Shown here piece by piece: positions 1 to 64,000 of a stretch of DNA of 64,000 nt; the stretch's first letter is position 1, and each line of letters opens with the position of its first letter. The notes below the pieces were generated by a model that saw nothing but the letters and a program-made list of their open reading frames with translations, was not told the origin of the DNA and did no database searches. A program made the translations under genes and the position numbers. Origin of the DNA: Gemmatimonadota bacterium (lineage in GTDB: Bacteria > Gemmatimonadota > Gemmatimonadetes > Longimicrobiales > Gaopeijiaceae); NCBI GenBank assembly GCA_022825135.1, contig JAJDYN010000029.1, forward strand, positions 124,001-188,000, written 5' to 3'.

Positions 1-1
1 G

Positions 2-577
2 CTGGCGGCGCTGGGTAGCGGACGCGCCGCCGGAATCGCGTGCGACGTGCGGCATCCGGAGGAGTGCCGGCGCCTGATCGATTCCGCGGCGGACCGCTTC
101 GGACGGCTGGATGTCCTGGTGAACAACGCCGGCTGGGGCCGCTTCGCCCCCATCGACGAGCTCTCCGTCGAGCACTGGCGCGAGCAGATCGACACCAACC
201 TGGGCGGCGTGTTCTACTGCTCCCGGGCGGCGGTCCCGCATCTGACCGACAGCGGCGGCGGCTGGATCATCAACATCGGCTCGCTCGCGGGCCGGCACGC
301 CTTCGCCGGTGGAACGGGATACAACGCCAGCAAGTTCGGCCTGCTCGGCATGACCGAAGCGATGATGCTCGATCTGCGCCACCGGAACATCCGCGTGAGC
401 CTCATCATGCCCGGAAGCGTGAACACCGGGTTCCGCGGCCAGTCCGCCTCGCACGACTGGAAGCTGGATCCGCGCGACGTGGCACGGGCCGTGGTGGACC
501 TGCTGGCCTATCCCGGGCGCGCCCTGCCCAGCAGGATCGAGTTGAGGCCCAGCCGGCCGACTCGAAAGCGAACGTGA
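2..577 (+). CDS. SDR-family oxidoreductase, 5' end cut by window
   Basis: This is a short-chain dehydrogenase/reductase whose start lies before the window; the frame is open from base 2. The Rossmann glycine motif is therefore missing. The visible part has the NNAG motif near base 122 (LDVLVNNAGWG), the catalytic Ser region (IINIGSLAG) and the YxxxK active site (YNASK, bases 320-334), followed by a PGSVNTGF segment typical of the family. SDRs use NAD(P)H to reduce or oxidise carbonyl/hydroxyl groups; the substrate cannot be told. It ends 37 bases before tdh on the same strand and may belong to the same transcript. Confidence 0.9.
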   Translation: MAALGSGRAAGIACDVRHPEECRRLIDSAADRFGRLDVLVNNAGWGRFAPIDELSVEHWREQIDTNLGGVFYCSRAAVPHLTDSGGGWIINIGSLAGRHAFAGGTGYNASKFGLLGMTEAMMLDLRHRNIRVSLIMPGSVNTGFRGQSASHDWKLDPRDVARAVVDLLAYPGRALPSRIELRPSRPTRKRT

Positions 578-614
578 CCACCCGAACCGGGATGACCCGC
601 GAGCACATCTCCGC

Positions 615-1586
615 ATGAAACGGACTCTGGTGATCGGGGCCGGCGGCCAGGTGGGCACCGAACTGGTTGTGGCGCTGCGCGCCCTGTACGGGCAGGAGAA
701 CGTGCTCGCGACCGACCTGAGCACGGATGCGGCGGCAACGCTGGGCGGCCCCTTCGCTCCCCTCGACTGCACGGACGGCGAGGCCGTGCTGGCTGCGGTG
801 CGCCGCTTCCGCCCCCACACCGTGTTCCATCTCGCGGCGCTCCTGTCGGTGGCCGGCGAAGAACGCCCCCGGCTGGCGTACCGGGTGAATCTGGGCGGTC
901 TGGTCAACGTCCTGGAGGCGGCGCGCGCGCACGGATCGGCCGTTTTCTTCCCGAGCTCCATCGCGAGCTTCGGCCCCTCCATTCCACTCGACCGAGTGCC
1001 GCAGGAAGCGGCCCAGCGGCCCGTCACCATGTACGGCATCACCAAGGCCGCGGGCGAGATGATCTGCGACTTCTATCACCTGCGCTTCGGCGTCGATACC
1101 CGCGGCGTGCGCTTTCCGGGCCTCATCTCGCATGTGGCCGAGCCCGGCGGCGGCACCACCGACTACGCCGTGGACGCCTTCCGGGAGGCGGGTGCGCGGG
1201 GCGCCTATACCTGTCCCCTGCGGCCCGACACGCAACTGGACATGATGTACATGCCGGACGCCGTCCGGGCCGTGATCGAGCTGATGGAGGCGGACCCGCG
1301 CCGGCTTGCACACCGCAACGCCTACAACATCACCGCCATGCAGTTTACTCCCCGGATGCTCGCCGCGGAGATCCGGCGTCACCTGCAGCACTTCCGCATG
1401 GCCTACCGGGTGGATCCGCTACGGCAGTCCATCGCCGACTCCTGGCCCCGGCGCCTCGACGATTCCGCGGCGCGCGAGGAGTGGGGATGGAGGCCGGAGT
1501 ACGATCTGGCCGCAATGGCCGCGGACATGTTCGCGCGGCTGCGGGATCCGGATTCCGCGGCCTCTGCATACCCGGTCACCACCTGA
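615..1586 (+). CDS. tdh: L-threonine 3-dehydrogenase, short-chain (epimerase-like) type
   Basis: This 323-residue protein is an extended SDR resembling the NAD-dependent, epimerase-like threonine dehydrogenases rather than the zinc MDR type of E. coli. Visible are the GxxGxxG dinucleotide motif (GAGGQVG, residues 8-14), YxxxK (Y140, K144) and the family-diagnostic stretches RFPGLIS, GGGTTDYAV, LDMMYMPDAV, VDPLRQSIADSWP and a C-terminal WGWRPEYDL. It would oxidise L-threonine to 2-amino-3-ketobutyrate in the cytoplasm. The next gene encodes the CoA ligase that uses that unstable product, 26 bases downstream. That pairing makes the assignment firmer than the fold alone would. Confidence 0.9.
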   Translation: MKRTLVIGAGGQVGTELVVALRALYGQENVLATDLSTDAAATLGGPFAPLDCTDGEAVLAAVRRFRPHTVFHLAALLSVAGEERPRLAYRVNLGGLVNVLEAARAHGSAVFFPSSIASFGPSIPLDRVPQEAAQRPVTMYGITKAAGEMICDFYHLRFGVDTRGVRFPGLISHVAEPGGGTTDYAVDAFREAGARGAYTCPLRPDTQLDMMYMPDAVRAVIELMEADPRRLAHRNAYNITAMQFTPRMLAAEIRRHLQHFRMAYRVDPLRQSIADSWPRRLDDSAAREEWGWRPEYDLAAMAADMFARLRDPDSAASAYPVTT

Positions 1587-1612
1587 CCGCCCCGACAACC
1601 CCCGGAGACCCC

Positions 1613-2847
1613 ATGCCGCTCGACCGCCTGACCGACGTGCTGGACGGCCACGTCCGCGAACTCGAACGGAAGGGCACCGCCAAGGGCGCGGAAGCCGTGG
1701 TCACGGCCGTGGAGATGCCACGCGGGGACCGCGGTCCCAGGATCAGGCTCGAGGGCGAGGGCGAGCGCCCCTTCATTCGCCTCAACTCCAACTCCTACCT
1801 GGGGATGGGTCTGCGTCCCGACGTCATCGCGGCGGAGGAGGCCGAGGCGCGGGCGTCGGGGGCGGGTCCGGGGGCGGTGCGCTTCATCAGCGGAACCTAC
1901 GCGGCGCACGTGGAACTGGAGCGCCGGCTGGCGCGTTTCCACGGACGCGAGGAGGCCATGCTGTTCTCCTCCGCCTACGCGGCGGTGGTGGGCTGCCTGG
2001 TCCCGCTCATCGACGCGGGGACCGCGCTCATCTCCGACGAGCTGAACCACAACTCCATCATCAACGCCGTGCGGCTGGCACGCCCCCTGTCGAAGGTGGT
2101 GTACCCCCACCTCGACATGCGCGCGCTGGACCGGGCCCTCGGAGAGGCCGCCGGCAAGGCCCGCCGCGCCGTCGTGGTGACCGACGGCATCTTCAGCATG
2201 CGCGGCGTGCACGCGCCCGTGGACGAGATCATGGAGATCGCCCGCTGCCACGACCGCAACTTCCCCGAGAACGTGGTGGTGGTGCTCGACGACTCCCACG
2301 GCGTGGGTGCCATCGGAGCCACCGGCCGGGGCACGGAGGAATACACCGGCGCCCCTCCCGTGGACATCACGGTGGCCACCCTGGGCAAGGCGCTCGGGGT
2401 CAACGGCGGCTACGTGGCGACCAGCTCGACGCTCGTGCGCTATCTGCGCGAGAGCGCCCCGTTCTACATCTACTCGAACCCGATCACGCCCGGGGAGGCA
2501 AGGGCCGCGCTGAAGGCGCTGGAGATTCTCGACAGCGGGGAGGGGCGGCAGCTGCTGGAGCGCCTGCGCGGGCTCACCCGGCGCTTCGAGGATGGCCTGG
2601 TGCGCCTTGGGATCGAAGTGCTGAAGGGCGAGCACCCGGTGGTGCCGCTGATGATCCGCGATACCGCGCGCACACACGAACTCGTGCGCCATCTCCGCGA
2701 CCATGGTATCCTGGCCACCGGTCTGGCCTTCCCCGTGGTGCCGCGCGGAGACGAGGAGATTCGCGCCCAGATCAACGCCGACCACACCGAGGCCGACATC
2801 GACTACGTGCTGGACGTGCTGGCGAATCGCCCGGGAGCTGAGGGGAA

Positions 2848-2851
<4 letters not shown>
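1613..2851 (+). CDS. kbl: Glycine C-acetyltransferase (2-amino-3-ketobutyrate CoA ligase)
   Basis: This PLP-dependent alpha-oxoamine synthase of 412 residues cleaves 2-amino-3-ketobutyrate with CoA to glycine and acetyl-CoA. The PLP lysine lies in [12 protein letters not shown] (K259). [16 protein letters not shown], the [13 protein letters not shown] segment and [10 protein letters not shown] are family hallmarks. I chose the ATG at 1613 because it follows a GGAG at 1604 and gives the family's usual N-terminus; the open frame extends further upstream only by overlapping tdh. With tdh it forms the two-step threonine-to-glycine route. Its stop overlaps the glnS start by four bases (ATGA). Confidence 0.92.
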
Positions 2852-4683
<1,832 letters not shown>

Positions 4684-4738
4684 GGGCGAGTGCCGGGCGG
4701 ATCCGGAAGGCGATTGGACAGGCTTCGGAGGAAGGACC

Positions 4739-6883
4739 ATGACACGGATACTCCGCTCAACTGATGCTCCGCCGGCGGGCAAACCCCGGCGCTTGCTGTG
4801 GGTCAACGCCCTGGCGTTGCTGGGCGTCGCGTGCGGGAGCCCCTATCCGCCCCCACCGGAGACGGCGCAGGACCCTGTCGTCGACACCCTGCACGGCGCT
4901 GTCTTCACCGATCCGTACCGGTGGCTGGAGGACCAGGAGAGCCCGCGGACGCGGGCGTGGATCGCCGAGCAGAACGCGTATGCGGAGCAGATCGTCGGCG
5001 AGTCGGCGCTGCGCACCGGGCTGGAGGCGCGCCTGCGGGAGCTGATGGAAGTTCCCGGCGTGGTGTATCCCCAGCGTCACGGGGACTACGAGTACTTCGC
5101 CTACCGCAAGCCTGGGCGGGAGGTGGGGGCAATCTACCGGCGGCCGGCGCCCGACGAGCCGGATGATGTCCCGTTGGACGTCACCGCTGACTACGAGGTC
5201 GTTGTCGATCCGCTGGACCTGCGCGCCGACGGAACCACGAGCGTCGGGATCCAGGACTTCTCGCTCGATGGCCGCCTGATGCTCTATTCGATCCGGGACG
5301 GGGGCCCGGACGAGATCGAAGTGCGGGTGCGCGACCTCGAGGCGGGCGAGGATCTTCCCGACCGGCTGCCGACGGCACTCTACGGCAGCGTCGCGTTCAC
5401 GTCCGACGGCGCGGGCTTCTACTACACCCACAGGTCCCGCCAGACCGGCCCCCGCGTTCGCCGGCATGTCCTGGGCACCGACATGTCGGAGGATGTCGAG
5501 CTGTTCGGGGCCGGGATCGGGCCGACCGCTTTCGTGAACGCCTCCGAAGTGGACGAGGGTCGCTACCTCATCTACACGGTGCAGCATGGCTGGGCGCGTA
5601 CCGATGTCTACCTGCATGACCTGAGTTCCGGAGCTGACCCGATGCCTCTCGTGGTCGGCGCACCCGCCCGCTTCCGGGCCCGCTGGGTGGACGGCGAGAT
5701 CTACCTGCTCACCAACCTGGATGCGCCCCTGAACCGCGTGGTGGCGGTGCGGCCGGATGCCCCCGACCCCAGCCAGTGGCGTGAGGTCATCCCCGAGGCC
5801 GAGGACCTGCTGACCGGCTATCAGTGGTTCGATGGCGACTTCGTCGCCGACTATCTGCGCAACGTGAGCAGCCGCATCGTGCGCTACGCGCGGGACGGTA
5901 CCGTGAAGGACGAGATCCCGATCCCCGAACATCACGTGGCGTCGTTCCGCGGACACGGTGCGGGCCGCGCCCTGCTCTCCCTCACATCCCTCCTCACGCC
6001 CCAGACCGTGGTCCAGCTCGACCTCGAGACCATGGAGACGGAGGAATGGCGGCCTTCGACGGTCCCCTTCGACGGCAGCGCCTACGAGATGAAGCAGGTA
6101 TGGTACACGTCCGCGGACGGGACCGAGGCGCCGATGTACGTGGCGCACCGCCGCGGACTGGAACTCGACGGCTCGACCCCCACCCTGCTCTATGGCTACG
6201 GGGGCTTCAACGTCAACCTGCTGCCACGCTTCGACGCGCGCGCGGCGGTCTGGATGGAGCAGGGCGGCGTCTACGCCATCGCGACGCTGCGCGGGGGAGG
6301 CGAGTTCGGCGAGGAGTGGCACCGCGACGGCATGCTGGAGAACAAGCCGAACGTCTTCGCCGACTTCATCGCGGCCGCCGAGTGGCTGGTGGACAACGGC
6401 TACACCAACCCGGACAGGCTGGCCATCCGGGGCGCAAGCAACGGCGGGCTGCTGGTCGGGAGCGCGCTGACGAAGCGGCCGGATCTCTTCCGCGCCGTAT
6501 TCGCCGGCCTCCCCGAACTCGATCTGGTGCGCTTCTACCAGTTCACCGAAGCCAACAACATGCCGGCGCTGCTCGAGTACGGGAACGGCGCCGTCCGCGA
6601 GGAATTCGAGGTGCTCCGCACCTTCTCGCCCTACCAGAACGTGCTTGACGGATTGGACTACCCGGCGGTCATGCTCACCCAGGGCGACCTGGACACGCGC
6701 GTGCCCCCGCTGCAGGCCCGCAAGATGACGGCGCGGCTACAGGCGGCGACCGGTTCAGGTCTTCCGGTGATCCTCGACTACGACGCGCGCACGGGGCACG
6801 CCGGCGGGCGCACCTTCAGCCGAAATGTGCGCAACGCCGCCATGGAACTGGCGTTTCTGCTGCAGCAGCTGGGGGTTGGGTAG
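4739..6883 (+). CDS. Prolyl oligopeptidase family serine peptidase (S9A), lipoprotein
   Basis: This 714-residue S9 peptidase would cut short proline-containing peptides, probably anchored outside the inner membrane: the N-terminus has a hydrophobic stretch ending in a lipobox-like LLGVACGS. The propeller starts with the family motif TDPYRWLEDQESPRT. The C-terminal alpha/beta-hydrolase domain has the nucleophile motif GASNGG (S567), the acid in GDLDTRV (D652) and the catalytic His in GHAGG (H687), plus the typical LYGYGGFN and LRGGGEFGEEWH. All catalytic residues are present. It stands alone on the plus strand and converges with the next gene. Confidence 0.94.
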   Translation: MTRILRSTDAPPAGKPRRLLWVNALALLGVACGSPYPPPPETAQDPVVDTLHGAVFTDPYRWLEDQESPRTRAWIAEQNAYAEQIVGESALRTGLEARLRELMEVPGVVYPQRHGDYEYFAYRKPGREVGAIYRRPAPDEPDDVPLDVTADYEVVVDPLDLRADGTTSVGIQDFSLDGRLMLYSIRDGGPDEIEVRVRDLEAGEDLPDRLPTALYGSVAFTSDGAGFYYTHRSRQTGPRVRRHVLGTDMSEDVELFGAGIGPTAFVNASEVDEGRYLIYTVQHGWARTDVYLHDLSSGADPMPLVVGAPARFRARWVDGEIYLLTNLDAPLNRVVAVRPDAPDPSQWREVIPEAEDLLTGYQWFDGDFVADYLRNVSSRIVRYARDGTVKDEIPIPEHHVASFRGHGAGRALLSLTSLLTPQTVVQLDLETMETEEWRPSTVPFDGSAYEMKQVWYTSADGTEAPMYVAHRRGLELDGSTPTLLYGYGGFNVNLLPRFDARAAVWMEQGGVYAIATLRGGGEFGEEWHRDGMLENKPNVFADFIAAAEWLVDNGYTNPDRLAIRGASNGGLLVGSALTKRPDLFRAVFAGLPELDLVRFYQFTEANNMPALLEYGNGAVREEFEVLRTFSPYQNVLDGLDYPAVMLTQGDLDTRVPPLQARKMTARLQAATGSGLPVILDYDARTGHAGGRTFSRNVRNAAMELAFLLQQLGVG

Positions 6884-6894
6884 GGGTAGCTGGC

Positions 6895-6925
6895 GGGGCC
6901 GCCGGCTGCTGGGACTACCGGCCCC
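6895..6925. terminator. Possible bidirectional terminator hairpin
   Basis: A GGGGCCG arm at 6895-6901 pairs with CGGCCCC at 6919-6925 around a 17-base loop. It lies in the 31-base gap between two convergent stop codons and the last codons of the minus-strand gene. No T-run follows on either strand, so this is a structural suggestion only. Confidence 0.3.
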
Positions 6926-8183
6926 GGTCGAGCGGCCAGAACTGGACGCGTTCCACGTCGAACTCGTCCATCACCCTCCCGAGGACGTAGTCTTCGCCGA
7001 TCTCGAAGACATCCAGACCGGGCGGTGTTTCGACAAATCCCTGAACGCGGCCGTCCGCGTCGAAGACCGTCCAGACGTTCCGATCCTGGCCCGGGTACCG
7101 GTATTCCTGGACCCAGAGATGCCCCAGCGGATCGGAGTGCAGGGCCTCGAACGCGGGGAAGTACTCGACGAGGGGCATAGTCTCGGTCGGGGCAGCGAGG
7201 CGCACCCGGAGTTCTTCCGGAAGACCGGCGAAGCTCTCGGCAAGCACGCGGTCCAGTTCGGCCTGCGTAGGACTGCGGAGCTCGTGGTCGCGGCGGATGA
7301 TCCTCAGCAATGCGCCGTCGCTCCCGTAGGCACGCAGTTCGTACCGGTCGGTGGGAGCCAGGACGACGAGGCCGCCCCAGATCGTCGCACCGGTGGACCG
7401 GCCGAAGGGATGGGCCCCCGTAGCCGGAGGGGTGGTCGAGACATACCACTCCTGCCCGGGATGAAGACCCAGCGATACCCGAAGCTCTCCGCCGGGGTCA
7501 AGAAGGCCGAAGTCCTCGTCGCGCCGGACAAGCGGCTCCCCGGAGTCGAACAAGCCACCAGCGAGGACCGGGCTCGGCTTCACCAGCATCGCCCCGTCGG
7601 GCAGCACCCCCAGAAACGAGTGGTAGCCATCGGCGAGGGTCACGGTGCGGCCGTGACCGCCGCGCGAATCGAAGATCTCCAGCCGTCTCCGGAACATGTT
7701 GTCGGCGGCAACCGAGTCACCGCGCCATCGGCTCACCGCTTCCGGCGTGTACCTGCTGAATTCTCCCGGGCCCTCGCCTCGTCCTCCCCATGTCTCCAGG
7801 TATGCACCATCGGCCGCGAAGACCCGCAAATCGGAGGTGCCGGCGTTGGCCACGACGATCCGGCCATCGGCGAGCCTGGTGGCGTCCCGAACGCCGAAGA
7901 GCATCTCGCCCGGGTCACCCTCTTCCGTCCCGATGGAAGCCGCAGGGGTCTCCCCGATTTGCCAGGCGAGACGCGAGCCCAGGGTTGGGCGCGCGTTTTC
8001 GACAATCGTCACGCCGGCGCTGTCGCGAACCTCGGAGCGAAGGGGCTGCGCGGCGTCGCGCTCGGAGTCACAGGCCGCCGCCACACCGAGGATGATCACC
8101 GGGAAGACTGCCAGGCCGTTCGGGCGTGCCCTGGAAAGCGGCCGCATTCGCGCCAGACGCCGGCATGCGGTTCCAGAGTACAT
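6915..8183 (-). CDS. 6-bladed beta-propeller lipoprotein
   Basis: This secreted protein of 422 residues has an N-terminal hydrophobic stretch ending in GVAAACDS, a lipobox. It then shows repeating propeller blades of the NHL/6-bladed class: RLADGRIVVANAGTSDLRVFAADG, WGGRGEGPGEFSR and a late EYRYPGQDRNVWTVFDADGRVQGFV. The GxGxGPGEF element is the usual signature of this class. I chose the ATG at 8183 because GGGGAG lies five bases before it; an ATG at 8147 is the alternative, and longer upstream frames have no such site. Function is unknown. Such proteins are thought to mediate ligand or protein binding outside the cell. Confidence 0.82.
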   Translation of the reverse strand: MYSGTACRRLARMRPLSRARPNGLAVFPVIILGVAAACDSERDAAQPLRSEVRDSAGVTIVENARPTLGSRLAWQIGETPAASIGTEEGDPGEMLFGVRDATRLADGRIVVANAGTSDLRVFAADGAYLETWGGRGEGPGEFSRYTPEAVSRWRGDSVAADNMFRRRLEIFDSRGGHGRTVTLADGYHSFLGVLPDGAMLVKPSPVLAGGLFDSGEPLVRRDEDFGLLDPGGELRVSLGLHPGQEWYVSTTPPATGAHPFGRSTGATIWGGLVVLAPTDRYELRAYGSDGALLRIIRRDHELRSPTQAELDRVLAESFAGLPEELRVRLAAPTETMPLVEYFPAFEALHSDPLGHLWVQEYRYPGQDRNVWTVFDADGRVQGFVETPPGLDVFEIGEDYVLGRVMDEFDVERVQFWPLDRGR

Positions 8184-8316
8184 TGCTCCCCTCAGCCAGT
8201 GGGCGACAAGCCGGGTGACCTGGACCGGAGGCCGGTAACCTCGTGGACCCTGCTGTTGAGACGCGCGAATGTCGTCTGCCTGTTGCCAGCCCAGGCTGCG
8301 ATTCCGCCGAAGCCGG

Positions 8317-8577
8317 TCATCGCCGGCTCCGGGGGTCGAGACCGGCGAGAGGATCGGGTTCGTCAGGCGAACCGGCCAACACCTTCCAGTAGCCACCCTT
8401 GTCGGGACCGACCCGCTCGATCTTCCCGGACGCGCGCAACTTGTCCAGCCGGTATCGGACGATGGATCTGGTGGTGCGCAGCGTGGCGGCGAGCTCGCGA
8501 CGGCTGGCGGACGGGTTCTGGTTGAGAAGGGCCAGGATGCGGTCCGAGAGGGCCGGCGGTCCCGGCGACCGAGGGTT
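8317..8577 (-). other. Second winged-helix domain, intact but out of frame with the upstream gene
   Basis: Read in the frame ending at 8317, this segment encodes LSDRILALLNQNPSASRREL, then a stretch ending VRYRLDKLRASGKIERVG and GGYWKVL. It is a clear paralogue of the in-frame winged helix of the DUF4062 protein (DGILAFLRKNPSASRRDI, then VRYQLDKL, GG and W). It has no plausible start of its own; the frame opens inside the neighbouring gene. One extra 11-bp unit in the adjacent array (8578-8610), or loss of one base, would join it in frame to the DUF4062 protein. The alternatives are a recent frameshift or an assembly error in the repeat. Confidence 0.7.
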
Positions 8578-10216
8578 CTTTCTGGTGGTTTTCTGGTGGT
8601 TTTCTGGTGGTCTCCTGACTGATAACGGACTGCGCCCCCCCTGCGTGCCGGCGGTCCCCAGCAGAGGCACCGGTCTCCTCTCCGGCCCTCGCGTCGAGAT
8701 CGTCAACAACCAGCCAGCGACCTCCCCTGGCCGGCCCGATACGACGTAAATTACCCAACTTCTTGAGTTTGTCTAACTGATACCGGACGCTTCCCTCGGT
8801 GGCCCCGTGAATGGTTTCGACGATGTCGCGACGGCTGGCCGAGGGGTTCTTCCGCAAGAAGGCGAGGATCCCGTCGCCCAATTTCTGGCTGGCGCCTTCC
8901 TTTTCTGGCGGTTTTCTGGCGGTTTTCTGGCGACGTTCTGGTTGTCCTTCGTCGCTTCCGGTCGCTTCCTGGGTGGTGTCGCGATAGGCTTGGGTAGTCT
9001 CATGGTCGCCGGATCGCCAAATCCTGATCAGGAATCCCGCGCCGACCTCGAACTCCGGCTCCGGCAGGCCCGCCTCGGCGCAGCGCCGGATCATATCCAC
9101 GGTTCCGGTGCCCATCCTCTCGATGTACTGCAGCAGGTACATCGACTCCGCAAGCAACGGATTGCCCGGTAGCGACTGGTGCGGCATGCGCAGCTTGTCC
9201 ACGGTCAGGGGCGGCGGCAACCGGCCCGAGTTCAGGACTTCCAAACGGTCCGCGAACAGCATCACCTGCACGCTGCTATTGTCCGTATAGTCCCGGTGGG
9301 CGACCGCGTTCACGATTGCTTCGGTCACCACCTCCTTCGGGATCTCGTACTTGACGGGCGCCTGCACGCTTTCCGCTCTGGTTCCCACCGACAGCGCGAC
9401 CTTGCTCATGACGAAGTCCACCGCCTGGTCCACGAGCGCGAAGACCGTGCCCTTGTAGACCTGGTAGGAGGGAATCGGCTTGGCCACCTCCGTCCCGTGG
9501 AAGTGCGCGCACTTGATCTCGGAGGAGATCAGGAAGCGTTGCGGGGCCTGTCCGAAGAGCAGCATTGCGGCGTTGGTCAACCGCCCCCTGTTCAACAGGT
9601 TCAGATGCCTGAGCAGATCCGGCGGCGGTGTCTCCGCCGGCAAGGGGAACTGCCGCGCCCTGCGCGCGATGCGGATGAAGCGGTACATGTCCTCAGTGTC
9701 CAGATCGTCGAGCGTGGCTCCCGAGCACGGCGTGGCGTCGAAAGGCCCGAAACGCAAGAGTTCCCTGGCTTCGAGGTATTGCACGAGCGAGGCGTAGAGC
9801 CCGGCAATGAGCTCCGCCGTTGTGGCGAACCGCCTTCGCACCAGACCGGCTTGCGCCCTGGCGATGAGCGCACGCATCCGCGGGTGTCGGTCGCCTTCTT
9901 CCGCCCCCTTCACGAAGATGAGCCGATGCTTCTCCAGCTCGGTGGCGCGGTTGAACTCGCGCTCGGTGGGCGACACTCCCTCGGCGTCCTCGCTCCCGTA
10001 GTCTCGTCCGAACAGGCCCACGTAGATGTCGCAACGGCCGACCTCATCGAGGTACACCCGGTCGGGACGCCGGTCCGAAGCCGGCACGTCCTCGAACAGG
10101 AAGACATCGAAGAACCGCCGCATCAGCGGGTCGCCGCGCAGGTAGTCGCGCAGCTGTTCTCTCTCTCTCGCGAACTCTCCTTGCACGCTGCTGATGAAGA
10201 TGCGGATCGGGATCAT
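8363..10216 (-). CDS. DUF4062 / COG2865-type ATPase / winged-helix protein
   Basis: The 617-residue product has three parts. Residues 1-100 match DUF4062, a domain often placed near TIR-like folds (RIFISSVQGEFAREREQLRDY and CDIYVGLFGRDYG). Residues 170-410 match the COG2865 predicted regulators with a HATPase-like fold (LLRHLNLLNRGRLTNAAMLLFG, AIVNAVAHRDYTDNSSVQVM, YIERMGTGTVDMIRRC). Residues 445-500 form a winged helix (NPSASRRDIVETIHGATEG). The AlbA/Schlafen nuclease-like domain usual at the N-terminus of COG2865 proteins is replaced by DUF4062. After residue 546 the frame leaves a second winged-helix coding segment and runs through basic low-complexity sequence, which suggests the true C-terminus is different. 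Role unknown; regulation or defence is plausible. Confidence 0.8.
   Translation of the reverse strand: MIPIRIFISSVQGEFAREREQLRDYLRGDPLMRRFFDVFLFEDVPASDRRPDRVYLDEVGRCDIYVGLFGRDYGSEDAEGVSPTEREFNRATELEKHRLIFVKGAEEGDRHPRMRALIARAQAGLVRRRFATTAELIAGLYASLVQYLEARELLRFGPFDATPCSGATLDDLDTEDMYRFIRIARRARQFPLPAETPPPDLLRHLNLLNRGRLTNAAMLLFGQAPQRFLISSEIKCAHFHGTEVAKPIPSYQVYKGTVFALVDQAVDFVMSKVALSVGTRAESVQAPVKYEIPKEVVTEAIVNAVAHRDYTDNSSVQVMLFADRLEVLNSGRLPPPLTVDKLRMPHQSLPGNPLLAESMYLLQYIERMGTGTVDMIRRCAEAGLPEPEFEVGAGFLIRIWRSGDHETTQAYRDTTQEATGSDEGQPERRQKTARKPPEKEGASQKLGDGILAFLRKNPSASRRDIVETIHGATEGSVRYQLDKLKKLGNLRRIGPARGGRWLVVDDLDARAGEETGASAGDRRHAGGAQSVISQETTRKPPENHQKEPSVAGTAGPLGPHPGPSQPEPVRQPSRARRHAAHHQIHRPIPAGQVARVREDRAGRSRQGWLLEGVGRFA
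8578..8610 (-). repeat. 11-bp tandem array 2 (three units, second linker)
   Basis: Three adjacent copies of TTTTCTGGTGG (first copy with one mismatch) lie inside the DUF4062 gene, just before the second winged-helix segment. Eleven is not a multiple of three, so each gain or loss of a unit changes the reading frame downstream. Because 11 and 3 share no factor, the array encodes the same cyclic peptide (TTRKPPENHQK) in whichever frame is used. Adding one unit would bring the second winged helix in frame. Confidence 0.85.
8901..8933 (-). repeat. 11-bp tandem array 1 (three units, first linker)
   Basis: Three adjacent copies of TTTTCTGGCGG (last copy with one mismatch) encode the linker RQKTARKPPEK that precedes the in-frame winged helix. 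The unit differs from that of array 2 by one base, so the linker-plus-winged-helix module looks like an old tandem duplication. Confidence 0.85.
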
Positions 10217-10266
10217 GGGTCAGCCTCTACCTCGACTGAAGTGGCCGGGATGGGCAGGCGGATGGA

Positions 10267-10761
10267 TCACGGATTCAGGACCCGATCCGGGTTGGCCTCG
10301 GCTTCCCACTCCACGTCGATGGGCGCGATGATGTCCCCCCGGATGCCGGGGGACAGGAGAGGAATCGGCTGCCTTCGCTTCCTGCGGTAGATCGCGAAGC
10401 CGCGGTCCAGGGTGAGGACCGGGCTGTCCCGATGCAGTTCGGACATCTGGACCAGACACGCATCCGCGAGGGACATCGGGACGTCACGGTACTTGCTCAT
10501 GAGGCGAAGGACCGCTTCAGCGTGATCGACCAGCCGAAACGACGGCTCGATGACGCCTCGGCGGATCAATGAGACCACTCCCTCCTCGCCTCCGCGGCCG
10601 AGACGACGGGCCAGAAAGCAGGCCTCGACGACCACGGCCTCGCAGGTAAGCAACGGGGATTCGATCCGGTCCCACTGCTCGCGCGCCCAGCGATGATCAC
10701 GGTCGCGATCATTCATGAACGCGACGAGAGGTCCCGCGTCAAGAATGACATCCCGGATCAC
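10267..10761 (-). CDS. vapC: PIN-domain toxin (VapC-like)
   Basis: This 164-residue PIN-domain protein is probably the ribonuclease toxin of a type II pair. The acidic active-site residues are visible in order: LDAGPLVAF (first Asp), CEAVVVEACF (Glu), MSLADACLVQ and LTLDRGFAIYRRK. Its start overlaps the stop of the antitoxin gene by four bases, the usual coupling for these modules. The tail after the last motif is somewhat longer than in small VapC proteins. The RNA target cannot be inferred. Confidence 0.87.
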   Translation of the reverse strand: MIRDVILDAGPLVAFMNDRDRDHRWAREQWDRIESPLLTCEAVVVEACFLARRLGRGGEEGVVSLIRRGVIEPSFRLVDHAEAVLRLMSKYRDVPMSLADACLVQMSELHRDSPVLTLDRGFAIYRRKRRQPIPLLSPGIRGDIIAPIDVEWEAEANPDRVLNP

Positions 10762-10997
10762 TCTCCGAACCCTTCCATGTATTTCGGGTTCGTCGCAAGG
10801 TCCTCGGGTCCCTCGAAGGCACCCGCCAGATCGCGCGCGAGGTCCAGCGCCGACTTGGGCCGACCTGCCTCCTCCGCGCTCAGGAGCGTGCGGACGGCCT
10901 GACGGATCAGCGCAGACTTGCTCACGCCCCTGCGGTGGGCGGCGGCGGCGACCTCGGCGGCCAGCGGCTCCGGCATCTTCAGCGAGACGGTTACCAT
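10758..10997 (-). CDS. vapB: Ribbon-helix-helix antitoxin (VapB-like)
   Basis: This 79-residue protein begins MVTVSLKMPEPLAAEVAAAAHRR, a ribbon-helix-helix (CopG/Arc) N-terminus, followed by GVSKSALIRQAVRTLL and a C-terminal region suited to binding the toxin. I placed the start at the ATG at 10997, which is preceded by GGGGGA; a longer frame upstream has no matching ribosome site. It would repress its own promoter and neutralise the PIN protein encoded next. Confidence 0.85.
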   Translation of the reverse strand: MVTVSLKMPEPLAAEVAAAAHRRGVSKSALIRQAVRTLLSAEEAGRPKSALDLARDLAGAFEGPEDLATNPKYMEGFGE

Positions 10998-11010
10998 CAA
11001 TCCCCCGTCG

Positions 11011-11050
11011 TGACGAAGTATTATCTCATACGAGAACGGAGTATTACCAT
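11011..11050 (-). promoter_or_regulatory. AT-rich upstream element of the vapBC pair
   Basis: A 40-base AT-rich island in otherwise GC-rich DNA lies 14-53 bases before the antitoxin start. It contains GATAAT on the minus strand and an imperfect inverted arrangement of GTATTA-like ends. It is a plausible promoter and autoregulatory site, on position and composition only. Confidence 0.4.
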
Positions 11051-11197
11051 GGAGGTGTACCGTCGTCAAGCGTTCGTTCAGGATGTGTCCCCTGGGGGAC
11101 AGACGGTCTGGCGCAGGAACCCGTTTCGGAGCCTGCCCGGCGGGCATATGCTGTTTCTATCCGCTCCCGATCCCTTCACGGCCCGGGGTACCCCCCC

Positions 11198-12034
11198 TTG
11201 CACCAACCGCCACTCCTCGAACTCAGCGACCTCACTCTCCGCTTCGGGGGCGTGACCGCGCTCTCCGGCCTCGGCATGGAGGTTCGCGAGGGCGAGCTGC
11301 TGGCCCTCATCGGCCCCAACGGCGCGGGCAAGACGAGCGTCCTGAACTGCATCTCCGGACTCTACCGCGCACAGGAGGGGAGCATCACCCTGACCGGCCG
11401 CGACGGGGCCCGGCATCCGCTGCACCGCCTCGCTCCGCACCGCATCGCCGCGCTCGGGGTCGCGCGCACCTTCCAGAACATCGAACTCTTCAAGCACATG
11501 ACCGTGCTCGACAACCTCATGCTGGGGCGCCACGTGCACATGAAGGGGGGTGTGCTCAGCGGCGGGATCCATCTGGGCCGCCAACGCCGCCGCGAAATCG
11601 AGCATCGGCGCTACGTGGAGGAGGTCATCGACTTCATGAACCTCGAGCCGCTGCGGAGCGCGGTGGTCGGGAGTCTCGCGTACGGGAACCAGCGGCTGGT
11701 GGAGATGGCGCGCGCGCTGGCGCTCGACCCGCACATCCTCCTCCTCGACGAGCCCACGGCCGGGATGAACGCGGAGGAGAAGGAATCGATGGCGCGCTTC
11801 ATCCTCGACGTGCACGAGGAGCGCGGCATCACCGTGGTGGTAATCGACCACGACATCGACGTGATCATGGACATCTCGGATCGGGTGGTGGTGCTGGACT
11901 TCGGGCGGCGGATCGCACAGGGAACGCCGGAGCAGGTGCGGAGCCATCCTGCGGTGATCGACGCCTATCTGGGGCAGGCGCGAGGTGAGAGCGACCCCGT
12001 GAGAGCCGAAACACCAAAGTTACGTCAGGGTTGA
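11198..12034 (+). CDS. livG: Branched-chain-amino-acid-type ABC transporter ATPase, LivG class
   Basis: This cytoplasmic ATPase of about 278 residues belongs to a Liv-type importer. Walker A is GPNGAGKT (residues 39-46), the signature region is LAYGNQRLVEMARAL, Walker B is ILLLDEPTAGMN and the H-loop is VVIDHD. The long insertion with RTFQNIELFKHMTVLDNLMLG is typical of LivG. I took the TTG at 11198 as start because it gives the family's N-terminus (LHQPPLLELSDLTLRFGG) and no ATG or GTG lies nearby in frame. There is no convincing ribosome site, so the start is uncertain. It is the first gene of a seven-gene operon. Confidence 0.88.
   Translation: MHQPPLLELSDLTLRFGGVTALSGLGMEVREGELLALIGPNGAGKTSVLNCISGLYRAQEGSITLTGRDGARHPLHRLAPHRIAALGVARTFQNIELFKHMTVLDNLMLGRHVHMKGGVLSGGIHLGRQRRREIEHRRYVEEVIDFMNLEPLRSAVVGSLAYGNQRLVEMARALALDPHILLLDEPTAGMNAEEKESMARFILDVHEERGITVVVIDHDIDVIMDISDRVVVLDFGRRIAQGTPEQVRSHPAVIDAYLGQARGESDPVRAETPKLRQG
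12010..12032. repeat. 23-bp palindrome-type repeat, copy 1 (degenerate left half)
   Basis: The right half, GTTACGTCAGGGTT, is identical to the other copies apart from the central base; the left half has four mismatches to the consensus arm AACCCTGACGT. It covers the last codons of livG and the proposed start of the ligase gene. Confidence 0.6.
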
Positions 12035-13947
12035 GCGTGCCCCCGCGACACTCCCCCGATACGCTCCCCGGCCTACTCGCCCACCACGCCGTCAGGCGCC
12101 CCGACGAGGTCGCGCTGCGCGAGAAGGAGTTCGGGATCTGGCAGGAGATCACCTGGGCGGAGTACCTGGGCCGGGTACGGGCTTTCTCGCTGGGGTTGAC
12201 GGAGTTGGGCGCCGAACGGGGGGACCGGGTCGCGATCATCGGCGACAACCGGCCCGAGTGGATGATCGCCGAGCTCGCGGCGCAGGCCGCCGGCATCCTG
12301 CCCCTCGGCCTCTACCAGGACGCCATCGCGGACGAACTCGCCCGCATGCTCGAAGCCGCCGAGGCCCGCATCGTCGTGGCCGAGGACCAGGAGCAGGTGG
12401 ACAAGCTGCTCGAGGTGCGGGATGGGCTGCCCGGGCTCGAGTACGTCGCGTACTACGATGCGCGCGGGATGTACGGGTACGACGCGCCCGGCCTCATGTC
12501 CTTCGAGGAGATCGAAGCGCTGGGGGAACAGCGGCACTACCGATCGCCGCACGAGTTCAGCCGGCGACTCGCAGCGGTCCAGCCCGCGGACATCGCGCTC
12601 CTGTGCACGACCTCCGGCACGACCAGCATCCCCAAGCTTGCGATGCTCTCGCATGAGAACCTGATCGTGATGGCGTCGCAGTTGCGGAGCGTCGACGCGA
12701 TGCATCCGCGCGACGAATTCGTGTCGTTCCTTCCGCTCGCCTGGATCGGTGAACAGATGGTGGCGGTGGCGAGCGGGCTTCTGGCGGGGTTCACGGTCAA
12801 CTTCCCCGAGGAGACGGCGACCGCGCGCAAGGACATGCGGGAGATCGGGCCCGCCTTTCTCATGTCGCCCCCGCGCATCTGGGAGAACATGGTCTCGGAC
12901 GTACAGGTCATGGCCGAGGACACCACCCGGCTCAAGCGATGGTTCTACGGCTGGGCCATGAAGCAGGGGGCCGCGGCCGCCGAAGCGCGGTTCCGGGGCC
13001 GGCGTATCGGTCCGGTCCGGCGCCTGGCCCATCGCCTCGCTGACTGGACGGTGTTTCACCCCATCCGCGACCAACTGGGGCTCAGCCGGGTTCGGCGCGC
13101 CTATACGGGAGGCGCGGCGCTGGGACCGGACGTGTTCCGCTTCTACCACACCATCGGGGTCAACCTGAAGCAGCTCTACGGCCAGACCGAGGTGTCGGGA
13201 ATCTCGGTCGTGCACCGGGACGATGACATCCGCTTCCAGACCGTGGGGGTGCCGCTGCCCCGTACCGAGATCCGGATTTCGGACGAGGGCGAGATCCTCT
13301 GCAGGAGTCCCGCGGTGTTCCAGGGTTACTTCCGCAATCCGGCGGCCACCGCGGAGACGCTCGAAAACGGCTGGCTGCACTCGGGCGACGCCGGCTACTT
13401 CGACGAGAACGGGCACTTGGTCGTGATCGATCGCCTCGCCGACGTGATGAAGCTGCCGGACGGCAGCAACTTTTCCCCGCAGTTCGTCGAGAACAAGCTC
13501 AAGTTCAGTCCCTACGTGGCCGAAGCTGTGGTCTTCGGGGGTGGCGGGGCTCCGTTCGTGACGGCGATCGTCGCCATCGACATGGAAAACGCCGGGCAGT
13601 GGGCGGAGCGGCGGCGCATTCCCTACACCACCTTCACCGACCTGGCGCGGCGGAGCGAGGTGTACGCCCTGGTCCGGGAGCACGTCGCCGAAGTGAACGG
13701 GGAACTGCCCGAGGCCGCCCGCATCCTCCGCTTCCTGCTTCTGCACAAGGAACTGCACGCGGACGACGCCGAGCTGACCCGCACGCGCAAGGTCCGGCGA
13801 CGCCATATTGCTGATCGGTTCGCGGAGATCATCGGCGCGCTGCAGGGGGAGGCCGAGTCGGTCACGGTCGCGACCGAGATCACCTATCAGGACGGTCGGA
13901 CCGCGGCGGTGGAGCACGATCTGCGCATCGAGACGATGGGCCGCTGA
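12031..13947 (+). CDS. Long-chain acyl-CoA synthetase-like AMP-forming ligase
   Basis: This 638-residue member of the ANL superfamily would activate a carboxylic acid to acyl-AMP and then acyl-CoA. Motifs are the P-loop-like TTSGTTSIPKLAMLSHEN, the A5 motif YGQTEVSGI, and HSGDAGYFDENGHLVVIDRLADVMKLPDG, resembling FadD15-type enzymes. The start is a TTG overlapping the livG stop, or a GTG at 12037. It lies between livG and livH, so its substrate is probably what the transporter brings in. Fatty or aryl-alkanoic acids are possible; nothing in the sequence fixes the substrate. Confidence 0.88.
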   Translation: MSVPPRHSPDTLPGLLAHHAVRRPDEVALREKEFGIWQEITWAEYLGRVRAFSLGLTELGAERGDRVAIIGDNRPEWMIAELAAQAAGILPLGLYQDAIADELARMLEAAEARIVVAEDQEQVDKLLEVRDGLPGLEYVAYYDARGMYGYDAPGLMSFEEIEALGEQRHYRSPHEFSRRLAAVQPADIALLCTTSGTTSIPKLAMLSHENLIVMASQLRSVDAMHPRDEFVSFLPLAWIGEQMVAVASGLLAGFTVNFPEETATARKDMREIGPAFLMSPPRIWENMVSDVQVMAEDTTRLKRWFYGWAMKQGAAAAEARFRGRRIGPVRRLAHRLADWTVFHPIRDQLGLSRVRRAYTGGAALGPDVFRFYHTIGVNLKQLYGQTEVSGISVVHRDDDIRFQTVGVPLPRTEIRISDEGEILCRSPAVFQGYFRNPAATAETLENGWLHSGDAGYFDENGHLVVIDRLADVMKLPDGSNFSPQFVENKLKFSPYVAEAVVFGGGGAPFVTAIVAIDMENAGQWAERRRIPYTTFTDLARRSEVYALVREHVAEVNGELPEAARILRFLLLHKELHADDAELTRTRKVRRRHIADRFAEIIGALQGEAESVTVATEITYQDGRTAAVEHDLRIETMGR

Positions 13948-13951
13948 AGAC

Positions 13952-14824
13952 ATGGACATCTTCCTGCAACTGACCGTCTCGGGACTCAGCACGGGGATGA
14001 TCTACGCCCTGGCGGCGGCAGGGTTCGTGGTCATCTACAAGGCCAGCGATGTCCTCAACTTCGCCCAGGGCGACCTGCTCCTTCTGGGGACCTATCTGAT
14101 CTTCTTCGCGGTGGCCCAGACCGGGCTGCCCTGGAGCCTGGGGGTCCTGGTGACCGTGCTGCTGGCGGTTGCGGTGGCCCTGGTGGTCGAGCGGCTGGTG
14201 CTGCGGCCCCTGGTGGGCGAGCCCATCATCTCGATGATCATGGTGACCATCGGGCTGTCGTCGGTGCTCAGGGGGGCCATCAACGCCATCTGGGGACCCA
14301 ATCCGCGCGCGTTCGAGTCGTTCCTGCCCGCGGGCGACCTAGTCATCGGGCCCGCGGTGCTCTCCGCGGCACGTGTGCTCTCCATCCCCATCGCCCTGGC
14401 CGTGCTGGCGGGGCTCGGGCTCTTCTTCCGCTACACCCGCGACGGCATAGCCATGCGCGCCATCGCCGACGACCAGCAGGCGGCCCTCAGCATGGGGATC
14501 AGCATTCCGCGCGTGTTCGGGGTGGCATGGGGGCTGGCGGCCGCCTCGGCTGCGATCGGCGGCATCATGCTGGGCAACATCGTGGGCGTGAGCCCGAACG
14601 TTGCGGCCATCGGTCTGCGCGTCTTTCCGGTGGTGATCCTGGGCGGGCTGGACTCGATCAAGGGGGCCGTTGTCGGCGGCGCCATCATCGGCCTGCTGGA
14701 GGTATACGTCGGCTTCTACGTGGGGCACGGGCTCAACCTGGTCGTCCCCTACCTGGTCCTCATCCTGGTGCTGATGGTCCGGCCCTACGGGCTCTTCGGG
14801 AAGGAGATCATCGAGCGCGTATGA
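13952..14824 (+). CDS. livH: ABC transporter permease, LivH class
   Basis: This integral membrane protein of 290 residues has about eight hydrophobic segments and the LivH hallmark near its start: GLSTGMIYALAAAGFVVIYKASDVLNFAQGDLLLLG. The EAA-like loop region is RAIADDQQAALSMGISIPRVFGVAWGLAAASAAIGG. I chose the ATG at 13952, four bases after the ligase stop, because it starts directly at the first membrane helix. It forms half of the transport pore with LivM. Confidence 0.92.
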   Translation: MDIFLQLTVSGLSTGMIYALAAAGFVVIYKASDVLNFAQGDLLLLGTYLIFFAVAQTGLPWSLGVLVTVLLAVAVALVVERLVLRPLVGEPIISMIMVTIGLSSVLRGAINAIWGPNPRAFESFLPAGDLVIGPAVLSAARVLSIPIALAVLAGLGLFFRYTRDGIAMRAIADDQQAALSMGISIPRVFGVAWGLAAASAAIGGIMLGNIVGVSPNVAAIGLRVFPVVILGGLDSIKGAVVGGAIIGLLEVYVGFYVGHGLNLVVPYLVLILVLMVRPYGLFGKEIIERV

Positions 14825-14834
14825 GACTTTCCCC

Positions 14835-15908
14835 ATGAGCATGGAGTGCGGCGTCTTCCACACCCGCTACGAGTCCGACATGGGACTCCGTCCGCGGCCC
14901 GCGCAGCGGATCCGGCTCGTGCTCTTCGCCCTCTTCGTGCTCGTCTTCCCGTTCGTGGCCAGCACCTACTGGCTGGATCTGGCCAACCAGGTGGCCATCG
15001 CCACCGTGGGCGCAATCGGCCTCAACATTCTGGTGGGCCATACGGGCCAGATCTCGCTGGGCCAGGGCGCTTTCATGGCGATCGGGGCCTACACCGCGGG
15101 ACTACTGACCCTCAACTTCGGGGTCCCCTGGGGCGCGAGCGTGTTCTGCGCCTGCATTCTCACCGCCGTGGCGGGCACCTTCTTCGGGCTCCCTTCCCTG
15201 CGCCTCAAGGGTCTCTATCTGGCCATCGCCACCCTGGCCGCGCAGGAGATCGTGGAGTGGGCGATGACCCACTGGACGACGGTCACGGGCGGGACCGAGG
15301 CCATCGTCGTGCCCGCCCCGCGCCTGTTCGGCCTCCGCCTGAACACCACCTTCAACTTCTACTGGCTGGCGGTACTCACGGCGGCCGGAACTGCGCTCTT
15401 TGCCGCAAACCTCTTCCGCTGCCGCATCGGCCGGGCCTTCGAGGCGGTGCGGGACCAGGATATCGCTGCGAGCGTCATCGGGGTGGACGTCTTCCGCACC
15501 AAGCTGCTGGCCTTCGCGACCTCGTCGTTCTTCGTGGGGCTCGCGGGAGCGATGATCGCGTTCTACCGCAACATCGTCACCTGGGAGCGCTTCACGCTGA
15601 ACACCAGCATCGTCTACCTGGCGATGATCATCGTCGGCGGCCTGGGCTCGATTCGGGGATCGTTTCTGGGCGCGGCGTTGATCACATTGCTCCCGGCGCT
15701 CATCACCAACCTGGGGCGTGCCATTCAGGACACCGCTCCGCAGGCGGCGTCACTTCTCCCCTACGCCCAGCAGGCGGTGTTCGGGATCGTGATCATCCTC
15801 TTCCTCATCTTCGAGCCCCGGGGACTGTCCAAACTGTGGGAGAACGTGAAAGACTACTTCCATGTGTGGCCGTTTGCGTACCGGCGCGGCGAGAGCCGGG
15901 CCAACTGA
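14835..15908 (+). CDS. livM: ABC transporter permease, LivM class
   Basis: This 357-residue inner-membrane permease is the partner of LivH. It shows the LivM motif GLNILVGHTGQISLGQGAFMAIGAYTAG and the cytoplasmic coupling loop RCRIGRAFEAVRDQDIAASVIGVDVFRTKLLAF. It starts 10 bases after livH. A short basic N-terminal extension precedes the first helix, so an internal start (the ATG at 14880) is possible. Confidence 0.92.
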   Translation: MSMECGVFHTRYESDMGLRPRPAQRIRLVLFALFVLVFPFVASTYWLDLANQVAIATVGAIGLNILVGHTGQISLGQGAFMAIGAYTAGLLTLNFGVPWGASVFCACILTAVAGTFFGLPSLRLKGLYLAIATLAAQEIVEWAMTHWTTVTGGTEAIVVPAPRLFGLRLNTTFNFYWLAVLTAAGTALFAANLFRCRIGRAFEAVRDQDIAASVIGVDVFRTKLLAFATSSFFVGLAGAMIAFYRNIVTWERFTLNTSIVYLAMIIVGGLGSIRGSFLGAALITLLPALITNLGRAIQDTAPQAASLLPYAQQAVFGIVIILFLIFEPRGLSKLWENVKDYFHVWPFAYRRGESRAN

Positions 15909-15920
15909 AGGAATGAGAAG

Positions 15921-17171
15921 ATGAGCGAGATGGACTGCGTGCACGCCGGCAGCGGACGACGGGCGGAGGGATGGAGGAATGCGCCGGCTGAGGCCCGGGC
16001 GAAGGGGTGGGCTGCGGGCGTTGCGATGCTCGTTTGCGTTGCCTGCGGGGGCGACGGCGCCGATGCGGACGACAACAGCATCAGGGTGGGCGCGATCTTC
16101 GACCTGACCGGACCCACGGCCGACGTGGGCACCGACTACGGCGACGGCGTGCGCGGCTTCGCCGACTGGATCAACGGGCAGGGGGGCATCGAGGGGCGGC
16201 CCATCGACCTCATCTTCCAGGACTACGGATATCAGGTTGACCGGGCCGAGCAACTCTACAGCCAGTTCGTGAGCGAGGGCGCGGTGATCTTCATGGGGTG
16301 GGGCACGGGCGACACGGAGGCCCTGCGCATGCGCATCGCCGAGGACGAGATCCCGTTCAGCTCCGCGTCCCTTTCCCATCGCCTGGGCGACCCGGCCGAG
16401 GCCCCCTACAACTTCCTGCTGGCCACCACCTACAGCGACCAGTTCCGCATCGCGCTCGACTGGATCGCCGCGAACCACGGCGAGGGAACGCCCATCGTCG
16501 CGCTGATGCACAACGCGAGTCCCTTCGGGCTGTCGCCGGCGCACCAGGGCGGGATCGAGTTCGCCGAGGCGCAGGGAATCGATCTCACGCTCTACGAGAT
16601 GCCGCGCGGGGCGGTGGACTTCACGGCCGAGTTCTCGCGCATCCGCCAGAGCGGCGCCCAGTACGTAGTCTTCCAGAACACGTCCGGGCCGGCGGCGGTG
16701 GCGCTCCAGAACGCGCGCAGCCTGAGCCTGGACGCCACCTTCTTCTGCCTGAACTGGTGCTCCAACGCGCAGGTCGTTCAGTTGGCCGGAGAGGCGGCCG
16801 ACGGGCTCATGGGAACGATGCCGTACGCGCCCCTGACGGTGGACGTGCCCGGGACGCGCGTGATCCACGACTATCTCGAGTCCACGGGCGAGTCCGCCGA
16901 GGGCAGGACCAATGCCTACACCCAGGGTTGGTGGACCTTCGCGGCCTTTGCCGAGGGGATGCGCAGGGTGCTGGCGGCGGGCCAGGAGCTCACGGGAGCG
17001 AACATCAAGGCGGCGCTCGAGACGCTGTCCGACTACGACATGGGCGGGGTGACCGCTCCCGTGACCCTCACTTCCACGGACCACCGCGGCTCCAAGGGGT
17101 TGCGCATCTTCCGGGTCGAGGACGGGGTCTGGGTTCCGTTCACGGACTTCATCCAGGCGCCGGCATCCTGA
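15921..17171 (+). CDS. ABC transporter substrate-binding lipoprotein, LivK-like
   Basis: This periplasmic binding protein (type I fold, 416 residues) has a hydrophobic stretch and a lipobox-like CVAC (Cys42), then NSIRVGAIFDLTGPTADVGTDYGDGVRGFADWINGQGGI, the usual beginning of amino-acid-type receptors. In this operon it would deliver the ligand to LivHM. Receptors of this class bind branched-chain amino acids, amides, urea or aromatic acids; the two acyl ligases in the operon argue for a carboxylic acid. About 30 residues precede the hydrophobic stretch, so the real start may be internal. Confidence 0.88.
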   Translation: MSEMDCVHAGSGRRAEGWRNAPAEARAKGWAAGVAMLVCVACGGDGADADDNSIRVGAIFDLTGPTADVGTDYGDGVRGFADWINGQGGIEGRPIDLIFQDYGYQVDRAEQLYSQFVSEGAVIFMGWGTGDTEALRMRIAEDEIPFSSASLSHRLGDPAEAPYNFLLATTYSDQFRIALDWIAANHGEGTPIVALMHNASPFGLSPAHQGGIEFAEAQGIDLTLYEMPRGAVDFTAEFSRIRQSGAQYVVFQNTSGPAAVALQNARSLSLDATFFCLNWCSNAQVVQLAGEAADGLMGTMPYAPLTVDVPGTRVIHDYLESTGESAEGRTNAYTQGWWTFAAFAEGMRRVLAAGQELTGANIKAALETLSDYDMGGVTAPVTLTSTDHRGSKGLRIFRVEDGVWVPFTDFIQAPAS

Positions 17172-17181
17172 GGGCGATGGG

Positions 17182-18039
17182 ATGACGGACTCGGCCTTCG
17201 GCCGGCGCGGCGCGACGGAGTTGAATGGGCGCCCGGATGCAACGCCGCTCCTCAGCCTCAACAACATCGAAGTGCTCTACGACGATGTGATCCTCGTGCT
17301 GCGCGGGTTGTCGCTTGAGGTGGCCGAGGGGCGGATCGCGGCTCTCCTGGGCTCCAACGGCGCGGGCAAGACCACGACCCTCAAGGCCATTTCGGGGCTG
17401 CTGTACGTCGAAGACGGCGAGGTCAGCGACGGGACCATCGTCTTCGACGGCGAGGAGATCCAGGGGATGGACGCCCACCGCATCGTGGAGAAGGGCGTCT
17501 TTCAGGTGCTGGAGGGGCGGCGGGTCTTCGAGCATCTCAGCGTGCGCGAGAATCTGCTGGCCGGGGCGTACACGCGCGGGACGCGGCGCGGCCTGAACGC
17601 CGAGACGGACAGGGTCTACCACTACTTTCCGGCGCTGGCCGAGCGGCGCGGGCAGCTCGCGGGTCATCTCTCGGGCGGCGAGCAGCAGATGCTGGCGCTG
17701 GGGCGGGCGCTGATGGCGTCTCCGCGCATGATGCTGCTCGACGAGCCCTCGCTCGGGCTGGCTCCGATGCTGGTCGAGAGCATCTTCGAGATCGTGCGGC
17801 GCATCAATCGCGAGGAAGGGACCACGATTCTGCTGGTCGAACAGAACGCGCGCATCGCGCTGTCGGTGGCCGACTACGGCTACATCATGGAGAGAGGCCG
17901 GGTCGTGCTGGAAGGCGCCGCCGGCGAGCTGCGCGCCAACGAGGACGTGAAGGAGTTCTACCTGGGGTTGGGCGATGGCGGGCGGCGGTCGTACCGGGAC
18001 GTGAAGCACTACCGGCGGCGGAAGCGGTGGCTGTCGTGA
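17182..18039 (+). CDS. livF: Branched-chain-amino-acid-type ABC transporter ATPase, LivF class
   Basis: This is the second ATPase of the importer (285 residues). Walker A is GSNGAGKTTTLK near residue 57, the signature is LSGGEQQMLALGRALM, Walker B is MMLLDEPSLGLAP and the switch region is LLVEQNARIAL. The IVEKGVFQVLEGRRVFEHLSVRENL segment is a LivF hallmark. The tail is basic (RRSYRDVKHYRRRKRW). It follows the binding-protein gene by 10 bases. Confidence 0.92.
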   Translation: MTDSAFGRRGATELNGRPDATPLLSLNNIEVLYDDVILVLRGLSLEVAEGRIAALLGSNGAGKTTTLKAISGLLYVEDGEVSDGTIVFDGEEIQGMDAHRIVEKGVFQVLEGRRVFEHLSVRENLLAGAYTRGTRRGLNAETDRVYHYFPALAERRGQLAGHLSGGEQQMLALGRALMASPRMMLLDEPSLGLAPMLVESIFEIVRRINREEGTTILLVEQNARIALSVADYGYIMERGRVVLEGAAGELRANEDVKEFYLGLGDGGRRSYRDVKHYRRRKRWLS

Positions 18040-18079
18040 GGGGAGAGCGGCGCGGCGACCCCCGGGTTCCCGCTGCAGC

Positions 18080-19327
18080 ATGGAGGCGCCCATCGTGACG
18101 GGCAGGTCGACGGACTGGGACGCGCTGCAGGACAGGCTGGCCTCGCGCGCGGTCGCGTATGGGACCGAGCACAGCCCCGAGATCGGGCGCAGGCTTGAGG
18201 GCGCCGGGATTTCGGCAATGGACGTCGCAGGGGTGGCAGACCTCCGGTCGATCCCGGTTCTGGCCAAGGACGATCTGCCCGCCCTGCAGGCCGCCGATCC
18301 GCCCTTCGGCGGGATGCTCATGGTGGCGGCCGGGTCGCTCGCGCGCATCTTCCGCTCGCCGGGGCCGATAAGCGACCCGCAGGGCACCGGCGACGACTTC
18401 TGGCGCTTCGCTCCGGCCCTGCGCGCCGCCGGCTTCCGCCCCGGCGATGTGGTGCTGAACAGCTTCTCGTACCACCTCACGCCGGGCGGCCTGATGCTCG
18501 ACGGGGGATTGCGCGCGGTTGGATGCGCCGTGATCCCCGGGGGCGTGTCGGCCACGACGGCCCAGATCGAGGCGGCGCGTGCGGCGGGCGCCACCGGCTA
18601 CACCGGCACGCCCCAGTTCCTGCTGACCCTGCTCGAGCGGGCGGCGGAGTCGGGCGAGCCGCTCGAGTTCGAGCGCGCACTGGTGACCGGCGCGCCGCTG
18701 CCACCCTCGTTGCGCGCCCGCCTGCAGGACGGCTTCGGCGTGGACGTCTACCAGGCCTACGGGACCGCAGACACCGGCCTGCTCGGCTACGAGTGCGCCG
18801 AAAAGGACGGGTGGCACGTGGCGCCCGAGGTGGTGGTCGAGGTTCTGGTGCCCGCCGACGACCGCCCGGCCGGGGAAGGAGAGGCGGGGCAGGTGGTGGT
18901 CACCAGCCCCAACGAGGTCTACCCTCTGGTTCGCTTCGGCACCGGCGACCTGTCTGCCTGGAAGCGCGCGCCCTGCCCGTGCGGCCGCCCCGGTCCCCGC
19001 CTGGCGGGCTTCCTGGGCCGGGTGGGGGAAGGCGTCAAGGTCAAGGGCATGTTCGTCCACCCCCGCGAGTTGACCGCGGCGCTGCGGTCCGACCCGGACG
19101 TTGCGCGCTACCGGGCGGTGGTGTCCGCGGACGGGGCACGGGACGTGTTCACCGTGCAGGTCGAGGCGGCGCCCGGGGCCGTGGTGGACCCAATCACACT
19201 CGCCGCCTGCATCCGCGAGGCCGTGAAGATCCGCCCGGTCGTGGAGGTGGTGGGGGCGGGGGCCATCCCCGACGATGCGCGCTCGCTGGTGGACGCACGG
19301 GAGGAGTTGGCAACGGGTTCAAGCTAA
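18080..19327 (+). CDS. Phenylacetate-CoA ligase-like adenylate-forming enzyme (PaaK family)
   Basis: This 415-residue enzyme resembles the PaaK branch of the ANL superfamily. It shows LRSIPVLAKDDLPALQ, GTGDDFWRFAPALRAAGFRPGD, YQAYGTADTGLLGYEC and RFGTGDLSAWKRAPCPCGRPGPRLAGFLGRVGEGVKVKGMFVHP. The usual PaaK nucleotide loop SSGTTG is altered (RSPGPISDPQGTGDD), so activity on the normal reaction needs testing. It is the last gene of the liv operon and would be the second CoA-activating step available to the imported acid. Substrate unknown. Confidence 0.82.
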   Translation: MEAPIVTGRSTDWDALQDRLASRAVAYGTEHSPEIGRRLEGAGISAMDVAGVADLRSIPVLAKDDLPALQAADPPFGGMLMVAAGSLARIFRSPGPISDPQGTGDDFWRFAPALRAAGFRPGDVVLNSFSYHLTPGGLMLDGGLRAVGCAVIPGGVSATTAQIEAARAAGATGYTGTPQFLLTLLERAAESGEPLEFERALVTGAPLPPSLRARLQDGFGVDVYQAYGTADTGLLGYECAEKDGWHVAPEVVVEVLVPADDRPAGEGEAGQVVVTSPNEVYPLVRFGTGDLSAWKRAPCPCGRPGPRLAGFLGRVGEGVKVKGMFVHPRELTAALRSDPDVARYRAVVSADGARDVFTVQVEAAPGAVVDPITLAACIREAVKIRPVVEVVGAGAIPDDARSLVDAREELATGSS

Positions 19328-19349
19328 ACCCTGCCGTTACGTCAGGGTC
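19327..19349. repeat. 23-bp palindrome-type repeat, copy 2
   Basis: Arms AACCCTGCCGT and ACGTCAGGGTC flank a central T; each arm has one mismatch to the perfect copy near 28.5 kb. It starts at the last base of the preceding stop codon, between convergent genes, which is a terminator-like position. No T-run follows. Confidence 0.7.
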
Positions 19350-19460
19350 AAGGGACGTGAACCACGGCAACGGCGGGAGGCCACGGAGTCGGACCTCTCC
19401 CTGACCGTTGGAATCCCATCCCGCCCTGGTCCGCGCCTGCGGCCAGCTCGCGACCCCGGC

Positions 19461-20144
19461 CTACTCCGCCGGCGGGGAGAGGCGGTCGACCAGGTCGCTC
19501 ACCCAGCGTCCCGCCAGGTCCTTGCAGCCCAGCCCGAAAGCCAGAGCCAGCGCAAAGCTGATGGCTCCGAGGATGATCAGGAAGGCATCGCCCACGAACT
19601 GGACCTGAAGCTGTTGCAGAGCCACGACCACGGAAAAGATGATGACTATGTACTGGACGAACTGCCCCAGCACCTCCGCCTGGGCAGCGATGCCGGCGTT
19701 GCTGGCTACGGTGCGGACCGTAGCGGCCAGGAAACCGGCGGCCAGGATCCCCACGATCAAGACGACGATCGCCGTCACAACGGTGGGCAGGAAACCGACA
19801 AACCCCTGCAGCAACTGGGCGGTGGCGGTGAGCTGGAGCGCGTTGAGGGCCGCGACCAGCACGACGAGCATCACGAGCCAGTATGCGATGGCTCCCAACA
19901 GCCTGGAGAAGGTTCGCCGGATGCCTCCTCTGGACAGCATCTCCGCGAGTTGGACCCTCTCCGCCAGACTGTCGGCCTTCACCGCCTCCAGAAGCCGGAC
20001 GAGCACTCCCTGGATCACCTTCGCAATGATCCAGCCACCGACGAGAATCGCAACCACGGCCAACAGGTTCGGCACGAAGCCAACCAACTGCCCGATGAAG
20101 ATGCGGACCGGGTCCAGCAGGATCGCATTCCAGTCCATTTCCAT
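19461..20144 (-). CDS. Small membrane protein with conserved TM-helix repeats (MscS-related)
   Basis: This 227-residue protein has about five hydrophobic helices with the repeated pattern of the conserved TM-helix family. Two Gly-rich helices (VPNLLAVVAILVGGWIIAKVIQG and LPTVVTAIVVLIVGILAAGFLA) are each followed by an amphipathic segment, and the protein ends FGLGCKDLAGRWVSDLVDRL. It lacks the cytoplasmic domain of MscS. The start at 20144 is chosen because GGAGG lies eight bases upstream; 20159 or 20216 would be longer alternatives. It is divergent from an SLC12-like transporter and sits in a block of ion-handling genes, so a role in osmotic or ion homeostasis is likely. Confidence 0.78.
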   Translation of the reverse strand: MEMDWNAILLDPVRIFIGQLVGFVPNLLAVVAILVGGWIIAKVIQGVLVRLLEAVKADSLAERVQLAEMLSRGGIRRTFSRLLGAIAYWLVMLVVLVAALNALQLTATAQLLQGFVGFLPTVVTAIVVLIVGILAAGFLAATVRTVASNAGIAAQAEVLGQFVQYIVIIFSVVVALQQLQVQFVGDAFLIILGAISFALALAFGLGCKDLAGRWVSDLVDRLSPPAE

Positions 20145-20500
20145 TTCGACTGCCTCCATGGTCCGGGTCAAGCTCTTCCGGATGGACGGCGCATCGTGAC
20201 GGCGGGCCCGCCGCATCCCCGACCAGCCGCGGGAGCCGGCGCCACCGTCGGTCGCTGGTGCGCACCATCCGGGATTATGGAGTCATTATCGCAGGGGGGC
20301 GATCCCTGCCGCCAGCGCTCCACGAAGCCGGCAACCTCTCCTCCGGCTGGGTGCCTGCGCCCTCAATAGCCGCGTTGCTCCTCCGGCTCTAAATTGGGCT
20401 CGCCCTCCGGCGTATGGTTGCGAGGGTGATGCTCGTGGTAAGGTTCGCCTTTCGGTCAGGACCTGCGGCGAGCAGAGGCACCCGCTTCCCGGAGCCCTCC

Positions 20501-22804
20501 ATGGTCGCGCCAACGATAGCAAACACCGACGGTAGTCCGCCTCGCGGAGTGGCGGCGAGTCGCGCATCCGGCCCCTCGGGCGAGCCCTCCGAATCCGGTC
20601 ACGGCTTCGGCACCGCGCCCGTCTTCCTGGCGTCGATCAGCACGATCCTTGGCGCCATCCTCTTCCTCAGGTTCGGTTACGCCGTAGGACACGTCGGCCT
20701 GTGGGGCACGATGATGATCATCGTCATCGGACACATGGTCACGATCCCCACCGTGCTGGCCGTTTCCGAAATCGCCACAAACCGCCGTGTCGCCGGGGGC
20801 GGCGCCTATTTCATCATCAGCCGCTCATTCGGCACCACCATCGGCGGCTCCATCGGAATCGCGCTCTATCTGTCGCAGGCGATCTCGGTCGCCTTCTACC
20901 TGGTGGCCTTCGCCGAAGCCTTCCAGCCGGTCCTGCAGTGGATCGGGGGCAGATTCGAGGTCGCCCTCGGTCTCCAGTGGGTGAGCGTTCCCGGCCTCGC
21001 CGTCCTGGTCGCTCTCATGCTGACCAAGGGTGCCGACCAGGGCGTGCGCGTGCTGTGGGTCGTGTGCGGCATCCTGGCGGCGGTCATCGGAGCCTTCCTG
21101 CTGGGATCGGGACCCGAGGAGATCCGGCCCGACGGACTCAATCTGACATCGACGATCGCCAACCCGGACGGGTTCGGAGTCGTGTTCGCCACCTGCTTTC
21201 CCGCCTTCACCGGCATGATCGCAGGCCTCGGGCTGTCGGGCGATCTGAAGAACCCGATGCGCTCGATCCCCCTGGGAACCATCGGGGCGACCTTTGCCGG
21301 CATGGCCGTCTACGCGCTGGTCGCGATCAAGCTCGCGCAGAGCGCCACGCCGGACGCCCTCGCCGACGACCAGTTCATCATGGCCCGCATCGCGCTCTGG
21401 GGCCCTTCCATCTACATCGGACTCGCCGCCGCGGCCTTCTCCTCCGCGCTCGGCTCCATCATGGTCGCCCCGCGTACGCTGCAGGCTCTGGCCCGCGACC
21501 GCGTCTTCCCGGGCGGAAGGGTCAACCAACTCCTCGCCACCGGACGGGGCGAGGCGGGCGAGCCCATCAACGCCACCTATGTGTCGGTGGCGCTGGCGGC
21601 CGTGTTCGTGGCGCTCGGCGACATCGATTTCATCGCCCAGATCCTGAGCATGTTCTTCATGGTGACGTACGGCACGCTCTGTTCCGTAGCGTTCCTGGAG
21701 TACTTCGCGGGGAATCCCTCGTACCGCCCCACCTTCCGCTCCCGCTGGTACATATCGCTGGTGGGCGCGGTGATGTGCGTGCTCATGATGATCCAGATGA
21801 GCGCCGTGTATGCACTCCTCGCCATGGCGATCATGCTCGTCATCTACGTGGGGCTCAGGCGATCGCGGCGCGGCGAGCGCGATCTGGCCGCGATCCTGCA
21901 GGGGGCGATGTTCCAGCTTGTCCGCAGGCTGCAGATCATGCTCCAGAAGAACCGGAGCGCGCAGCAGGACGGCGGGTGGCGCCCGTCGTTCGTGGCGCTC
22001 ACGCAGTTCGGCGACCGCCGCGTGGCCCAGTTCGACCTGCTGCGCTGGATCTCCCACCGCCACGGGTTCGGCCACTTCGTCCAGCACATGAAGGGTGAAT
22101 ACGCCCTGGACACGGAGCTGGCGGCCCGTGCGCAGCTCACGAAGCTGGTGAAGCGTTCCGACCTCAGCCGGGCGGGGACGTTCGTCGACACGCTGATCGC
22201 GCCCTCCTTCGAGAACGCGGTCACGCAGGCGCTCCAGTACCCCGGCATCTCGGGCCTGCCCAACAACAGCATTCTGCTGGAATTCGACCAGGAGCACCCC
22301 GAGGAGATCCCGAGGCTGGAGCGGGCCATGCTCCTGGCGGCATCATCGCGGTTCAACGTGGTGGTCCTGCGCTCCAGCACCTTCCGTTTCGGCTACCGTT
22401 CCTCGATCCATGTCTGGCTGACCCCGGAGACCCTGCCCAACGCGGCGATGATGCTGATGCTGGCCTACATCATCGTCGGTCATCCCGAATGGAGAACCGC
22501 CGAGATCCGTGTCTTCGCCTGCATCGGCACGGACGGGGATGCGCATGAGGCCGACCGGTTGTCCGCACTCGTCGATCAGGGACGCCTGCCCATCGGGCGA
22601 AAGAACATCGAAACGCTGCCGGTCGAATCGCAGGCCAGGATCGAATCCGAAGTGGAGTACCGGTCCTCGGACGCGGACCTGGTGATCGCGGGGATTTCGG
22701 CGGAGCAGATGAACGGAGGAAGCCTGACCGAGGTTCTCCGGAGCCACAGGGCTGCGAACGACATCGTGTTCGTCCACGCCGTGGAAGAGATCGTAATTGA
22801 CTGA
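20501..22804 (+). CDS. SLC12-like amino acid/cation-chloride cotransporter
   Basis: This 767-residue APC-superfamily membrane transporter has about 12 hydrophobic helices, beginning GTAPVFLASISTILGAILFLRFGYAVGHVG, which resembles the first helix of cation-chloride cotransporters. RRVAGGGAYFIISRSFGTTIGGSIGIALYL follows. A soluble C-terminal region of roughly 300 residues (from LRRSRRGERDLAAIL) is also as in that family. The ATG at 20501 is preceded by GGAG with good spacing; the frame continues upstream without a site. Transported ions cannot be read from sequence; K or Na with Cl, or amino acids, are the family options. Confidence 0.83.
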   Translation: MVAPTIANTDGSPPRGVAASRASGPSGEPSESGHGFGTAPVFLASISTILGAILFLRFGYAVGHVGLWGTMMIIVIGHMVTIPTVLAVSEIATNRRVAGGGAYFIISRSFGTTIGGSIGIALYLSQAISVAFYLVAFAEAFQPVLQWIGGRFEVALGLQWVSVPGLAVLVALMLTKGADQGVRVLWVVCGILAAVIGAFLLGSGPEEIRPDGLNLTSTIANPDGFGVVFATCFPAFTGMIAGLGLSGDLKNPMRSIPLGTIGATFAGMAVYALVAIKLAQSATPDALADDQFIMARIALWGPSIYIGLAAAAFSSALGSIMVAPRTLQALARDRVFPGGRVNQLLATGRGEAGEPINATYVSVALAAVFVALGDIDFIAQILSMFFMVTYGTLCSVAFLEYFAGNPSYRPTFRSRWYISLVGAVMCVLMMIQMSAVYALLAMAIMLVIYVGLRRSRRGERDLAAILQGAMFQLVRRLQIMLQKNRSAQQDGGWRPSFVALTQFGDRRVAQFDLLRWISHRHGFGHFVQHMKGEYALDTELAARAQLTKLVKRSDLSRAGTFVDTLIAPSFENAVTQALQYPGISGLPNNSILLEFDQEHPEEIPRLERAMLLAASSRFNVVVLRSSTFRFGYRSSIHVWLTPETLPNAAMMLMLAYIIVGHPEWRTAEIRVFACIGTDGDAHEADRLSALVDQGRLPIGRKNIETLPVESQARIESEVEYRSSDADLVIAGISAEQMNGGSLTEVLRSHRAANDIVFVHAVEEIVID

Positions 22805-22870
22805 CGCCCGGCGGACGCCGAATTCGGTCGATCCATCCCGGAACAGCGGGGAGAGACTCAACTGGACATC

Positions 22871-23932
22871 GTGATGCGTGCCCTGGCTTTTCTGGCCGAC
22901 ATACCCGGCTGGGCGATGATGGCGGTTGTGACGGCAGCCGGTATCGGGGTCGGATGGGTGTGCGAACGGCTACTCGCGCGCTGGGCCCACTGGGCGAGGC
23001 GCCAAACCGCTTCCGCGTGGGATGACGTACTGCTGGACTCGGTCCATCGGCTGCCCATGATCTGGTTCGCGGCCATCGCCCTCTACCTCGGCGTGAGCAT
23101 CGCGGGATACGGGGAGCCGCTGCGCGGCCTCGTCGGCAGAGCGGTCAGCGTAATCGTGATCATCACGTTCCTGATCGTGGCGATGCGCCTGGCCACCGCC
23201 GGCATCACCGGGTTCGCCAAGCGGTCCACCGGCGTGGAGACGTCGACCACGCTGGTACAGAACGTCGTCAGGCTGTTGCTGCTGATCCTCGGAACCGCCC
23301 TCATTCTGCAGAACCTGGGGATCAACATCACCACCCTCGTCACCGCGCTCGGAATCTCCGGGCTCGCCGTGGCCCTGGCCCTGCAGGATACCCTGGGCAA
23401 CCTGTTCGCCGGAATGCAGATCATCATGTCTCGCCAGATCAGAACCGGCGACTATGTCGCCCTGGCTACTGGCGAGGAGGGTGCCGTCACCGACATTCAG
23501 GCGAGGAACACTACCATACGGACGTTCCCGGAGAGCAACCGCGTACTGGTGCCCAACTCCATCCTGGCGTCCACCGTGGTCACCAACTACAGCCTGCCGC
23601 ACCGGCGACTCTTCATCACGCTGCCGATCGGTGTGGCCTACCATTCCAACCTGGAGCAGGTGGAAGCGGTGACGGTCGACGTGGCCCGGAAGGTCCTGCG
23701 CGAGGTCGAGGGCGGGCTCACGGACGAGGAGCCCTTCGTGCGCTTCGAGGAGTTCTCGGATTTCAGCATCAACTTTCTCCTGCGCGTGCCGGTCCGGCAG
23801 TTTACGGATCAGTTCCTGGTCCGACACGAACTGGTCAAGCGGATCCACGAGCGTTACGGCCGTGAGGGAATCGAGATCCCCTTCCCCATCCGGACGGTCC
23901 ACATGCGCGAGCGAGCCGGGAGTCCGGAGTGA
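22871..23932 (+). CDS. MscS-family mechanosensitive channel
   Basis: This is a 353-residue small-conductance channel. Several N-terminal helices are followed by the pore-lining helix region TLVTALGISGLAVALALQDTLGNLFAGMQIIMSRQIRTGDYV, the beta domain (ARNTTIRTFPESNRVLVPNSILASTVVTNYS) and the C-terminal alpha/beta domain ending EIPFPIRTVHM. It would release solutes on hypo-osmotic shock. It begins with adjacent GTG and ATG codons at 22871 and 22874. It lies 66 bases after the cotransporter and is probably in the same transcript. Confidence 0.92.
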   Translation: MMRALAFLADIPGWAMMAVVTAAGIGVGWVCERLLARWAHWARRQTASAWDDVLLDSVHRLPMIWFAAIALYLGVSIAGYGEPLRGLVGRAVSVIVIITFLIVAMRLATAGITGFAKRSTGVETSTTLVQNVVRLLLLILGTALILQNLGINITTLVTALGISGLAVALALQDTLGNLFAGMQIIMSRQIRTGDYVALATGEEGAVTDIQARNTTIRTFPESNRVLVPNSILASTVVTNYSLPHRRLFITLPIGVAYHSNLEQVEAVTVDVARKVLREVEGGLTDEEPFVRFEEFSDFSINFLLRVPVRQFTDQFLVRHELVKRIHERYGREGIEIPFPIRTVHMRERAGSPE

Positions 23933-24031
23933 GGCGGCAACTCCCGGGGGGCTTTGCGCGAACCGTCGAGCCCAGTCGTGCCGGACATCCCGGGCGAACA
24001 GCATCCATCCCAGTCGAAGGAGGACTCTTCC

Positions 24032-24553
24032 GTGTTCAGGCGAATACTCGTGATCGGAGCCCTGGCAGCAATGCCTTCCGGTTGTTCGTTCGTGCTGGTT
24101 GACGGGCCGCCCGGATTTATCCCGCCCGACGATCCGGTCCCCCCCGGGGCGTGCACAATCGACCGGACCATTCCGCTGATCGACGCGGTGGGGGCCGCCG
24201 CGGGCCTGGCCGCTGCCCTCACCAGTTCCGAAGGGAACGCCGTCAGGTTCGGCGCCGCCATCGGTGCAGCTTTGGGTTTTGCCTCCTATACCGGCTTCCG
24301 AAAGGTCGGAAGCTGCCGGGAGAGAATGATGCCCGCACACGAAAGCACGTCAACCGCAGGGGAGCGAGCCCCGCTCTTCATTGCTCAAGACGGGGCGATT
24401 CCGGGCGTTCAGAGCGATGGCCGGCTCCGCATTCCCGGGGCAGAGCCTCCGCCAGTGCCGGCGGTCCGCGCGAACGCTCCCAACCGGGTTCTCCGGGTTC
24501 CGCAATCCACCACCGCACCAGGGCCGCTCATGCCCGGACGGAAGGGCGGGTGA
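24032..24553 (+). CDS. Small glycine-zipper-like lipoprotein of unknown function
   Basis: This 173-residue protein starts at GTG 24032, seven bases after a strong AAGGAGGA. The signal peptide (FRRILVIGALAAMPSGCSF) has a lipobox-like PSGC. The middle region, LIDAVGAAAGLAAALTSSEGNAVRFGAAIGAALGFASYTGF, is Gly/Ala-rich like glycine-zipper outer-membrane lipoproteins. The rest is Pro-rich. It sits between an MscS gene and a potassium channel, but I see no motif that ties it to transport. Confidence 0.72.
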   Translation: MFRRILVIGALAAMPSGCSFVLVDGPPGFIPPDDPVPPGACTIDRTIPLIDAVGAAAGLAAALTSSEGNAVRFGAAIGAALGFASYTGFRKVGSCRERMMPAHESTSTAGERAPLFIAQDGAIPGVQSDGRLRIPGAEPPPVPAVRANAPNRVLRVPQSTTAPGPLMPGRKGG

Positions 24554-24560
24554 CGAACCG

Positions 24561-26264
24561 TCATGTGAACGCACGCCTGAATTCGTCGCGCTGAGAGGCG
24601 GTCCCGACAAAAAGGACGCGTTCACCCCTGCGGAGCTCGCGCTCGGGCCGTGGATGAGGATCGACCTCTCCATTCCCTTCGATGGCGAGCACGGCGAGGC
24701 CCGTCCGCGCCAGGATTCCACTGCGCAGGAGCGCTTTGCCTTCCAGCGAGCGGGGCACTTCGGCAATGAACAGGTCGAGGCCCTCCCCAAGGATGATCGG
24801 CTCCGTTCCCCTGACAACCGCGAGAACCGACTGTATCCTGATCTGGGAATCACTGACCGCGAAATCGGCGCCGGCCCGGTGGATGGCCTCGACGTTGGCG
24901 GGGTGGGTAATCCGGCTGACGATGATCGCGTCCGGATTGAGCTTCCGACAGCACAGGGCGAGAAAGATGTTTGTCGCGTCGTCGTTGGTGGTCAGGACCA
25001 GCGAAGCCGCAGTCCTGATCCCAGCCCGCCGGATCACCCGGTCGTCCGTCATGTCCCCGATCAGTACATCATCGGCAACCTCCGCGATGCTCTTGCGGAG
25101 CTTCGGATCGCGTTCCACGATCCGAACGGATGCCCCTCGTTCGTCGAGCACCCGCGCCACCTGGCACCCCACACGGCCTCCCCCGATGACGAGCGCGCGA
25201 CCCTGGCCGGACACGCTACCGCCCAGGTACTCATCGAGAGCCTCTACCTGGTCGGTGCTTCCCACGGCCAGCCCGATGCAGTCCTCCCGCAGCAGCGTTC
25301 CCGGCAACCCCGGCTCGAGGTGTCCCCGTTTTGCCAGGGCGAACACAGTCACGCCAGTGTGTGTCCGCACTCCGGCGTCCCTCAGGGTCAACCCGGCAAG
25401 GCGGGTGTTGCGGATGGGAAACTCGGCAATCGCGATCTCCCTGTAGCGACCGACGGTCAGTGCCCGTGCCGACCCGACCGGCACCCGGTTGGCCAGTTGC
25501 CTGCCCAGCCGCCGGGTGGTCAGCACGATCTGGTTGGCCCCGGCCAGCTTCAGCACCGCCTCTGCCTCCGGGTTCACCGCGGTGGCCACGATCGGCACCC
25601 GATCGGACACCTCGCGCGCCGTGAGCACGATGTTGGCGTTGATCACGTCTGGCGCATTGGCCAGCAGAAGGCGCGCGCGTCCGAAGCCGCAGTTCTCGTA
25701 GGTGCCTCGCAGCCCCGGGTCCCCACGCACCACCGGTAGCCTGTCCGCATGCATGGAGGCGGCCCGCACGGGGTCGGACTCGATCACCACGCTCTCGATT
25801 CCAGCGTGGGCGAGCCGTTCGATGAGCTCATTCGCCACATCGTCGGAGGTGCTGATGATGGCGTGTCCGCTGAGGTGATGAGGGACTCGCGTACTGACCC
25901 GCGTCTTTAGTTGCGCTTCCAGCCAGGGCGCGTACAGGAAGCGGATGAAGGCGAAGGGCAGGACGATGAGCAGCAGGATCACGCCCGTGATCAGCACCAC
26001 CATGCTGAAGACCTGGCCGAGGTTCGACCGGAAGACGATGTCGCCGTATCCCAGCGTGCTCATCGTCGTCAGCGTCCAATAGACGCCCCGGAACCACTCG
26101 TGTTGTTGGCCTTCACGGGCCATCAGCACATGGAAGACCACCGAAAAGAGCGCGACGACGAAAGCGATCAGAATCCCGAAGCGCACGAGAGTGAGGGGCT
26201 TGAGCTCGGAATGATCCCGATGGCTCCTCATGAAGTTGGCGATTGCGCCGATGGAACCCTTCAC
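24561..26264 (-). CDS. Potassium channel with two RCK (TrkA-N/TrkA-C) units
   Basis: This 567-residue protein combines a two-helix K-channel pore with cytoplasmic gating domains. The selectivity filter is T70-LGYG-D75 in WTLTTMSTLGYGDIVF. The helices are FGILIAFVVALFSVVFHV and VFSMVVLITGVILLLIV. Two TrkA-N-like domains follow: HAIISTSDDVANELIERL and RALVIGGGRVGCQVARVLDERG. Each has a TrkA-C-like region (AEFPIRNTRLAGLTL and FIAEVPRSLEGKALL). The first nucleotide motif is degraded (ISTSDD instead of GxGxxG), while the second is intact. Start is GTG 26264 with GAGGGA upstream. It converges with the lipoprotein gene, eight bases away. Confidence 0.92.
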   Translation of the reverse strand: MKGSIGAIANFMRSHRDHSELKPLTLVRFGILIAFVVALFSVVFHVLMAREGQQHEWFRGVYWTLTTMSTLGYGDIVFRSNLGQVFSMVVLITGVILLLIVLPFAFIRFLYAPWLEAQLKTRVSTRVPHHLSGHAIISTSDDVANELIERLAHAGIESVVIESDPVRAASMHADRLPVVRGDPGLRGTYENCGFGRARLLLANAPDVINANIVLTAREVSDRVPIVATAVNPEAEAVLKLAGANQIVLTTRRLGRQLANRVPVGSARALTVGRYREIAIAEFPIRNTRLAGLTLRDAGVRTHTGVTVFALAKRGHLEPGLPGTLLREDCIGLAVGSTDQVEALDEYLGGSVSGQGRALVIGGGRVGCQVARVLDERGASVRIVERDPKLRKSIAEVADDVLIGDMTDDRVIRRAGIRTAASLVLTTNDDATNIFLALCCRKLNPDAIIVSRITHPANVEAIHRAGADFAVSDSQIRIQSVLAVVRGTEPIILGEGLDLFIAEVPRSLEGKALLRSGILARTGLAVLAIEGNGEVDPHPRPERELRRGERVLFVGTASQRDEFRRAFT

Positions 26265-26493
26265 CCTGTGACATCCCTCATCTCGGCATGTCCCCCATCG
26301 CTCCGGGTTCTCTTCGAATCGCCGCCGCTATGCCGGGCCGGTTTTCCATGGATCTCACGCGAGTTCCCGGTTCGATTCCAAGATACGCCTCGGAAGTGTG
26401 GGGATTACCCTCCCGGCGGTTATCCGGGTATGGCCGACCCCCGGTATCACGCCGTACCTTGACGCCGGATTGGCGTGAACCCCGGAGGTTGCG

Positions 26494-27585
26494 ATGAAAC
26501 ACCCATTTCCGCCCGATGTTCATCCGGGTCTGCACCTGGTCGTCCCGGCCTTCCTCGCTCTGGCTCTCTCGTTCCCGCCGGCCACGGTGGCCCCCGTGGC
26601 GGCCCAGTCGGGCGAAGTGCGCATCGTCCAGACCAATTCGGCCGGCGACAACGTGCACATCATCGATCCGGTCACGAACGAGGTCGTGCAGATCATCGAG
26701 GGGATCCCGAAGGCGCACGGCGTCGCGGCCCAGTCGGACGGGAGCGTCCTCTACTTCAGCAACGAGGTCCATCGCACGCTGGAAATCGTGCCGACGGACG
26801 TCATGAAGGTCACGGAGCGGATCCCGCTCTCAGGACGGCCGCACAACGTCGCGATCAGCAACGACGGCCGCACGGTGTACGTCGCGATCATCCAGGACTG
26901 CAGTTGCGTGGATGTGGTAGACCTCGAGAAGGGCGAGGTGGTCAAGTCGATCGCGACCCTGGGAACGGTGCACAACGTGTTCATGTCGCCCGACGGGCGG
27001 CACGTGGCCGCGGGGATGATCGGCGCGCGGACCTTGACCATCATCGACACCTCCATCGACGAGGCGATCTGGTCGCTCCATTTCAGCGGTCGCACCACGG
27101 GCGGATACGCGGACGGAGGCGTGCGGCCGATGGCGTTCGAGACCCATCCGGACGGTTCGACCTGGCGCCTGTTCATCCAGATATCCAACTATCACGGCGT
27201 CTACGTGGTGGACTTCGCGCAGCGGAAGGTGGTGCAGAAGCTGGACATGCCGAGCCTCCCGATCTCTCGCGTGACCAACGACGCGCTTCAGGGATCGCCG
27301 GGGCACGGGCTCGCGGTCTCGCCCGACGGGCGCCAGCTCTGGTCGACGAGCAAGCCCAACGGCCACGTCTACGCGTGGTCGCTGCCGGATCTCGAATACC
27401 TGGGGGGCGTCGAGGTCGGCCACATCCCCGACTGGCTGACGATGACGCCCGACAGCCGCTACCTGTACGTAGCCAACGCCGGATCGAACGACGTGTCAGT
27501 CGTCGATACCCAGGAGATGAGAGAGATCGCGCGCATTCCGGTGGGCCAGGTGCCGAAGCGCAACAAGACGGTGGTGTTCCCGTGA
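26494..27585 (+). CDS. Secreted YncE-like beta-propeller protein
   Basis: This 363-residue protein has a signal peptide (LVVPAFLALALSFPPATVAPVAAQS) and repeated YVTN/cytochrome-D1-like propeller blades, each with a beta strand and DVVD/VYV pattern: DVVDLEKGEVVKSI, TVYVAIIQD, YLYVANAGSNDVSVVDTQEMREIARIPVGQ. The start is backed by GGAGG. It overlaps the next gene (a two-heme cytochrome) by four bases, so the two proteins are made together and may form a periplasmic redox or ligand-sensing unit. No heme d1 or quinoprotein ligand can be identified. Confidence 0.86.
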   Translation: MKHPFPPDVHPGLHLVVPAFLALALSFPPATVAPVAAQSGEVRIVQTNSAGDNVHIIDPVTNEVVQIIEGIPKAHGVAAQSDGSVLYFSNEVHRTLEIVPTDVMKVTERIPLSGRPHNVAISNDGRTVYVAIIQDCSCVDVVDLEKGEVVKSIATLGTVHNVFMSPDGRHVAAGMIGARTLTIIDTSIDEAIWSLHFSGRTTGGYADGGVRPMAFETHPDGSTWRLFIQISNYHGVYVVDFAQRKVVQKLDMPSLPISRVTNDALQGSPGHGLAVSPDGRQLWSTSKPNGHVYAWSLPDLEYLGGVEVGHIPDWLTMTPDSRYLYVANAGSNDVSVVDTQEMREIARIPVGQVPKRNKTVVFP

Positions 27586-28445
27586 ACCGCGTGCCCGGCC
27601 GGTTCGCAGCGGAGCGGTCAGGTCTCGCCTTCATCGTCGCGCTGATTGCGTCGATTCCAGGCGCTGGCGAGCTGGCCGCCCAGACGCCCCTGAGCTTCGA
27701 GGACTACCGCGAAACGGTCGAGCCGATCTTTCTGGCCGACCGGGGCGGATGGGGTCCCGGACGCGCGCCCTGCGCCACCTGTCACGTCGAACAGGGCACG
27801 CCCCTGCGCCTGCAGCGGCTGCGCGAAACCGCCGAGGGCGAGGTCTACTGGTCGGAAGCGGATTCCCGCAGGAACTTCGAGGTCGTTTCGCGCCTCGTCA
27901 CGCCCGGGGATCCGGACCGAAGCCGGCTCCTCAGGCAGCCCCTCGTCGAGTCGGCCGGCGGTTCGGCACTCCATGTGGGCGGGAAGTTCTTCCAATCGAA
28001 GGAGGACCCGGAATGGCGCGCGATGGCCGACTGGGTCGCGGCGGCGGATCCCGTCGAGGCCACCTTCGGACCGCGTCTGGACGCCGACTTTTTCCGTGAC
28101 TGCGTGCAGCGCGTCTTCCTCGACAAGCGCCCCGGCGACGTGGAGTGCATCCACTGTCACGCATCCGGCGTGCGCGGCTTCGCCCCGCCCGTCCCCGAGG
28201 GACGCGACTTCTGGAACGAGGAGGAGACGCGGCGCAACTACGCAATCGCGCGCCGCTACGTGGAGCCCGGCGAGCCGATGATGAGCCGGCTGCTCACGCA
28301 TCCTCTGGCGCCGGCGGCGGGGGGCGACTACTTCCACGGCGGTCCCCGGCGCTGGGCATCGACCGAAGACCCCGAGTGGCAGATGCTGGCCGCCTGGGTG
28401 CGCGGCGAAACCCCCGCATGCGTGGTCGGAGAGGGCGGTCGCTGA
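27582..28445 (+). CDS. Secreted protein with two c-type heme motifs
   Basis: This 287-residue protein starts at GTG 27582, overlapping the propeller gene (GTGA). It has a hydrophobic export signal (LAFIVALIASIPGAGELAAQ) and two CxxCH heme motifs, CATCH at residues 64-68 and CIHCH at 189-193. The two halves are similar in layout: FEDYRETVEPIFLADRGG..C, then RRNFEVVSRLVTPGDPDRSRLLRQPL, and FFRDCVQRVFLD..C, then RRNYAIARRYVEPGEPMMSRLLTHPL. It therefore looks like an internal duplication. It would carry electrons or act with the propeller partner outside the cytoplasmic membrane. No partner oxidase is seen nearby. Confidence 0.85.
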   Translation: MNRVPGRFAAERSGLAFIVALIASIPGAGELAAQTPLSFEDYRETVEPIFLADRGGWGPGRAPCATCHVEQGTPLRLQRLRETAEGEVYWSEADSRRNFEVVSRLVTPGDPDRSRLLRQPLVESAGGSALHVGGKFFQSKEDPEWRAMADWVAAADPVEATFGPRLDADFFRDCVQRVFLDKRPGDVECIHCHASGVRGFAPPVPEGRDFWNEEETRRNYAIARRYVEPGEPMMSRLLTHPLAPAAGGDYFHGGPRRWASTEDPEWQMLAAWVRGETPACVVGEGGR

Positions 28446-28497
28446 CCCTCGACCGGACCGCATCTCACACGCCCCGCTCGGTAACCCGTTCAGGCCA

Positions 28498-28520
28498 AAC
28501 CCTGACGTAACGTCAGGGTT
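28498..28520. repeat. 23-bp perfect palindrome, copy 3
   Basis: Two perfect 11-base arms, AACCCTGACGT and its reverse complement, flank a single central A. It lies 52 bases after the cytochrome stop and about 120 bases before the kinase start. The same sequence with few changes occurs at 12010 and 19327. Confidence 0.85.
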
Positions 28521-28528
28521 GTCCTCCC

Positions 28529-28542
28529 TTGTCGCGCGACAA
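28529..28542. promoter_or_regulatory. 14-bp perfect palindrome upstream of the hybrid kinase, operator candidate
   Basis: TTGTCGCGCGACAA is a perfect palindrome; a third GACAA half-site follows at 28560-28564, and the AT-richer TATATC at 28549 could be a -10 element. The kinase gene downstream encodes its own DNA-binding domain, so autoregulation is conceivable. The evidence is symmetry and position only. Confidence 0.45.
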
Positions 28543-28641
28543 TTACCGTATATCTTCGTGACAAGCGAGCGACACAGTGCGACCGCGGACGCATCCGGGG
28601 CGTTGTGCCGCGTGGCGCACCGGTTCGGATGGGAGTGAAGG

Positions 28642-31005
28642 ATGGCGGGCGAGTCTGGCGAGCTGAGGAGAGAGATCGAGGCGCTCAGGGAACGCGTGTC
28701 CAGGCTGAGCGCGGCCGTGCTGCGCGCGAGCGCCAGCCTGGACCTCGACACCGTGCTGCAGGAGGTCGTCGACGCCGCGCGCGCGCTGACCGGGGCCCGC
28801 TACGGCGTTATCGCCACCGTGGACGGAGCTGGACGGATCGAGGAGTTCGTGACCTCCGGCTTCACTTCGGCCGAGAAGGACGAGATGGTCGCCTGGTCGG
28901 ACGGCCCGCGGCTCTTCGAGCATTTCAGGGGGCTTGCCGCGCCGATTCGCGTGGGGGACCTGCCCGCCTATGTCCGCGCGCTCGGCTTTTCGACGGATCT
29001 GATGCGATCCAGGACGATGCAGGGCACGCCGTTGCGACACCACGGATTGAACGTCGGCAACTTCTTTCTCGCCGAGAAGGAGGGCGGTCGGGAGTTCACG
29101 AGCGACGATGAGGAAGTGCTGACGCTGTTCGCCGCCCAGGCGGCGACCGCGATCGCCAACGCTCGCGCGCATCGCGAGGAGCGGAGGGCGCGGGCCGACC
29201 TGGAGACGCTCATCGAGACCTCGCCGGTAGGCGTTGTGGTCTTCGACGGGCCGACCGGGGCGCTCGTGTCGTTCAACCGGGAGGCACGCCGGATCGTCGA
29301 CGCACTGGACATGCCCGGGTACGCTCCGGCGCAACTGCTGGAGATGGTCACCTGTCGCCGCTCGGACGGGCGGGAGGTCGCGTTGGCCGAATTTCCCCTG
29401 GCCCAGCAACTGGGCAGGGCCGAGACGGTGCGCGCCGAGGAGATCACGCTTTCGGTGCCGGATGGCCGGAGCGTGACCACCCTGGTCAACTCGACACCGA
29501 TCCAGGCGGGCGACGGCACCGTCCTGTCGGTCGTGGTCACGCTGCAGGATCTGGAGCCGCTGGAGGAACTGGAGCGCATGCGCGCCGAGTTCCTTGGCAT
29601 CGTGAGCCACGAGTTGCGCACGCCGCTGATCTCGATCAAGGGCTCCACGGCGACCGTTCTGGGCGCCTCGCCGGCGCCGGACCCGGCCGAGATGCTGCAG
29701 TTCTTCCGGGTCATCGACGACCAGGCCGACCGCATGCGCGGCCTGATCGGCGAGTTGCTCGACCACGGACGCATCGTGACCGGCACCCTGTCGGTGTCGC
29801 CCGAGCCGGCGGAAGTCGCGGCTCTCGTGGAACAGGCGCGGAGCACGTTCGTGAGCGGCGCCGGAAGGCATCAGCTCAACATCGACCTGCCGGAAGACCT
29901 GCCCCGGGTGCTGGCCGACCGGGCGCGCATCGTTCAGGTCTTGAACAACCTGCTGTCCAACGCGGCGAAATACTCTCCCGAATCGTCGCCCATCCGGATC
30001 GACGCCAAACGGGAAGGCGTGCATGTCGCGATCTCCGTGAGCGACAGGGGCCGCGGCGTGCCACCGGAACGCCTGCCGCACCTGTTCCGCAAATACGCCG
30101 CGCCGGCTGGCGGAGACGGGGAACGGAGCGGGGAGGGGACCGGGCTCGGCCTGAGCATCTGCAAGGGGCTGGTGGAGGCGCACGGGGGCCGAATCCGGGC
30201 CGAGAGCGGCGGGATGGGGCAGGGTGCGCGGTTCACCTTCACGGTCCCCGTGGCCGAGGGGCGGGCAACCGCCTCTGATGGTCTCGCCCCGGCCGGCGCG
30301 CGCACAGCTCGGCAAGGGCAGCGGAAGACGCGCATCCTGGTGGTCGACGACGACCCCGGGATGCTCCGGTATCTCCGGGACGCGCTCGGCGGGGCAGGCT
30401 ACGCACCCGTCGTGACGGGGGACGCGGAAGAGGTGCCGAGCCTCGTCGCGCAGCACCGGCCCGGGCTGGTTCTGCTTGACCTGCTGCTGCCCGGAACCGA
30501 CGGCATCGCGCTGATGGAGCGAGTTCCGGAGTTGAGTGACCTGCCCGTCATCTTCATCTCGGCCTACGGCCGGGACGAGACGATCGTCCGGGCGCTGGAT
30601 GCGGGCGCTGCCGACTACATCGTCAAGCCCTTTTCTCCGTCGGAGTTGACGGCCAGGGTGCGGGCCGCCCTGCGACGCGTAGCCGGGCCCGAGCCGTTTG
30701 TCCTCGGGGAACTGGCCATCCGCTACGACGAACGGCACGTCGCCGTTGCGGGCCGGGCGGTTCAGCTGACGCCGACCGAGTACGAGCTGCTGCGCGTGCT
30801 GTCGGTCAACGCGGGAAGGGTGCTGACGCACGAGTCGCTGCTGCGGCAGGCGTGGCGCGGAGGAGAGCGACGCCCGCCCGACCCCAAGCTGGTGCGGGCC
30901 GTCGTGAAGCGGCTGCGCCGCAAGCTGGGAGACGACGCGACCAACCCGGCCTACATCTGCAACGAGCGGGGCGTCGGCTACTTCATGCCCGCGGGTTCTC
31001 GCTGA
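28642..31005 (+). CDS. Histidine kinase fused to receiver and OmpR-type DNA-binding domain
   Basis: This single 787-residue protein contains a complete two-component pathway. In order: a GAF-like sensor (residues 25-180, LDTVLQEVVDAARALTGARYG), a PAS-like domain (190-300), HisKA with H323 in IVSHELRTPL, HATPase (VLNNLLSNAAKYSP, DRGRGVPPERL, GTGLGLSICKG), a receiver with phospho-acceptor D613 (LVLLDLLLPG) and KPF, and a C-terminal winged helix (TPTEYELLRVLSVNAGRVLTHE, then KLVRAVVKRLRRKLGDD). The architecture with the output domain on the kinase is uncommon, though known as one-protein systems. No transmembrane helix is seen, so it should sense a cytoplasmic signal. The region resembles the KdpD/KdpE C-terminal parts. 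Confidence 0.92.
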   Translation: MAGESGELRREIEALRERVSRLSAAVLRASASLDLDTVLQEVVDAARALTGARYGVIATVDGAGRIEEFVTSGFTSAEKDEMVAWSDGPRLFEHFRGLAAPIRVGDLPAYVRALGFSTDLMRSRTMQGTPLRHHGLNVGNFFLAEKEGGREFTSDDEEVLTLFAAQAATAIANARAHREERRARADLETLIETSPVGVVVFDGPTGALVSFNREARRIVDALDMPGYAPAQLLEMVTCRRSDGREVALAEFPLAQQLGRAETVRAEEITLSVPDGRSVTTLVNSTPIQAGDGTVLSVVVTLQDLEPLEELERMRAEFLGIVSHELRTPLISIKGSTATVLGASPAPDPAEMLQFFRVIDDQADRMRGLIGELLDHGRIVTGTLSVSPEPAEVAALVEQARSTFVSGAGRHQLNIDLPEDLPRVLADRARIVQVLNNLLSNAAKYSPESSPIRIDAKREGVHVAISVSDRGRGVPPERLPHLFRKYAAPAGGDGERSGEGTGLGLSICKGLVEAHGGRIRAESGGMGQGARFTFTVPVAEGRATASDGLAPAGARTARQGQRKTRILVVDDDPGMLRYLRDALGGAGYAPVVTGDAEEVPSLVAQHRPGLVLLDLLLPGTDGIALMERVPELSDLPVIFISAYGRDETIVRALDAGAADYIVKPFSPSELTARVRAALRRVAGPEPFVLGELAIRYDERHVAVAGRAVQLTPTEYELLRVLSVNAGRVLTHESLLRQAWRGGERRPPDPKLVRAVVKRLRRKLGDDATNPAYICNERGVGYFMPAGSR

Positions 31006-31048
31006 AGGCTGACGTCGCCGGACCCGATCCCCGGCCCGCCCACCGCAC

Positions 31049-31383
31049 GGTCCGAAGCTATCTGACGGCCCTCGAGCGCCTCATGCTGGTGGAGGATCAG
31101 CCGTGCGGGACCTGCGTGTCCACGCTCAGGCGATCAACGCGCGGGTGCACCACTACCGGGACAACACCGGCCTGGAAGTGGACGCGATCGTGGACGCGGG
31201 CATGGGCCGCCGGGCGGCCTTCGAAATCAAGCTGGGGACCACCCGCGTCGAAGCAGCCGCCCGGTCCCTCCTCAAGTTCGCGAACCGGGTGGACACGGAT
31301 CGCTGTGGCATGCCCTCCGCGCTGGGCGTCATCGTCCACAGCGGCTGCGGGTACACGCGCAGCGACGGGGTGGCCGTGATTAC
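31049..31383 (+). pseudogene. Remnant of an AAA_14/DUF4143 ATPase gene
   Basis: Two pieces of a DUF4143 C-terminal region abut in different frames. TVRSYLTALERLMLVEDQP (bases 31049-31105) is followed directly by RDLRVHAQAINARVHHYRDNTGLEVDAIVD, AAFEIKLG and ALGVIVHSGCGYTRSDGVAVI in another frame. In intact family members roughly 70-80 residues separate these pieces, and an AAA domain precedes them. The N-terminal ATPase is absent. It therefore reads as a deletion product. Intact relatives are often regarded as mobile or toxin-like ATPases of unclear role. Confidence 0.75.
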
Positions 31384-31392
31384 CAGTCGGAG

Positions 31393-31419
31393 CCCTCGGA
31401 CCGTAACCGGTCCGGAGGG
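31393..31419. terminator. Strong hairpin after the DUF4143 remnant
   Basis: CCCTCGGACCG pairs with CGGTCCGGAGGG around a TAAC loop, with a single bulged base. No T-run follows on either strand, so it may be a stem-loop terminator of the GC-rich kind or an unrelated structure. The rest of 31384-31578 shows no gene. Confidence 0.45.
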
Positions 31420-31578
31420 TCGCGGCTCACCACCCCGATTGGAGGGTCGCAACGCACACCCCGAAGGGCGGCCCGCGGCCCCTCCGCATGCCGGATCGCT
31501 TGCGTCCGGTACGGGGACCGGATCAATTCCGGTTCTGCACCGACCCGCACCAACCGTACTCCGAGCCAGGGTGCCTCC

Positions 31579-32976
31579 ATGAAACGCAGTACCGGTAGCT
31601 TACGCTCGATTTCGGCGAACGCTGACAGTCCCGTTCGCGGCCGTGCGACCCTGATCGCGGCAGTCGCGATCCTCGCCCTGACGATGCCCGGCCTCACGAA
31701 CATCGCCACGCCCGGGCACCTGACCGCCCAGGAACCCATGGGCATGTACCCGGGCCCCACGGTCCTGCGCGCCGCGCGCCTGCTCGACGTCGAGACTGGC
31801 GAGATGCATCGGGACGCCGTGATCGTCGTCGAGGACGGGCTCATCACCGCCGTGAACCCGGCATCCGTCCCCGATGTCATGCACGACATGAACCTGGGCG
31901 ACGTCACGCTCCTGCCCGGCTTCATCGACACGCACACGCACCTGGGCGGACAGGTCGGCGCGACCTCCTTCACCGATGCGGTGACGCGGACGGAAGCCTA
32001 CGAGGCCTTCAACGCCGTCAAGTACGGGGGCATTACCCTGCGGGCCGGCTTCACCACCGTGCGCGACTTCGGCGGCGACGTCACCGTCGAGCTCGGCAGG
32101 GCGGTCGAGCGAGGCGACATCACCGCGCCCCGGGTCATCCCGTCGCGCAACTCGCTGGGCATCACCGGCGGCCACTGCGACGTCACCGGCTTCGCGCCCG
32201 GCATTCGCGAGGGCGGCCCGGAGGAGGGCATCGCGGACGGGCCGTGGGAGGTGGTCGAGGCGGTCCGTTACCAGATCAAGCACGGCGCCCAGGTGATCAA
32301 GACCTGCGCCACGGCCGGGGTGCTCTCGATGGAAGGACCGGTGGGCGCGCAGCAGTACACGCTGGAGGAGCTGACCGCCATGGTCGAGGAGGCCGCCCGT
32401 CACGGGATCAAGGTCGCCGCCCACGCGCACGGTCCGGAGGGGATCCTGGCCGCGGTCCGGGCCGGGGTCGCCTCGATCGAGCACGGATCCATCCTCACCG
32501 ACGAGATCATGGACCTCATGATCGAGAAGGGGACCTGGCTGGTGCCCACGACCTACCTGGTCGACAGGATCGCTCTCGACCAGTTGCCGCCGCTGGTGCG
32601 CGCCAAGGCGGAGGAGATCACCCCGCTCGCCCGCCGGAGCCTGCAGCGGGCCATCGACCGCGGCGTCCCCATCGCCTTCGGGACGGATGCGGCGGTGTTG
32701 CCGCACGGCGAGAACGCCGGCGAGTTCGGCATCTACGTCGGGATGGGGATGAGCGAGCTGGACGCCCTCCGCACCGCGACCATCCATGCCGCCGATCTGC
32801 TGGACACGCCCGACCGCGGCCGCCTGGCCGAGGGCATGCTCGCGGACATCATCGCCGTGCCGGGCAACCCGCTCGACGACATCTCGGTGACCCGGGATGT
32901 CCGCTTCGTGATGCAGGGCGGACGCGTGATCAGGCACGTGGTCGGCGGGCGCGACATGCACTCGATGGGACGGTGA
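31579..32976 (+). CDS. Secreted metal-dependent amidohydrolase (imidazolonepropionase-like)
   Basis: This 465-residue protein of the amidohydrolase superfamily has an export signal (LIAAVAILALTMPGLTNIATPGHLTAQ). The metal ligands are all visible: HxH in DTHTHLGG (H119, H121), the Lys of HGAQVIKTCATAG, His in KVAAHAHG and VASIEHGSI, and Asp in IAFGTDAAVLPHG. Family members near it act as prolidase-like or cyclic-amide hydrolases; the substrate is unknown. It lies 15 bases before an acyl-CoA dehydrogenase gene and may be cotranscribed, although the functional link is unclear. Confidence 0.9.
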   Translation: MKRSTGSLRSISANADSPVRGRATLIAAVAILALTMPGLTNIATPGHLTAQEPMGMYPGPTVLRAARLLDVETGEMHRDAVIVVEDGLITAVNPASVPDVMHDMNLGDVTLLPGFIDTHTHLGGQVGATSFTDAVTRTEAYEAFNAVKYGGITLRAGFTTVRDFGGDVTVELGRAVERGDITAPRVIPSRNSLGITGGHCDVTGFAPGIREGGPEEGIADGPWEVVEAVRYQIKHGAQVIKTCATAGVLSMEGPVGAQQYTLEELTAMVEEAARHGIKVAAHAHGPEGILAAVRAGVASIEHGSILTDEIMDLMIEKGTWLVPTTYLVDRIALDQLPPLVRAKAEEITPLARRSLQRAIDRGVPIAFGTDAAVLPHGENAGEFGIYVGMGMSELDALRTATIHAADLLDTPDRGRLAEGMLADIIAVPGNPLDDISVTRDVRFVMQGGRVIRHVVGGRDMHSMGR

Positions 32977-32991
32977 GCCGGTGGGCAGCTG

Positions 32992-34140
32992 ATGGCGTCC
33001 CTCCACGATGAACTCCGGGCCGGCGTACGCTCGCTTTGCGCCCGCTTCGACAACGACTACTGGCGCGCCTCGGACGAAGCCCGCGCCTACCCGCACGAGT
33101 TCGTCGACGCGCTGACCGAGGCGGGCTACCTAGCCTGCCTGATCCCCGAGCAGTACGGGGGGATGGGACTGGGCATCCGGGAGGCCAGCGTCATCCTGGA
33201 AGAGATCAACCGCTCTGGAGCGAACTCAGCCGCGTGTCACGCGCAGATGTACACGATGGGCACCGTGCTCCGGCACGGTTCGGAGGAACAGAAGCGGCGC
33301 TTCCTCCCGGGCATCGCGTCCGGCGAGCTGCGCCTGCAGGCCTTCGCGGTGACCGAACCCGACGCCGGCTCCGACACCACCCGCATCCGCACCTTCGCCG
33401 AGCGGCGCGGGCGCCGGTATGTCGTCACGGGCCAGAAGGTCTTCATCTCGCGCGTGCGCCAGTCCGATCTCATGATCCTGCTGGCGCGCACCACGCCGCT
33501 GGCCGAGGTCGAGAAGCGCACCGGCGGGCTCTCGGTGTTCATCGTGGACCTGCGCGCTGCCGGCGATGCCGTCCGGGTGAAGCCCATCGACACCATGATC
33601 AACCACGAGAGCTGCGAGGTCTTCTTCGATGGCGTCGAGGTGCCGGCCGGGAATCGCATCGGGGAGGAGGGCCGGGGCTTCCGCTACATCATGTCGGGGA
33701 TGAACGCGGAACGCATTCTGCTGGCCTCCGAGTCGGTGGGCGACGGGCTCTACTTCGTGGACCGGGCATCCGAATACGCCCGGTCCCGGCACGTCTTCAA
33801 CCGGCCCATCGGGGCGAACCAGGGCGTGCAGTTCCCGATCGCCGACGCGTACATGGACGTGCGCGCGGCGGCTGCGGTCCGGGACGAGGCGGCGCGGGCC
33901 TTCGATGAGGGCGAGACCCGCGGGGACGGCCCCAACATGGCCAAGTACCTCGCCTCGCGCGCAGCCTGGAAGGCGGCCAACGCGGCCATGGACGCCTTCG
34001 GCGGCTGGGGGATGGCCGCCGAATACGGAATCGAGCGCAAGTTCCGCGAGGCCCGCCTGTACCTGATCGCCCCGGTCGCTAACAACCTCGTCCTCAGCCA
34101 TGTGGCCACGCATGTGCTGGGGATGCCGCGATCGTTCTAG
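32992..34140 (+). CDS. Acyl-CoA dehydrogenase
   Basis: This FAD-dependent acyl-CoA dehydrogenase of 382 residues has LIPEQYGGMGLG, FAVTEPDAGSDTTRIRT, the flavin-binding GQKVFISRVRQSDLMI, the YARSRHVFNRPIGANQGVQFPIADAYMDVRAA segment and the C-terminal DAFGGWGMAAEYGIERKFREARLYLIAPVANN. The common C-terminal catalytic EGT is replaced by APV, so the base must be elsewhere, as in isovaleryl-CoA-type enzymes. It would introduce a 2,3 double bond in a short or branched acyl-CoA. It is followed by a CitE-like lyase and a MaoC-like hydratase, which points to a short catabolic chain. Confidence 0.9.
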   Translation: MASLHDELRAGVRSLCARFDNDYWRASDEARAYPHEFVDALTEAGYLACLIPEQYGGMGLGIREASVILEEINRSGANSAACHAQMYTMGTVLRHGSEEQKRRFLPGIASGELRLQAFAVTEPDAGSDTTRIRTFAERRGRRYVVTGQKVFISRVRQSDLMILLARTTPLAEVEKRTGGLSVFIVDLRAAGDAVRVKPIDTMINHESCEVFFDGVEVPAGNRIGEEGRGFRYIMSGMNAERILLASESVGDGLYFVDRASEYARSRHVFNRPIGANQGVQFPIADAYMDVRAAAAVRDEAARAFDEGETRGDGPNMAKYLASRAAWKAANAAMDAFGGWGMAAEYGIERKFREARLYLIAPVANNLVLSHVATHVLGMPRSF

Positions 34141-34152
34141 GGGCCGCGAACG

Positions 34153-35067
34153 ATGAACGACGGGGCACGTGCGACGGATGGAGCGGAGGGGCGTTCCCAT
34201 GCACGGCTCGGCTGCCGCTCGATCCTGTTCGTTCCGGGATACCGTCCGGACCGCTTCGGCAAGGCGCTGGCGGCCGGGGCGGACGCGGTGTGCATCGACC
34301 TGGAGGACGCGGTGCCTCCGCAGCGGAAGGCGATGGCGCGTGAAGCGGTGACGCGCTTCCTTGCGGAGAGGTCCGCGGAAGCACGGCGGAATGACGCCAG
34401 CCTGTCCCACCTCATCGTTCGCATCAACGACCCCGACACGGACCTGGGGCGAGCGGACGCGGAAGCGCTCGGCGAAACTCGCCAGCTCGACGCGTTCATG
34501 ATCCCCAAGGTCAGGACCGCCGCCGGGCTGCGCCGCGCGGCCCAGCTTCTCAGCGATGGTGCGCCGCTGTTTGCCCTCATCGAGACAGCGCTCGGACTCG
34601 AGAACGCGGTCGACATCGCGCAGGCGTCACCGGCGGTCGCGGGGCTTGTTTTCGGCGGCTTCGACCTGGCCATCGAACTGCGCGCCGACCCCAGTTGGGA
34701 ACCGCTCCTCTATGCGCGCTCGCGCGTGGTCCACGCCGCCGCCCTGAGCGGACTCGACGCCATCGACATGCCGTCCGTCGATTTCGGTGAGATGAGCGGC
34801 CTGCGCGAGGAGGCCGGCAGGGTCCGTCTCCTGGGGTTTGCCGGAAAGATGGCCATCCATCCGACGCAGCTTCCGGTCATCCATGAGGTGTTCACGCCCT
34901 CGGAACTCGAGGTCGAGCGCGCGCGCCGCATTCTGGACGCGGACAGGGAGGCGGGAGGCGGCGCGGTCGCGCTGGAGGGCCGCATGGTGGACCGGCCGGT
35001 CGCCGAGGTCGCGAGGCGCGTGCTGGCCCGGGCGCGCGCGGCCGCCGACCGGGAAGCGACCCGGTGA
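34153..35067 (+). CDS. CitE-like CoA-ester lyase (HpcH/HpaI family)
   Basis: This 304-residue TIM-barrel lyase is related to citrate lyase beta, malyl-CoA and citramalyl-CoA lyases. Motifs: SILFVPGYRPDRFGKALAAGADAVCIDLEDAVPPQRK, VRINDPDTD, LIETALGLENAVDIAQ and LGFAGKMAIHPTQLPVIHEVF. It would split a 3-hydroxy-dicarboxyl-CoA such as citramalyl-CoA or malyl-CoA to an acyl-CoA and a 2-oxoacid. The neighbouring hydratase and dehydrogenase match the P. aeruginosa itaconate set (Ich, acyl-CoA dehydrogenase, Ccl) in family membership. No CoA transferase lies in the window. Confidence 0.87.
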   Translation: MNDGARATDGAEGRSHARLGCRSILFVPGYRPDRFGKALAAGADAVCIDLEDAVPPQRKAMAREAVTRFLAERSAEARRNDASLSHLIVRINDPDTDLGRADAEALGETRQLDAFMIPKVRTAAGLRRAAQLLSDGAPLFALIETALGLENAVDIAQASPAVAGLVFGGFDLAIELRADPSWEPLLYARSRVVHAAALSGLDAIDMPSVDFGEMSGLREEAGRVRLLGFAGKMAIHPTQLPVIHEVFTPSELEVERARRILDADREAGGGAVALEGRMVDRPVAEVARRVLARARAAADREATR

Positions 35068-35116
35068 GGGACACGCCCATCCCGGTCTCCGGCAGCATCG
35101 ACCGCGGAGTTTGCGG

Positions 35117-36016
35117 GTGAGCGAGGCACCGGATCCGGCCGAGGAGCGCGCGCCGACCAGGATCCGCACGGACGTGCTGACACCCTGGGCCGCCCAGGCC
35201 ATGCTCGGTCTGCTCGATCGCGATCCGCGGGGCATCGCGGAGGGTGACGCCCTCCCGCTGGGATGGCACTGGCTCTATTTCAGACACCCCTGCCGCGGCT
35301 CCCGCCTCGCGCGCGACGGACACGAGGTGCGCGGGGACTTCATGCCGGACGTCGACCTGCCCCGCCGGATGTGGGCCGGAGGAACGCTCCGGTCACTTCA
35401 TCCGGTGTCGCTCGGCGAGGCGGCCCGACTAAGGTCGAAGATCCTGACCGTCACCGAGAAGCGCGGGAGGAGCGGCCGGCTCGTATTCGTGACGGTGGGC
35501 CACACCGTCCTGCAGGGGGATCGCCGGTGCGTGGAAGAGGAGCAGGTGATCGTCTACCGGGGGTCCGCGCCTCCTTCAGCCGCTTCCTCCGCCGGGACCG
35601 GCGGGGACGGGGCAGCGGGCCGCGAGTCCGGTGGGCGAGCGAGCCCCGCCCCGGAATGGTCCGAGACCTTCCTCCCCACCACGGTCACCCTCTTCCAGTT
35701 CTCGGCGCTGACCTACAACGGCCACCGCATCCATTACGACCATCCCTACGTCACGCAGGAGGAAGGCTATCCCGGGCTCCTGGTGCATGGGCCGCTGACC
35801 GCCCTTCTCTTGCTGGATGCCGCCCAGCGACACAGCCCGCGTCCGGTGAGGCAGTTCCGCTACCGTGCGCTGGCGCCGCTCTTCGTGGACCAGCCGATCG
35901 TGCTTGTCGGCCAGGCGGCTCCGGCTCCTGCGGCCGAATCCGGGCCACGGAAAGAGCGCGTCGTTCAGGCGCTGGGACCATCCGGCGAGGTGGCGATGGG
36001 CGGGTGGGTGAGCTGA
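35117..36016 (+). CDS. MaoC/HTD2-like acyl-CoA hydratase
   Basis: This 299-residue FAS1-type hot-dog protein resembles itaconyl-CoA, mesaconyl-C4-CoA and HTD2 dehydratases/hydratases: LPLGWHWLYFRHP, DVDLPRRMWAGGTLRSLHPVSLGE and the active-site region TLFQFSALTYNGHRIHYDHPYVTQEEGYPGLLVHGPLTALLLLD. A Gly/Ser/Ala-rich loop (PPSAASSAGTGGDG) links the two hot-dog halves. The start is GTG 35117, seven bases after GGAG; the open frame upstream belongs to the lyase region. It would add or remove water across the enoyl-CoA double bond and feed the CitE-like lyase. Confidence 0.85.
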   Translation: MSEAPDPAEERAPTRIRTDVLTPWAAQAMLGLLDRDPRGIAEGDALPLGWHWLYFRHPCRGSRLARDGHEVRGDFMPDVDLPRRMWAGGTLRSLHPVSLGEAARLRSKILTVTEKRGRSGRLVFVTVGHTVLQGDRRCVEEEQVIVYRGSAPPSAASSAGTGGDGAAGRESGGRASPAPEWSETFLPTTVTLFQFSALTYNGHRIHYDHPYVTQEEGYPGLLVHGPLTALLLLDAAQRHSPRPVRQFRYRALAPLFVDQPIVLVGQAAPAPAAESGPRKERVVQALGPSGEVAMGGWVS

Positions 36017-36036
36017 CAGGCATCGTCAGCTCCCGG

Positions 36037-36800
36037 CTACCTCCTCAGCCGCGCCTCGGCGCCGATTCCAAACCTGCGGCCGACCAGATGGTGCACCAAC
36101 TGCCGCTGGCCCTGGGCTACCTGCCCCTCCATCCAATGGTCAATGCGGTCGAGCATCGACGTCATGTTCTCTCCTTTCGCGGACCCGGTCCAGATTCTTA
36201 TTGGCGGTCCGGTCAGGCCGAGCCGGCGCCGCACGTCCAGATTGATCCAGGCCTCCAGACGCGCCGCAAGCTCGGGCTCTGCCGACTGGCCCGCCCACTG
36301 CCCGAGCGCCCGCACCGCCTCGCCGAAGTCGCCTTCGGAGCTCGCCCGCTCGAATCTCGCCAGCGCGCCGATCATGTTGTCGGTCGACATCCCGGCCGGA
36401 TCGAGCCGCTGCAGATCCACCAAAAGTTAGGGATGGCTCGGAACCACGCCAACCCGCGGTTCGGGGACCGGGCCCACAAGCCCCCGGACATCGGTGGGCG
36501 CGGTCCATGGCCGGGCACCGTTGTAGACCACGACGGGTATCGTGAGCGGGTACTCGCCCCGTGGACCGAGCGCGTCGCTTCCGAGCGCGTTCATGATGCG
36601 CACCCAGTAGTCTGCCATGCGCAGCGCCATGCGCCGGTCCACGGTGGACTGGAACTCGAGCAGCACGAGCAGATAGACCCAGCCGTCCCCGGCGGCGCGG
36701 ACGCGCCAGAGCATGTCGACTGTCGTCCCCGGGATCGCCCGGAAACGATCCGTCCGCGCTCGTCGGTGATCCAGATCTCCGAGCTCTTGCACGGCAACCT
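36037..36800 (-). pseudogene. Inactivated Rpn/YhgA-family nuclease (transposase-like) gene
   Basis: The reading frame encodes the family core WVYLLVLLEFQSTVDRRMALRMADYW and YPLTIPVVVYNGARPWTAPTDV, then a TAA stop at 36429-36427, and then continues in the same frame with LLVDLQRLDPAG and a C-terminal region to 36037. In relatives the position of the stop is a Tyr (YLLVDL), so a single base change of a Tyr codon to TAA would explain it. The N-terminal part is missing or frameshifted as well. Family members are recombination-promoting nucleases of the PD-(D/E)xK fold, common near mobile DNA. Confidence 0.75.
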
Positions 36801-36803
36801 GTC

Positions 36804-36840
36804 AAGATATCTATTGTATATCCCTGCCACAGAGGAGGAA
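36804..36840 (+). promoter_or_regulatory. AT-rich operator/ribosome-site region of the mazEF pair
   Basis: GATAT at 36806-36810 and ATATC at 36818-36822 form an inverted repeat in an AT-rich stretch, overlapping TATTGT as a possible -10. A strong GAGGAGGAA (36832-36840) follows, five bases before the antitoxin ATG. It fits an autoregulated antitoxin promoter; no binding data. Confidence 0.5.
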
Positions 36841-36844
36841 CACC

Positions 36845-37084
36845 ATGGGTTCCCGCTCACACATCGCCAGGTGGGGGAGCAGCCTGGCCATCCGCATTCC
36901 CAAGCCGGTCGCAGAGCAATGGGGCGTCCGCGAAGGTTCGAGGATCGAAATGGTGCCCCGGGGCGATCAGCTCGTGATGAGCAAGAGGACCTTTGATCTG
37001 ACGGAGATGCTGGCGCGGATGTCGCCGGAGACCCTCCACGGCGAGATCGACACCGGACCCGCCCAGGGTAGAGAGGAGTGGTAG
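36845..37084 (+). CDS. mazE: AbrB/MazE-like antitoxin
   Basis: This 79-residue SpoVT/AbrB-fold protein begins MGSRSHIARWGSSLAIRIPKPVAEQWGVREGSRIEM, the MazE swapped-hairpin DNA-binding domain, and continues with a flexible acidic region that would wrap the toxin. The ATG has a very good ribosome site. It overlaps the toxin gene by seven bases, as in other MazEF modules. Confidence 0.9.
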   Translation: MGSRSHIARWGSSLAIRIPKPVAEQWGVREGSRIEMVPRGDQLVMSKRTFDLTEMLARMSPETLHGEIDTGPAQGREEW

Positions 37085-37425
37085 AGGGTCCGCACCCGCC
37101 GGACACCGGCGACATCGTCTGGCTGGCCTTCACGCCCCAGGCTGGTCACGAGCAGGCCGGGCGCCGTCCCGCGCTGGTGCTCAGCCCCGGGGAGTACAAC
37201 AGCAGGAGCGGCCTGGCGCTCTTCTGTCCGATTACATCCAGCCGGAAGGGCTATCCGTTCGAAGTGGTGCTGCCGGCGACGGGCAGGGTCACCGGCGTAG
37301 TCCTGGCGGACCGGATCAAGAGCCTGGACTGGCGGGCCAGACGGGCTCGATTCGCGTGCAAGGCTCCATCAACGGCCGTCAGCGAAGTCCTGGCCAAGAT
37401 CTCGGTGCTTCTGGGCCAGCCGTAA
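37078..37425 (+). CDS. mazF: MazF/PemK-like endoribonuclease toxin
   Basis: This 115-residue toxin has the family's motifs: DTGDIVWLAFTPQAGHEQAGRRPALVLSP, FCPITSSRKGYPFEV and VVLADRIKSLDWRARRARF. MazF toxins cut single-stranded RNA at short sequences in ribosome-independent fashion; the target here is unknown. The start is GTG 37078, inside the end of mazE. The next gene lies on the other strand, 14 bases away. Confidence 0.9.
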   Translation: MVEGPHPPDTGDIVWLAFTPQAGHEQAGRRPALVLSPGEYNSRSGLALFCPITSSRKGYPFEVVLPATGRVTGVVLADRIKSLDWRARRARFACKAPSTAVSEVLAKISVLLGQP

Positions 37426-37439
37426 GCCCTTCACCCCTT

Positions 37440-38780
37440 TCACTCCAGCCCGACCGCCAGCGCCACCCAGATGGCCACCATGCCGATCGCTACCAGCCCG
37501 AGGTAGAGCGGGAAGGTGTAGCGGATCCAGTCCTCGTAGCGGATCTTCGCCGACGCCAGGATCGCCATCAGCGCGCCGTTGGTGGGGGTCAGCAGCTCGC
37601 ACAGACCCGCGCCGTACTGGTACGCCAGCACCGTGACCTGGCGCGACATGCCGAGCAGGTCGGAGAGGGGCACCAGTACCGGCATGGTCAGCACCGCCTG
37701 TCCGCTCACGCTGGGGACGGGCACATGGATGGCCGCCTGGGCCGCCACCATCCCGAAGGCGGAGGCCAGCACCGGGAGGCCCTCCAGGGGCGTGAACAGC
37801 CCGTGCACGATGGTGTCCACCACCCGGCCGTCCTGGAGCACCACGTAGATCGCGCGTGCGAACCCGATCAGCAGGGCGGCGAAGGTCATCTCGCGGAAGC
37901 CGCGCAGGTAGGCCTCGGTCGTGCCGCCCACGCGCAACCCGGCCAGGAGGCCCACGATCACCCCCATGATGAAGAAGGCGGCCGAAAGCTCGTTGAATCC
38001 CCAGCCCCACTGCGTCATACCGACCACGGCCAGGACGAACGACGCTCCCACCAGGCCCAGAATCCCCCAGTCCGACGAACGCATGCCCTCGGTCCCCTCT
38101 CCGGCCACGGCCTCGGCGGGTCCGCGCGTGCGCCGCGCGTAGCGCATGGTCATCCCGACCCAGAAGGTCAGGGCGAGCAGCAGGAACGCGATCCGGAACC
38201 CGGCGCCCGACGCCAGCGGCAGTTCGGCGAGCCGTTGCGCGATCTGCACCTGGAAGGGGTTGATGGGGCTGAAGGCGGAGCCCACGAACGCCGCGCCCGC
38301 GCTCATCGCCACCGCGACCATCGCGTTGAAGCCGATCCTGCGGGTGAGAATCAACAGCACGGGGATCAGCGGGATGATCTCCTCCTGCAGGTTCTGGACG
38401 ACCCCGCCGACGGCGAAGGGGACCGACACCACCGGGATGATGAGCAGATCCCGCCCGTGCAGCGCCCGGGTCAGCGACGTCACGCCCCGGCGGAGCGCGC
38501 CGGTCGCGTCCACGACGGTGAAGGCGCCGCCGATCAGAAAGACGAGGAAGATGATCTCGGCAGCGTCGATCATCCCGCGCGGAAGCGCGACCATGGCGTC
38601 GAAGAGGTTCACCGGGTTGGGCTCGACCTCCTCGTATGTGCCCGCCACCACCACCACGCGGCCGGTCGCCTCGTCGTCGCGGCGCTCGTACTCGCCGGCC
38701 GGGAGCACGTAGCTGGCGGCCGCGGCGAGAATCACGCCGGCCGTCAGCAGCACCAGTGGATGCGGAACCCGGAGCTTCAT
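37440..38780 (-). CDS. YfcC-family inner-membrane carrier
   Basis: This 446-residue carrier has about 12 hydrophobic helices and YfcC/DcuC-like motifs: MKLRVPHPLVLLTAGVILAAAASYVLPAGEYER, GGVVQNLQEEIIPLIPVLLIL, VGSAFSPINPFQVQIAQ and AIHVPVPSVSGQAVLTMPVLVPLSDLLGMSRQ. Substrates in this family include C4-dicarboxylates and basic amino acids, so the assignment stays general. The start is ATG 38780, overlapping the stop of the esterase gene by four bases (ATGA); the frame continues upstream through that gene only as an overlap. Confidence 0.87.
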   Translation of the reverse strand: MKLRVPHPLVLLTAGVILAAAASYVLPAGEYERRDDEATGRVVVVAGTYEEVEPNPVNLFDAMVALPRGMIDAAEIIFLVFLIGGAFTVVDATGALRRGVTSLTRALHGRDLLIIPVVSVPFAVGGVVQNLQEEIIPLIPVLLILTRRIGFNAMVAVAMSAGAAFVGSAFSPINPFQVQIAQRLAELPLASGAGFRIAFLLLALTFWVGMTMRYARRTRGPAEAVAGEGTEGMRSSDWGILGLVGASFVLAVVGMTQWGWGFNELSAAFFIMGVIVGLLAGLRVGGTTEAYLRGFREMTFAALLIGFARAIYVVLQDGRVVDTIVHGLFTPLEGLPVLASAFGMVAAQAAIHVPVPSVSGQAVLTMPVLVPLSDLLGMSRQVTVLAYQYGAGLCELLTPTNGALMAILASAKIRYEDWIRYTFPLYLGLVAIGMVAIWVALAVGLE

Positions 38781-39505
38781 GGCGTCCGCCTCCTCTCCAT
38801 CCACTGCACCAGCTCGGCCTGCGCGACGATCAGCACATGGCCCTGCCCCGGAAGGATGTCGAGCGTGACGTCCGCCCCCGCGTCCCGCAGGCGCTCCGCC
38901 GTCGACTCCGAGCCGTCGACCCAGCGCGTGTCGCCCTCGCCCACCATCATCCATACGGGCGTCCCGGAGAGCGGCTCCAGCGACTCTTCGCCCGCGTAGC
39001 GCCCCGGCATCGCGATGATGCCCCCGACCCGGTCCGGCACGGTCAGCGCCGCGTGAAAGACCCCGATCCCGCCCGCGGACGCGCCCGTCATGACGATGTC
39101 GCCCGATGCACCGGCGAAGTTCTCGTCGATCCAGCCCATCACGGCGGACATCACGAGCGCCGCATCCTCCTCCAGGCCCGGCCCGTAGGTCTCCACGCCA
39201 ACGACCGCGTACCCGGCCGCCGGCGCCGCCTCGTCCCAGTACGAGTCGATCAGCCCCAGCAGGAGGCTCGCGTCCCCCGCGCCCCACGGGAACGCCACCA
39301 CGACGCCCCTGGCAGTGGTCTCCGGGCGCACGACGGCGATGCTCACGGTTGACCCCGACTCCGTCGGCACCCGGATCCACTCCGGAACCTGCGGCAGATC
39401 GGGTCCGATGCCGTTGTCGGCCCCGCAGGCGAGGATGAGCGTGACGGCGGACGCCACGAGAGCGCCGGCCGGGGGAACCGTCCGTGGTTGGGGCGTCCTG
39501 GTCAT
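38777..39505 (-). CDS. Alpha/beta-hydrolase lipoprotein (esterase/depolymerase-like)
   Basis: This 242-residue secreted hydrolase has the lipoprotein signal ALVASAVTLILACGAD. The nucleophile elbow GASAGG is followed by VFHAAL, the acid region is MMVGEGDTRWVDGS and the catalytic His is in LPGQGHVLIVAQAELV. It looks like a small PHB-depolymerase-type esterase. It is translationally coupled to the carrier gene, so it may release the compound the carrier takes up. Confidence 0.82.
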   Translation of the reverse strand: MTRTPQPRTVPPAGALVASAVTLILACGADNGIGPDLPQVPEWIRVPTESGSTVSIAVVRPETTARGVVVAFPWGAGDASLLLGLIDSYWDEAAPAAGYAVVGVETYGPGLEEDAALVMSAVMGWIDENFAGASGDIVMTGASAGGIGVFHAALTVPDRVGGIIAMPGRYAGEESLEPLSGTPVWMMVGEGDTRWVDGSESTAERLRDAGADVTLDILPGQGHVLIVAQAELVQWMERRRTP

Positions 39506-39668
39506 CGGCTTCCGCCTCCGCGCTGTTGTTCCGGGGTGCCCGGGGCGGTAGGTCCGGGGTGCCCGGGATGGCCCTCTGGAGATAGGGCGCGGGCAGCTGG
39601 CCGAGCAAGGCCGATCGATGCACCTCCCGGCGGAGTTCGCGAGCTGGCCGCCGTCCCCCGCGGTGCGC

Positions 39669-40724
39669 CTACTCGCGGCCGCGCCGTCGCCGGAGCGATT
39701 CCCGCCGCTGGCGATAGCTCGGGTACGCGCCCGGATGGTCCTCGGTGGCGCGCGTGGGCTCGGAGAAGGCGGTCAGGTGCAGGACGGTCTCCTGACGGAC
39801 CAGGGCCCCTGCGATCGCACCCCTCGCCACGACCCCCACGTCATGCCCCAGCGCGACGGCCGGGTGGACATCGAACGCTCCCTCCCGCAGGCGGTTGACG
39901 AAGGCGTGCGCGCGCTTCCGCCCGGGCGCCCGGGCGCGGTCGGCCGACCGCTCCATCGCGTCGATCGCGTAGCTGCGCACCAGCTTGGGAAAGAGGGCCG
40001 CGAAGGTCTCGTGCCTGTCGAAGAGATCCATGCCGAACTGCCGCGCGCCGGTGACGAAAACGGCCCCGACCTGACCGTCGTTCAGGGGCAGCTTCTCGAC
40101 GTAGTCGTCCAGCGTGGCCGCGTGGTGCTCGTAGATCGCGCTCATCGCCTCGGTCGGGGAGTGCGCCTCCATGCGGGCCGCCTTTTCGCTCACCGAATCC
40201 CACACCGCGCCCTGGTCCGAGCGGCGGGTCCCCGTGCTGCGCATTGATGCGTGCACGCTGTGCAGCCGGGCCGCGCGCCCGCGGCTGTACTGCACCCGCT
40301 CGGTAACGTCGAAGTCGGGCCGGCTGTAGCCCCAGCGCCCCGCCTCCACGCACGACACCGGGATGGTCGTGGTGCGCTCGGCCGGAACCAGCAGGGTGAG
40401 GTTGGCGATCCGGTTCTGCCTGGCGCCCACCAGCTCCTCGCCATCGACGATGAGCACGTCGGCGTCCGAGCGGTTCTCGACCGCGAGATGGGGGACGCTG
40501 CCCCCCTTGTCCACCTCGCGGACCGAGACGAGCCCGGTACGCAGGCCCTCCTCGAGGAGCAGGTAGCGGACGGAACTCGCCAGATCCGACGTCAGCGGGA
40601 AGACGGTCAGGCCGGCAAAGTGCGTGGGCGTTCCGATCGACAGGCTCGAGAGCGCGGTCCCGGCGCTGTCGATGGGGGATTCGGCGGTGTGGGCGGCGGA
40701 TTCGGCAGGCGTTGGATGGCGCAT
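39669..40724 (-). CDS. ARPP-1-like domain protein of unknown function
   Basis: This 351-residue protein resembles the family known as ARPP-1 (ARG and rhodanese-phosphatase-associated): TVFPLTSDLASSVRYLLLEEGLRTGLVSVREVDKGGSVPHLAVENRSDADVLIVDGEELVGARQNRIANLTLLVPAERTTTIPVSCVEAGRWGY is its diagnostic core. The activity is not known. I chose the ATG at 40724, preceded by GGGAG. It is divergent from a MerR-type regulator, with a duplicated operator-like sequence between them, which suggests control by that regulator. Confidence 0.8.
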   Translation of the reverse strand: MRHPTPAESAAHTAESPIDSAGTALSSLSIGTPTHFAGLTVFPLTSDLASSVRYLLLEEGLRTGLVSVREVDKGGSVPHLAVENRSDADVLIVDGEELVGARQNRIANLTLLVPAERTTTIPVSCVEAGRWGYSRPDFDVTERVQYSRGRAARLHSVHASMRSTGTRRSDQGAVWDSVSEKAARMEAHSPTEAMSAIYEHHAATLDDYVEKLPLNDGQVGAVFVTGARQFGMDLFDRHETFAALFPKLVRSYAIDAMERSADRARAPGRKRAHAFVNRLREGAFDVHPAVALGHDVGVVARGAIAGALVRQETVLHLTAFSEPTRATEDHPGAYPSYRQRRESLRRRRGRE

Positions 40725-40747
40725 GATCGTCTCTCCCTGTATGTTGT

Positions 40748-40772
40748 CAGTAATCACCAGTTGATATCAGTA
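40748..40772. promoter_or_regulatory. Operator-like repeat, copy 1, in the divergent promoter
   Basis: A 25-base element of the form CAGTAATCACC followed by AGTTGATATCAGTA. It matches copy 2 at 20 of 25 positions, 50 bases away, and is AT-rich. It ends 24 bases before the start codon of the ARPP-1 gene (read on the minus strand) and about 100 bases before the MerR start. Confidence 0.6.
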
Positions 40773-40797
40773 TAGGAGACCGGCTGGCCTATGTCAA

Positions 40798-40822
40798 CAG
40801 TAGTTAGCAGCTAATATCAGTA
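40798..40822. promoter_or_regulatory. Operator-like repeat, copy 2, in the divergent promoter
   Basis: A 25-base element with CAGTAGTTAGC followed by AGCTAATATCAGTA, in direct orientation to copy 1 with a 50-base repeat period (about five helical turns). It lies 53 bases before the MerR start codon. It is the best candidate for the binding site of that regulator. Confidence 0.6.
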
Positions 40823-40874
40823 AACGACACTTCAAGACGGAAACCAGGAACGGCACCGGCCTGCGAGGCAGAGA

Positions 40875-41660
40875 ATGGGCAGCTACACCACAAGCGAGCT
40901 GGAGCGCGACACCGGCTTCGGCCGGAGGACCATCGCCTACTACGTACAGGAGGGCCTGCTGCCCCGGGTGGGCCGGCGCGGGCCGCGCACCCGCTATCCC
41001 GAACTGGTGCGGGATCGCCTGCTCTTCATCCGGCACGTACGCGACGCGGAGGCCGAGAGCGAGATCCGGCCGGTTTCCCTGAGCAGACTGCGCGAGCTGT
41101 TCGAGGCCCTGCCCCGCGGGCTGGTTGCAAGCGTCGCCGCCGGGGAGACCCCGATCACCCCCGACATCGTCTCGCTCGCGTCGGTCGAGCAACGTTCGAT
41201 GGTCGACCGCGTGGCCGCGCTCAGAGCCCGGCTCCTGGACGCGCACCCCGGGCCGCCTGCCAAACCCTCGTTTCCCCGCGCCCACGCAAGCGAGGGGCTC
41301 GAGCTGCGGGCGGAGGCGCCTCCGGACTTCGATGAGGACTGGGTGCGCGAGCCGCGAGCGATGGATGATTTCGGACCCCGGGAGGAGGCGCCTCCCGAAC
41401 CGGACGAGGACACCGACACCCTCGCGCATCAACTGTCCTGGGTGCTGAACGAGCTTCGCTCCCACGCCCGCCGCGAGCGCGCCGCGGACGCAGTCGACAC
41501 CTGGTCTCAGGTCGAGGTCACCTCCGACATCCGGCTCTCTGTCCGGGGCATGGCGGACGAGGACGCGTTCCTGCTGCGCGTCGCAGGCCGCCTGCTGCGG
41601 CAGGTTCTGGAAAGCCGCAACCCGTTGGTGGAAGGAAGCCTGGACGAGTTCGAGGAATAG
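40875..41660 (+). CDS. MerR-family transcriptional regulator
   Basis: This 261-residue regulator has an N-terminal MerR winged helix (YTTSELERDTGFGRRTIAYYVQEGLLPRVGRRGPRTRYPELVRDRLLFIRHVRDAE). The acidic, Pro-rich middle (APPDFDEDWVREPRAMDDFGPREEAPPEPDEDTD) and the C-terminal domain (VDTWSQVEVTSDIRLSVRGMADEDAFLLRVAGRLLRQVLE) have no known ligand pattern. No cysteine metal-binding site is present. It is divergent from the ARPP-1 gene and the two 25-base repeats lie in the intergenic region, so it probably controls both. Confidence 0.85.
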   Translation: MGSYTTSELERDTGFGRRTIAYYVQEGLLPRVGRRGPRTRYPELVRDRLLFIRHVRDAEAESEIRPVSLSRLRELFEALPRGLVASVAAGETPITPDIVSLASVEQRSMVDRVAALRARLLDAHPGPPAKPSFPRAHASEGLELRAEAPPDFDEDWVREPRAMDDFGPREEAPPEPDEDTDTLAHQLSWVLNELRSHARRERAADAVDTWSQVEVTSDIRLSVRGMADEDAFLLRVAGRLLRQVLESRNPLVEGSLDEFEE

Positions 41661-41692
41661 GCGCGGCAGCCGGGAAAGCGGGATCTGCAGGC

Positions 41693-42613
41693 GTGGAGCC
41701 GAGCCGGGGACAGGCCGCCATCGCCGTGGAGCACGCCTGTCGAGCGATAGGCCTGGACTCCACCGACATCCTGAGCGCTCGGCCCGTCGGGGGCGGCTGC
41801 ATCAACCAGGGCACCTGCCTTCGCACCACCCGGGGCGACTTCTTTCTGAAGTGGAACCGGCGGGCGGATCACCGCTTCTTCGGCGTGGAGGCCGAGGGCC
41901 TGGCGGCGCTGGGGGTCTCGGACGCCGTGCGGGTGCCCTCCGTCATCGCCGTGAGCGGACCCGGGGACGAGGTCGCCTGGCTGCTGCTCGAGTGGATCGA
42001 GGAGGGCCGGGCCGGCAGGGCGGGCTGGATGCGGCTGGGCCGGGAACTGGCCGCGCTGCACCGGGATGTAGGCCCGGGACGGCCGGCGGCCCCCTTCGGG
42101 TGGGGCGGCGACAACCTGATCGGGTCGCTGCCGCAGCCGAACGGGTGGCGCGACGACTGGGCCGGCTTCTGGGCGGAGTGCCGCATCCGTCCGCTGGCGC
42201 GGGAGCTGCGTGCGCTGGGCGCCCTCTCGGCGCCCCAGGCGGCCGTGGTCGATGCGGTGGCGGAGCGCGCGGACCAACTTCTCGGCCCGGCTGCGGCGGC
42301 CGACGGCCCTTCCCTGCTCCACGGCGACCTCTGGTCCGGCAACGTGCTGTTCGCGCGCGGCGGCGCACCCGTGCTCATCGACCCGGCCGTGTACGTCGGG
42401 CACCGCGAAGTGGACCTGGCCATGGCGGATCTGTTCGGCGGTTTTCCCGGGGCCTTCCGCGAGGCCTACGAGGACGCCTGGCCTCCCCAGCCGGGCCACC
42501 TGCGCCGGCGGCCCGCCTACCAGCTCTATCCGCTGCTGGTGCACGCTCGGCTCTTCGGCGGCGGCTACGCGGCGTCCGCAGCAGCCGCGGCCAGGGCGGC
42601 GCTGGGGGGATAG
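41693..42613 (+). CDS. Fructosamine-3-kinase-like protein
   Basis: This 306-residue aminoglycoside-phosphotransferase-fold kinase is of the fructosamine kinase family: VGGGCINQGTCLRTTRGDFFLKWN with the ATP-binding lysine, FFGVEAEGLAAL, and the catalytic loop LLHGDLWSGNVLFARGGAPVLIDPAVYVGHREVDLAMADLFGGF. It would phosphorylate sugar-amine adducts and so repair glycated amines or proteins. The start is GTG 41693, 33 bases after the MerR gene. Confidence 0.9.
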   Translation: MEPSRGQAAIAVEHACRAIGLDSTDILSARPVGGGCINQGTCLRTTRGDFFLKWNRRADHRFFGVEAEGLAALGVSDAVRVPSVIAVSGPGDEVAWLLLEWIEEGRAGRAGWMRLGRELAALHRDVGPGRPAAPFGWGGDNLIGSLPQPNGWRDDWAGFWAECRIRPLARELRALGALSAPQAAVVDAVAERADQLLGPAAAADGPSLLHGDLWSGNVLFARGGAPVLIDPAVYVGHREVDLAMADLFGGFPGAFREAYEDAWPPQPGHLRRRPAYQLYPLLVHARLFGGGYAASAAAAARAALGG

Positions 42614-42715
42614 GGAGCGCGCCGGGGGACGGAGTTCCCGCCGTTTCGCCCGGTGCCTCCCGAGGCCATATGATCCTTGCTGAGGTCCGGACGGTGAACT
42701 CCTCGGGGAGGAAAG

Positions 42716-43963
42716 ATGCGATTGATGCGGGTCGGTGTGGTCCTCCTGGCGGGTGTTCCAGCCTCGGCGCCTGTCGTCCTCCAGGGACAGGAGGGCGTGC
42801 CACGGGTCACGCTCGCGGAGGCGCTGGCCGCCTTCGCCGAGAACAGTCCCGCGCTGCGCATCGCGCGGGCCGAGGCGGCGGAGATTGCGGGGCGCGCACG
42901 TCAGTATCGCAGCTACGTCAACCCCGCCTTCTCGCTCCTGCGTGAGGATCTGAGCCTTTCGGGCGAAGACTACTGGGAGACGACCGCAGGACTGATACAG
43001 CGGGTCGAGTGGCCCGGTCGCACCGTGGCCCGCGGCGTAGCCGCCCGCCATGCCATCACGGGGGCCGGAGCCCGGTTTCAAGCCGATTCCCTGCAGCTGG
43101 CCTACGACGTCCGCGAGGCCTACGTGGCGGCCTGGCTTGCGGAGGAGGCGGAACGCACCATCGGACAGGCCGCGGAGATGATCCAGGTGGTGACGCGGGC
43201 GGCGGAACAGCGGCTCGAAGCCGGCGACATCTCGGGGTACGAGACCCGCCGGCTGCGGCTCGGCCGGATTCAGGCCGAGAAGGATGAGGCGGACGCGGAG
43301 CTCCGGACCCGCGCCGCGCGCCGGCTGCTGGCGTCCCTGGTCCTGCCGCAGGGTTCCCCGCAGGAACTGGGACCCGCCGATGCGATCAGGGGCGTTCCGC
43401 CCGCCATCACCGCCGGAATCGCCCTCGACGCCCTCTCCCGCCGTCCCGATCTGGAGGCCGCCGCGCGCGAACTCGACGCCGCCCGAGCCCGGCACCGGGT
43501 CGCGAACCTGGACTGGGTCCCCGATCCGACGCTGAGCCTGGCGTACAAGGAGCACGCCGACGGCTTCAGGGGCGCGACGCTCGGGGTGGACCTGCCCCTG
43601 CCCATCTTCAACCGGGCGGGGGGCGCCCGGGAGGAAGCTGCCGCGCGCGAATCGGCGGCCACCTCGAGCCTCGAGCTTCTCCGGCGCCGGGCCGAGCTCG
43701 ACCTGGTGGACGCGTCCGACCGGTATTCGGTCGCGCGCGAGCGCCTGGAGGGCACGGGCGAGGGGATCATGGCCGAGGCCGAGGTTCTACTCTCGGCGGC
43801 ACGGGCGGCGTACGATGAAGGCGAGATGACGCTGGTGGAGTTCCTGGACGCGACCGGCGCCTTCCGGGATGCCCGCCTGAGCGCGCTCACGCTGCGGGCG
43901 GAAGCCTGGATGGCGTGGTACAACCTGCTGCGCGCCATGGGTGGCACCGGGGAGGAGTCATGA
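42716..43963 (+). CDS. TolC-family outer-membrane channel, RND system 1
   Basis: This 415-residue outer-membrane efflux protein of the CzcC/CusC kind has a signal peptide (MRVGVVLLAGVPASAPVVLQGQ) and TolC-type long helices: VTLAEALAAFAENSPALRIARAEAAEIAGRARQYRSYVNP and ITAGIALDALSRRPDLEAAARELDAARARH, NPAFSLLRE and LGVDLPLPIFNRAGGAREEA. The ATG follows GGGGAGGAAAG. It overlaps the adaptor gene by four bases (ATGA), which is the start of a three-gene operon. Confidence 0.9.
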   Translation: MRLMRVGVVLLAGVPASAPVVLQGQEGVPRVTLAEALAAFAENSPALRIARAEAAEIAGRARQYRSYVNPAFSLLREDLSLSGEDYWETTAGLIQRVEWPGRTVARGVAARHAITGAGARFQADSLQLAYDVREAYVAAWLAEEAERTIGQAAEMIQVVTRAAEQRLEAGDISGYETRRLRLGRIQAEKDEADAELRTRAARRLLASLVLPQGSPQELGPADAIRGVPPAITAGIALDALSRRPDLEAAARELDAARARHRVANLDWVPDPTLSLAYKEHADGFRGATLGVDLPLPIFNRAGGAREEAAARESAATSSLELLRRRAELDLVDASDRYSVARERLEGTGEGIMAEAEVLLSAARAAYDEGEMTLVEFLDATGAFRDARLSALTLRAEAWMAWYNLLRAMGGTGEES

Positions 43964-45516
43964 TGAGGGGAGTCGGGGTTGCGCCGGTGAGCAGGGCCGC
44001 TGCCGCGCCGGTGAGCAGGGCCAGGATCACGCGGGTGTCCGGAACCGCCGCCGCGCTGTGCTGCATCGCCTGCGGTCCGGCCGCGGACGATCTTCCGCCG
44101 GAAGCCGAGCCGGTCTTCGCCGGGGGTGCGGTGGTTACCCACTGGACCGACGCGCTGGAGCTCTTCGTCGAGTATCCGCCGCACGTTCGCGGGCTGGCGG
44201 GCGACGTGTGGGCGATCCACCTCACCTGGCTCGCGGACTGGTCGCCGGTCGAGGAAGGCAGTCTGACGCTGGCGCTGCAAGGGCCGGGAGGTGCGCGCGA
44301 GGAGATCGTGATGCCCGCGCCCGTCCGGTCGGGCGTCTTCACGACGGCGCCGGTGCTGCCGGTGGCGGGAAGGTGGCGCGCCGACTTCACGCTCTCCATC
44401 CGCGGCCGGGAATACCCGGTCCCGGTGGGCGAGCTCGAGGTCTTCGAGAGCGTCGACGCGCTGGTGCCGGAGGAGGACGTCGCATCGCCGGCCCTGATCA
44501 CGCTGCTGAAGGAGCAGCAGTGGACGATGCCCTTCGGCGTGGCGGCCGCGCAGGAGCGCAGCATTCCGCGATCGATTCCGGCGGCGGGAGAGATCGTCGC
44601 GCCCGCCGACGGCCTCGCGCACGTCTCCGTGCCGGTCACCGGGCTGGTGGTGGTGCAGGGCCCCACGCCCGCCCCGGGGGATGCGGTTGCCCCCGGACAG
44701 ACGCTCGCCCTGATCGCACCCACCAGCCTGGACGACTCGTTCGCGCGCATGCGGGTGCGGGTGGCGCACGCGGAGCGGGAAGCGGCGCGCGCGGAGCGGC
44801 TGTTCGCCGCCGAGGCCATCCCGGAACGCCGCCTGCTGGAGGCGCGGCACGAACTGGAGGTGGCGAGCGCGGCCTTCGCGGCCGTGGGCGGCATCCAGGC
44901 GCCGGAGGGCGATGAGGCCGCGCACCTCTATGCGCTGCGGAGCCCCATCGGCGGCGTCCTCTCGGAACGCCACGTCGCCCCCGGGGAGCAGGTGGAGGCC
45001 GGCGCGCATGCCTTCACGGTGGTCGATCCCGCGACGCTCTGGTTCATCGCCCGGCTGCCGGCGCGCGAGGCCGCAGGGGCGGGTGGGGTGCGGGAGGCCT
45101 GGTTCACGGTCGAGGGGGCGGACGCGACCTACACGACCGACCGGGTGGTCTCCACCGGCACCGTCATCGACCCCGACACCCGCACCCTGCCGCTGCGCTT
45201 CGCGGTCGCCAACCCTGACGGCCGGCTCAAGGTGGGCATGCTGGCCGAGGGGCGGCTGCTCACCGGAGAGCCGGTGACCGGTGTCGCCGTCCCCTCCCGG
45301 GCGATCCAGGACGAGGACGGGCTCGGGGTGGTCTACGTCGAGGTCGGCGGGGAGAGCTTCGAGCGCCGGGTGGTCGAGTCAGGACCGTCCGACGGGACCT
45401 GGACCCTCGTCACCGGCGTGGCGAGCGGGGAGCGGGTGGTCACCGCGGGCGCCTACCAGGTGTTCCTCGCGTCGCTCGGCGAGGCGGACCTCGCCGACCA
45501 CGGCCACACGCACTGA
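43960..45516 (+). CDS. RND periplasmic adaptor lipoprotein, system 1
   Basis: This 518-residue membrane-fusion protein has a lipobox (CCIACGP). An extra Ig-like N-terminal domain of about 120 residues (FAGGAVVTHWTDALELFVEYPPHVRGLAGDVWAIHLTWLADWSPVEEG) comes before the adaptor core. The core shows a biotinyl-lipoyl-like PADGLAHVSVPVTGLVVVQGPTPAPGDAVAPGQTLALI, a helical hairpin (RMRVRVAHAEREAARAERLFAAEAIPERRLLEARHELEVA) and the beta domains with LKVGMLAEGRLLTGEPVTGVAVPSRAI. The ATG at 43960 has GGAGG upstream. Adaptors connect the RND pump to TolC. Confidence 0.9.
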   Translation: MMRGVGVAPVSRAAAAPVSRARITRVSGTAAALCCIACGPAADDLPPEAEPVFAGGAVVTHWTDALELFVEYPPHVRGLAGDVWAIHLTWLADWSPVEEGSLTLALQGPGGAREEIVMPAPVRSGVFTTAPVLPVAGRWRADFTLSIRGREYPVPVGELEVFESVDALVPEEDVASPALITLLKEQQWTMPFGVAAAQERSIPRSIPAAGEIVAPADGLAHVSVPVTGLVVVQGPTPAPGDAVAPGQTLALIAPTSLDDSFARMRVRVAHAEREAARAERLFAAEAIPERRLLEARHELEVASAAFAAVGGIQAPEGDEAAHLYALRSPIGGVLSERHVAPGEQVEAGAHAFTVVDPATLWFIARLPAREAAGAGGVREAWFTVEGADATYTTDRVVSTGTVIDPDTRTLPLRFAVANPDGRLKVGMLAEGRLLTGEPVTGVAVPSRAIQDEDGLGVVYVEVGGESFERRVVESGPSDGTWTLVTGVASGERVVTAGAYQVFLASLGEADLADHGHTH

Positions 45517-45529
45517 CGGATACCGGCTG

Positions 45530-48500
45530 ATGGCCCCGACGCCTGCCGGACAGGCCAGGAGCGGCATCCTCGACGCGGTGGTCGGCGCGTCGCTCCGGCA
45601 CCGGCTGCTCACCGTCGGCGCCGCGGCGATTGCGCTCGCGGGCGGGGGATGGGTCGCGGCAACCCTCCCCGTCGACGTCTTTCCGGACCTCACCGCCCCC
45701 ACCGTCACGGTGCTCACGGACGCCCACGGCATGGCGCCCGAAGAGGTCGAGAGCCTCGTGACCTTTCCCCTCGAGACTGCCGTCAACGGCGCCCCGGGAG
45801 TACGCCGGGTGCGGTCCAGCTCGGCGCAGGGCATCAGCATCGTCTGGGTGGACTTCGACTGGGGCACCGACCTGTTCCGCGCCCGCCAGATCGTGAACGA
45901 GCGGCTCCAGCTCGCGGTGACGCAATTCCCCGACGACGTGACGGCTCCCGTCCTCGCCCCGGTCAGCTCGATCATGGGCGAGATCCTGCTGGTCGGCATG
46001 ACCGCGCCGGAAGCGCAGCTCATGGAGGCCCGCACCGCCGCGGACTGGACGGTCCGGCGCCGGCTGCTGGCCGTCCCGGGCGTGTCGCAGGTGGTCCCCA
46101 TCGGGGGCGAGGTGCGCCAGTACCAGATTCTGGTCGATCCCGGCCGGATGCGGGCGTACGGGATCGCGCTCGACGAGATCCTCGCCGCCGCGACCGCATC
46201 GAACCGCAACGTGTCGGGCGGAGTGTACCGTTCCGGAGGCCGGGAAATCCTCATCCGGGGTCTCGGACGCGCACGCGGCCTGGAGGACATCGGCCTGACG
46301 GTCGTTGCGGTGCGCGACGGCGTGCCGGTGCTGATCGAGGATGTCGCCGACGTGCGCATCGGCCCGAAGATCCGCTACGGAACGGCCGCGGTGAATGCCG
46401 AGCCGGCCGTCATCCTCTCCATTCAGAAACAGCCGGGCGCCAACACGCTGGAGCTGACGGAGCGGGTCGACGCCGAGCTGGACGCCATCGAGGCCGAACT
46501 TCCCGCGGGCATCTCCTTCGCGCGGGCCATCTTTCGCCAGGCGGACTTCATCTCGCTTGCCGTCGAGAACGTGGTCGAAGCGCTCCGCGACGGGGCGGTG
46601 CTCGTCGTCGTCATCCTGTTTCTCTTCCTCTGGAACCTGCGCACGACGGTCATCTCCGTTCTGGCCATTCCCCTGTCGCTCGCGCTGGCCGTCATCGCCC
46701 TGCTCCTGCTCGGGGGCACCATCAACACGATGACGCTGGGGGGCATGGCCATCGCCATCGGCGCCCTCGTCGACGACGCCATCATCTTCGTGGAGAACGC
46801 CTACCGGAGGCTGCGGGGCAATCGGCAGCAGCCGGAGGACATGCGGCAGGCGACGCTGCCGCTGATCCGCTACGCGGCGCGCGAAATGCGCGACCCGATC
46901 GTCAACGCAACCATCATCATCACCGTCGTGTTCGTGCCGCTCTTCTTCCTGTCCGGGGTGGAGGGCCGCATGCTGCGCCCGCTCGGCCAGGCCTACATCG
47001 TGGCCATTCTCGCCTCCCTGCTGGTGGCGGTCACCGTTACGCCCGTGCTCTGTTCGCTGCTCCTGTCGGGCGATCGCTCGCTGGCGAAAAAGCAGGAACC
47101 CTGGCTGCTGCGCGGCGTGCAGCGCGTCTACGGAAGCCTGCTGGAATGGACCCTGCGCCGCTCGGGCGCCGTGGTTGCGGGGGCGGGGGTGCTGCTGCTG
47201 GGCACGCTGGCCCTGATCCCCTCGCTGGGCGGCGAGTTCCTGCCCCCGTTCCGCGAAGGCTCCCTGACCATCTCGGTGGTCAGCGTTCCGGGGACCTCGC
47301 TGGCCGAATCGGACGGGATCGGAGCACGGGTGGAACGGCGCCTGCTGGACCATCCCGCGGTGGTCTCCACCTCCCGGCGGACCGGGCGGGCGGATCTGGA
47401 CGAGCACGCCCAGGGCCCCAACGGCTCCGAGATCGACGCGCGCCTCGACCTGACCGGGCACGAACTGGACGATGTCCTGGCGGAACTGCGCGACGGCCTC
47501 GCCGGCTTTCCGGGCACCAGCGTCACGGTGGGTCAGCCCATCGGACACCGCATCGACCACATGCTCTCCGGGACGCGCGCCGCCATCGCGGTGAACCTGT
47601 TCGGGCCGGAGCTGCAGCCGCTGCGCGACATCGCGGCGGAGATCGAGACCATCGCCGGCCAGGTCCCCGGCCTCGTGGACATCTCAGTCGAACGGCAGGC
47701 GGACGTGCCGCAGCTCCAGGTCCGCGCCGACCGCCGCGCCATGGCCCGCTACGGGGTCACCCCGGGATCGCTGGCGACCGCGGTGGACGTGGCGTTCCAG
47801 GGAGAGGAGGTCTCGCTGATCCGGGAGGGCCAGCGCGCCTTCGACCTGGTCGTGCGCTACGCCGACGAGCATCGCGCGGACGCGGAAGCAATCGGGGGCA
47901 CGCTGGTTTCGACGCCGGCGGGTGCGACGGTCCAACTCTCGCAGCTCGCAGCCGTCGTGCCGGCCCGGGGGCCCAACACCATCAGCCGCGAAAACGTCCA
48001 GCGAAAGATCGCGATCAGCGCCAACGTGGCCGACCGCGATGTGGTCAGTGCGGTGACGGAGCTGCAGGAGCGGGTCGCGGCGGACGTGGCGCTGCCACAG
48101 GGCTACTCGCTTCAGTACGGCGGCCAGTTCGAGAGCGGACAGGCGGCCACCCGGAGCATCACCATCCTCTCGTTCTTCTCCATCGCAGCGATCTTCCTGG
48201 TGCTGCTGCGGGCGTTCGGCAACGTCCGCACGGCGCTGCTCCTCATGGCCAACCTCCCCCTGGCGCTCGCGGGCGGGGTCGCCACGGTCATGCTCATCGG
48301 CGGCACCATCAACGTCGCCACCCTGGTCGGCTTCATCACCCTGTTCGGCATCGCCGTGCGCAACGGCATCCTGCTGGTCAGCCGCTACAAGCATCTGTGC
48401 GGGCACGGCCTTCCCCTCCCGAACGCCATCCGGCGCGGGTCGGCGGAGCGCCTGAGCCCGATCGTGATGACCGCGCTCACCACGGGACTGGCGCTGATTC

Positions 48501-48655
48501 CGCTGGCGCTCGGCATCGGCGAGCCCGGCAAGGAGATTCAGGCGCCCCTCGCGGTGGTGGTGCTCGGCGGCCTGACCACATCGACCTTCCTCAACATGTT
48601 CGTCATTCCCGCGCTGTTCCTGCGGTACGGGCGGTTCGGGAACGAGGCGCGCTGA
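45530..48655 (+). CDS. Heavy-metal-type RND efflux pump, system 1
   Basis: This 1041-residue inner-membrane pump of the HME-RND (CzcA/CusA) group has its proton-relay helix as GGMAIAIGALVDDAIIFVENAYRRL. The N-terminal region LPVDVFPDLTAPTVTVLTDAHGMAPEEVE and WVDFDWGTDLFRARQIVNERLQLA is characteristic, as is LREGQRAFDLVVRYADEHR-like porter sequence. It would expel a divalent cation from the periplasm or cytoplasm; the metal is not readable. I chose the ATG at 45530, 13 bases after the adaptor stop. The pump lies on the plus strand while the Cus-like system is on the minus strand. Confidence 0.92.
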   Translation: MAPTPAGQARSGILDAVVGASLRHRLLTVGAAAIALAGGGWVAATLPVDVFPDLTAPTVTVLTDAHGMAPEEVESLVTFPLETAVNGAPGVRRVRSSSAQGISIVWVDFDWGTDLFRARQIVNERLQLAVTQFPDDVTAPVLAPVSSIMGEILLVGMTAPEAQLMEARTAADWTVRRRLLAVPGVSQVVPIGGEVRQYQILVDPGRMRAYGIALDEILAAATASNRNVSGGVYRSGGREILIRGLGRARGLEDIGLTVVAVRDGVPVLIEDVADVRIGPKIRYGTAAVNAEPAVILSIQKQPGANTLELTERVDAELDAIEAELPAGISFARAIFRQADFISLAVENVVEALRDGAVLVVVILFLFLWNLRTTVISVLAIPLSLALAVIALLLLGGTINTMTLGGMAIAIGALVDDAIIFVENAYRRLRGNRQQPEDMRQATLPLIRYAAREMRDPIVNATIIITVVFVPLFFLSGVEGRMLRPLGQAYIVAILASLLVAVTVTPVLCSLLLSGDRSLAKKQEPWLLRGVQRVYGSLLEWTLRRSGAVVAGAGVLLLGTLALIPSLGGEFLPPFREGSLTISVVSVPGTSLAESDGIGARVERRLLDHPAVVSTSRRTGRADLDEHAQGPNGSEIDARLDLTGHELDDVLAELRDGLAGFPGTSVTVGQPIGHRIDHMLSGTRAAIAVNLFGPELQPLRDIAAEIETIAGQVPGLVDISVERQADVPQLQVRADRRAMARYGVTPGSLATAVDVAFQGEEVSLIREGQRAFDLVVRYADEHRADAEAIGGTLVSTPAGATVQLSQLAAVVPARGPNTISRENVQRKIAISANVADRDVVSAVTELQERVAADVALPQGYSLQYGGQFESGQAATRSITILSFFSIAAIFLVLLRAFGNVRTALLLMANLPLALAGGVATVMLIGGTINVATLVGFITLFGIAVRNGILLVSRYKHLCGHGLPLPNAIRRGSAERLSPIVMTALTTGLALIPLALGIGEPGKEIQAPLAVVVLGGLTTSTFLNMFVIPALFLRYGRFGNEAR

Positions 48656-48834
48656 AAACAGCCGGACGGCCGTGGCTCATGCAATGGCCGAAACGATAGT
48701 GCGTCCCATGTGGAGGCGGGCTGCGGGCGCCGGCTTCCCAACTTCTGTGTGTTGACCGAACAAATACCGAACACTGGTGTATGAGGAGGTGAGCCAGCAA
48801 CCGATCATCCCTGAGGCCCCGGAGTCCCACGACC

Positions 48835-50382
48835 ATGTCCACTGCCGTCGCCGCTGGAGTCGCACCTGCCCCGGTTCCTCCTTCGCCCAGTCCTCCTACC
48901 TCAGGCCGGCCCGCCACGAGCGCGCTCGTCCCAACCGCGCCGGCTTCGATCACGCCCATCTCCACAGGGCTCGACCCCGACATCGATCCCCTCGGCGACG
49001 AGATCGCCCTTCTCTGCGCCCACATCACCGCCGCCACGTACAGGCTCCTCTGCTTGCTGAAGGTCTACGACGAAGAGGAACGCTGGCAGGGGTTCCGCTC
49101 CTGCGCTCACTGGCTCTCCTGGCGCACGGGCATCTCCCTCGGTCCCGCGCGCGAGAAGGTGCGCGTGGCTCGCCGCCTCCCCTCCCTGTCCCTGATCCCC
49201 GAAGCCTTTGCCAGGGGAGATATCTCGTACTCGAAGGTGCGGGCCCTGACCCGCATCGCCGACCCGGAAAACGAGGCCAGACTTCTCGACTTCGCGCGCC
49301 ACGGCACCACCGCGCACGTGGAACGCATGGTCCGGCATTGGCGCCGCCTCGACCGGGGCGACGCCTCCGAGGCCGACCGTGCCGAGCGCCGCGGCCTCTC
49401 GCTGTGGCTCACCGACGACGGGAGCTACGAGGTGCGGGGCCGGCTCAACCCGGAGGTGGGCGCCCTGCTCCTCAAGGCGCTCGAGGTGGCCGAAGCCAGG
49501 CTCTACCGCGCCGAGCGCCGCGCCGGGACCGAGCACAAGACCACGGCGGTGCAACGCCGGGCGGACGCCCTGGGGCTTTGGCTGGAGGAGCGCGTGCAAC
49601 CTCAGGTACAGCTTGTGGTCCACTCCTTCGAAGGCGACGAGCACCGGGAGCAGGAACAGCAGGAAGGGCAGGAACAACAAGCGGCGCCGGAGCAGCGGGA
49701 GAAGCCGGAGCAGCGGGAGGAGCAGCAAGGACACGCATCGACCGCCGTGCTGGTCACGGACGAGGGCGCGCGCGTTTCAGCTGAAACGTCTTCGCGGCTC
49801 GTCTGCGATGCCGAGGTGGTGCCCATCGCGCGGGCGGGCGACGGATCGGTGCTCGATGTCGGGCGCCGGCGTCGGACCGTGGGCTGGAGGCTGCGCAAAG
49901 CCCTCGAAGCGCGCGATGGCGGGTGCCGCTTCCCCGGATGCGGTTCACGCGCGCGCACGCACGCCCATCACATTAGGCCATGGGCCGAGGGTGGAGAGAC
50001 CGCGATGAACAATCTCGTGCTCCTGTGTCCCTTCCACCACCGCGCGGTCCACGAAGGGGGCTGGCGGGTGGAGATGGACGAGTGGGGAGCCCCGCGCTTC
50101 CTCAACCCCCTGGGCGTTCGGCTGCCGGTGGTGCCCGCCTCCCCGGACATCGGCGGCCTGGTGCCGGGCGACCCCTCGGCGCCTGCCGTGCAGGACTTCG
50201 GGCTCACCGGATGGCACGGCCAGGACAGCATCGACGCCTGGACCGGCGACTCGCTGTGGACGGGCGAACGCATCGACTGGGGCTATGCGATGATGTGCCT
50301 CTGGAGGGGAAAGGATGAGGGCTGGAGGGAAGGAGGACACACCAGCCGTCCTGACCCCGCGTCCACGCCCGCGCGATGTTGA
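48835..50382 (+). CDS. DUF222/HNH endonuclease-domain protein
   Basis: This 515-residue protein of the 13E12-like DUF222 family has a helical N-terminal domain (DEIALLCAHITAATYRLLCLLKVYDEEERWQGFRSCAHWLSWRTGI) and a C-terminal HNH fold: CRFPGCGSRARTHAHHIRPWAEGGETAMNNLVLLCPFHHRAVHEGGW, with the metal and catalytic His and Asn in place. In between lies a low-complexity Gln/Glu-rich run (EQEQQEGQEQQAAPEQ, bases 49640-49735). Family members are often repeated in genomes and behave as mobile or nuclease genes of unclear role. The stretch from 48656 to 48834 is otherwise empty except for TTGACC at 48752. Confidence 0.87.
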   Translation: MSTAVAAGVAPAPVPPSPSPPTSGRPATSALVPTAPASITPISTGLDPDIDPLGDEIALLCAHITAATYRLLCLLKVYDEEERWQGFRSCAHWLSWRTGISLGPAREKVRVARRLPSLSLIPEAFARGDISYSKVRALTRIADPENEARLLDFARHGTTAHVERMVRHWRRLDRGDASEADRAERRGLSLWLTDDGSYEVRGRLNPEVGALLLKALEVAEARLYRAERRAGTEHKTTAVQRRADALGLWLEERVQPQVQLVVHSFEGDEHREQEQQEGQEQQAAPEQREKPEQREEQQGHASTAVLVTDEGARVSAETSSRLVCDAEVVPIARAGDGSVLDVGRRRRTVGWRLRKALEARDGGCRFPGCGSRARTHAHHIRPWAEGGETAMNNLVLLCPFHHRAVHEGGWRVEMDEWGAPRFLNPLGVRLPVVPASPDIGGLVPGDPSAPAVQDFGLTGWHGQDSIDAWTGDSLWTGERIDWGYAMMCLWRGKDEGWREGGHTSRPDPASTPARC

Positions 50383-50485
50383 CCCATGCCAGGACACGCA
50401 GCGGATTCACGGAAGAGATGCGGGCCGCCGGGAGAACCGGGATTCGTCTGGCCTTGAGCACAGGCGCCATAGCCAGGACGTCACA

Positions 50486-53400
50486 TCAGTGCAGGATGTT
50501 GCTTGACCTCAGGTGGGCCGTAACCGGGCCGATCATGAGCGGGCGGATGCGATAGCGGGTCCCGGCAGCACTATCCCCTGAGCCTCTCGCCGCAGCCGGT
50601 TCCTCCCCCGCCGCGTCCCCAACCCTCTCGATCACCCGGAACTCCTCCAGTGACCGGAGGATGTGCAGGCTCTCGGGGCCCGCGGTCCGCGCAACATCAC
50701 AGTACTCGTCTACGGTCAGGGTGCCGTGGTCGAGGATGGCCTTGAGAGCGAAGCTCTGCGTTCGGTCCAGGTTCTCGATTCCCGAATCCAGCGTGCTCAG
50801 CGGTTGTACGAGGAGGCTGCCCGGGGTCGAGGCGAAGTCCGCCGTGCGCAGCCAGTAGAAGAGCGCCAGGCGAACCGATCCCTGAGAGGCGCGGTGCAGG
50901 CGCTGGAAGTAGTCCGCCTCGACGAGCCGTTCCTGCTTCTCCGCGCCCCGCAGCCGGCGTGTCCGGCGGCGCAACGCCGCTCGCCCGTCGAGTGGTTCGG
51001 CGAAGCGCAGAGGAAGACCGCTCAGCCGGTGCCGGGCCAGAACGGCCTGCTTCAGCTCCGCGGGCGACAGCTCTCCCAGATGGACCCGCTCGATGTCGTG
51101 CACGAAGGCCGGCGCCCGCTTCTCGACCAGTTGCCAGGCGGACGAGGTCATGGCCGCGATCCAGAACACCCTCGATTCGGTGCGCGACATGAAGGTCAGC
51201 AGCCGCTCGAACAGCCTGCTCCCCGCGGGCGTGCGCATGTGCAGATGTTCCGTCGCCTCCAGGATGACGAAGCCGGGAATCGCCCCGGGCGGTGCCTGCA
51301 GGACACGCTCCGTGAGGGCGTCGAGATCAGGCGCTTCCTCCAGATTCAGCCATCCGGCCAAACATGCCGCGAGACGTGCTTCTGTCGTGACACGGGTGGC
51401 GAACGTCCGCCGCACGCCATCCGGGGCCTCCTCGAAGAGGTGGTTTGCCACGATGTTCAGGAAACTGGTTACGCCCGCGCCGTGCGATGCGATGACGGCC
51501 AGGGACCTCGGCTCCCCGGTCGCTCGCCGGCTCCAGGCCGACGCCGCCGCGGCAAGGGCGTCTTCCCGTCCTGCCAGCAACCGGCCATCCGTGAGCGGAC
51601 TCAGCGAGAAAAGGCGCCTGTATACGACCGGGAGCGCGCGCGGGTACGCCTCCGCGTGCGCGAGGGAGTGTTCGCGACGACCGGCGACGGCCCGGGGCGC
51701 CTGACCGAGACCCAGGCTCGCCCCCAGTTGCCGAAGGAGGGCCAGGACCGACGATGCGGCCGCTGTGGCTCGGGTGCCGACCTGAGCGGAAATCCGCCGC
51801 GTCCGCTTCCACACCCGCGCGAACCCGGCCGCCAGAACCGTGCGAGCCTCGAGATAGCCCGCCGTCATCCGGTCCGCGGTGGCCCGCTCGATCAGCCGGC
51901 GCGCACCGCCGCTGATCTCGGCGGCGACCTTGTCTTCGGCCGCTGCGAGGGCTTCGCGCAGAAGCTTGCGGGCGGCGGCAGCCTTGTTGGCGGCGCGAAC
52001 CAGGCCGTTCGCGACCAGCGCGGTGGGATGCGGCGCGTCGGGATCGCGCCGATCCTTCGCCTCCGCGACCGCTGCTTCGTAGCCGTATCCCGAAACCGCC
52101 CGGAGCTCGGCCACCTCCAGGTGCACCCGGCGCATGGCTTCGCGGATGGCCGCGGGGGCGGCGCGCATGCGTTCCCGGCGCAGGAGATCGAACGCATGGA
52201 GGAAAGCCTCGCGCAGGCGCACGGGACGGGGGTCGGTCCCCGGCATTCGCGGGGCATCTCCGGGCGTCGGGATTTCGTGGAGGGTCAGGACCCCGGGCAA
52301 CCGCTCCCGAACCTGTTCCAGGGCGTGGATTCCCTCCTCCACCGCGCCGGTCAGCGCCTCGAACACCGCATCGGGATCCGGCAGGCTGCCCTGGACGAGC
52401 ACGAGCGCGCGGTCGGTCCGTTGCCGTTCGGCCTCAAGCGCCGCCGGCAGATCCGCTTCGCCGGCGGTCAGGCTCTCCGCACGCTCCCTGCCCCGGGCCA
52501 GTTCGGCCGCGATATCCACCAGCACCACGTCCGCGCTCCGGACGATGCGCGACCAGCCGCTCCGCAGCTCGGCGAGAATCCCTTCGACGCCCCGCCGCAT
52601 GGCAACCATGCTGCGGTACAACTCCAGGCGGGCGGCCGCTCCCTCCGCCCAGGCATCCCATTGCGCGGACAGCTCCGGTTGGAGTCCGGTACGCGGGCGG
52701 CTGGAAGGAGGGTCTGCCGCCAAGGTGCCGGCCACGGCGACCGAGGCCGCGAGCAACTCCTCGAGGCGGCCAAAGTCGGCGCTCCGTGGTCTCCCGCAAG
52801 CCCTTTCGACCTCGTCGACGAGCACCTCCAGTTCGGCCTGAAGCGCCGCTCCGGCGGTGTGGTGGATCCGCGCCCCGTCAGGCAGCCACTCCCCCGCGGG
52901 GTCGGCGGTTCGCTCGGGCATGTCCGCCGCGCGGGCCGGCCGCAGTACCGCGGCGGCCCACTCGGAACACGCGCGCTCGAGGTGCGCGAGCCATTCCGCG
53001 CGGTCGCGCTGGCTCTGCCTGAAGGCGCTCGCCTGCGCGCGCAGCACCATCTGGTCGAGGTGCTGGCGGGCCAGCCGGGCCACCGGGACACGGCGCATCT
53101 GGCCCCGCCACACAACCGGGCCGAGCACGCGCGCGGCGGCTCGCTTGATCGTGCGGATGGTACCGACACCGGGGACGCGCGCGGCAGGGAACCCCGAAGC
53201 CGGCGCCCGCAGGAACGCCGGCAGCCGCCCCACCGCCGCCCGCGCGCCATCGGCGGTCGAGGCGAGCGACCGTTCGAGCGTGGTCGCGGCATCCGGTCGG
53301 GCCAGCACGACACGGAGGGGCTCGATGACCTCGTCCGAGACTGCATCGCGATACCGGGCCGGCGATCCGGGCGCATCCTGCCGCCTGTCCCCGGCTCGCG

Positions 53401-53647
53401 CGCCCCGGCCTCCCTCCCCCGCGAGCCCCTCCCGCTCTCCATCGCCGGAACCCGCACCCTCCATTCCCCCGACGGCCAGGGCGTCGAGTGCCCGCTCGTG
53501 CGCACCCGCGGCGTCCTCCAGCGTTCGGCGAACGGGATCCCACACTTCCTCTTCGTAGCGCCGCCAGGCCTCTGCGAAGGGCCTGTGCACGACCGCGGAA
53601 ACGCGGGCCACGATGTCGGAGTCGCTGGAAAACCCGGGCCCGTTCAT
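50486..53647 (-). CDS. Large helical protein with degenerate P-loop NTPase domain
   Basis: This 1053-residue protein matches no family I recognise. The first 650 residues are mostly charged, alpha-helical and coiled-coil-like (FAEAWRRYEEEVWDPVRRTLEDAAGAHERAL, QSQRDRAEWLAHLERACSEWAAAV). After YRRLFSLSPLTDGRLLAGRED there is an AAA/STAND-like segment. The Walker A region is IASHGAGVTSFLN (about residues 718-728), where the usual Lys of GxGKT is Val. The Walker B region reads GFVILEATEHLHM (about 789-797), without the normal Asp-Asp/Glu pair. A C-terminal winged-helix-like region follows (LTVDEYCDVARTAGPESLHILRSLEEFRVIERVG). It is coupled to an MscS-like gene by a four-base overlap. Confidence 0.75.
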   Translation of the reverse strand: MNGPGFSSDSDIVARVSAVVHRPFAEAWRRYEEEVWDPVRRTLEDAAGAHERALDALAVGGMEGAGSGDGEREGLAGEGGRGARAGDRRQDAPGSPARYRDAVSDEVIEPLRVVLARPDAATTLERSLASTADGARAAVGRLPAFLRAPASGFPAARVPGVGTIRTIKRAAARVLGPVVWRGQMRRVPVARLARQHLDQMVLRAQASAFRQSQRDRAEWLAHLERACSEWAAAVLRPARAADMPERTADPAGEWLPDGARIHHTAGAALQAELEVLVDEVERACGRPRSADFGRLEELLAASVAVAGTLAADPPSSRPRTGLQPELSAQWDAWAEGAAARLELYRSMVAMRRGVEGILAELRSGWSRIVRSADVVLVDIAAELARGRERAESLTAGEADLPAALEAERQRTDRALVLVQGSLPDPDAVFEALTGAVEEGIHALEQVRERLPGVLTLHEIPTPGDAPRMPGTDPRPVRLREAFLHAFDLLRRERMRAAPAAIREAMRRVHLEVAELRAVSGYGYEAAVAEAKDRRDPDAPHPTALVANGLVRAANKAAAARKLLREALAAAEDKVAAEISGGARRLIERATADRMTAGYLEARTVLAAGFARVWKRTRRISAQVGTRATAAASSVLALLRQLGASLGLGQAPRAVAGRREHSLAHAEAYPRALPVVYRRLFSLSPLTDGRLLAGREDALAAAASAWSRRATGEPRSLAVIASHGAGVTSFLNIVANHLFEEAPDGVRRTFATRVTTEARLAACLAGWLNLEEAPDLDALTERVLQAPPGAIPGFVILEATEHLHMRTPAGSRLFERLLTFMSRTESRVFWIAAMTSSAWQLVEKRAPAFVHDIERVHLGELSPAELKQAVLARHRLSGLPLRFAEPLDGRAALRRRTRRLRGAEKQERLVEADYFQRLHRASQGSVRLALFYWLRTADFASTPGSLLVQPLSTLDSGIENLDRTQSFALKAILDHGTLTVDEYCDVARTAGPESLHILRSLEEFRVIERVGDAAGEEPAAARGSGDSAAGTRYRIRPLMIGPVTAHLRSSNILH

Positions 53648-54939
53648 CCAGGACTCCGCTCAGCCGGGTCTCCGGCCTCCGGCGCCTCGACCATCGGATA
53701 CCAGTCGCGTTCCGGCATCAGCCCCGCGGCGCGGAAGCCATCGCGGGCGCGCTCTGTGATGTCGCTCTGCATCAGGAACTCGAAACGGGGATCGAGCACG
53801 TAGGCCTTCACCCTCACGCGGGTTACAAAGGTGGTGCGGAACTCGTCTCCCACCAGGACCACGATGGGCTTGCTGAGGAAGACGTACTGGGAGGTGACCG
53901 CGGCCTCGAAGGCGATCTCCCTGGCCCTGCGTTCGTCCACGCGGCCGGGCAGGTAGAGATCGGTCACGACCTGGCAGTTAAGCTGCCCGGCGTTGGCGTT
54001 GGCGACCTGCTCCTCCACGACCTGCGAGTTGGGCACGGTCACCAGGTTGTCGTCGGCGGTCACGATGCGCGTCGATCTGAGCCCGATCGACACGACCTCT
54101 CCGTAGGTCCCCCCGACCGAGATCTTGTCGCCCACCTGGAAGGGCTGGTCGAAAACCACGATCAGGCCCCCGAACACGTTCTTGAGCAGGTCCTGCGCCG
54201 CGATGCCGAGCGCCAGGCCCAGCGCCGCGCTCGCCGCCAGCAGCCCTTGGGCGTCGACCCCGAACACGGTGCGCAGGATGAGGTAGGCCGCGATCGCCCA
54301 GAGCGCCATGCGCGTGATGGGGATGAGCCACTTGATGGAGAGGCGGCGCTTGACGCTCCGTTCGGCCAGCGTCTCAAGGATCCATGCCAGCGCCCGGATC
54401 AGGAAGTGAAAGACGACGATGACGACCAGCGACCAGAAGATGCCGACCCCCAGACTCCGGACTTCCTCGGTCGCCTCGTCCAGATCGAGAGCCGCGCCGG
54501 CGGTGTCTGCCTGGGCCGCGGCCGCCGCGCCGTCCTGCTCCATCGCATCCAGGCGCGATAGTATCAACTGTTGCGCCGCAGTGATATCACTCAGTTGAGC
54601 GGCGAGGGAGTCGAGGGTCGGCTGGGTTGGGACAGCCTGCTGCAGGGCACCGGCCTGCTGCTGAGGAGCCGCCGCATCTGCTTCGGCTGCAGAGTCCGCG
54701 ACGGGTCCCGCGCCCGCGCCCGCCGGCTGTCCCGGTGCCGCGCCCACCTCCGCGCCGGGGACGGCCGCCTGCTCCGTCCCCGTGGCCGTCTGCTCCGTCC
54801 CCGTGATCACCACCGTACCGGACTCCGAGTCCGCCGGCGCGGAATCCGCGCACGCAGCGATGGCCAGCGGGAGCATGATCCAGCCTGCGACGCGCGAGAG
54901 CGCCTTCGTGGCTTCGCCGTTCGTATCTCGTGGGGCCAT
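53644..54939 (-). CDS. MscS-like mechanosensitive channel, lipoprotein
   Basis: This 431-residue channel starts with a lipobox signal (IMLPLAIAACADS) and a long Ala/Gln/Gly-rich periplasmic stretch (residues 35-140). Membrane helices follow (VGIFWSLVVIVVFHFLIRALAWIL and ITRMALWAIAAYLILRTVFG), then the MscS pore and beta domain (ALGLALGIAAQDLLKNVFGGLIVVFDQPFQVGDKISVGGTYGEVVSIGLRSTRI) and the C-terminal alpha/beta domain. The lipid anchor plus long Q/A-rich linker is unusual for MscS. It is the upstream partner of the degenerate-ATPase gene, sharing four bases. Confidence 0.9.
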   Translation of the reverse strand: MAPRDTNGEATKALSRVAGWIMLPLAIAACADSAPADSESGTVVITGTEQTATGTEQAAVPGAEVGAAPGQPAGAGAGPVADSAAEADAAAPQQQAGALQQAVPTQPTLDSLAAQLSDITAAQQLILSRLDAMEQDGAAAAAQADTAGAALDLDEATEEVRSLGVGIFWSLVVIVVFHFLIRALAWILETLAERSVKRRLSIKWLIPITRMALWAIAAYLILRTVFGVDAQGLLAASAALGLALGIAAQDLLKNVFGGLIVVFDQPFQVGDKISVGGTYGEVVSIGLRSTRIVTADDNLVTVPNSQVVEEQVANANAGQLNCQVVTDLYLPGRVDERRAREIAFEAAVTSQYVFLSKPIVVLVGDEFRTTFVTRVRVKAYVLDPRFEFLMQSDITERARDGFRAAGLMPERDWYPMVEAPEAGDPAERSPG

Positions 54940-55078
54940 CTACAGGAGGCTTCCCGGGTGGAGTTGCGGAAACACTACATTATCCGCGTACCCGTCGCGC
55001 GCCTACCCCTGCCGCGGGATCCCCGCGACCGAACCCCATGGAGTCGGCCGGGACGCGCCAGACGGCAGCGCGAACGCG

Positions 55079-58000
55079 TCAGACCGCGAGGGCGCTCTGC
55101 CCCGACCCCTCCGGCAGCCCGCGCGCCTTCCACAGGTAGTAGACCACCGGGAAGAGCAGAAGCACCACGGCGCCGGACGTCACGACCCCTCCGACCAGGG
55201 GCGCGGCGATCCGCTTCATGACGTCGGCTCCCGCGCCGGCGCTCCACATGATCGGCATCAGCCCCAGCACATCGGTTGCGATGGTCATCATGATCGGGCG
55301 GACCCGCTTGATGGATCCCGCGCGAATCGCCTGCACAAGCGCCGCGCGATCGGTCAGGAGACCGCGGTCGCGGTAGTCGTTGAGCGAGAGGTTCAGATAG
55401 AGCAGAAACACGATCGCGGTCTCGGCATAGAGGCCCGCCAGCGCGATGATCCCGATCCAGACGGCGATGGAGAGGTCGTAGTTCAGCACCTGCAGCAGCC
55501 AGAACGAGCCGGCGACGGCAAACGGAACGCCCAGCAGCACAAGGCAGGTCTCCGTCACGGACCTGTTGGTCAGGTAGATCAGGACGAAGATCAGGAGGAG
55601 GGTCATCGGAATCACGTACATGAGCCGCCGCTGGGCGCGCTCCAGGTACTCGTACTGCCCGCTCCACGCGATCGTGTACCCCGGCGGAAGCGCGACCCCG
55701 GCCGCGACCGCCTCACGCGCGGACTCCACGTATCCGCCCATGTCCACATCGCGCAGGTCCACGTACACCCAGGCGTTGGGCTTCGCCCCCTCGCTCTTGA
55801 TGCTCGGGGGACCGACCACGTACTCCATGCCGGCCAGCTGCCCCAGCGGCACCTGGTGCCCCTGCGGGGTCGTCACCAGAACGGCGCGCAGCGCGGGCAG
55901 ATCGTCCCGCAGCTCGCGGCTGTAGCGGAGGTTGACCGGATGACGCGTGAGACCTTCCACCGTCGTCGTGACGTTCATCCCGCCGATCGCCGTTCGGACC
56001 ACCTCCTGCACGTCCCTCACCGTGAGTCCGTGCCGGGCAATCGCCTCGCGATCGAGGGTGAAATCGAGGTAGTTGCCGCCCATTACGCGGTCCGCGTACA
56101 CGCTGGCGGTCCCGGGAACGTCCCGCAGCACCTCCTCGATCTCGCGCCCCAGCCTCTCCAGCTCGGCCAGATCGGGCCCGGCGATCTTGACGCCGACGGG
56201 CGTGCGGATTCCGGTCGACAGCATGTCGATCCGACTCCGGATGGGCATGGTCCAGGCGTTGGTCAGCCCCGGAATCTGCAGGGCGGCGTCGAGTTCCTCG
56301 ATGAGGCGCTCGGGCGTCATCCCGGACCGCCACTGGTCGCGGGGCTTCAGGGCGATGGTGGTCTCGATCATGGAAAGGGGCGCGGGATCGGTCGCCGTTT
56401 CCGCCCGCCCGACCTTGCCGAAGACATGCTGGACTTCGGGGAAGGTGTAGATGATCCGGTCGGTCTGCTGCAGGATCTCGCGCGCTTCGGTGATCGAGAC
56501 GCCGGGGAGCGTCGTGGGCATGTAGAGCAGGTCGCCCTCCCAGAGCGGAGGCATGAACTCCGACCCCAGCCGCGACAGCGGCACGGCGGTCGCCGCCAGC
56601 CCCAGCACGGCAGCGGCCAGGACCCACTTACGAAACCGCAGAGCCAGCGACAGAACCGGCCAATACGTCCAGGCCAGGAGCCGGCCCAGCGGGGTGCGCG
56701 TCGGCGGGCGGATTCTGCCTCGCACCCAGTAGCCCACCAGCACCGGAACCAGCGTCACCGACAGGAGCGCGGCCGCAGCCATCGCGTAGGTCTTGGTGAA
56801 CGCAAGGGGCTTGAACAGCCGCCCCTCCTGCGCTTCGAGGGTGAAGACCGGCATGAACGAAACGGTGATCACCAGCAGCGCCAGGAACAGCGACGGACCC
56901 ACTTCCCGCGCAGCGGAGCCGACAATCTCCCAGTGCGGCTTCCTGCCACCGTCCTGGGCGAGGCGCCGGTGGGCGTTCTCGACCATCACGATCCCGGCGT
57001 CCACCATCGTCCCGATCGCGACCGCGATCCCGCCCAGGGACATGATGTTGAGCGTAAGGCCCTGCAGCCGCACCACGATCAGGGCCATCAGGATTCCCAC
57101 CGGCAGCGCGATCACGGCCACCAGGCCGCTGCGCAGGTGAAAGAGAAAGACGAGGCACACCAGGCCCACGATCACGAGCTGCTGAGCGAGGCTCACGCGG
57201 ATGCTTCCCACAGCCCGGTCGATCAGGCCGGTACGGTCGTACGCCACCTCGATCTCCACGCCTTCCGGCAGGCCCGGCGTGATTTCCGCCAGCCTGTCCT
57301 TCACGTCCCGGACCACCTGCCGCGTATCCGCGCCGGACCGTACCACGACGATGCCGCCGACCGTCTCCCCTTCCCCGTTCCACTCGGCGAGTCCGCGGCG
57401 GCCCTCCGGCCCCAGGCTGACGCGGGCGACGTCCTCCAGCAGGATCGGCGTCCCGTCCGCGCTCACGCCGAGACCGATTCGGCGAATGTCGTCCACCGAC
57501 CGGATGTAGCCGAGGCCCCGGATCATGAATTCCCGCTCGGCGACCTCGATGAGGCCGCCCCCGACATCGCTGTTGCTCTCCTGGATGGCGGTGCGTATGG
57601 CGGAGATGGACAGATCGTACGCGCGCAGGCGATTGGGGTCGACCGTGATCTGGTACTGGCGCACGAAGCCGCCCACGCTGGCCACCTCCGAGACCCCGGG
57701 CACCGCGGTCAGCTCGTACCTGAGAAACCAGTCCTGGATCGCGCGCAGCTCCCCGAGGTCGTGGCGGTCGGAGCGGAGCGCGTAGACGAAGGCCCAGCCG
57801 ACGCCGGTGGCATCGGGCCCAAGGCGGGGCGTGACGCCCGGCGGCAGTTGCTCGGAAAGGGCGTTCAGGTACTCCAGGACCCGGCTTCTGGCCCAGTAGA
57901 GGTCGGTTCCGTCCTCGAAGATGACGTACACGAACGACACTCCGAAGAACGAGTACGCGCGCACCACCTGCGCGAACGGCGCCGCCAGCATCTGGGTGGC

Positions 58001-58207
58001 GACCGGGTAGGTGACCTGGTCCTCCACGATGCGCGGCGCCTGGCCCGGATACTCCGTCTGGATGATGACCTGCACGTCCGAAAGATCCGGAATGGCGTCG
58101 ATGGGCGTGCGGGACAGCGAGAAAACGCCCGCCACCACGACGGCCAGGGCGCCTGCGAGGATCAGGGGCCGGTTCCTGATTGAGCCGTCGATGATGCGCG
58201 CGAACAT
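55079..58207 (-). CDS. cusA: Cus-like heavy-metal RND efflux pump
   Basis: This 1042-residue pump is closest in motif to CusA: LSRTPIDAIPDLSDVQVIIQTEYPGQAPRIVEDQVTYPVAT, the TM4 relay GGIAVAIGTMVDAGIVMVENAHRRL and QWRSGMTPERLIEELDAALQIPGLTNAWTMPIRSRIDMLSTGIRTPVGVKI, which is typical of CusA-type porters. The CusB and TolC genes lie directly upstream in the same direction, 13 bases from the CusB gene. It would export Cu(I)/Ag(I)-like ions; the metal is inferred from family and the HMBD domain of CusB. Confidence 0.93.
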   Translation of the reverse strand: MFARIIDGSIRNRPLILAGALAVVVAGVFSLSRTPIDAIPDLSDVQVIIQTEYPGQAPRIVEDQVTYPVATQMLAAPFAQVVRAYSFFGVSFVYVIFEDGTDLYWARSRVLEYLNALSEQLPPGVTPRLGPDATGVGWAFVYALRSDRHDLGELRAIQDWFLRYELTAVPGVSEVASVGGFVRQYQITVDPNRLRAYDLSISAIRTAIQESNSDVGGGLIEVAEREFMIRGLGYIRSVDDIRRIGLGVSADGTPILLEDVARVSLGPEGRRGLAEWNGEGETVGGIVVVRSGADTRQVVRDVKDRLAEITPGLPEGVEIEVAYDRTGLIDRAVGSIRVSLAQQLVIVGLVCLVFLFHLRSGLVAVIALPVGILMALIVVRLQGLTLNIMSLGGIAVAIGTMVDAGIVMVENAHRRLAQDGGRKPHWEIVGSAAREVGPSLFLALLVITVSFMPVFTLEAQEGRLFKPLAFTKTYAMAAAALLSVTLVPVLVGYWVRGRIRPPTRTPLGRLLAWTYWPVLSLALRFRKWVLAAAVLGLAATAVPLSRLGSEFMPPLWEGDLLYMPTTLPGVSITEAREILQQTDRIIYTFPEVQHVFGKVGRAETATDPAPLSMIETTIALKPRDQWRSGMTPERLIEELDAALQIPGLTNAWTMPIRSRIDMLSTGIRTPVGVKIAGPDLAELERLGREIEEVLRDVPGTASVYADRVMGGNYLDFTLDREAIARHGLTVRDVQEVVRTAIGGMNVTTTVEGLTRHPVNLRYSRELRDDLPALRAVLVTTPQGHQVPLGQLAGMEYVVGPPSIKSEGAKPNAWVYVDLRDVDMGGYVESAREAVAAGVALPPGYTIAWSGQYEYLERAQRRLMYVIPMTLLLIFVLIYLTNRSVTETCLVLLGVPFAVAGSFWLLQVLNYDLSIAVWIGIIALAGLYAETAIVFLLYLNLSLNDYRDRGLLTDRAALVQAIRAGSIKRVRPIMMTIATDVLGLMPIMWSAGAGADVMKRIAAPLVGGVVTSGAVVLLLFPVVYYLWKARGLPEGSGQSALAV

Positions 58208-58220
58208 GAGCGGGCCTCCC

Positions 58221-59609
58221 TCAGCGCGAGGGACGAGTACCGGGCTCCCCGGACTCCGACTCCGCGCCGCTCAACAGCTGCGAGATCGCGGCCTTGAGGT
58301 TGGCGTCGGCGTCGATGAGGAACTGGGACGAAACCAGAACCTGCTCTCCGGGGACCAGCCCGGACGTCACCTCCTGCATGCCTTCGCTCTCGGTTCCGAG
58401 CAGGACCTCGCGCGGCTCGAACACGCCGCCGCCCCTGGCCACGATCACGACGGCGCGCGTTCCGCTGTGAAGCACCGCCTCGGCGGCCACCATCACGGCG
58501 TCGGACGCGCCCCCGCCCCGCGCCGTCACGTCGACGTACATCCCGGGCCGCAGCCGGAGGTCGGCGTTGGCCACCTCCACGAACGCCGTGAGCGTCCGGG
58601 TCTGGGTATTCACCGCGGGACGGAAGAAGAGGATGCGCCCGTCCCATTGCCGGCCCGGGAACGCGTCCGCCTCGATCTCGACGGCCTCGCCTTCGCCCAC
58701 ATGCCTGAGATCGTCCTCGTAGAACTCGGTCTCGGCCCAGAGCGTCGAGTGGTCGGCGATCTTCAGGACCGTCATCCCGGGTTCGATCCGCAACCCCTCC
58801 ATCGAGTCGCCCACCTTCTCGACGATGAAGCCGGTGGCGGGCGAGAATACCCGGACCGTGCGCGCGACCGTCCCCGATTCGGCGAGCGCGTCGATCTGCG
58901 CCTCGGTCATGTCCCAGTAGAGCAGGCGTTCGCGGGTCGCCTCCAGGAGGGACTGCGCGCGCTCGATCGCCTCGGCGTAGGCCCCGCCGTCCCGCAGGCG
59001 CCGGAGGTAGTCCATCGCCCCCGTGAACTCGCGTTGGGTCGTGACCAGCTCCGGGCTGTAGATCTCGAAGAGCACATCGCCCCTCTGGACCGTCTCGCCG
59101 ACGTTGTTGACGCTGGCCTCCTCGATCCAGCCCGCGTACTTGGTCTGGACCGAGACCACCCGCTCCTCGTTGTGCGCCAGGATGCCGACCGTGCGGATGA
59201 AGACGGGGAGCGAGCCGCGCTGCACGTCGGCGGTGCGCACGGCGAAGTTCTGCAGGAAGCTCGAGCTCACCCGGACCTGGCCGTCCGCGAGGCCTTCGTC
59301 CTCGTAGACCGGAACCAGATCCATCCCCATCGGCGACTTGCCGGGGCGGTCCGAGGTGTAGTTCGGATCCATGGGCGCTCGCCAGTAGAGGATCCTGCGC
59401 TCACCCGCGCCTCCGGCGGCCGCTGCATCGGCGCCGCCCGCTCCGGCCTCTCCATGGGACTCGTGGTCCCCGCTCATTCCGGCTCCCGGCGGTGCCCCGG
59501 CCATGGGCTCGCCCGGCACGATGCGCACCAGCACCAGCGTCCCGCCCGCGCCGATGACCGCGCCCAGCGCCACGATCGCCGCGAACTGAAATCTCCTTGT
59601 GTTCCTCAT
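58221..59609 (-). CDS. cusB: Cus-like RND periplasmic adaptor
   Basis: This 462-residue adaptor carries an N-terminal membrane anchor (FAAIVALGAVIGAGGTLVLV), a Gly/Ala/His-rich linker and a heavy-metal-binding HMBD-like segment (ILYWRAPMDPNYTSDRPGKSPMGMDLVPVYEDEG, residues 73-103), followed by the adaptor core (VSVQTKYAGWIEEASVNNVGETVQRGDVLFEIYSPELVTTQREF). The Cys of the common YTCPMHP motif is replaced by Arg-Ala (YWRAPMDP), as in CusB. It overlaps the TolC gene by four bases and precedes cusA. Confidence 0.92.
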   Translation of the reverse strand: MRNTRRFQFAAIVALGAVIGAGGTLVLVRIVPGEPMAGAPPGAGMSGDHESHGEAGAGGADAAAAGGAGERRILYWRAPMDPNYTSDRPGKSPMGMDLVPVYEDEGLADGQVRVSSSFLQNFAVRTADVQRGSLPVFIRTVGILAHNEERVVSVQTKYAGWIEEASVNNVGETVQRGDVLFEIYSPELVTTQREFTGAMDYLRRLRDGGAYAEAIERAQSLLEATRERLLYWDMTEAQIDALAESGTVARTVRVFSPATGFIVEKVGDSMEGLRIEPGMTVLKIADHSTLWAETEFYEDDLRHVGEGEAVEIEADAFPGRQWDGRILFFRPAVNTQTRTLTAFVEVANADLRLRPGMYVDVTARGGGASDAVMVAAEAVLHSGTRAVVIVARGGGVFEPREVLLGTESEGMQEVTSGLVPGEQVLVSSQFLIDADANLKAAISQLLSGAESESGEPGTRPSR

Positions 59610-60949
59610 GATCCCTCCTCGTCCGGAGACGATGCCCCCTCCTCCGGAAAGGGTGAGCCGATGGCTCGTTCCATGTCGGCCAGCGTCTTCATGTAGTCGG
59701 CCCGCATGCGCGCGCGGCCGAGGCGGACGTCCAGCAGGACGGACTCGCTGTCCAGCAACTCCAGCACGCCCGTGACGCCGGCCGAGTACGCTTCCTCGGT
59801 CGCCCGCAGGGCCTGCTCCGCCTGCGGCAGCAGCGCGCGTTCGAAGAGGGCCAGCTGCCCCTCGATGGTGGTCAGGCGGAACGCGGTCGAACGGACGGCG
59901 AGCGCCACCTCGTTCACCGCGTCCCGGTACTCTTCCTCGGCCGCCGTGAGACTCGCGGCGGCTTCGCGCATGCCCGCGTCGTAGCTCGACCTGAAGACGG
60001 GAATGCTCGCGCCCAGGGTGAAGCTGTAGGTATCGCGCCCGTTGTCCGGGGGCGGATTGCCGAGGCCCGGATCGTCGCGGCGGTCGAGCACGCTCCCCCA
60101 GGCGACGCCGATGGAGAAGTCCGGCCGATACCGCCGGCGCGCCAGGCGCACCGCCCGCTGGCTGTTCTCGATCCGCAGCCGCGCCGATCTCACTTCCGGC
60201 CTGGCGCCGATCCCGGCTGCCCGCAACCGCTCGTCGTCAACGCTCGCCAGCAGGGGCTCCTCGATCTCGACTACAGGGATGGGAGCGTCGACCGGCCGAT
60301 TCGCGAGGATGTTGAGCGCCGCTTCGAAGTCGGCCCGCTGCTGAAGAAGCGTTTGCCGTCTGCTGAGGACGCGCGTCACCTCCGCCTGAAGCTTGAGCAC
60401 CGCCTGCTGCTGCCCGAAGCCCTGCGAGTAGCGGGCCTGGGCCAGGGTTTCGTAGTGGAGGAGGAGCTGTTCCTCTTCACCGGTGATGCGGAGGGCTTCA
60501 TCGAGGTACGCGAGGTCGTAGTAGGCCAGCTTGACCTGCCGCACGACCTCGGCCCTCTGTTCCAGATATGCCTCGCTGCGACTCTCGGCCTCGGCCTCGG
60601 CGATGCCCCTTCGGTCCGCAAGCGTCCCGAACCAGGGAAATGCCTGACTGAGCGATACGCCCGACGTTTGCGGCCCCACCCTCGTCTGGGGGCCGCGCAG
60701 GTGCTGGGTGAAGGCGACCATCGGATTGGGCAGGGCTGCGGCCTGGGGGATGCGGGCGCGCGAGGCCTGCGCCTCCGAGAGCGCTCCGCGCACGCGCGGG
60801 TTGCTCTCCAGTGCTTCGGCGATGAGCGCGGCAAGCGTTGGATCGCCGTTGTTCGCATGGGCCGGCGTCTGCGCCGTGGCCCCTGCCGGGCCCAGGGGAT
60901 CCGAGATCGCGATTGTCAGCGCAACCGCCAGGATCCGCTTGATAGACAT
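59606..60949 (-). CDS. cusC: TolC-family outer-membrane channel, Cus-like system
   Basis: This 447-residue outer-membrane channel has a signal peptide (RILAVALTIAISDPLGPAGATAQ) and TolC helices: PTLAALIAEALESNPRVRGALSEAQASRARIPQAAALPNPM, GVSLSQAFPWFGTLADRRGIAEAEAESRSEAYL and YDLAYLDEALRITGEEEQLLLHYETLAQARYSQG. The ATG is preceded by GAGG. It forms the operon cusC-cusB-cusA; the symbol is by position in that operon. Confidence 0.88.
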   Translation of the reverse strand: MSIKRILAVALTIAISDPLGPAGATAQTPAHANNGDPTLAALIAEALESNPRVRGALSEAQASRARIPQAAALPNPMVAFTQHLRGPQTRVGPQTSGVSLSQAFPWFGTLADRRGIAEAEAESRSEAYLEQRAEVVRQVKLAYYDLAYLDEALRITGEEEQLLLHYETLAQARYSQGFGQQQAVLKLQAEVTRVLSRRQTLLQQRADFEAALNILANRPVDAPIPVVEIEEPLLASVDDERLRAAGIGARPEVRSARLRIENSQRAVRLARRRYRPDFSIGVAWGSVLDRRDDPGLGNPPPDNGRDTYSFTLGASIPVFRSSYDAGMREAAASLTAAEEEYRDAVNEVALAVRSTAFRLTTIEGQLALFERALLPQAEQALRATEEAYSAGVTGVLELLDSESVLLDVRLGRARMRADYMKTLADMERAIGSPFPEEGASSPDEEGS

Positions 60950-61146
60950 GTGTACCTCGCCATCAGGATGTCGAAAGGTCCCGTGAGGGGATGGCCGGGC
61001 GCGAGGCTGCGGTTCCGAAGAGAGCGGGACCGTGTGCTGCGCCGGACGGGCCTACGACCGACTGCGGGAAACGCCGCCGGCGGGTGCGGCGGCGCGCGCG
61101 AGTCAGGCGGCCTTCACGGGTTGCGCCCCGAACGGAGCGCGGACGG

Positions 61147-61614
61147 TCAGGCGTGGTGGCGAGGCGGGGGCGTTTCGACGCCCATGGAGACCGCGACGGG
61201 GATGGGCGCGATGTAGAGGTTCGCCCGAACGGAGACGGCCGGGAAGCGAGCCAGGATGGTCGTCTGTACGGCGCGCGCGGAGGCGGCGCCGCAGGACGCC
61301 AGGATCATCAGGCACCCGCCGCCGGCGCCGTGGTGCTCCCCGTGGGGGGCGGCCGGTGTCTCCTCGGTGGAGAGATGGTGGTGGCCGCTGGCGGGTGGGG
61401 CGGGCGGGCGGGTCGGGTCGTGATGCGCGGGTCCGCTCGTGCGGGGGTCCGGGTCGCCGGTACGGTGCGCGGGATCGCCGGCCGCGGGTGCGGAAGCGAA
61501 CGTGCGCGGGGCGGCGTCGAGCATGGGCGCGGGCCCACCCATGTCACAACGAAGCGCGGCCAGTTGGGACCAGGACAGGGCCGCGAGGGCGAACAGAGCT
61601 GCGGTGCGGCGCAT
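61147..61614 (-). CDS. Small His-rich secreted protein at the head of the Cus-like operon
   Basis: This 155-residue protein has an export signal (MRRTAALFALAALSWSQLAALR). It is rich in His and Pro (PAHHDPTRPPAPPASGHHHL, HGEHHGAGGGC) and has Cys in RCDM and GGGCLMILASCG. No family is recognised with certainty; the layout recalls DUF2946-type metal proteins. The His clusters, two Cys and the position 197 bases before cusC on the same strand suggest it binds the metal that the pump exports. I chose the ATG at 61614, where the signal peptide begins directly. Confidence 0.68.
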   Translation of the reverse strand: MRRTAALFALAALSWSQLAALRCDMGGPAPMLDAAPRTFASAPAAGDPAHRTGDPDPRTSGPAHHDPTRPPAPPASGHHHLSTEETPAAPHGEHHGAGGGCLMILASCGAASARAVQTTILARFPAVSVRANLYIAPIPVAVSMGVETPPPRHHA

Positions 61615-61665
61615 GCGGGCAATGTGGGCCGGCGGATGGCCGGGCGTCAACAAGGCCGCCCCGGA

Positions 61666-62253
61666 TCAGCCTCCGCCCACCGGAAGGTACTTCGCCGGAA
61701 TCGGGTGGTCGGACCCCTCCCCCAGCCAGAAGATCGACACCACCCACCAGCGCGACCCGTCGTTCATCAGCTGAATCGAATTGATGCCGCGCGTGAACGG
61801 CTCCGGGTCGCTCGCGCTCCGGCGCGACTCGTAGGTGCTGAACGCGTGCGCGATGACGCCGTACTCCTCGGTCACCCGATGGATCTCCACCTCGTGGAAG
61901 CCGTTGGCCTCGAGCGACGCGCCGGCCACCTCCGCGTACTCGTCGGGGGTGATCACCCTGCGCGCCCAGGTTGACCCGCCGCCGGGACGTCCCACCGGGC
62001 TGAGGGTCGCGCCGGACACGAACAGCGACCGGAAGCGGTCCCAGTCACGCGCCACGCCCGCGTCGCCGGAGATGACGTCGTAGAGGGCCGTGATGATGGC
62101 GTCGATGGACGCGACATCTGCCGGATCGGCGGCGGGCTGCTGGGCGGTGGCGGGGGCTGGCGCCCAGGCAGCCACGCCGGTGGCCACGACAAGGGTGGCC
62201 AGCCGTGCCAGGGAGCAGGGACGGCCTGGAGGACGTGCGCGCGTAGCGGTCAT
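61666..62253 (-). CDS. Secreted NTF2/SnoaL-like protein
   Basis: This 195-residue protein has a signal peptide (LATLVVATGVAAWAPAPATAQ) and a cone-like NTF2 fold: ADVASIDAIITALYDVISGDAGVARDWDRFRSLFVSGATLSPVG, then EVEIHRVTEEYGVIAHAFSTYESRR and SIQLMNDGSRWWVVSIFWLGEG. The usual NTF2-like enzyme motifs are not conserved enough to name an activity. The start at ATG 62253 places the signal peptide at the N-terminus. It lies on the minus strand, 49 bases after the amidohydrolase-family gene. Confidence 0.82.
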   Translation of the reverse strand: MTATRARPPGRPCSLARLATLVVATGVAAWAPAPATAQQPAADPADVASIDAIITALYDVISGDAGVARDWDRFRSLFVSGATLSPVGRPGGGSTWARRVITPDEYAEVAGASLEANGFHEVEIHRVTEEYGVIAHAFSTYESRRSASDPEPFTRGINSIQLMNDGSRWWVVSIFWLGEGSDHPIPAKYLPVGGG

Positions 62254-62302
62254 GGGTGCGTATCCGTGACTGGGAACGCCGGGCAAGCCCGGCAATTCGA
62301 GG

Positions 62303-63673
62303 CTACATGATCACTCGCCGCATGTACTGCCTGACCTTCTCCATGTACTTCTCGAAGAAGTACTTCTGGATGTCCATCATATCGAGCTCGCGGCCCTGGA
62401 TGTAGGCCTGCTCGATGTCGGTGGTCATGTCGAGCGGCGTGCCCGTCGTGATGAGGAAGGTCGCCTGCTTGCCCGGCTCCAGGGAGCCGACCCGGTCTTC
62501 AAGCCCCAGGAACTCGGCCGGGTTGATGGTCACCGCCCTCAGCGCCTCGTCCTCGGGAAGCCCGAACGCAACTGCGACGCCGGCTTCGAAGGGCAGCCGG
62601 TTCGAGTACAGCGAGCCCGAGCCGCCCGAGATCGCGAAGCGCACGCCCGCCTCGTGCAGACGCGCGGGCATCGAATAGGCGCCGTCATAGCCCTCGTAGT
62701 CCCGGCCGGGGGCGGCCATCGTCGACGTCAGGATGACCGGGATGTCCTCGGCCACCAGACGGTCCGCCACGTGGATGGCGTCGCGGCCGCCACGGATGAC
62801 GATCCTGAGGTTCTCCTCCTGCGCCCAGGTGACCGCGTCGTTGATCTGGGCCGCGCCGTCGGCCGCGACCACGACGGGAAGCTCTCCGTCGAAGACCGGC
62901 ATCATCGCCAGATAGCGAGAGTCGCTGCGCACCTCCTCGCCCGCGGACACGGCGTCCCGATAGGCGCGCGCCTCGGCGAAGAAGCTCTTCAGCTGCTGAA
63001 CCTGCTCCTCGTAGCTCGGCGGATCCTCCTGTTGACCGAAGCCGAAGCCCCCGAACCCGCGAAACCGCCGGGGATTCGGGTTCGGCCAGTTGACGTTGAG
63101 CGCGGCGGCCGACTGCATCGACATCTCCTCCCAGCTCCAGCCCTCGAGGGCCATCGCGGAGGACATGCCGGAGACGAGTCCGCCGTCGGGGGTCGTGAGC
63201 GTGGTGAGCACGCCGGCCGAGCGGGTCGTGCCGATGTGCCGGCTCTCGGCGTTCACCGCGACGTCCGCGCGCACGTTCGGGTTGAAGTCCCCCAGTTCAT
63301 TGACGTCGTTCGAGACCCCGACCGCCCCGATCTCGGCGATCCCCACCGTGCTGTAGGCGTCGATGAGCCCGGGATAGATGTGCTTCCCGGTCGCGTCGAC
63401 CACGCGGGTCCCATCCGGAATCTCCAGATCGGCGCCGACCGCCGTGATCATGCCGTTCTCGAAGAGGATGGTTCCGTTCTCGATGACACCGCTCGTCACC
63501 GTGTGAATTGTCGCTCCACGCAGGGCCATCGGCTCGGCCTGCGGGGGCACCGTCATCCGTACCTGGGCCTCGATGGCCGCCGGCGCCCATGCCAGGAGCG
63601 CCAGCGCCGCACAGGCGGCTCCGCCCGCCAGAGACCAGCTTCCGTTCATCGCCCGTCGCTCGATCGTCGTCAT
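62303..63673 (-). CDS. Amidohydrolase-superfamily protein lacking the HxH metal site
   Basis: This 456-residue secreted protein (signal ACAALALLAWAPAAIEAQ) has the superfamily layout: VVDATGKHIYPGLIDAYSTVGIAEI, where active members have HxH (such as DAHSH), and FAISGGSGSLYSNRLPFEAGVAVAFGLPEDEALRAVTINPAEFLGLEDRVGSLEPGKQATFLITTG. Both the HxH and the late Asp (ISGGSG in place of a D) are missing, so metal hydrolysis seems unlikely. It overlaps the stop of the upstream paralogue by one base (TGATG), and a GGAGAG ribosome site lies inside that gene. It may act as a partner or binding subunit. Confidence 0.88.
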   Translation of the reverse strand: MTTIERRAMNGSWSLAGGAACAALALLAWAPAAIEAQVRMTVPPQAEPMALRGATIHTVTSGVIENGTILFENGMITAVGADLEIPDGTRVVDATGKHIYPGLIDAYSTVGIAEIGAVGVSNDVNELGDFNPNVRADVAVNAESRHIGTTRSAGVLTTLTTPDGGLVSGMSSAMALEGWSWEEMSMQSAAALNVNWPNPNPRRFRGFGGFGFGQQEDPPSYEEQVQQLKSFFAEARAYRDAVSAGEEVRSDSRYLAMMPVFDGELPVVVAADGAAQINDAVTWAQEENLRIVIRGGRDAIHVADRLVAEDIPVILTSTMAAPGRDYEGYDGAYSMPARLHEAGVRFAISGGSGSLYSNRLPFEAGVAVAFGLPEDEALRAVTINPAEFLGLEDRVGSLEPGKQATFLITTGTPLDMTTDIEQAYIQGRELDMMDIQKYFFEKYMEKVRQYMRRVIM

Positions 63674-64000
63674 CAGTTTCTCTCCATCTGAGCGTTCCGG
63701 TCGCCGTTGCCCTCCACGGACAGGATGGCCTGGATAAGCTGCGTGCGTTCCTCTTCGATGCGGTCGCGCAGCGCCGCGTCCTCCTCGAGGGAGAAGTACC
63801 GGCGGCCGTCGACCCACGTCTGCTCGGCGCGCGAGAACTGCGAGAGCGGGTTGCCGCTCCAGATCACGAAGTCGGCGTCCTTGCCGGCCTCGAGCGAACC
63901 GACCTGGTCGTGGATCGCCACGGCCTCCGCCGCCTGGTTGGTCACCGTCGACAGCGCCTGCTCCGGGGTGAGCCCGGTGCGCAGCAGCTTGCCCGCCTCC
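63673..64000 (-). CDS. Amidohydrolase-family protein, C-terminal part only
   Basis: This is the last third of an amidohydrolase-superfamily protein that begins beyond the window. It shows LLRTGLTPEQALSTVTNQAAEAVAIHDQVGSLEAGKDADFVIWSGNPLSQFSRAEQTWVDGRRYFSLEEDAALRDRI, the usual end of the family. The metal site would lie outside the window, so its activity cannot be judged. It is coupled to the following gene by a one-base overlap, so the two are a paralogous pair in one operon. Confidence 0.88.
   Translation of the reverse strand, partial: EAGKLLRTGLTPEQALSTVTNQAAEAVAIHDQVGSLEAGKDADFVIWSGNPLSQFSRAEQTWVDGRRYFSLEEDAALRDRIEEERTQLIQAILSVEGNGDRNAQMERN

Follow-up and report, generated by a model that had tools for sequence, protein, structure and literature searches.

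An 11-bp repeat before each winged helix of a Gemmatimonadota DUF4062 gene: a probable DNA recognition element and a possible frame switch

In the antiphage system Swarozyc, DUF4062 is described as a TIR-like NADase, the catalytic glutamate of KpSwz being E97, and a C-terminal winged-type domain binds the phage portal protein, NAD+ cleavage being triggered by the portal (main text of PMC13174449, bioRxiv May 2026). The DUF4062 gene analyzed here appears to resemble the system in that text by joining DUF4062 to C-terminal winged-type domains and by having relatives in defence-gene neighbourhoods. It differs by an HATPase_c_4 ATP-binding body placed in between, by tandem winged helices and by repeat linkers; the terms “ATP-binding”, “tandem repeat” and “phase vari” do not occur in the main text of PMC13174449, and no paper on these repeat linkers appeared among the search results. 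A second group of similar proteins, the HATPase_c_4 “ATP-binding / RNA-binding domain-containing” proteins of type I restriction loci, lies between hsd genes (G020 and G001) or beside hsdR (an Arcobacter plasmid). An HATPase-type body and a C-terminal winged helix (wHTH) are common to these proteins and to ours, which has an N-terminal DUF4062 and a second wHTH in addition. With phase-variable SSR contingency genes, the gene shares a non-triplet repeat inside the ORF and a downstream frame that moves with a one-unit change. Here, however, the unit is 11 bp long, is stop-free in all frames and looks like a binding site, and with the change a foreign tail takes the place of a C-terminal domain, without truncation. 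The Bacilli-type genomes discussed below resemble autoregulated winged-helix regulators with tandem operator repeats in that direct repeats of about one helical turn lie upstream of a gene with a winged-helix product, whereas our lineage carries the repeats inside the coding sequence.

In the window, by which we mean the whole 64-kb stretch of DNA analyzed, the assembled ORF (8363..10216, 617 aa; minus strand, as are all parts of the gene given below) runs through DUF4062, the ATP-binding body, array 1, a first winged helix (wHTH1), array 2 and an out-of-frame tail. DUF4062 covers residues 5-91 (9944..10204; Pfam PF13271, E 2.3e-20) and carries the motif S82-P-T-E85-x-E87-F88, invariant across six aligned proteins; E85 and E87 are thereby two invariant candidates for the equivalent of KpSwz E97. 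An NADase activity is predicted for the window protein. The HATPase_c_4 domain follows at residues 314-392 (9041..9277; Pfam, E 6.1e-18). It is shared with the COG2865-like regulators that pair it with AlbA_2, whereas AlbA_2 gave no Pfam match in the window protein at E up to 1.

Array 1 (8901..8932) consists of 2.9 perfect 11-bp units of CCGCCAGAAAA, and array 2 (8579..8611) of 3.0 perfect units of CCACCAGAAAA, one fewer than in the G010 relative. The earlier note, made from the letters alone, had described three units per linker, which is exact for array 2 and slightly generous for array 1; the latter carries substitutions in the congener G007. A chance origin was rejected, the two arrays being the only perfect runs of at least 2.85 copies with a period of 7-40 in the window, while windows simulated with a third-order Markov model (n = 60) contained 0.017 of them on average. 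Much else in that description held: each array precedes a winged-helix segment, wHTH1 (8705..8875) is in frame, and ORF and Pfam evidence place an intact wHTH2 (8377..8544) in a frame different from the rest. The unit encodes the same cyclic peptide, PPENHQKTTRK, in all frames with no stop in any, and one more unit would restore the frame, as the needed shift is 2 mod 3. The assembled ORF is not truncated at this point, as a foreign tail of 71 codons and a stop (8363..8578) is read across wHTH2. The third frame after array 2 (8578-6915) meets no stop for 553 codons and reaches into the beta-propeller ORF that lies downstream (6915-8396); this opening is probably due to chance, because in G007 that frame stops after about 125 aa.

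Pfam searches with the assembled 617-aa protein gave weak winged-helix signals (best E 0.25), and the ORF of wHTH2 itself a stronger match (HTH_24, E 7.2e-7). The two winged helices, of which about half the residues had been said to match, are 47% identical, and wHTH2 has all 20 columns that are identical across 13 aligned winged helices. An AlphaFold2 model of wHTH2 adopts a winged-helix fold, with block means of 91-94 over model residues 11-50; the full-length model was poor (pLDDT 41) and was left out of the fold search. A DNA-binding function of the wHTH is plausible. A Z-alpha identity of wHTH2 was considered and not adopted: the tie is one of fold only, Foldseek returned nothing at E 0.001 or better, and the residues regarded as key in Z-alpha domains are not conserved.

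How the frame was lost could be followed in the family of the host, from which 15 genes with two winged helices were fetched. In 12 of them the two domains share a frame; the other three are those of the window genome (G000) and of its congener G007 and a damaged gene, L039 (G031), whose domains lie in different frames with a partial wHTH1 on a contig with N runs; it is counted as out of frame among the 15 and was left out of all Fisher counts given below. L086 and L107, which came from other searches and likewise have two wHTH that share a frame, were included in neither tally of wHTH1-to-wHTH2 linkers. From wHTH1 to wHTH2 the spacing measures 331 bp in both G000 and G007. It measures 342 bp, exactly 11 bp more, in the four in-frame genes of G010, G018, G020 and G025, among them the closest in-frame homologue. 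Alignment with G010, whose body is 90% identical to the window protein over residues 2-403, places four units there against three in the window, with flanks of equal length. In G007, a separate assembly from another species, the identical 33-bp array 2 and the same frame are found at a locus whose synteny marks it as orthologous (88.9% over a 5.4-kb block that contains the gene, with more blocks on both sides). W1 and W2 domains form two separate clades in the tree, and the window W2 groups with that of G010. The spacing, the G010 alignment and the two clades together indicate that the in-frame arrangement is probably ancestral and that one unit was lost. The comparison of relatives which had been proposed for array length and wHTH2 frame thus returned a one-unit difference and domains that mostly share a frame, with unit numbers compared in one genome per species. 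With up to one mismatch, the 11-bp pattern occurs in 9 of 117 genomes of the window's family (control 0); the strict pattern was found only in the window's genome among 395 genomes of the phylum, a sample that does not include G007.

Between G000 and G007, wHTH2 in its own frame differs by 7 synonymous and 2 non-synonymous substitutions (dN/dS 0.12, P 0.005 in a neutral simulation), a test resting on 9 substitutions. When the stretch is extended to run from array 2 as far as the wHTH2 stop, 16 substitutions are available (10 synonymous, 6 non-synonymous; dN/dS 0.26, P 0.008). Read in the assembled frame, the wHTH2 stretch gives a ratio of 3.7, and the tail at 8363..8578 shows no sign of purifying selection in that frame between the same two genomes. 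Elsewhere in the gene, dN/dS is 0.24 for the body, 0.37 for wHTH1 and 1.28 for the linker before array 2. With G010 as outgroup, and over a region that extends slightly beyond the domain, G000 has acquired 2 synonymous and 1 non-synonymous changes and G007 5 and 1, one of each kind being left unpolarised. Neither species has a stop or an indel in wHTH2. Purifying selection in its own frame suggests that wHTH2 has probably been translated for most of the time since the divergence of the two species, whether through switching or in some other way. The earlier argument that an intact out-of-frame domain speaks against simple decay is strengthened by the own-frame ratio, which makes an old decay unlikely.

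Coding arrays of this type are not confined to the host's family. A scan for three units, with one genome per species, returned 43 loci in several phyla, many of which are genes of the same plan with an ATP-binding domain, an array and a winged helix. An 11-bp run of at least 30 bp is present in 17 of 60 non-redundant ATPase-to-wHTH linkers, and two of these 17 are out of frame with an intact wHTH, namely Prevotellaceae L112 and Endomicrobium L127. These array genes (L092/L112, on a contig that begins inside the gene, and L076/L127) come from two unrelated records. After 14 wHTH1-to-wHTH2 linkers were added (3 with an array, 11 without), clean out-of-frame cases numbered 4/20 with an array versus 1/51 without (p 0.02). 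The contrast depends on the counting rule: it becomes 3/19 versus 1/51 (p 0.06) if the two congeners are counted once, 4/20 versus 4/54 (p 0.20) if otherwise broken genes are kept, and 2/17 versus 4/43 (p 1.0) for HATPase-to-wHTH linkers alone. Since the sample was partly picked by the pattern itself and the “otherwise broken” class was sorted after the cases had been seen, the out-of-frame enrichment among array genes is suggestive only.

Several loci bear on how these counts were made. The sole clean case without an array is L011, whose linker measures 155 bp against 156 bp in relatives. L013 (G021), L116 and L118 are out of frame and have other lesions; they were excluded from the clean count and kept in the full one, while L072 and L077 were dropped, their ATP-binding part being a remnant or absent by eye. 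Two pairs of neighbouring hits were discarded, L038 (370 bp) and L045 (139 bp), because the second hit is part of the next gene or is itself a fragment. The last arrays of L092 and L094 differ by one unit, but the two are not counted as a clean pair because the linker upstream of that array differs too. By eye, the arrays of G015 (L136, L145) sit in stretches without the domains. A pattern scan of Elusimicrobiota matched 3 of 294 genomes, all at loci already in the set, and tblastn confirmed no viral relatives; one viral contig (L053) has the array, with no wHTH found. Three-unit 11-bp arrays were also seen at L056, L061 and L096, which are Roseibium, Thermoguttaceae and Vasconcelosia loci, where no adjoining family gene was found.

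What the earlier note overlooked is that the 11-bp repeat also lies upstream of family genes in Bacilli-type genomes. In 13 of the 43 loci (Bacilli, Bacillales, Mollicutes, Clostridia, one Onthovivens and two others) the array is outside the linker. In nine Bacilli/Clostridia-type loci with HATPase/wHTH genes (L055, L064, L069, L075, L081, L083, L084, L088 and L091), three TTTTCTGGTTG units stand in front of the family gene, with 39-43 bp between their end and its first start codon. These promoter arrays lie on the TTTTCTGG strand, in the orientation opposite to the coding arrays, and a TATAAT-like box and a ribosome site can be recognized by eye between array and start. In L057 and L070 the gene behind the array looks cut or gone, and L067 and L068 contain no complete ORF. 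Upstream DNA was testable for 54 of 60 family genes; all nine promoter-array genes matched at 24/24 positions, at -66 to -70, and the next-best matches were L035 (21/24), L009 (18/24) and L062 (17/24). Those of L035 and L009 lie about 240 bp upstream, within the wHTH1-wHTH2 linker of the preceding gene. The window gene has no promoter array, its best upstream match of 12/24 being no better than shuffles. A promoter array is absent from all 14 coding-array genes for which upstream DNA was available (with some doubt about the true start of L062, L071, L086 and L104), and none of the nine promoter-array genes has a coding run of at least 30 bp. With up to 2 mismatches allowed, the array occupies a single place in 6 of 7 promoter-type genomes (reversed control pattern, 0), and in the bacterial family of one of these genomes it occurs in 8 of 224 genomes (control 0).

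The winged helices themselves also differ with the presence of an array. A recognition-helix motif is found in 23/28 array genes versus 4/22 without array, and a wing motif in 27/28 versus 8/22, an array gene being one with a coding run of at least 28 bp or a promoter array; ten partial-array genes were set aside (recognition-helix motif 6/10, wing motif 9/10). As the motifs were chosen post hoc in a set of related genes, the p-values overstate these contrasts, and neither the array nor the motif counts are phylogenetically independent. For one repeat at two places of one gene family, the simplest common cause would be recognition by the family's own winged helix, and the nine upstream arrays suggest that the unit is probably a binding site for it, one helical turn long. 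If so, it was probably DNA recognition, rather than selection for frameshifting, that fixed the 11-bp period, and the shift of frame would be a by-product, possibly exploited. Promoter arrays would thus tie the repeat to DNA recognition, beyond a curiosity of linkers.

We therefore put forward the following explanation, tentatively and at somewhat short of an even chance. The gene would encode a DUF4062 protein of the TIR-like NADase type, with an ATP-binding part and winged helices, most likely for antiphage defence. The repeat would be an element in DNA that the winged helix of the family itself recognizes, arranged as direct repeats one helical turn apart, placed before the gene in Bacilli-type genomes and inside it, as a linker preceding a wHTH, in Gemmatimonadota, Bacteroidota and Elusimicrobiota. 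Since the unit is free of stops and its 11 bp are not divisible by 3, gain or loss of a unit would also shift the reading frame of the next domain. The window and G007 would represent a state in which wHTH2 is disconnected, the array having one unit fewer than in the in-frame relatives. We consider it likely that unit number changes back and forth, giving proteins with one or two winged helices; against this, three units are short for rapid slippage. The arrays, the frame, the one-unit difference, own-frame selection on wHTH2 and the promoter arrays are observations; array binding by the wHTH, reversible switching, NADase activity and a defence function are inferences. The history of the frame supports a one-unit change with wHTH2 apparently still in use. 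The phase-variable protein proposed in the earlier note is in part borne out, by an out-of-frame state one unit shorter than in in-frame relatives, by own-frame selection on wHTH2 and by two unrelated records with an intact out-of-frame wHTH; speaking against it, the out-of-frame excess is weak and both species with this gene state have three units. A bolder version is unlikely in our estimate: a self-addressed phase-variable immune protein, at which the in-gene repeat number sets both the binding sites and the wHTH count, the element having moved between promoter and coding linker across phyla.

That both species share the same three units and the same frame is what would be expected if the unit had been lost for good, recently in the ancestor of G000 and G007 or separately in each, with wHTH2 heading to decay and the repeats acting as binding sites or spacer without any switching. 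The window wHTH2 even carries one unusual change, R where 11 other wHTH2 rows have G, D or A. We nevertheless regard such a fixed loss as rather unlikely: the selection on wHTH2 since the split, its freedom from stops and indels in both species, and the two other lineages with intact out-of-frame domains behind arrays all argue against it.

The same selection, in the face of an array fixed in both species, could be explained if wHTH2 were constantly expressed by another route, either through +1 ribosomal frameshifting near the array end or as a small protein from the internal start GTG 8670. CCC-T directly follows array 2, and sites of this type can shift ribosomes. The wHTH2 frame is open from 8772 to 8317 and offers three start codons: TTG 8709, from which a 130-aa ORF (8317..8709) runs, TTG 8706, and GTG 8670, which is ATG in G007 with GGAGAGGAG upstream. 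Against an internal start, the stretch from wHTH1 to array 2 that holds it is unconstrained in that frame (0 synonymous and 4 non-synonymous codons), an argument weakened by the little constraint on such linkers in any frame, and by eye the internal frame is closed by a TAG in G010. We hold expression by another route to be improbable.

Still less probable is that the array is only a flexible protein linker grown by slippage, with 11 bp as an accident and 12-bp repeats elsewhere. Frame-keeping repeats of 12 bp do fill the same linker position in other members (L111, L117, L121, L159 and L160), yet a peptide cannot explain the 11-bp unit in non-coding DNA upstream of Bacilli-type family genes, in opposite orientation. 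Finally, an assembly or base-calling artefact that hides an in-frame sequence, which had been named as a way for the reading to fail and which the draft state of the genomes might favour, is nearly excluded by the identical 33-bp array and frame in the separate assembly of G007; an array this short fits within a single read.

Under the reversible unit change that we prefer, one short DNA unit would serve as operator, protein linker and frame switch together, and a DUF4062 defence protein could alter its sensor or DNA-binding module in a manner that is inherited. The TTTTCTGGTTG repeats are a concrete candidate DNA target for a winged-helix family present in several phyla, and the promoter-array and coding-array lineages offer a test bed for why non-triplet repeats persist inside genes.

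Defence would be the likeliest role of the DUF4062 gene. Four neighbourhoods of relatives were looked at, and type I restriction genes are present in two. The single-wHTH relative of G020 (74% identical) is flanked by hsdS and hsdR and overlaps each of them by 4 bp. The relative of G001 (75% identical) has the same two neighbours and overlaps hsdR by 4 bp; hsdM is shortened at this locus. At the G010 locus no restriction genes were found among the genes tested; two or three genes from the G010 copy, an AAA/STAND-like ATPase with weak winged-helix matches is encoded (L129:4756-6522). G007 has a second DUF4062 gene next door, on the upstream side (L128:8305-9528). In the window, PIN-domain and ribbon-helix-helix genes, a VapBC-like pair, lie directly upstream of the DUF4062 gene (10267-11147, minus strand). 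L159, from a Legionella anisa plasmid, encodes a DUF4062/ATP-binding relative that is 64% identical over 410 aa and has a different C-terminal part; its gene adjoins plasmid partition genes.
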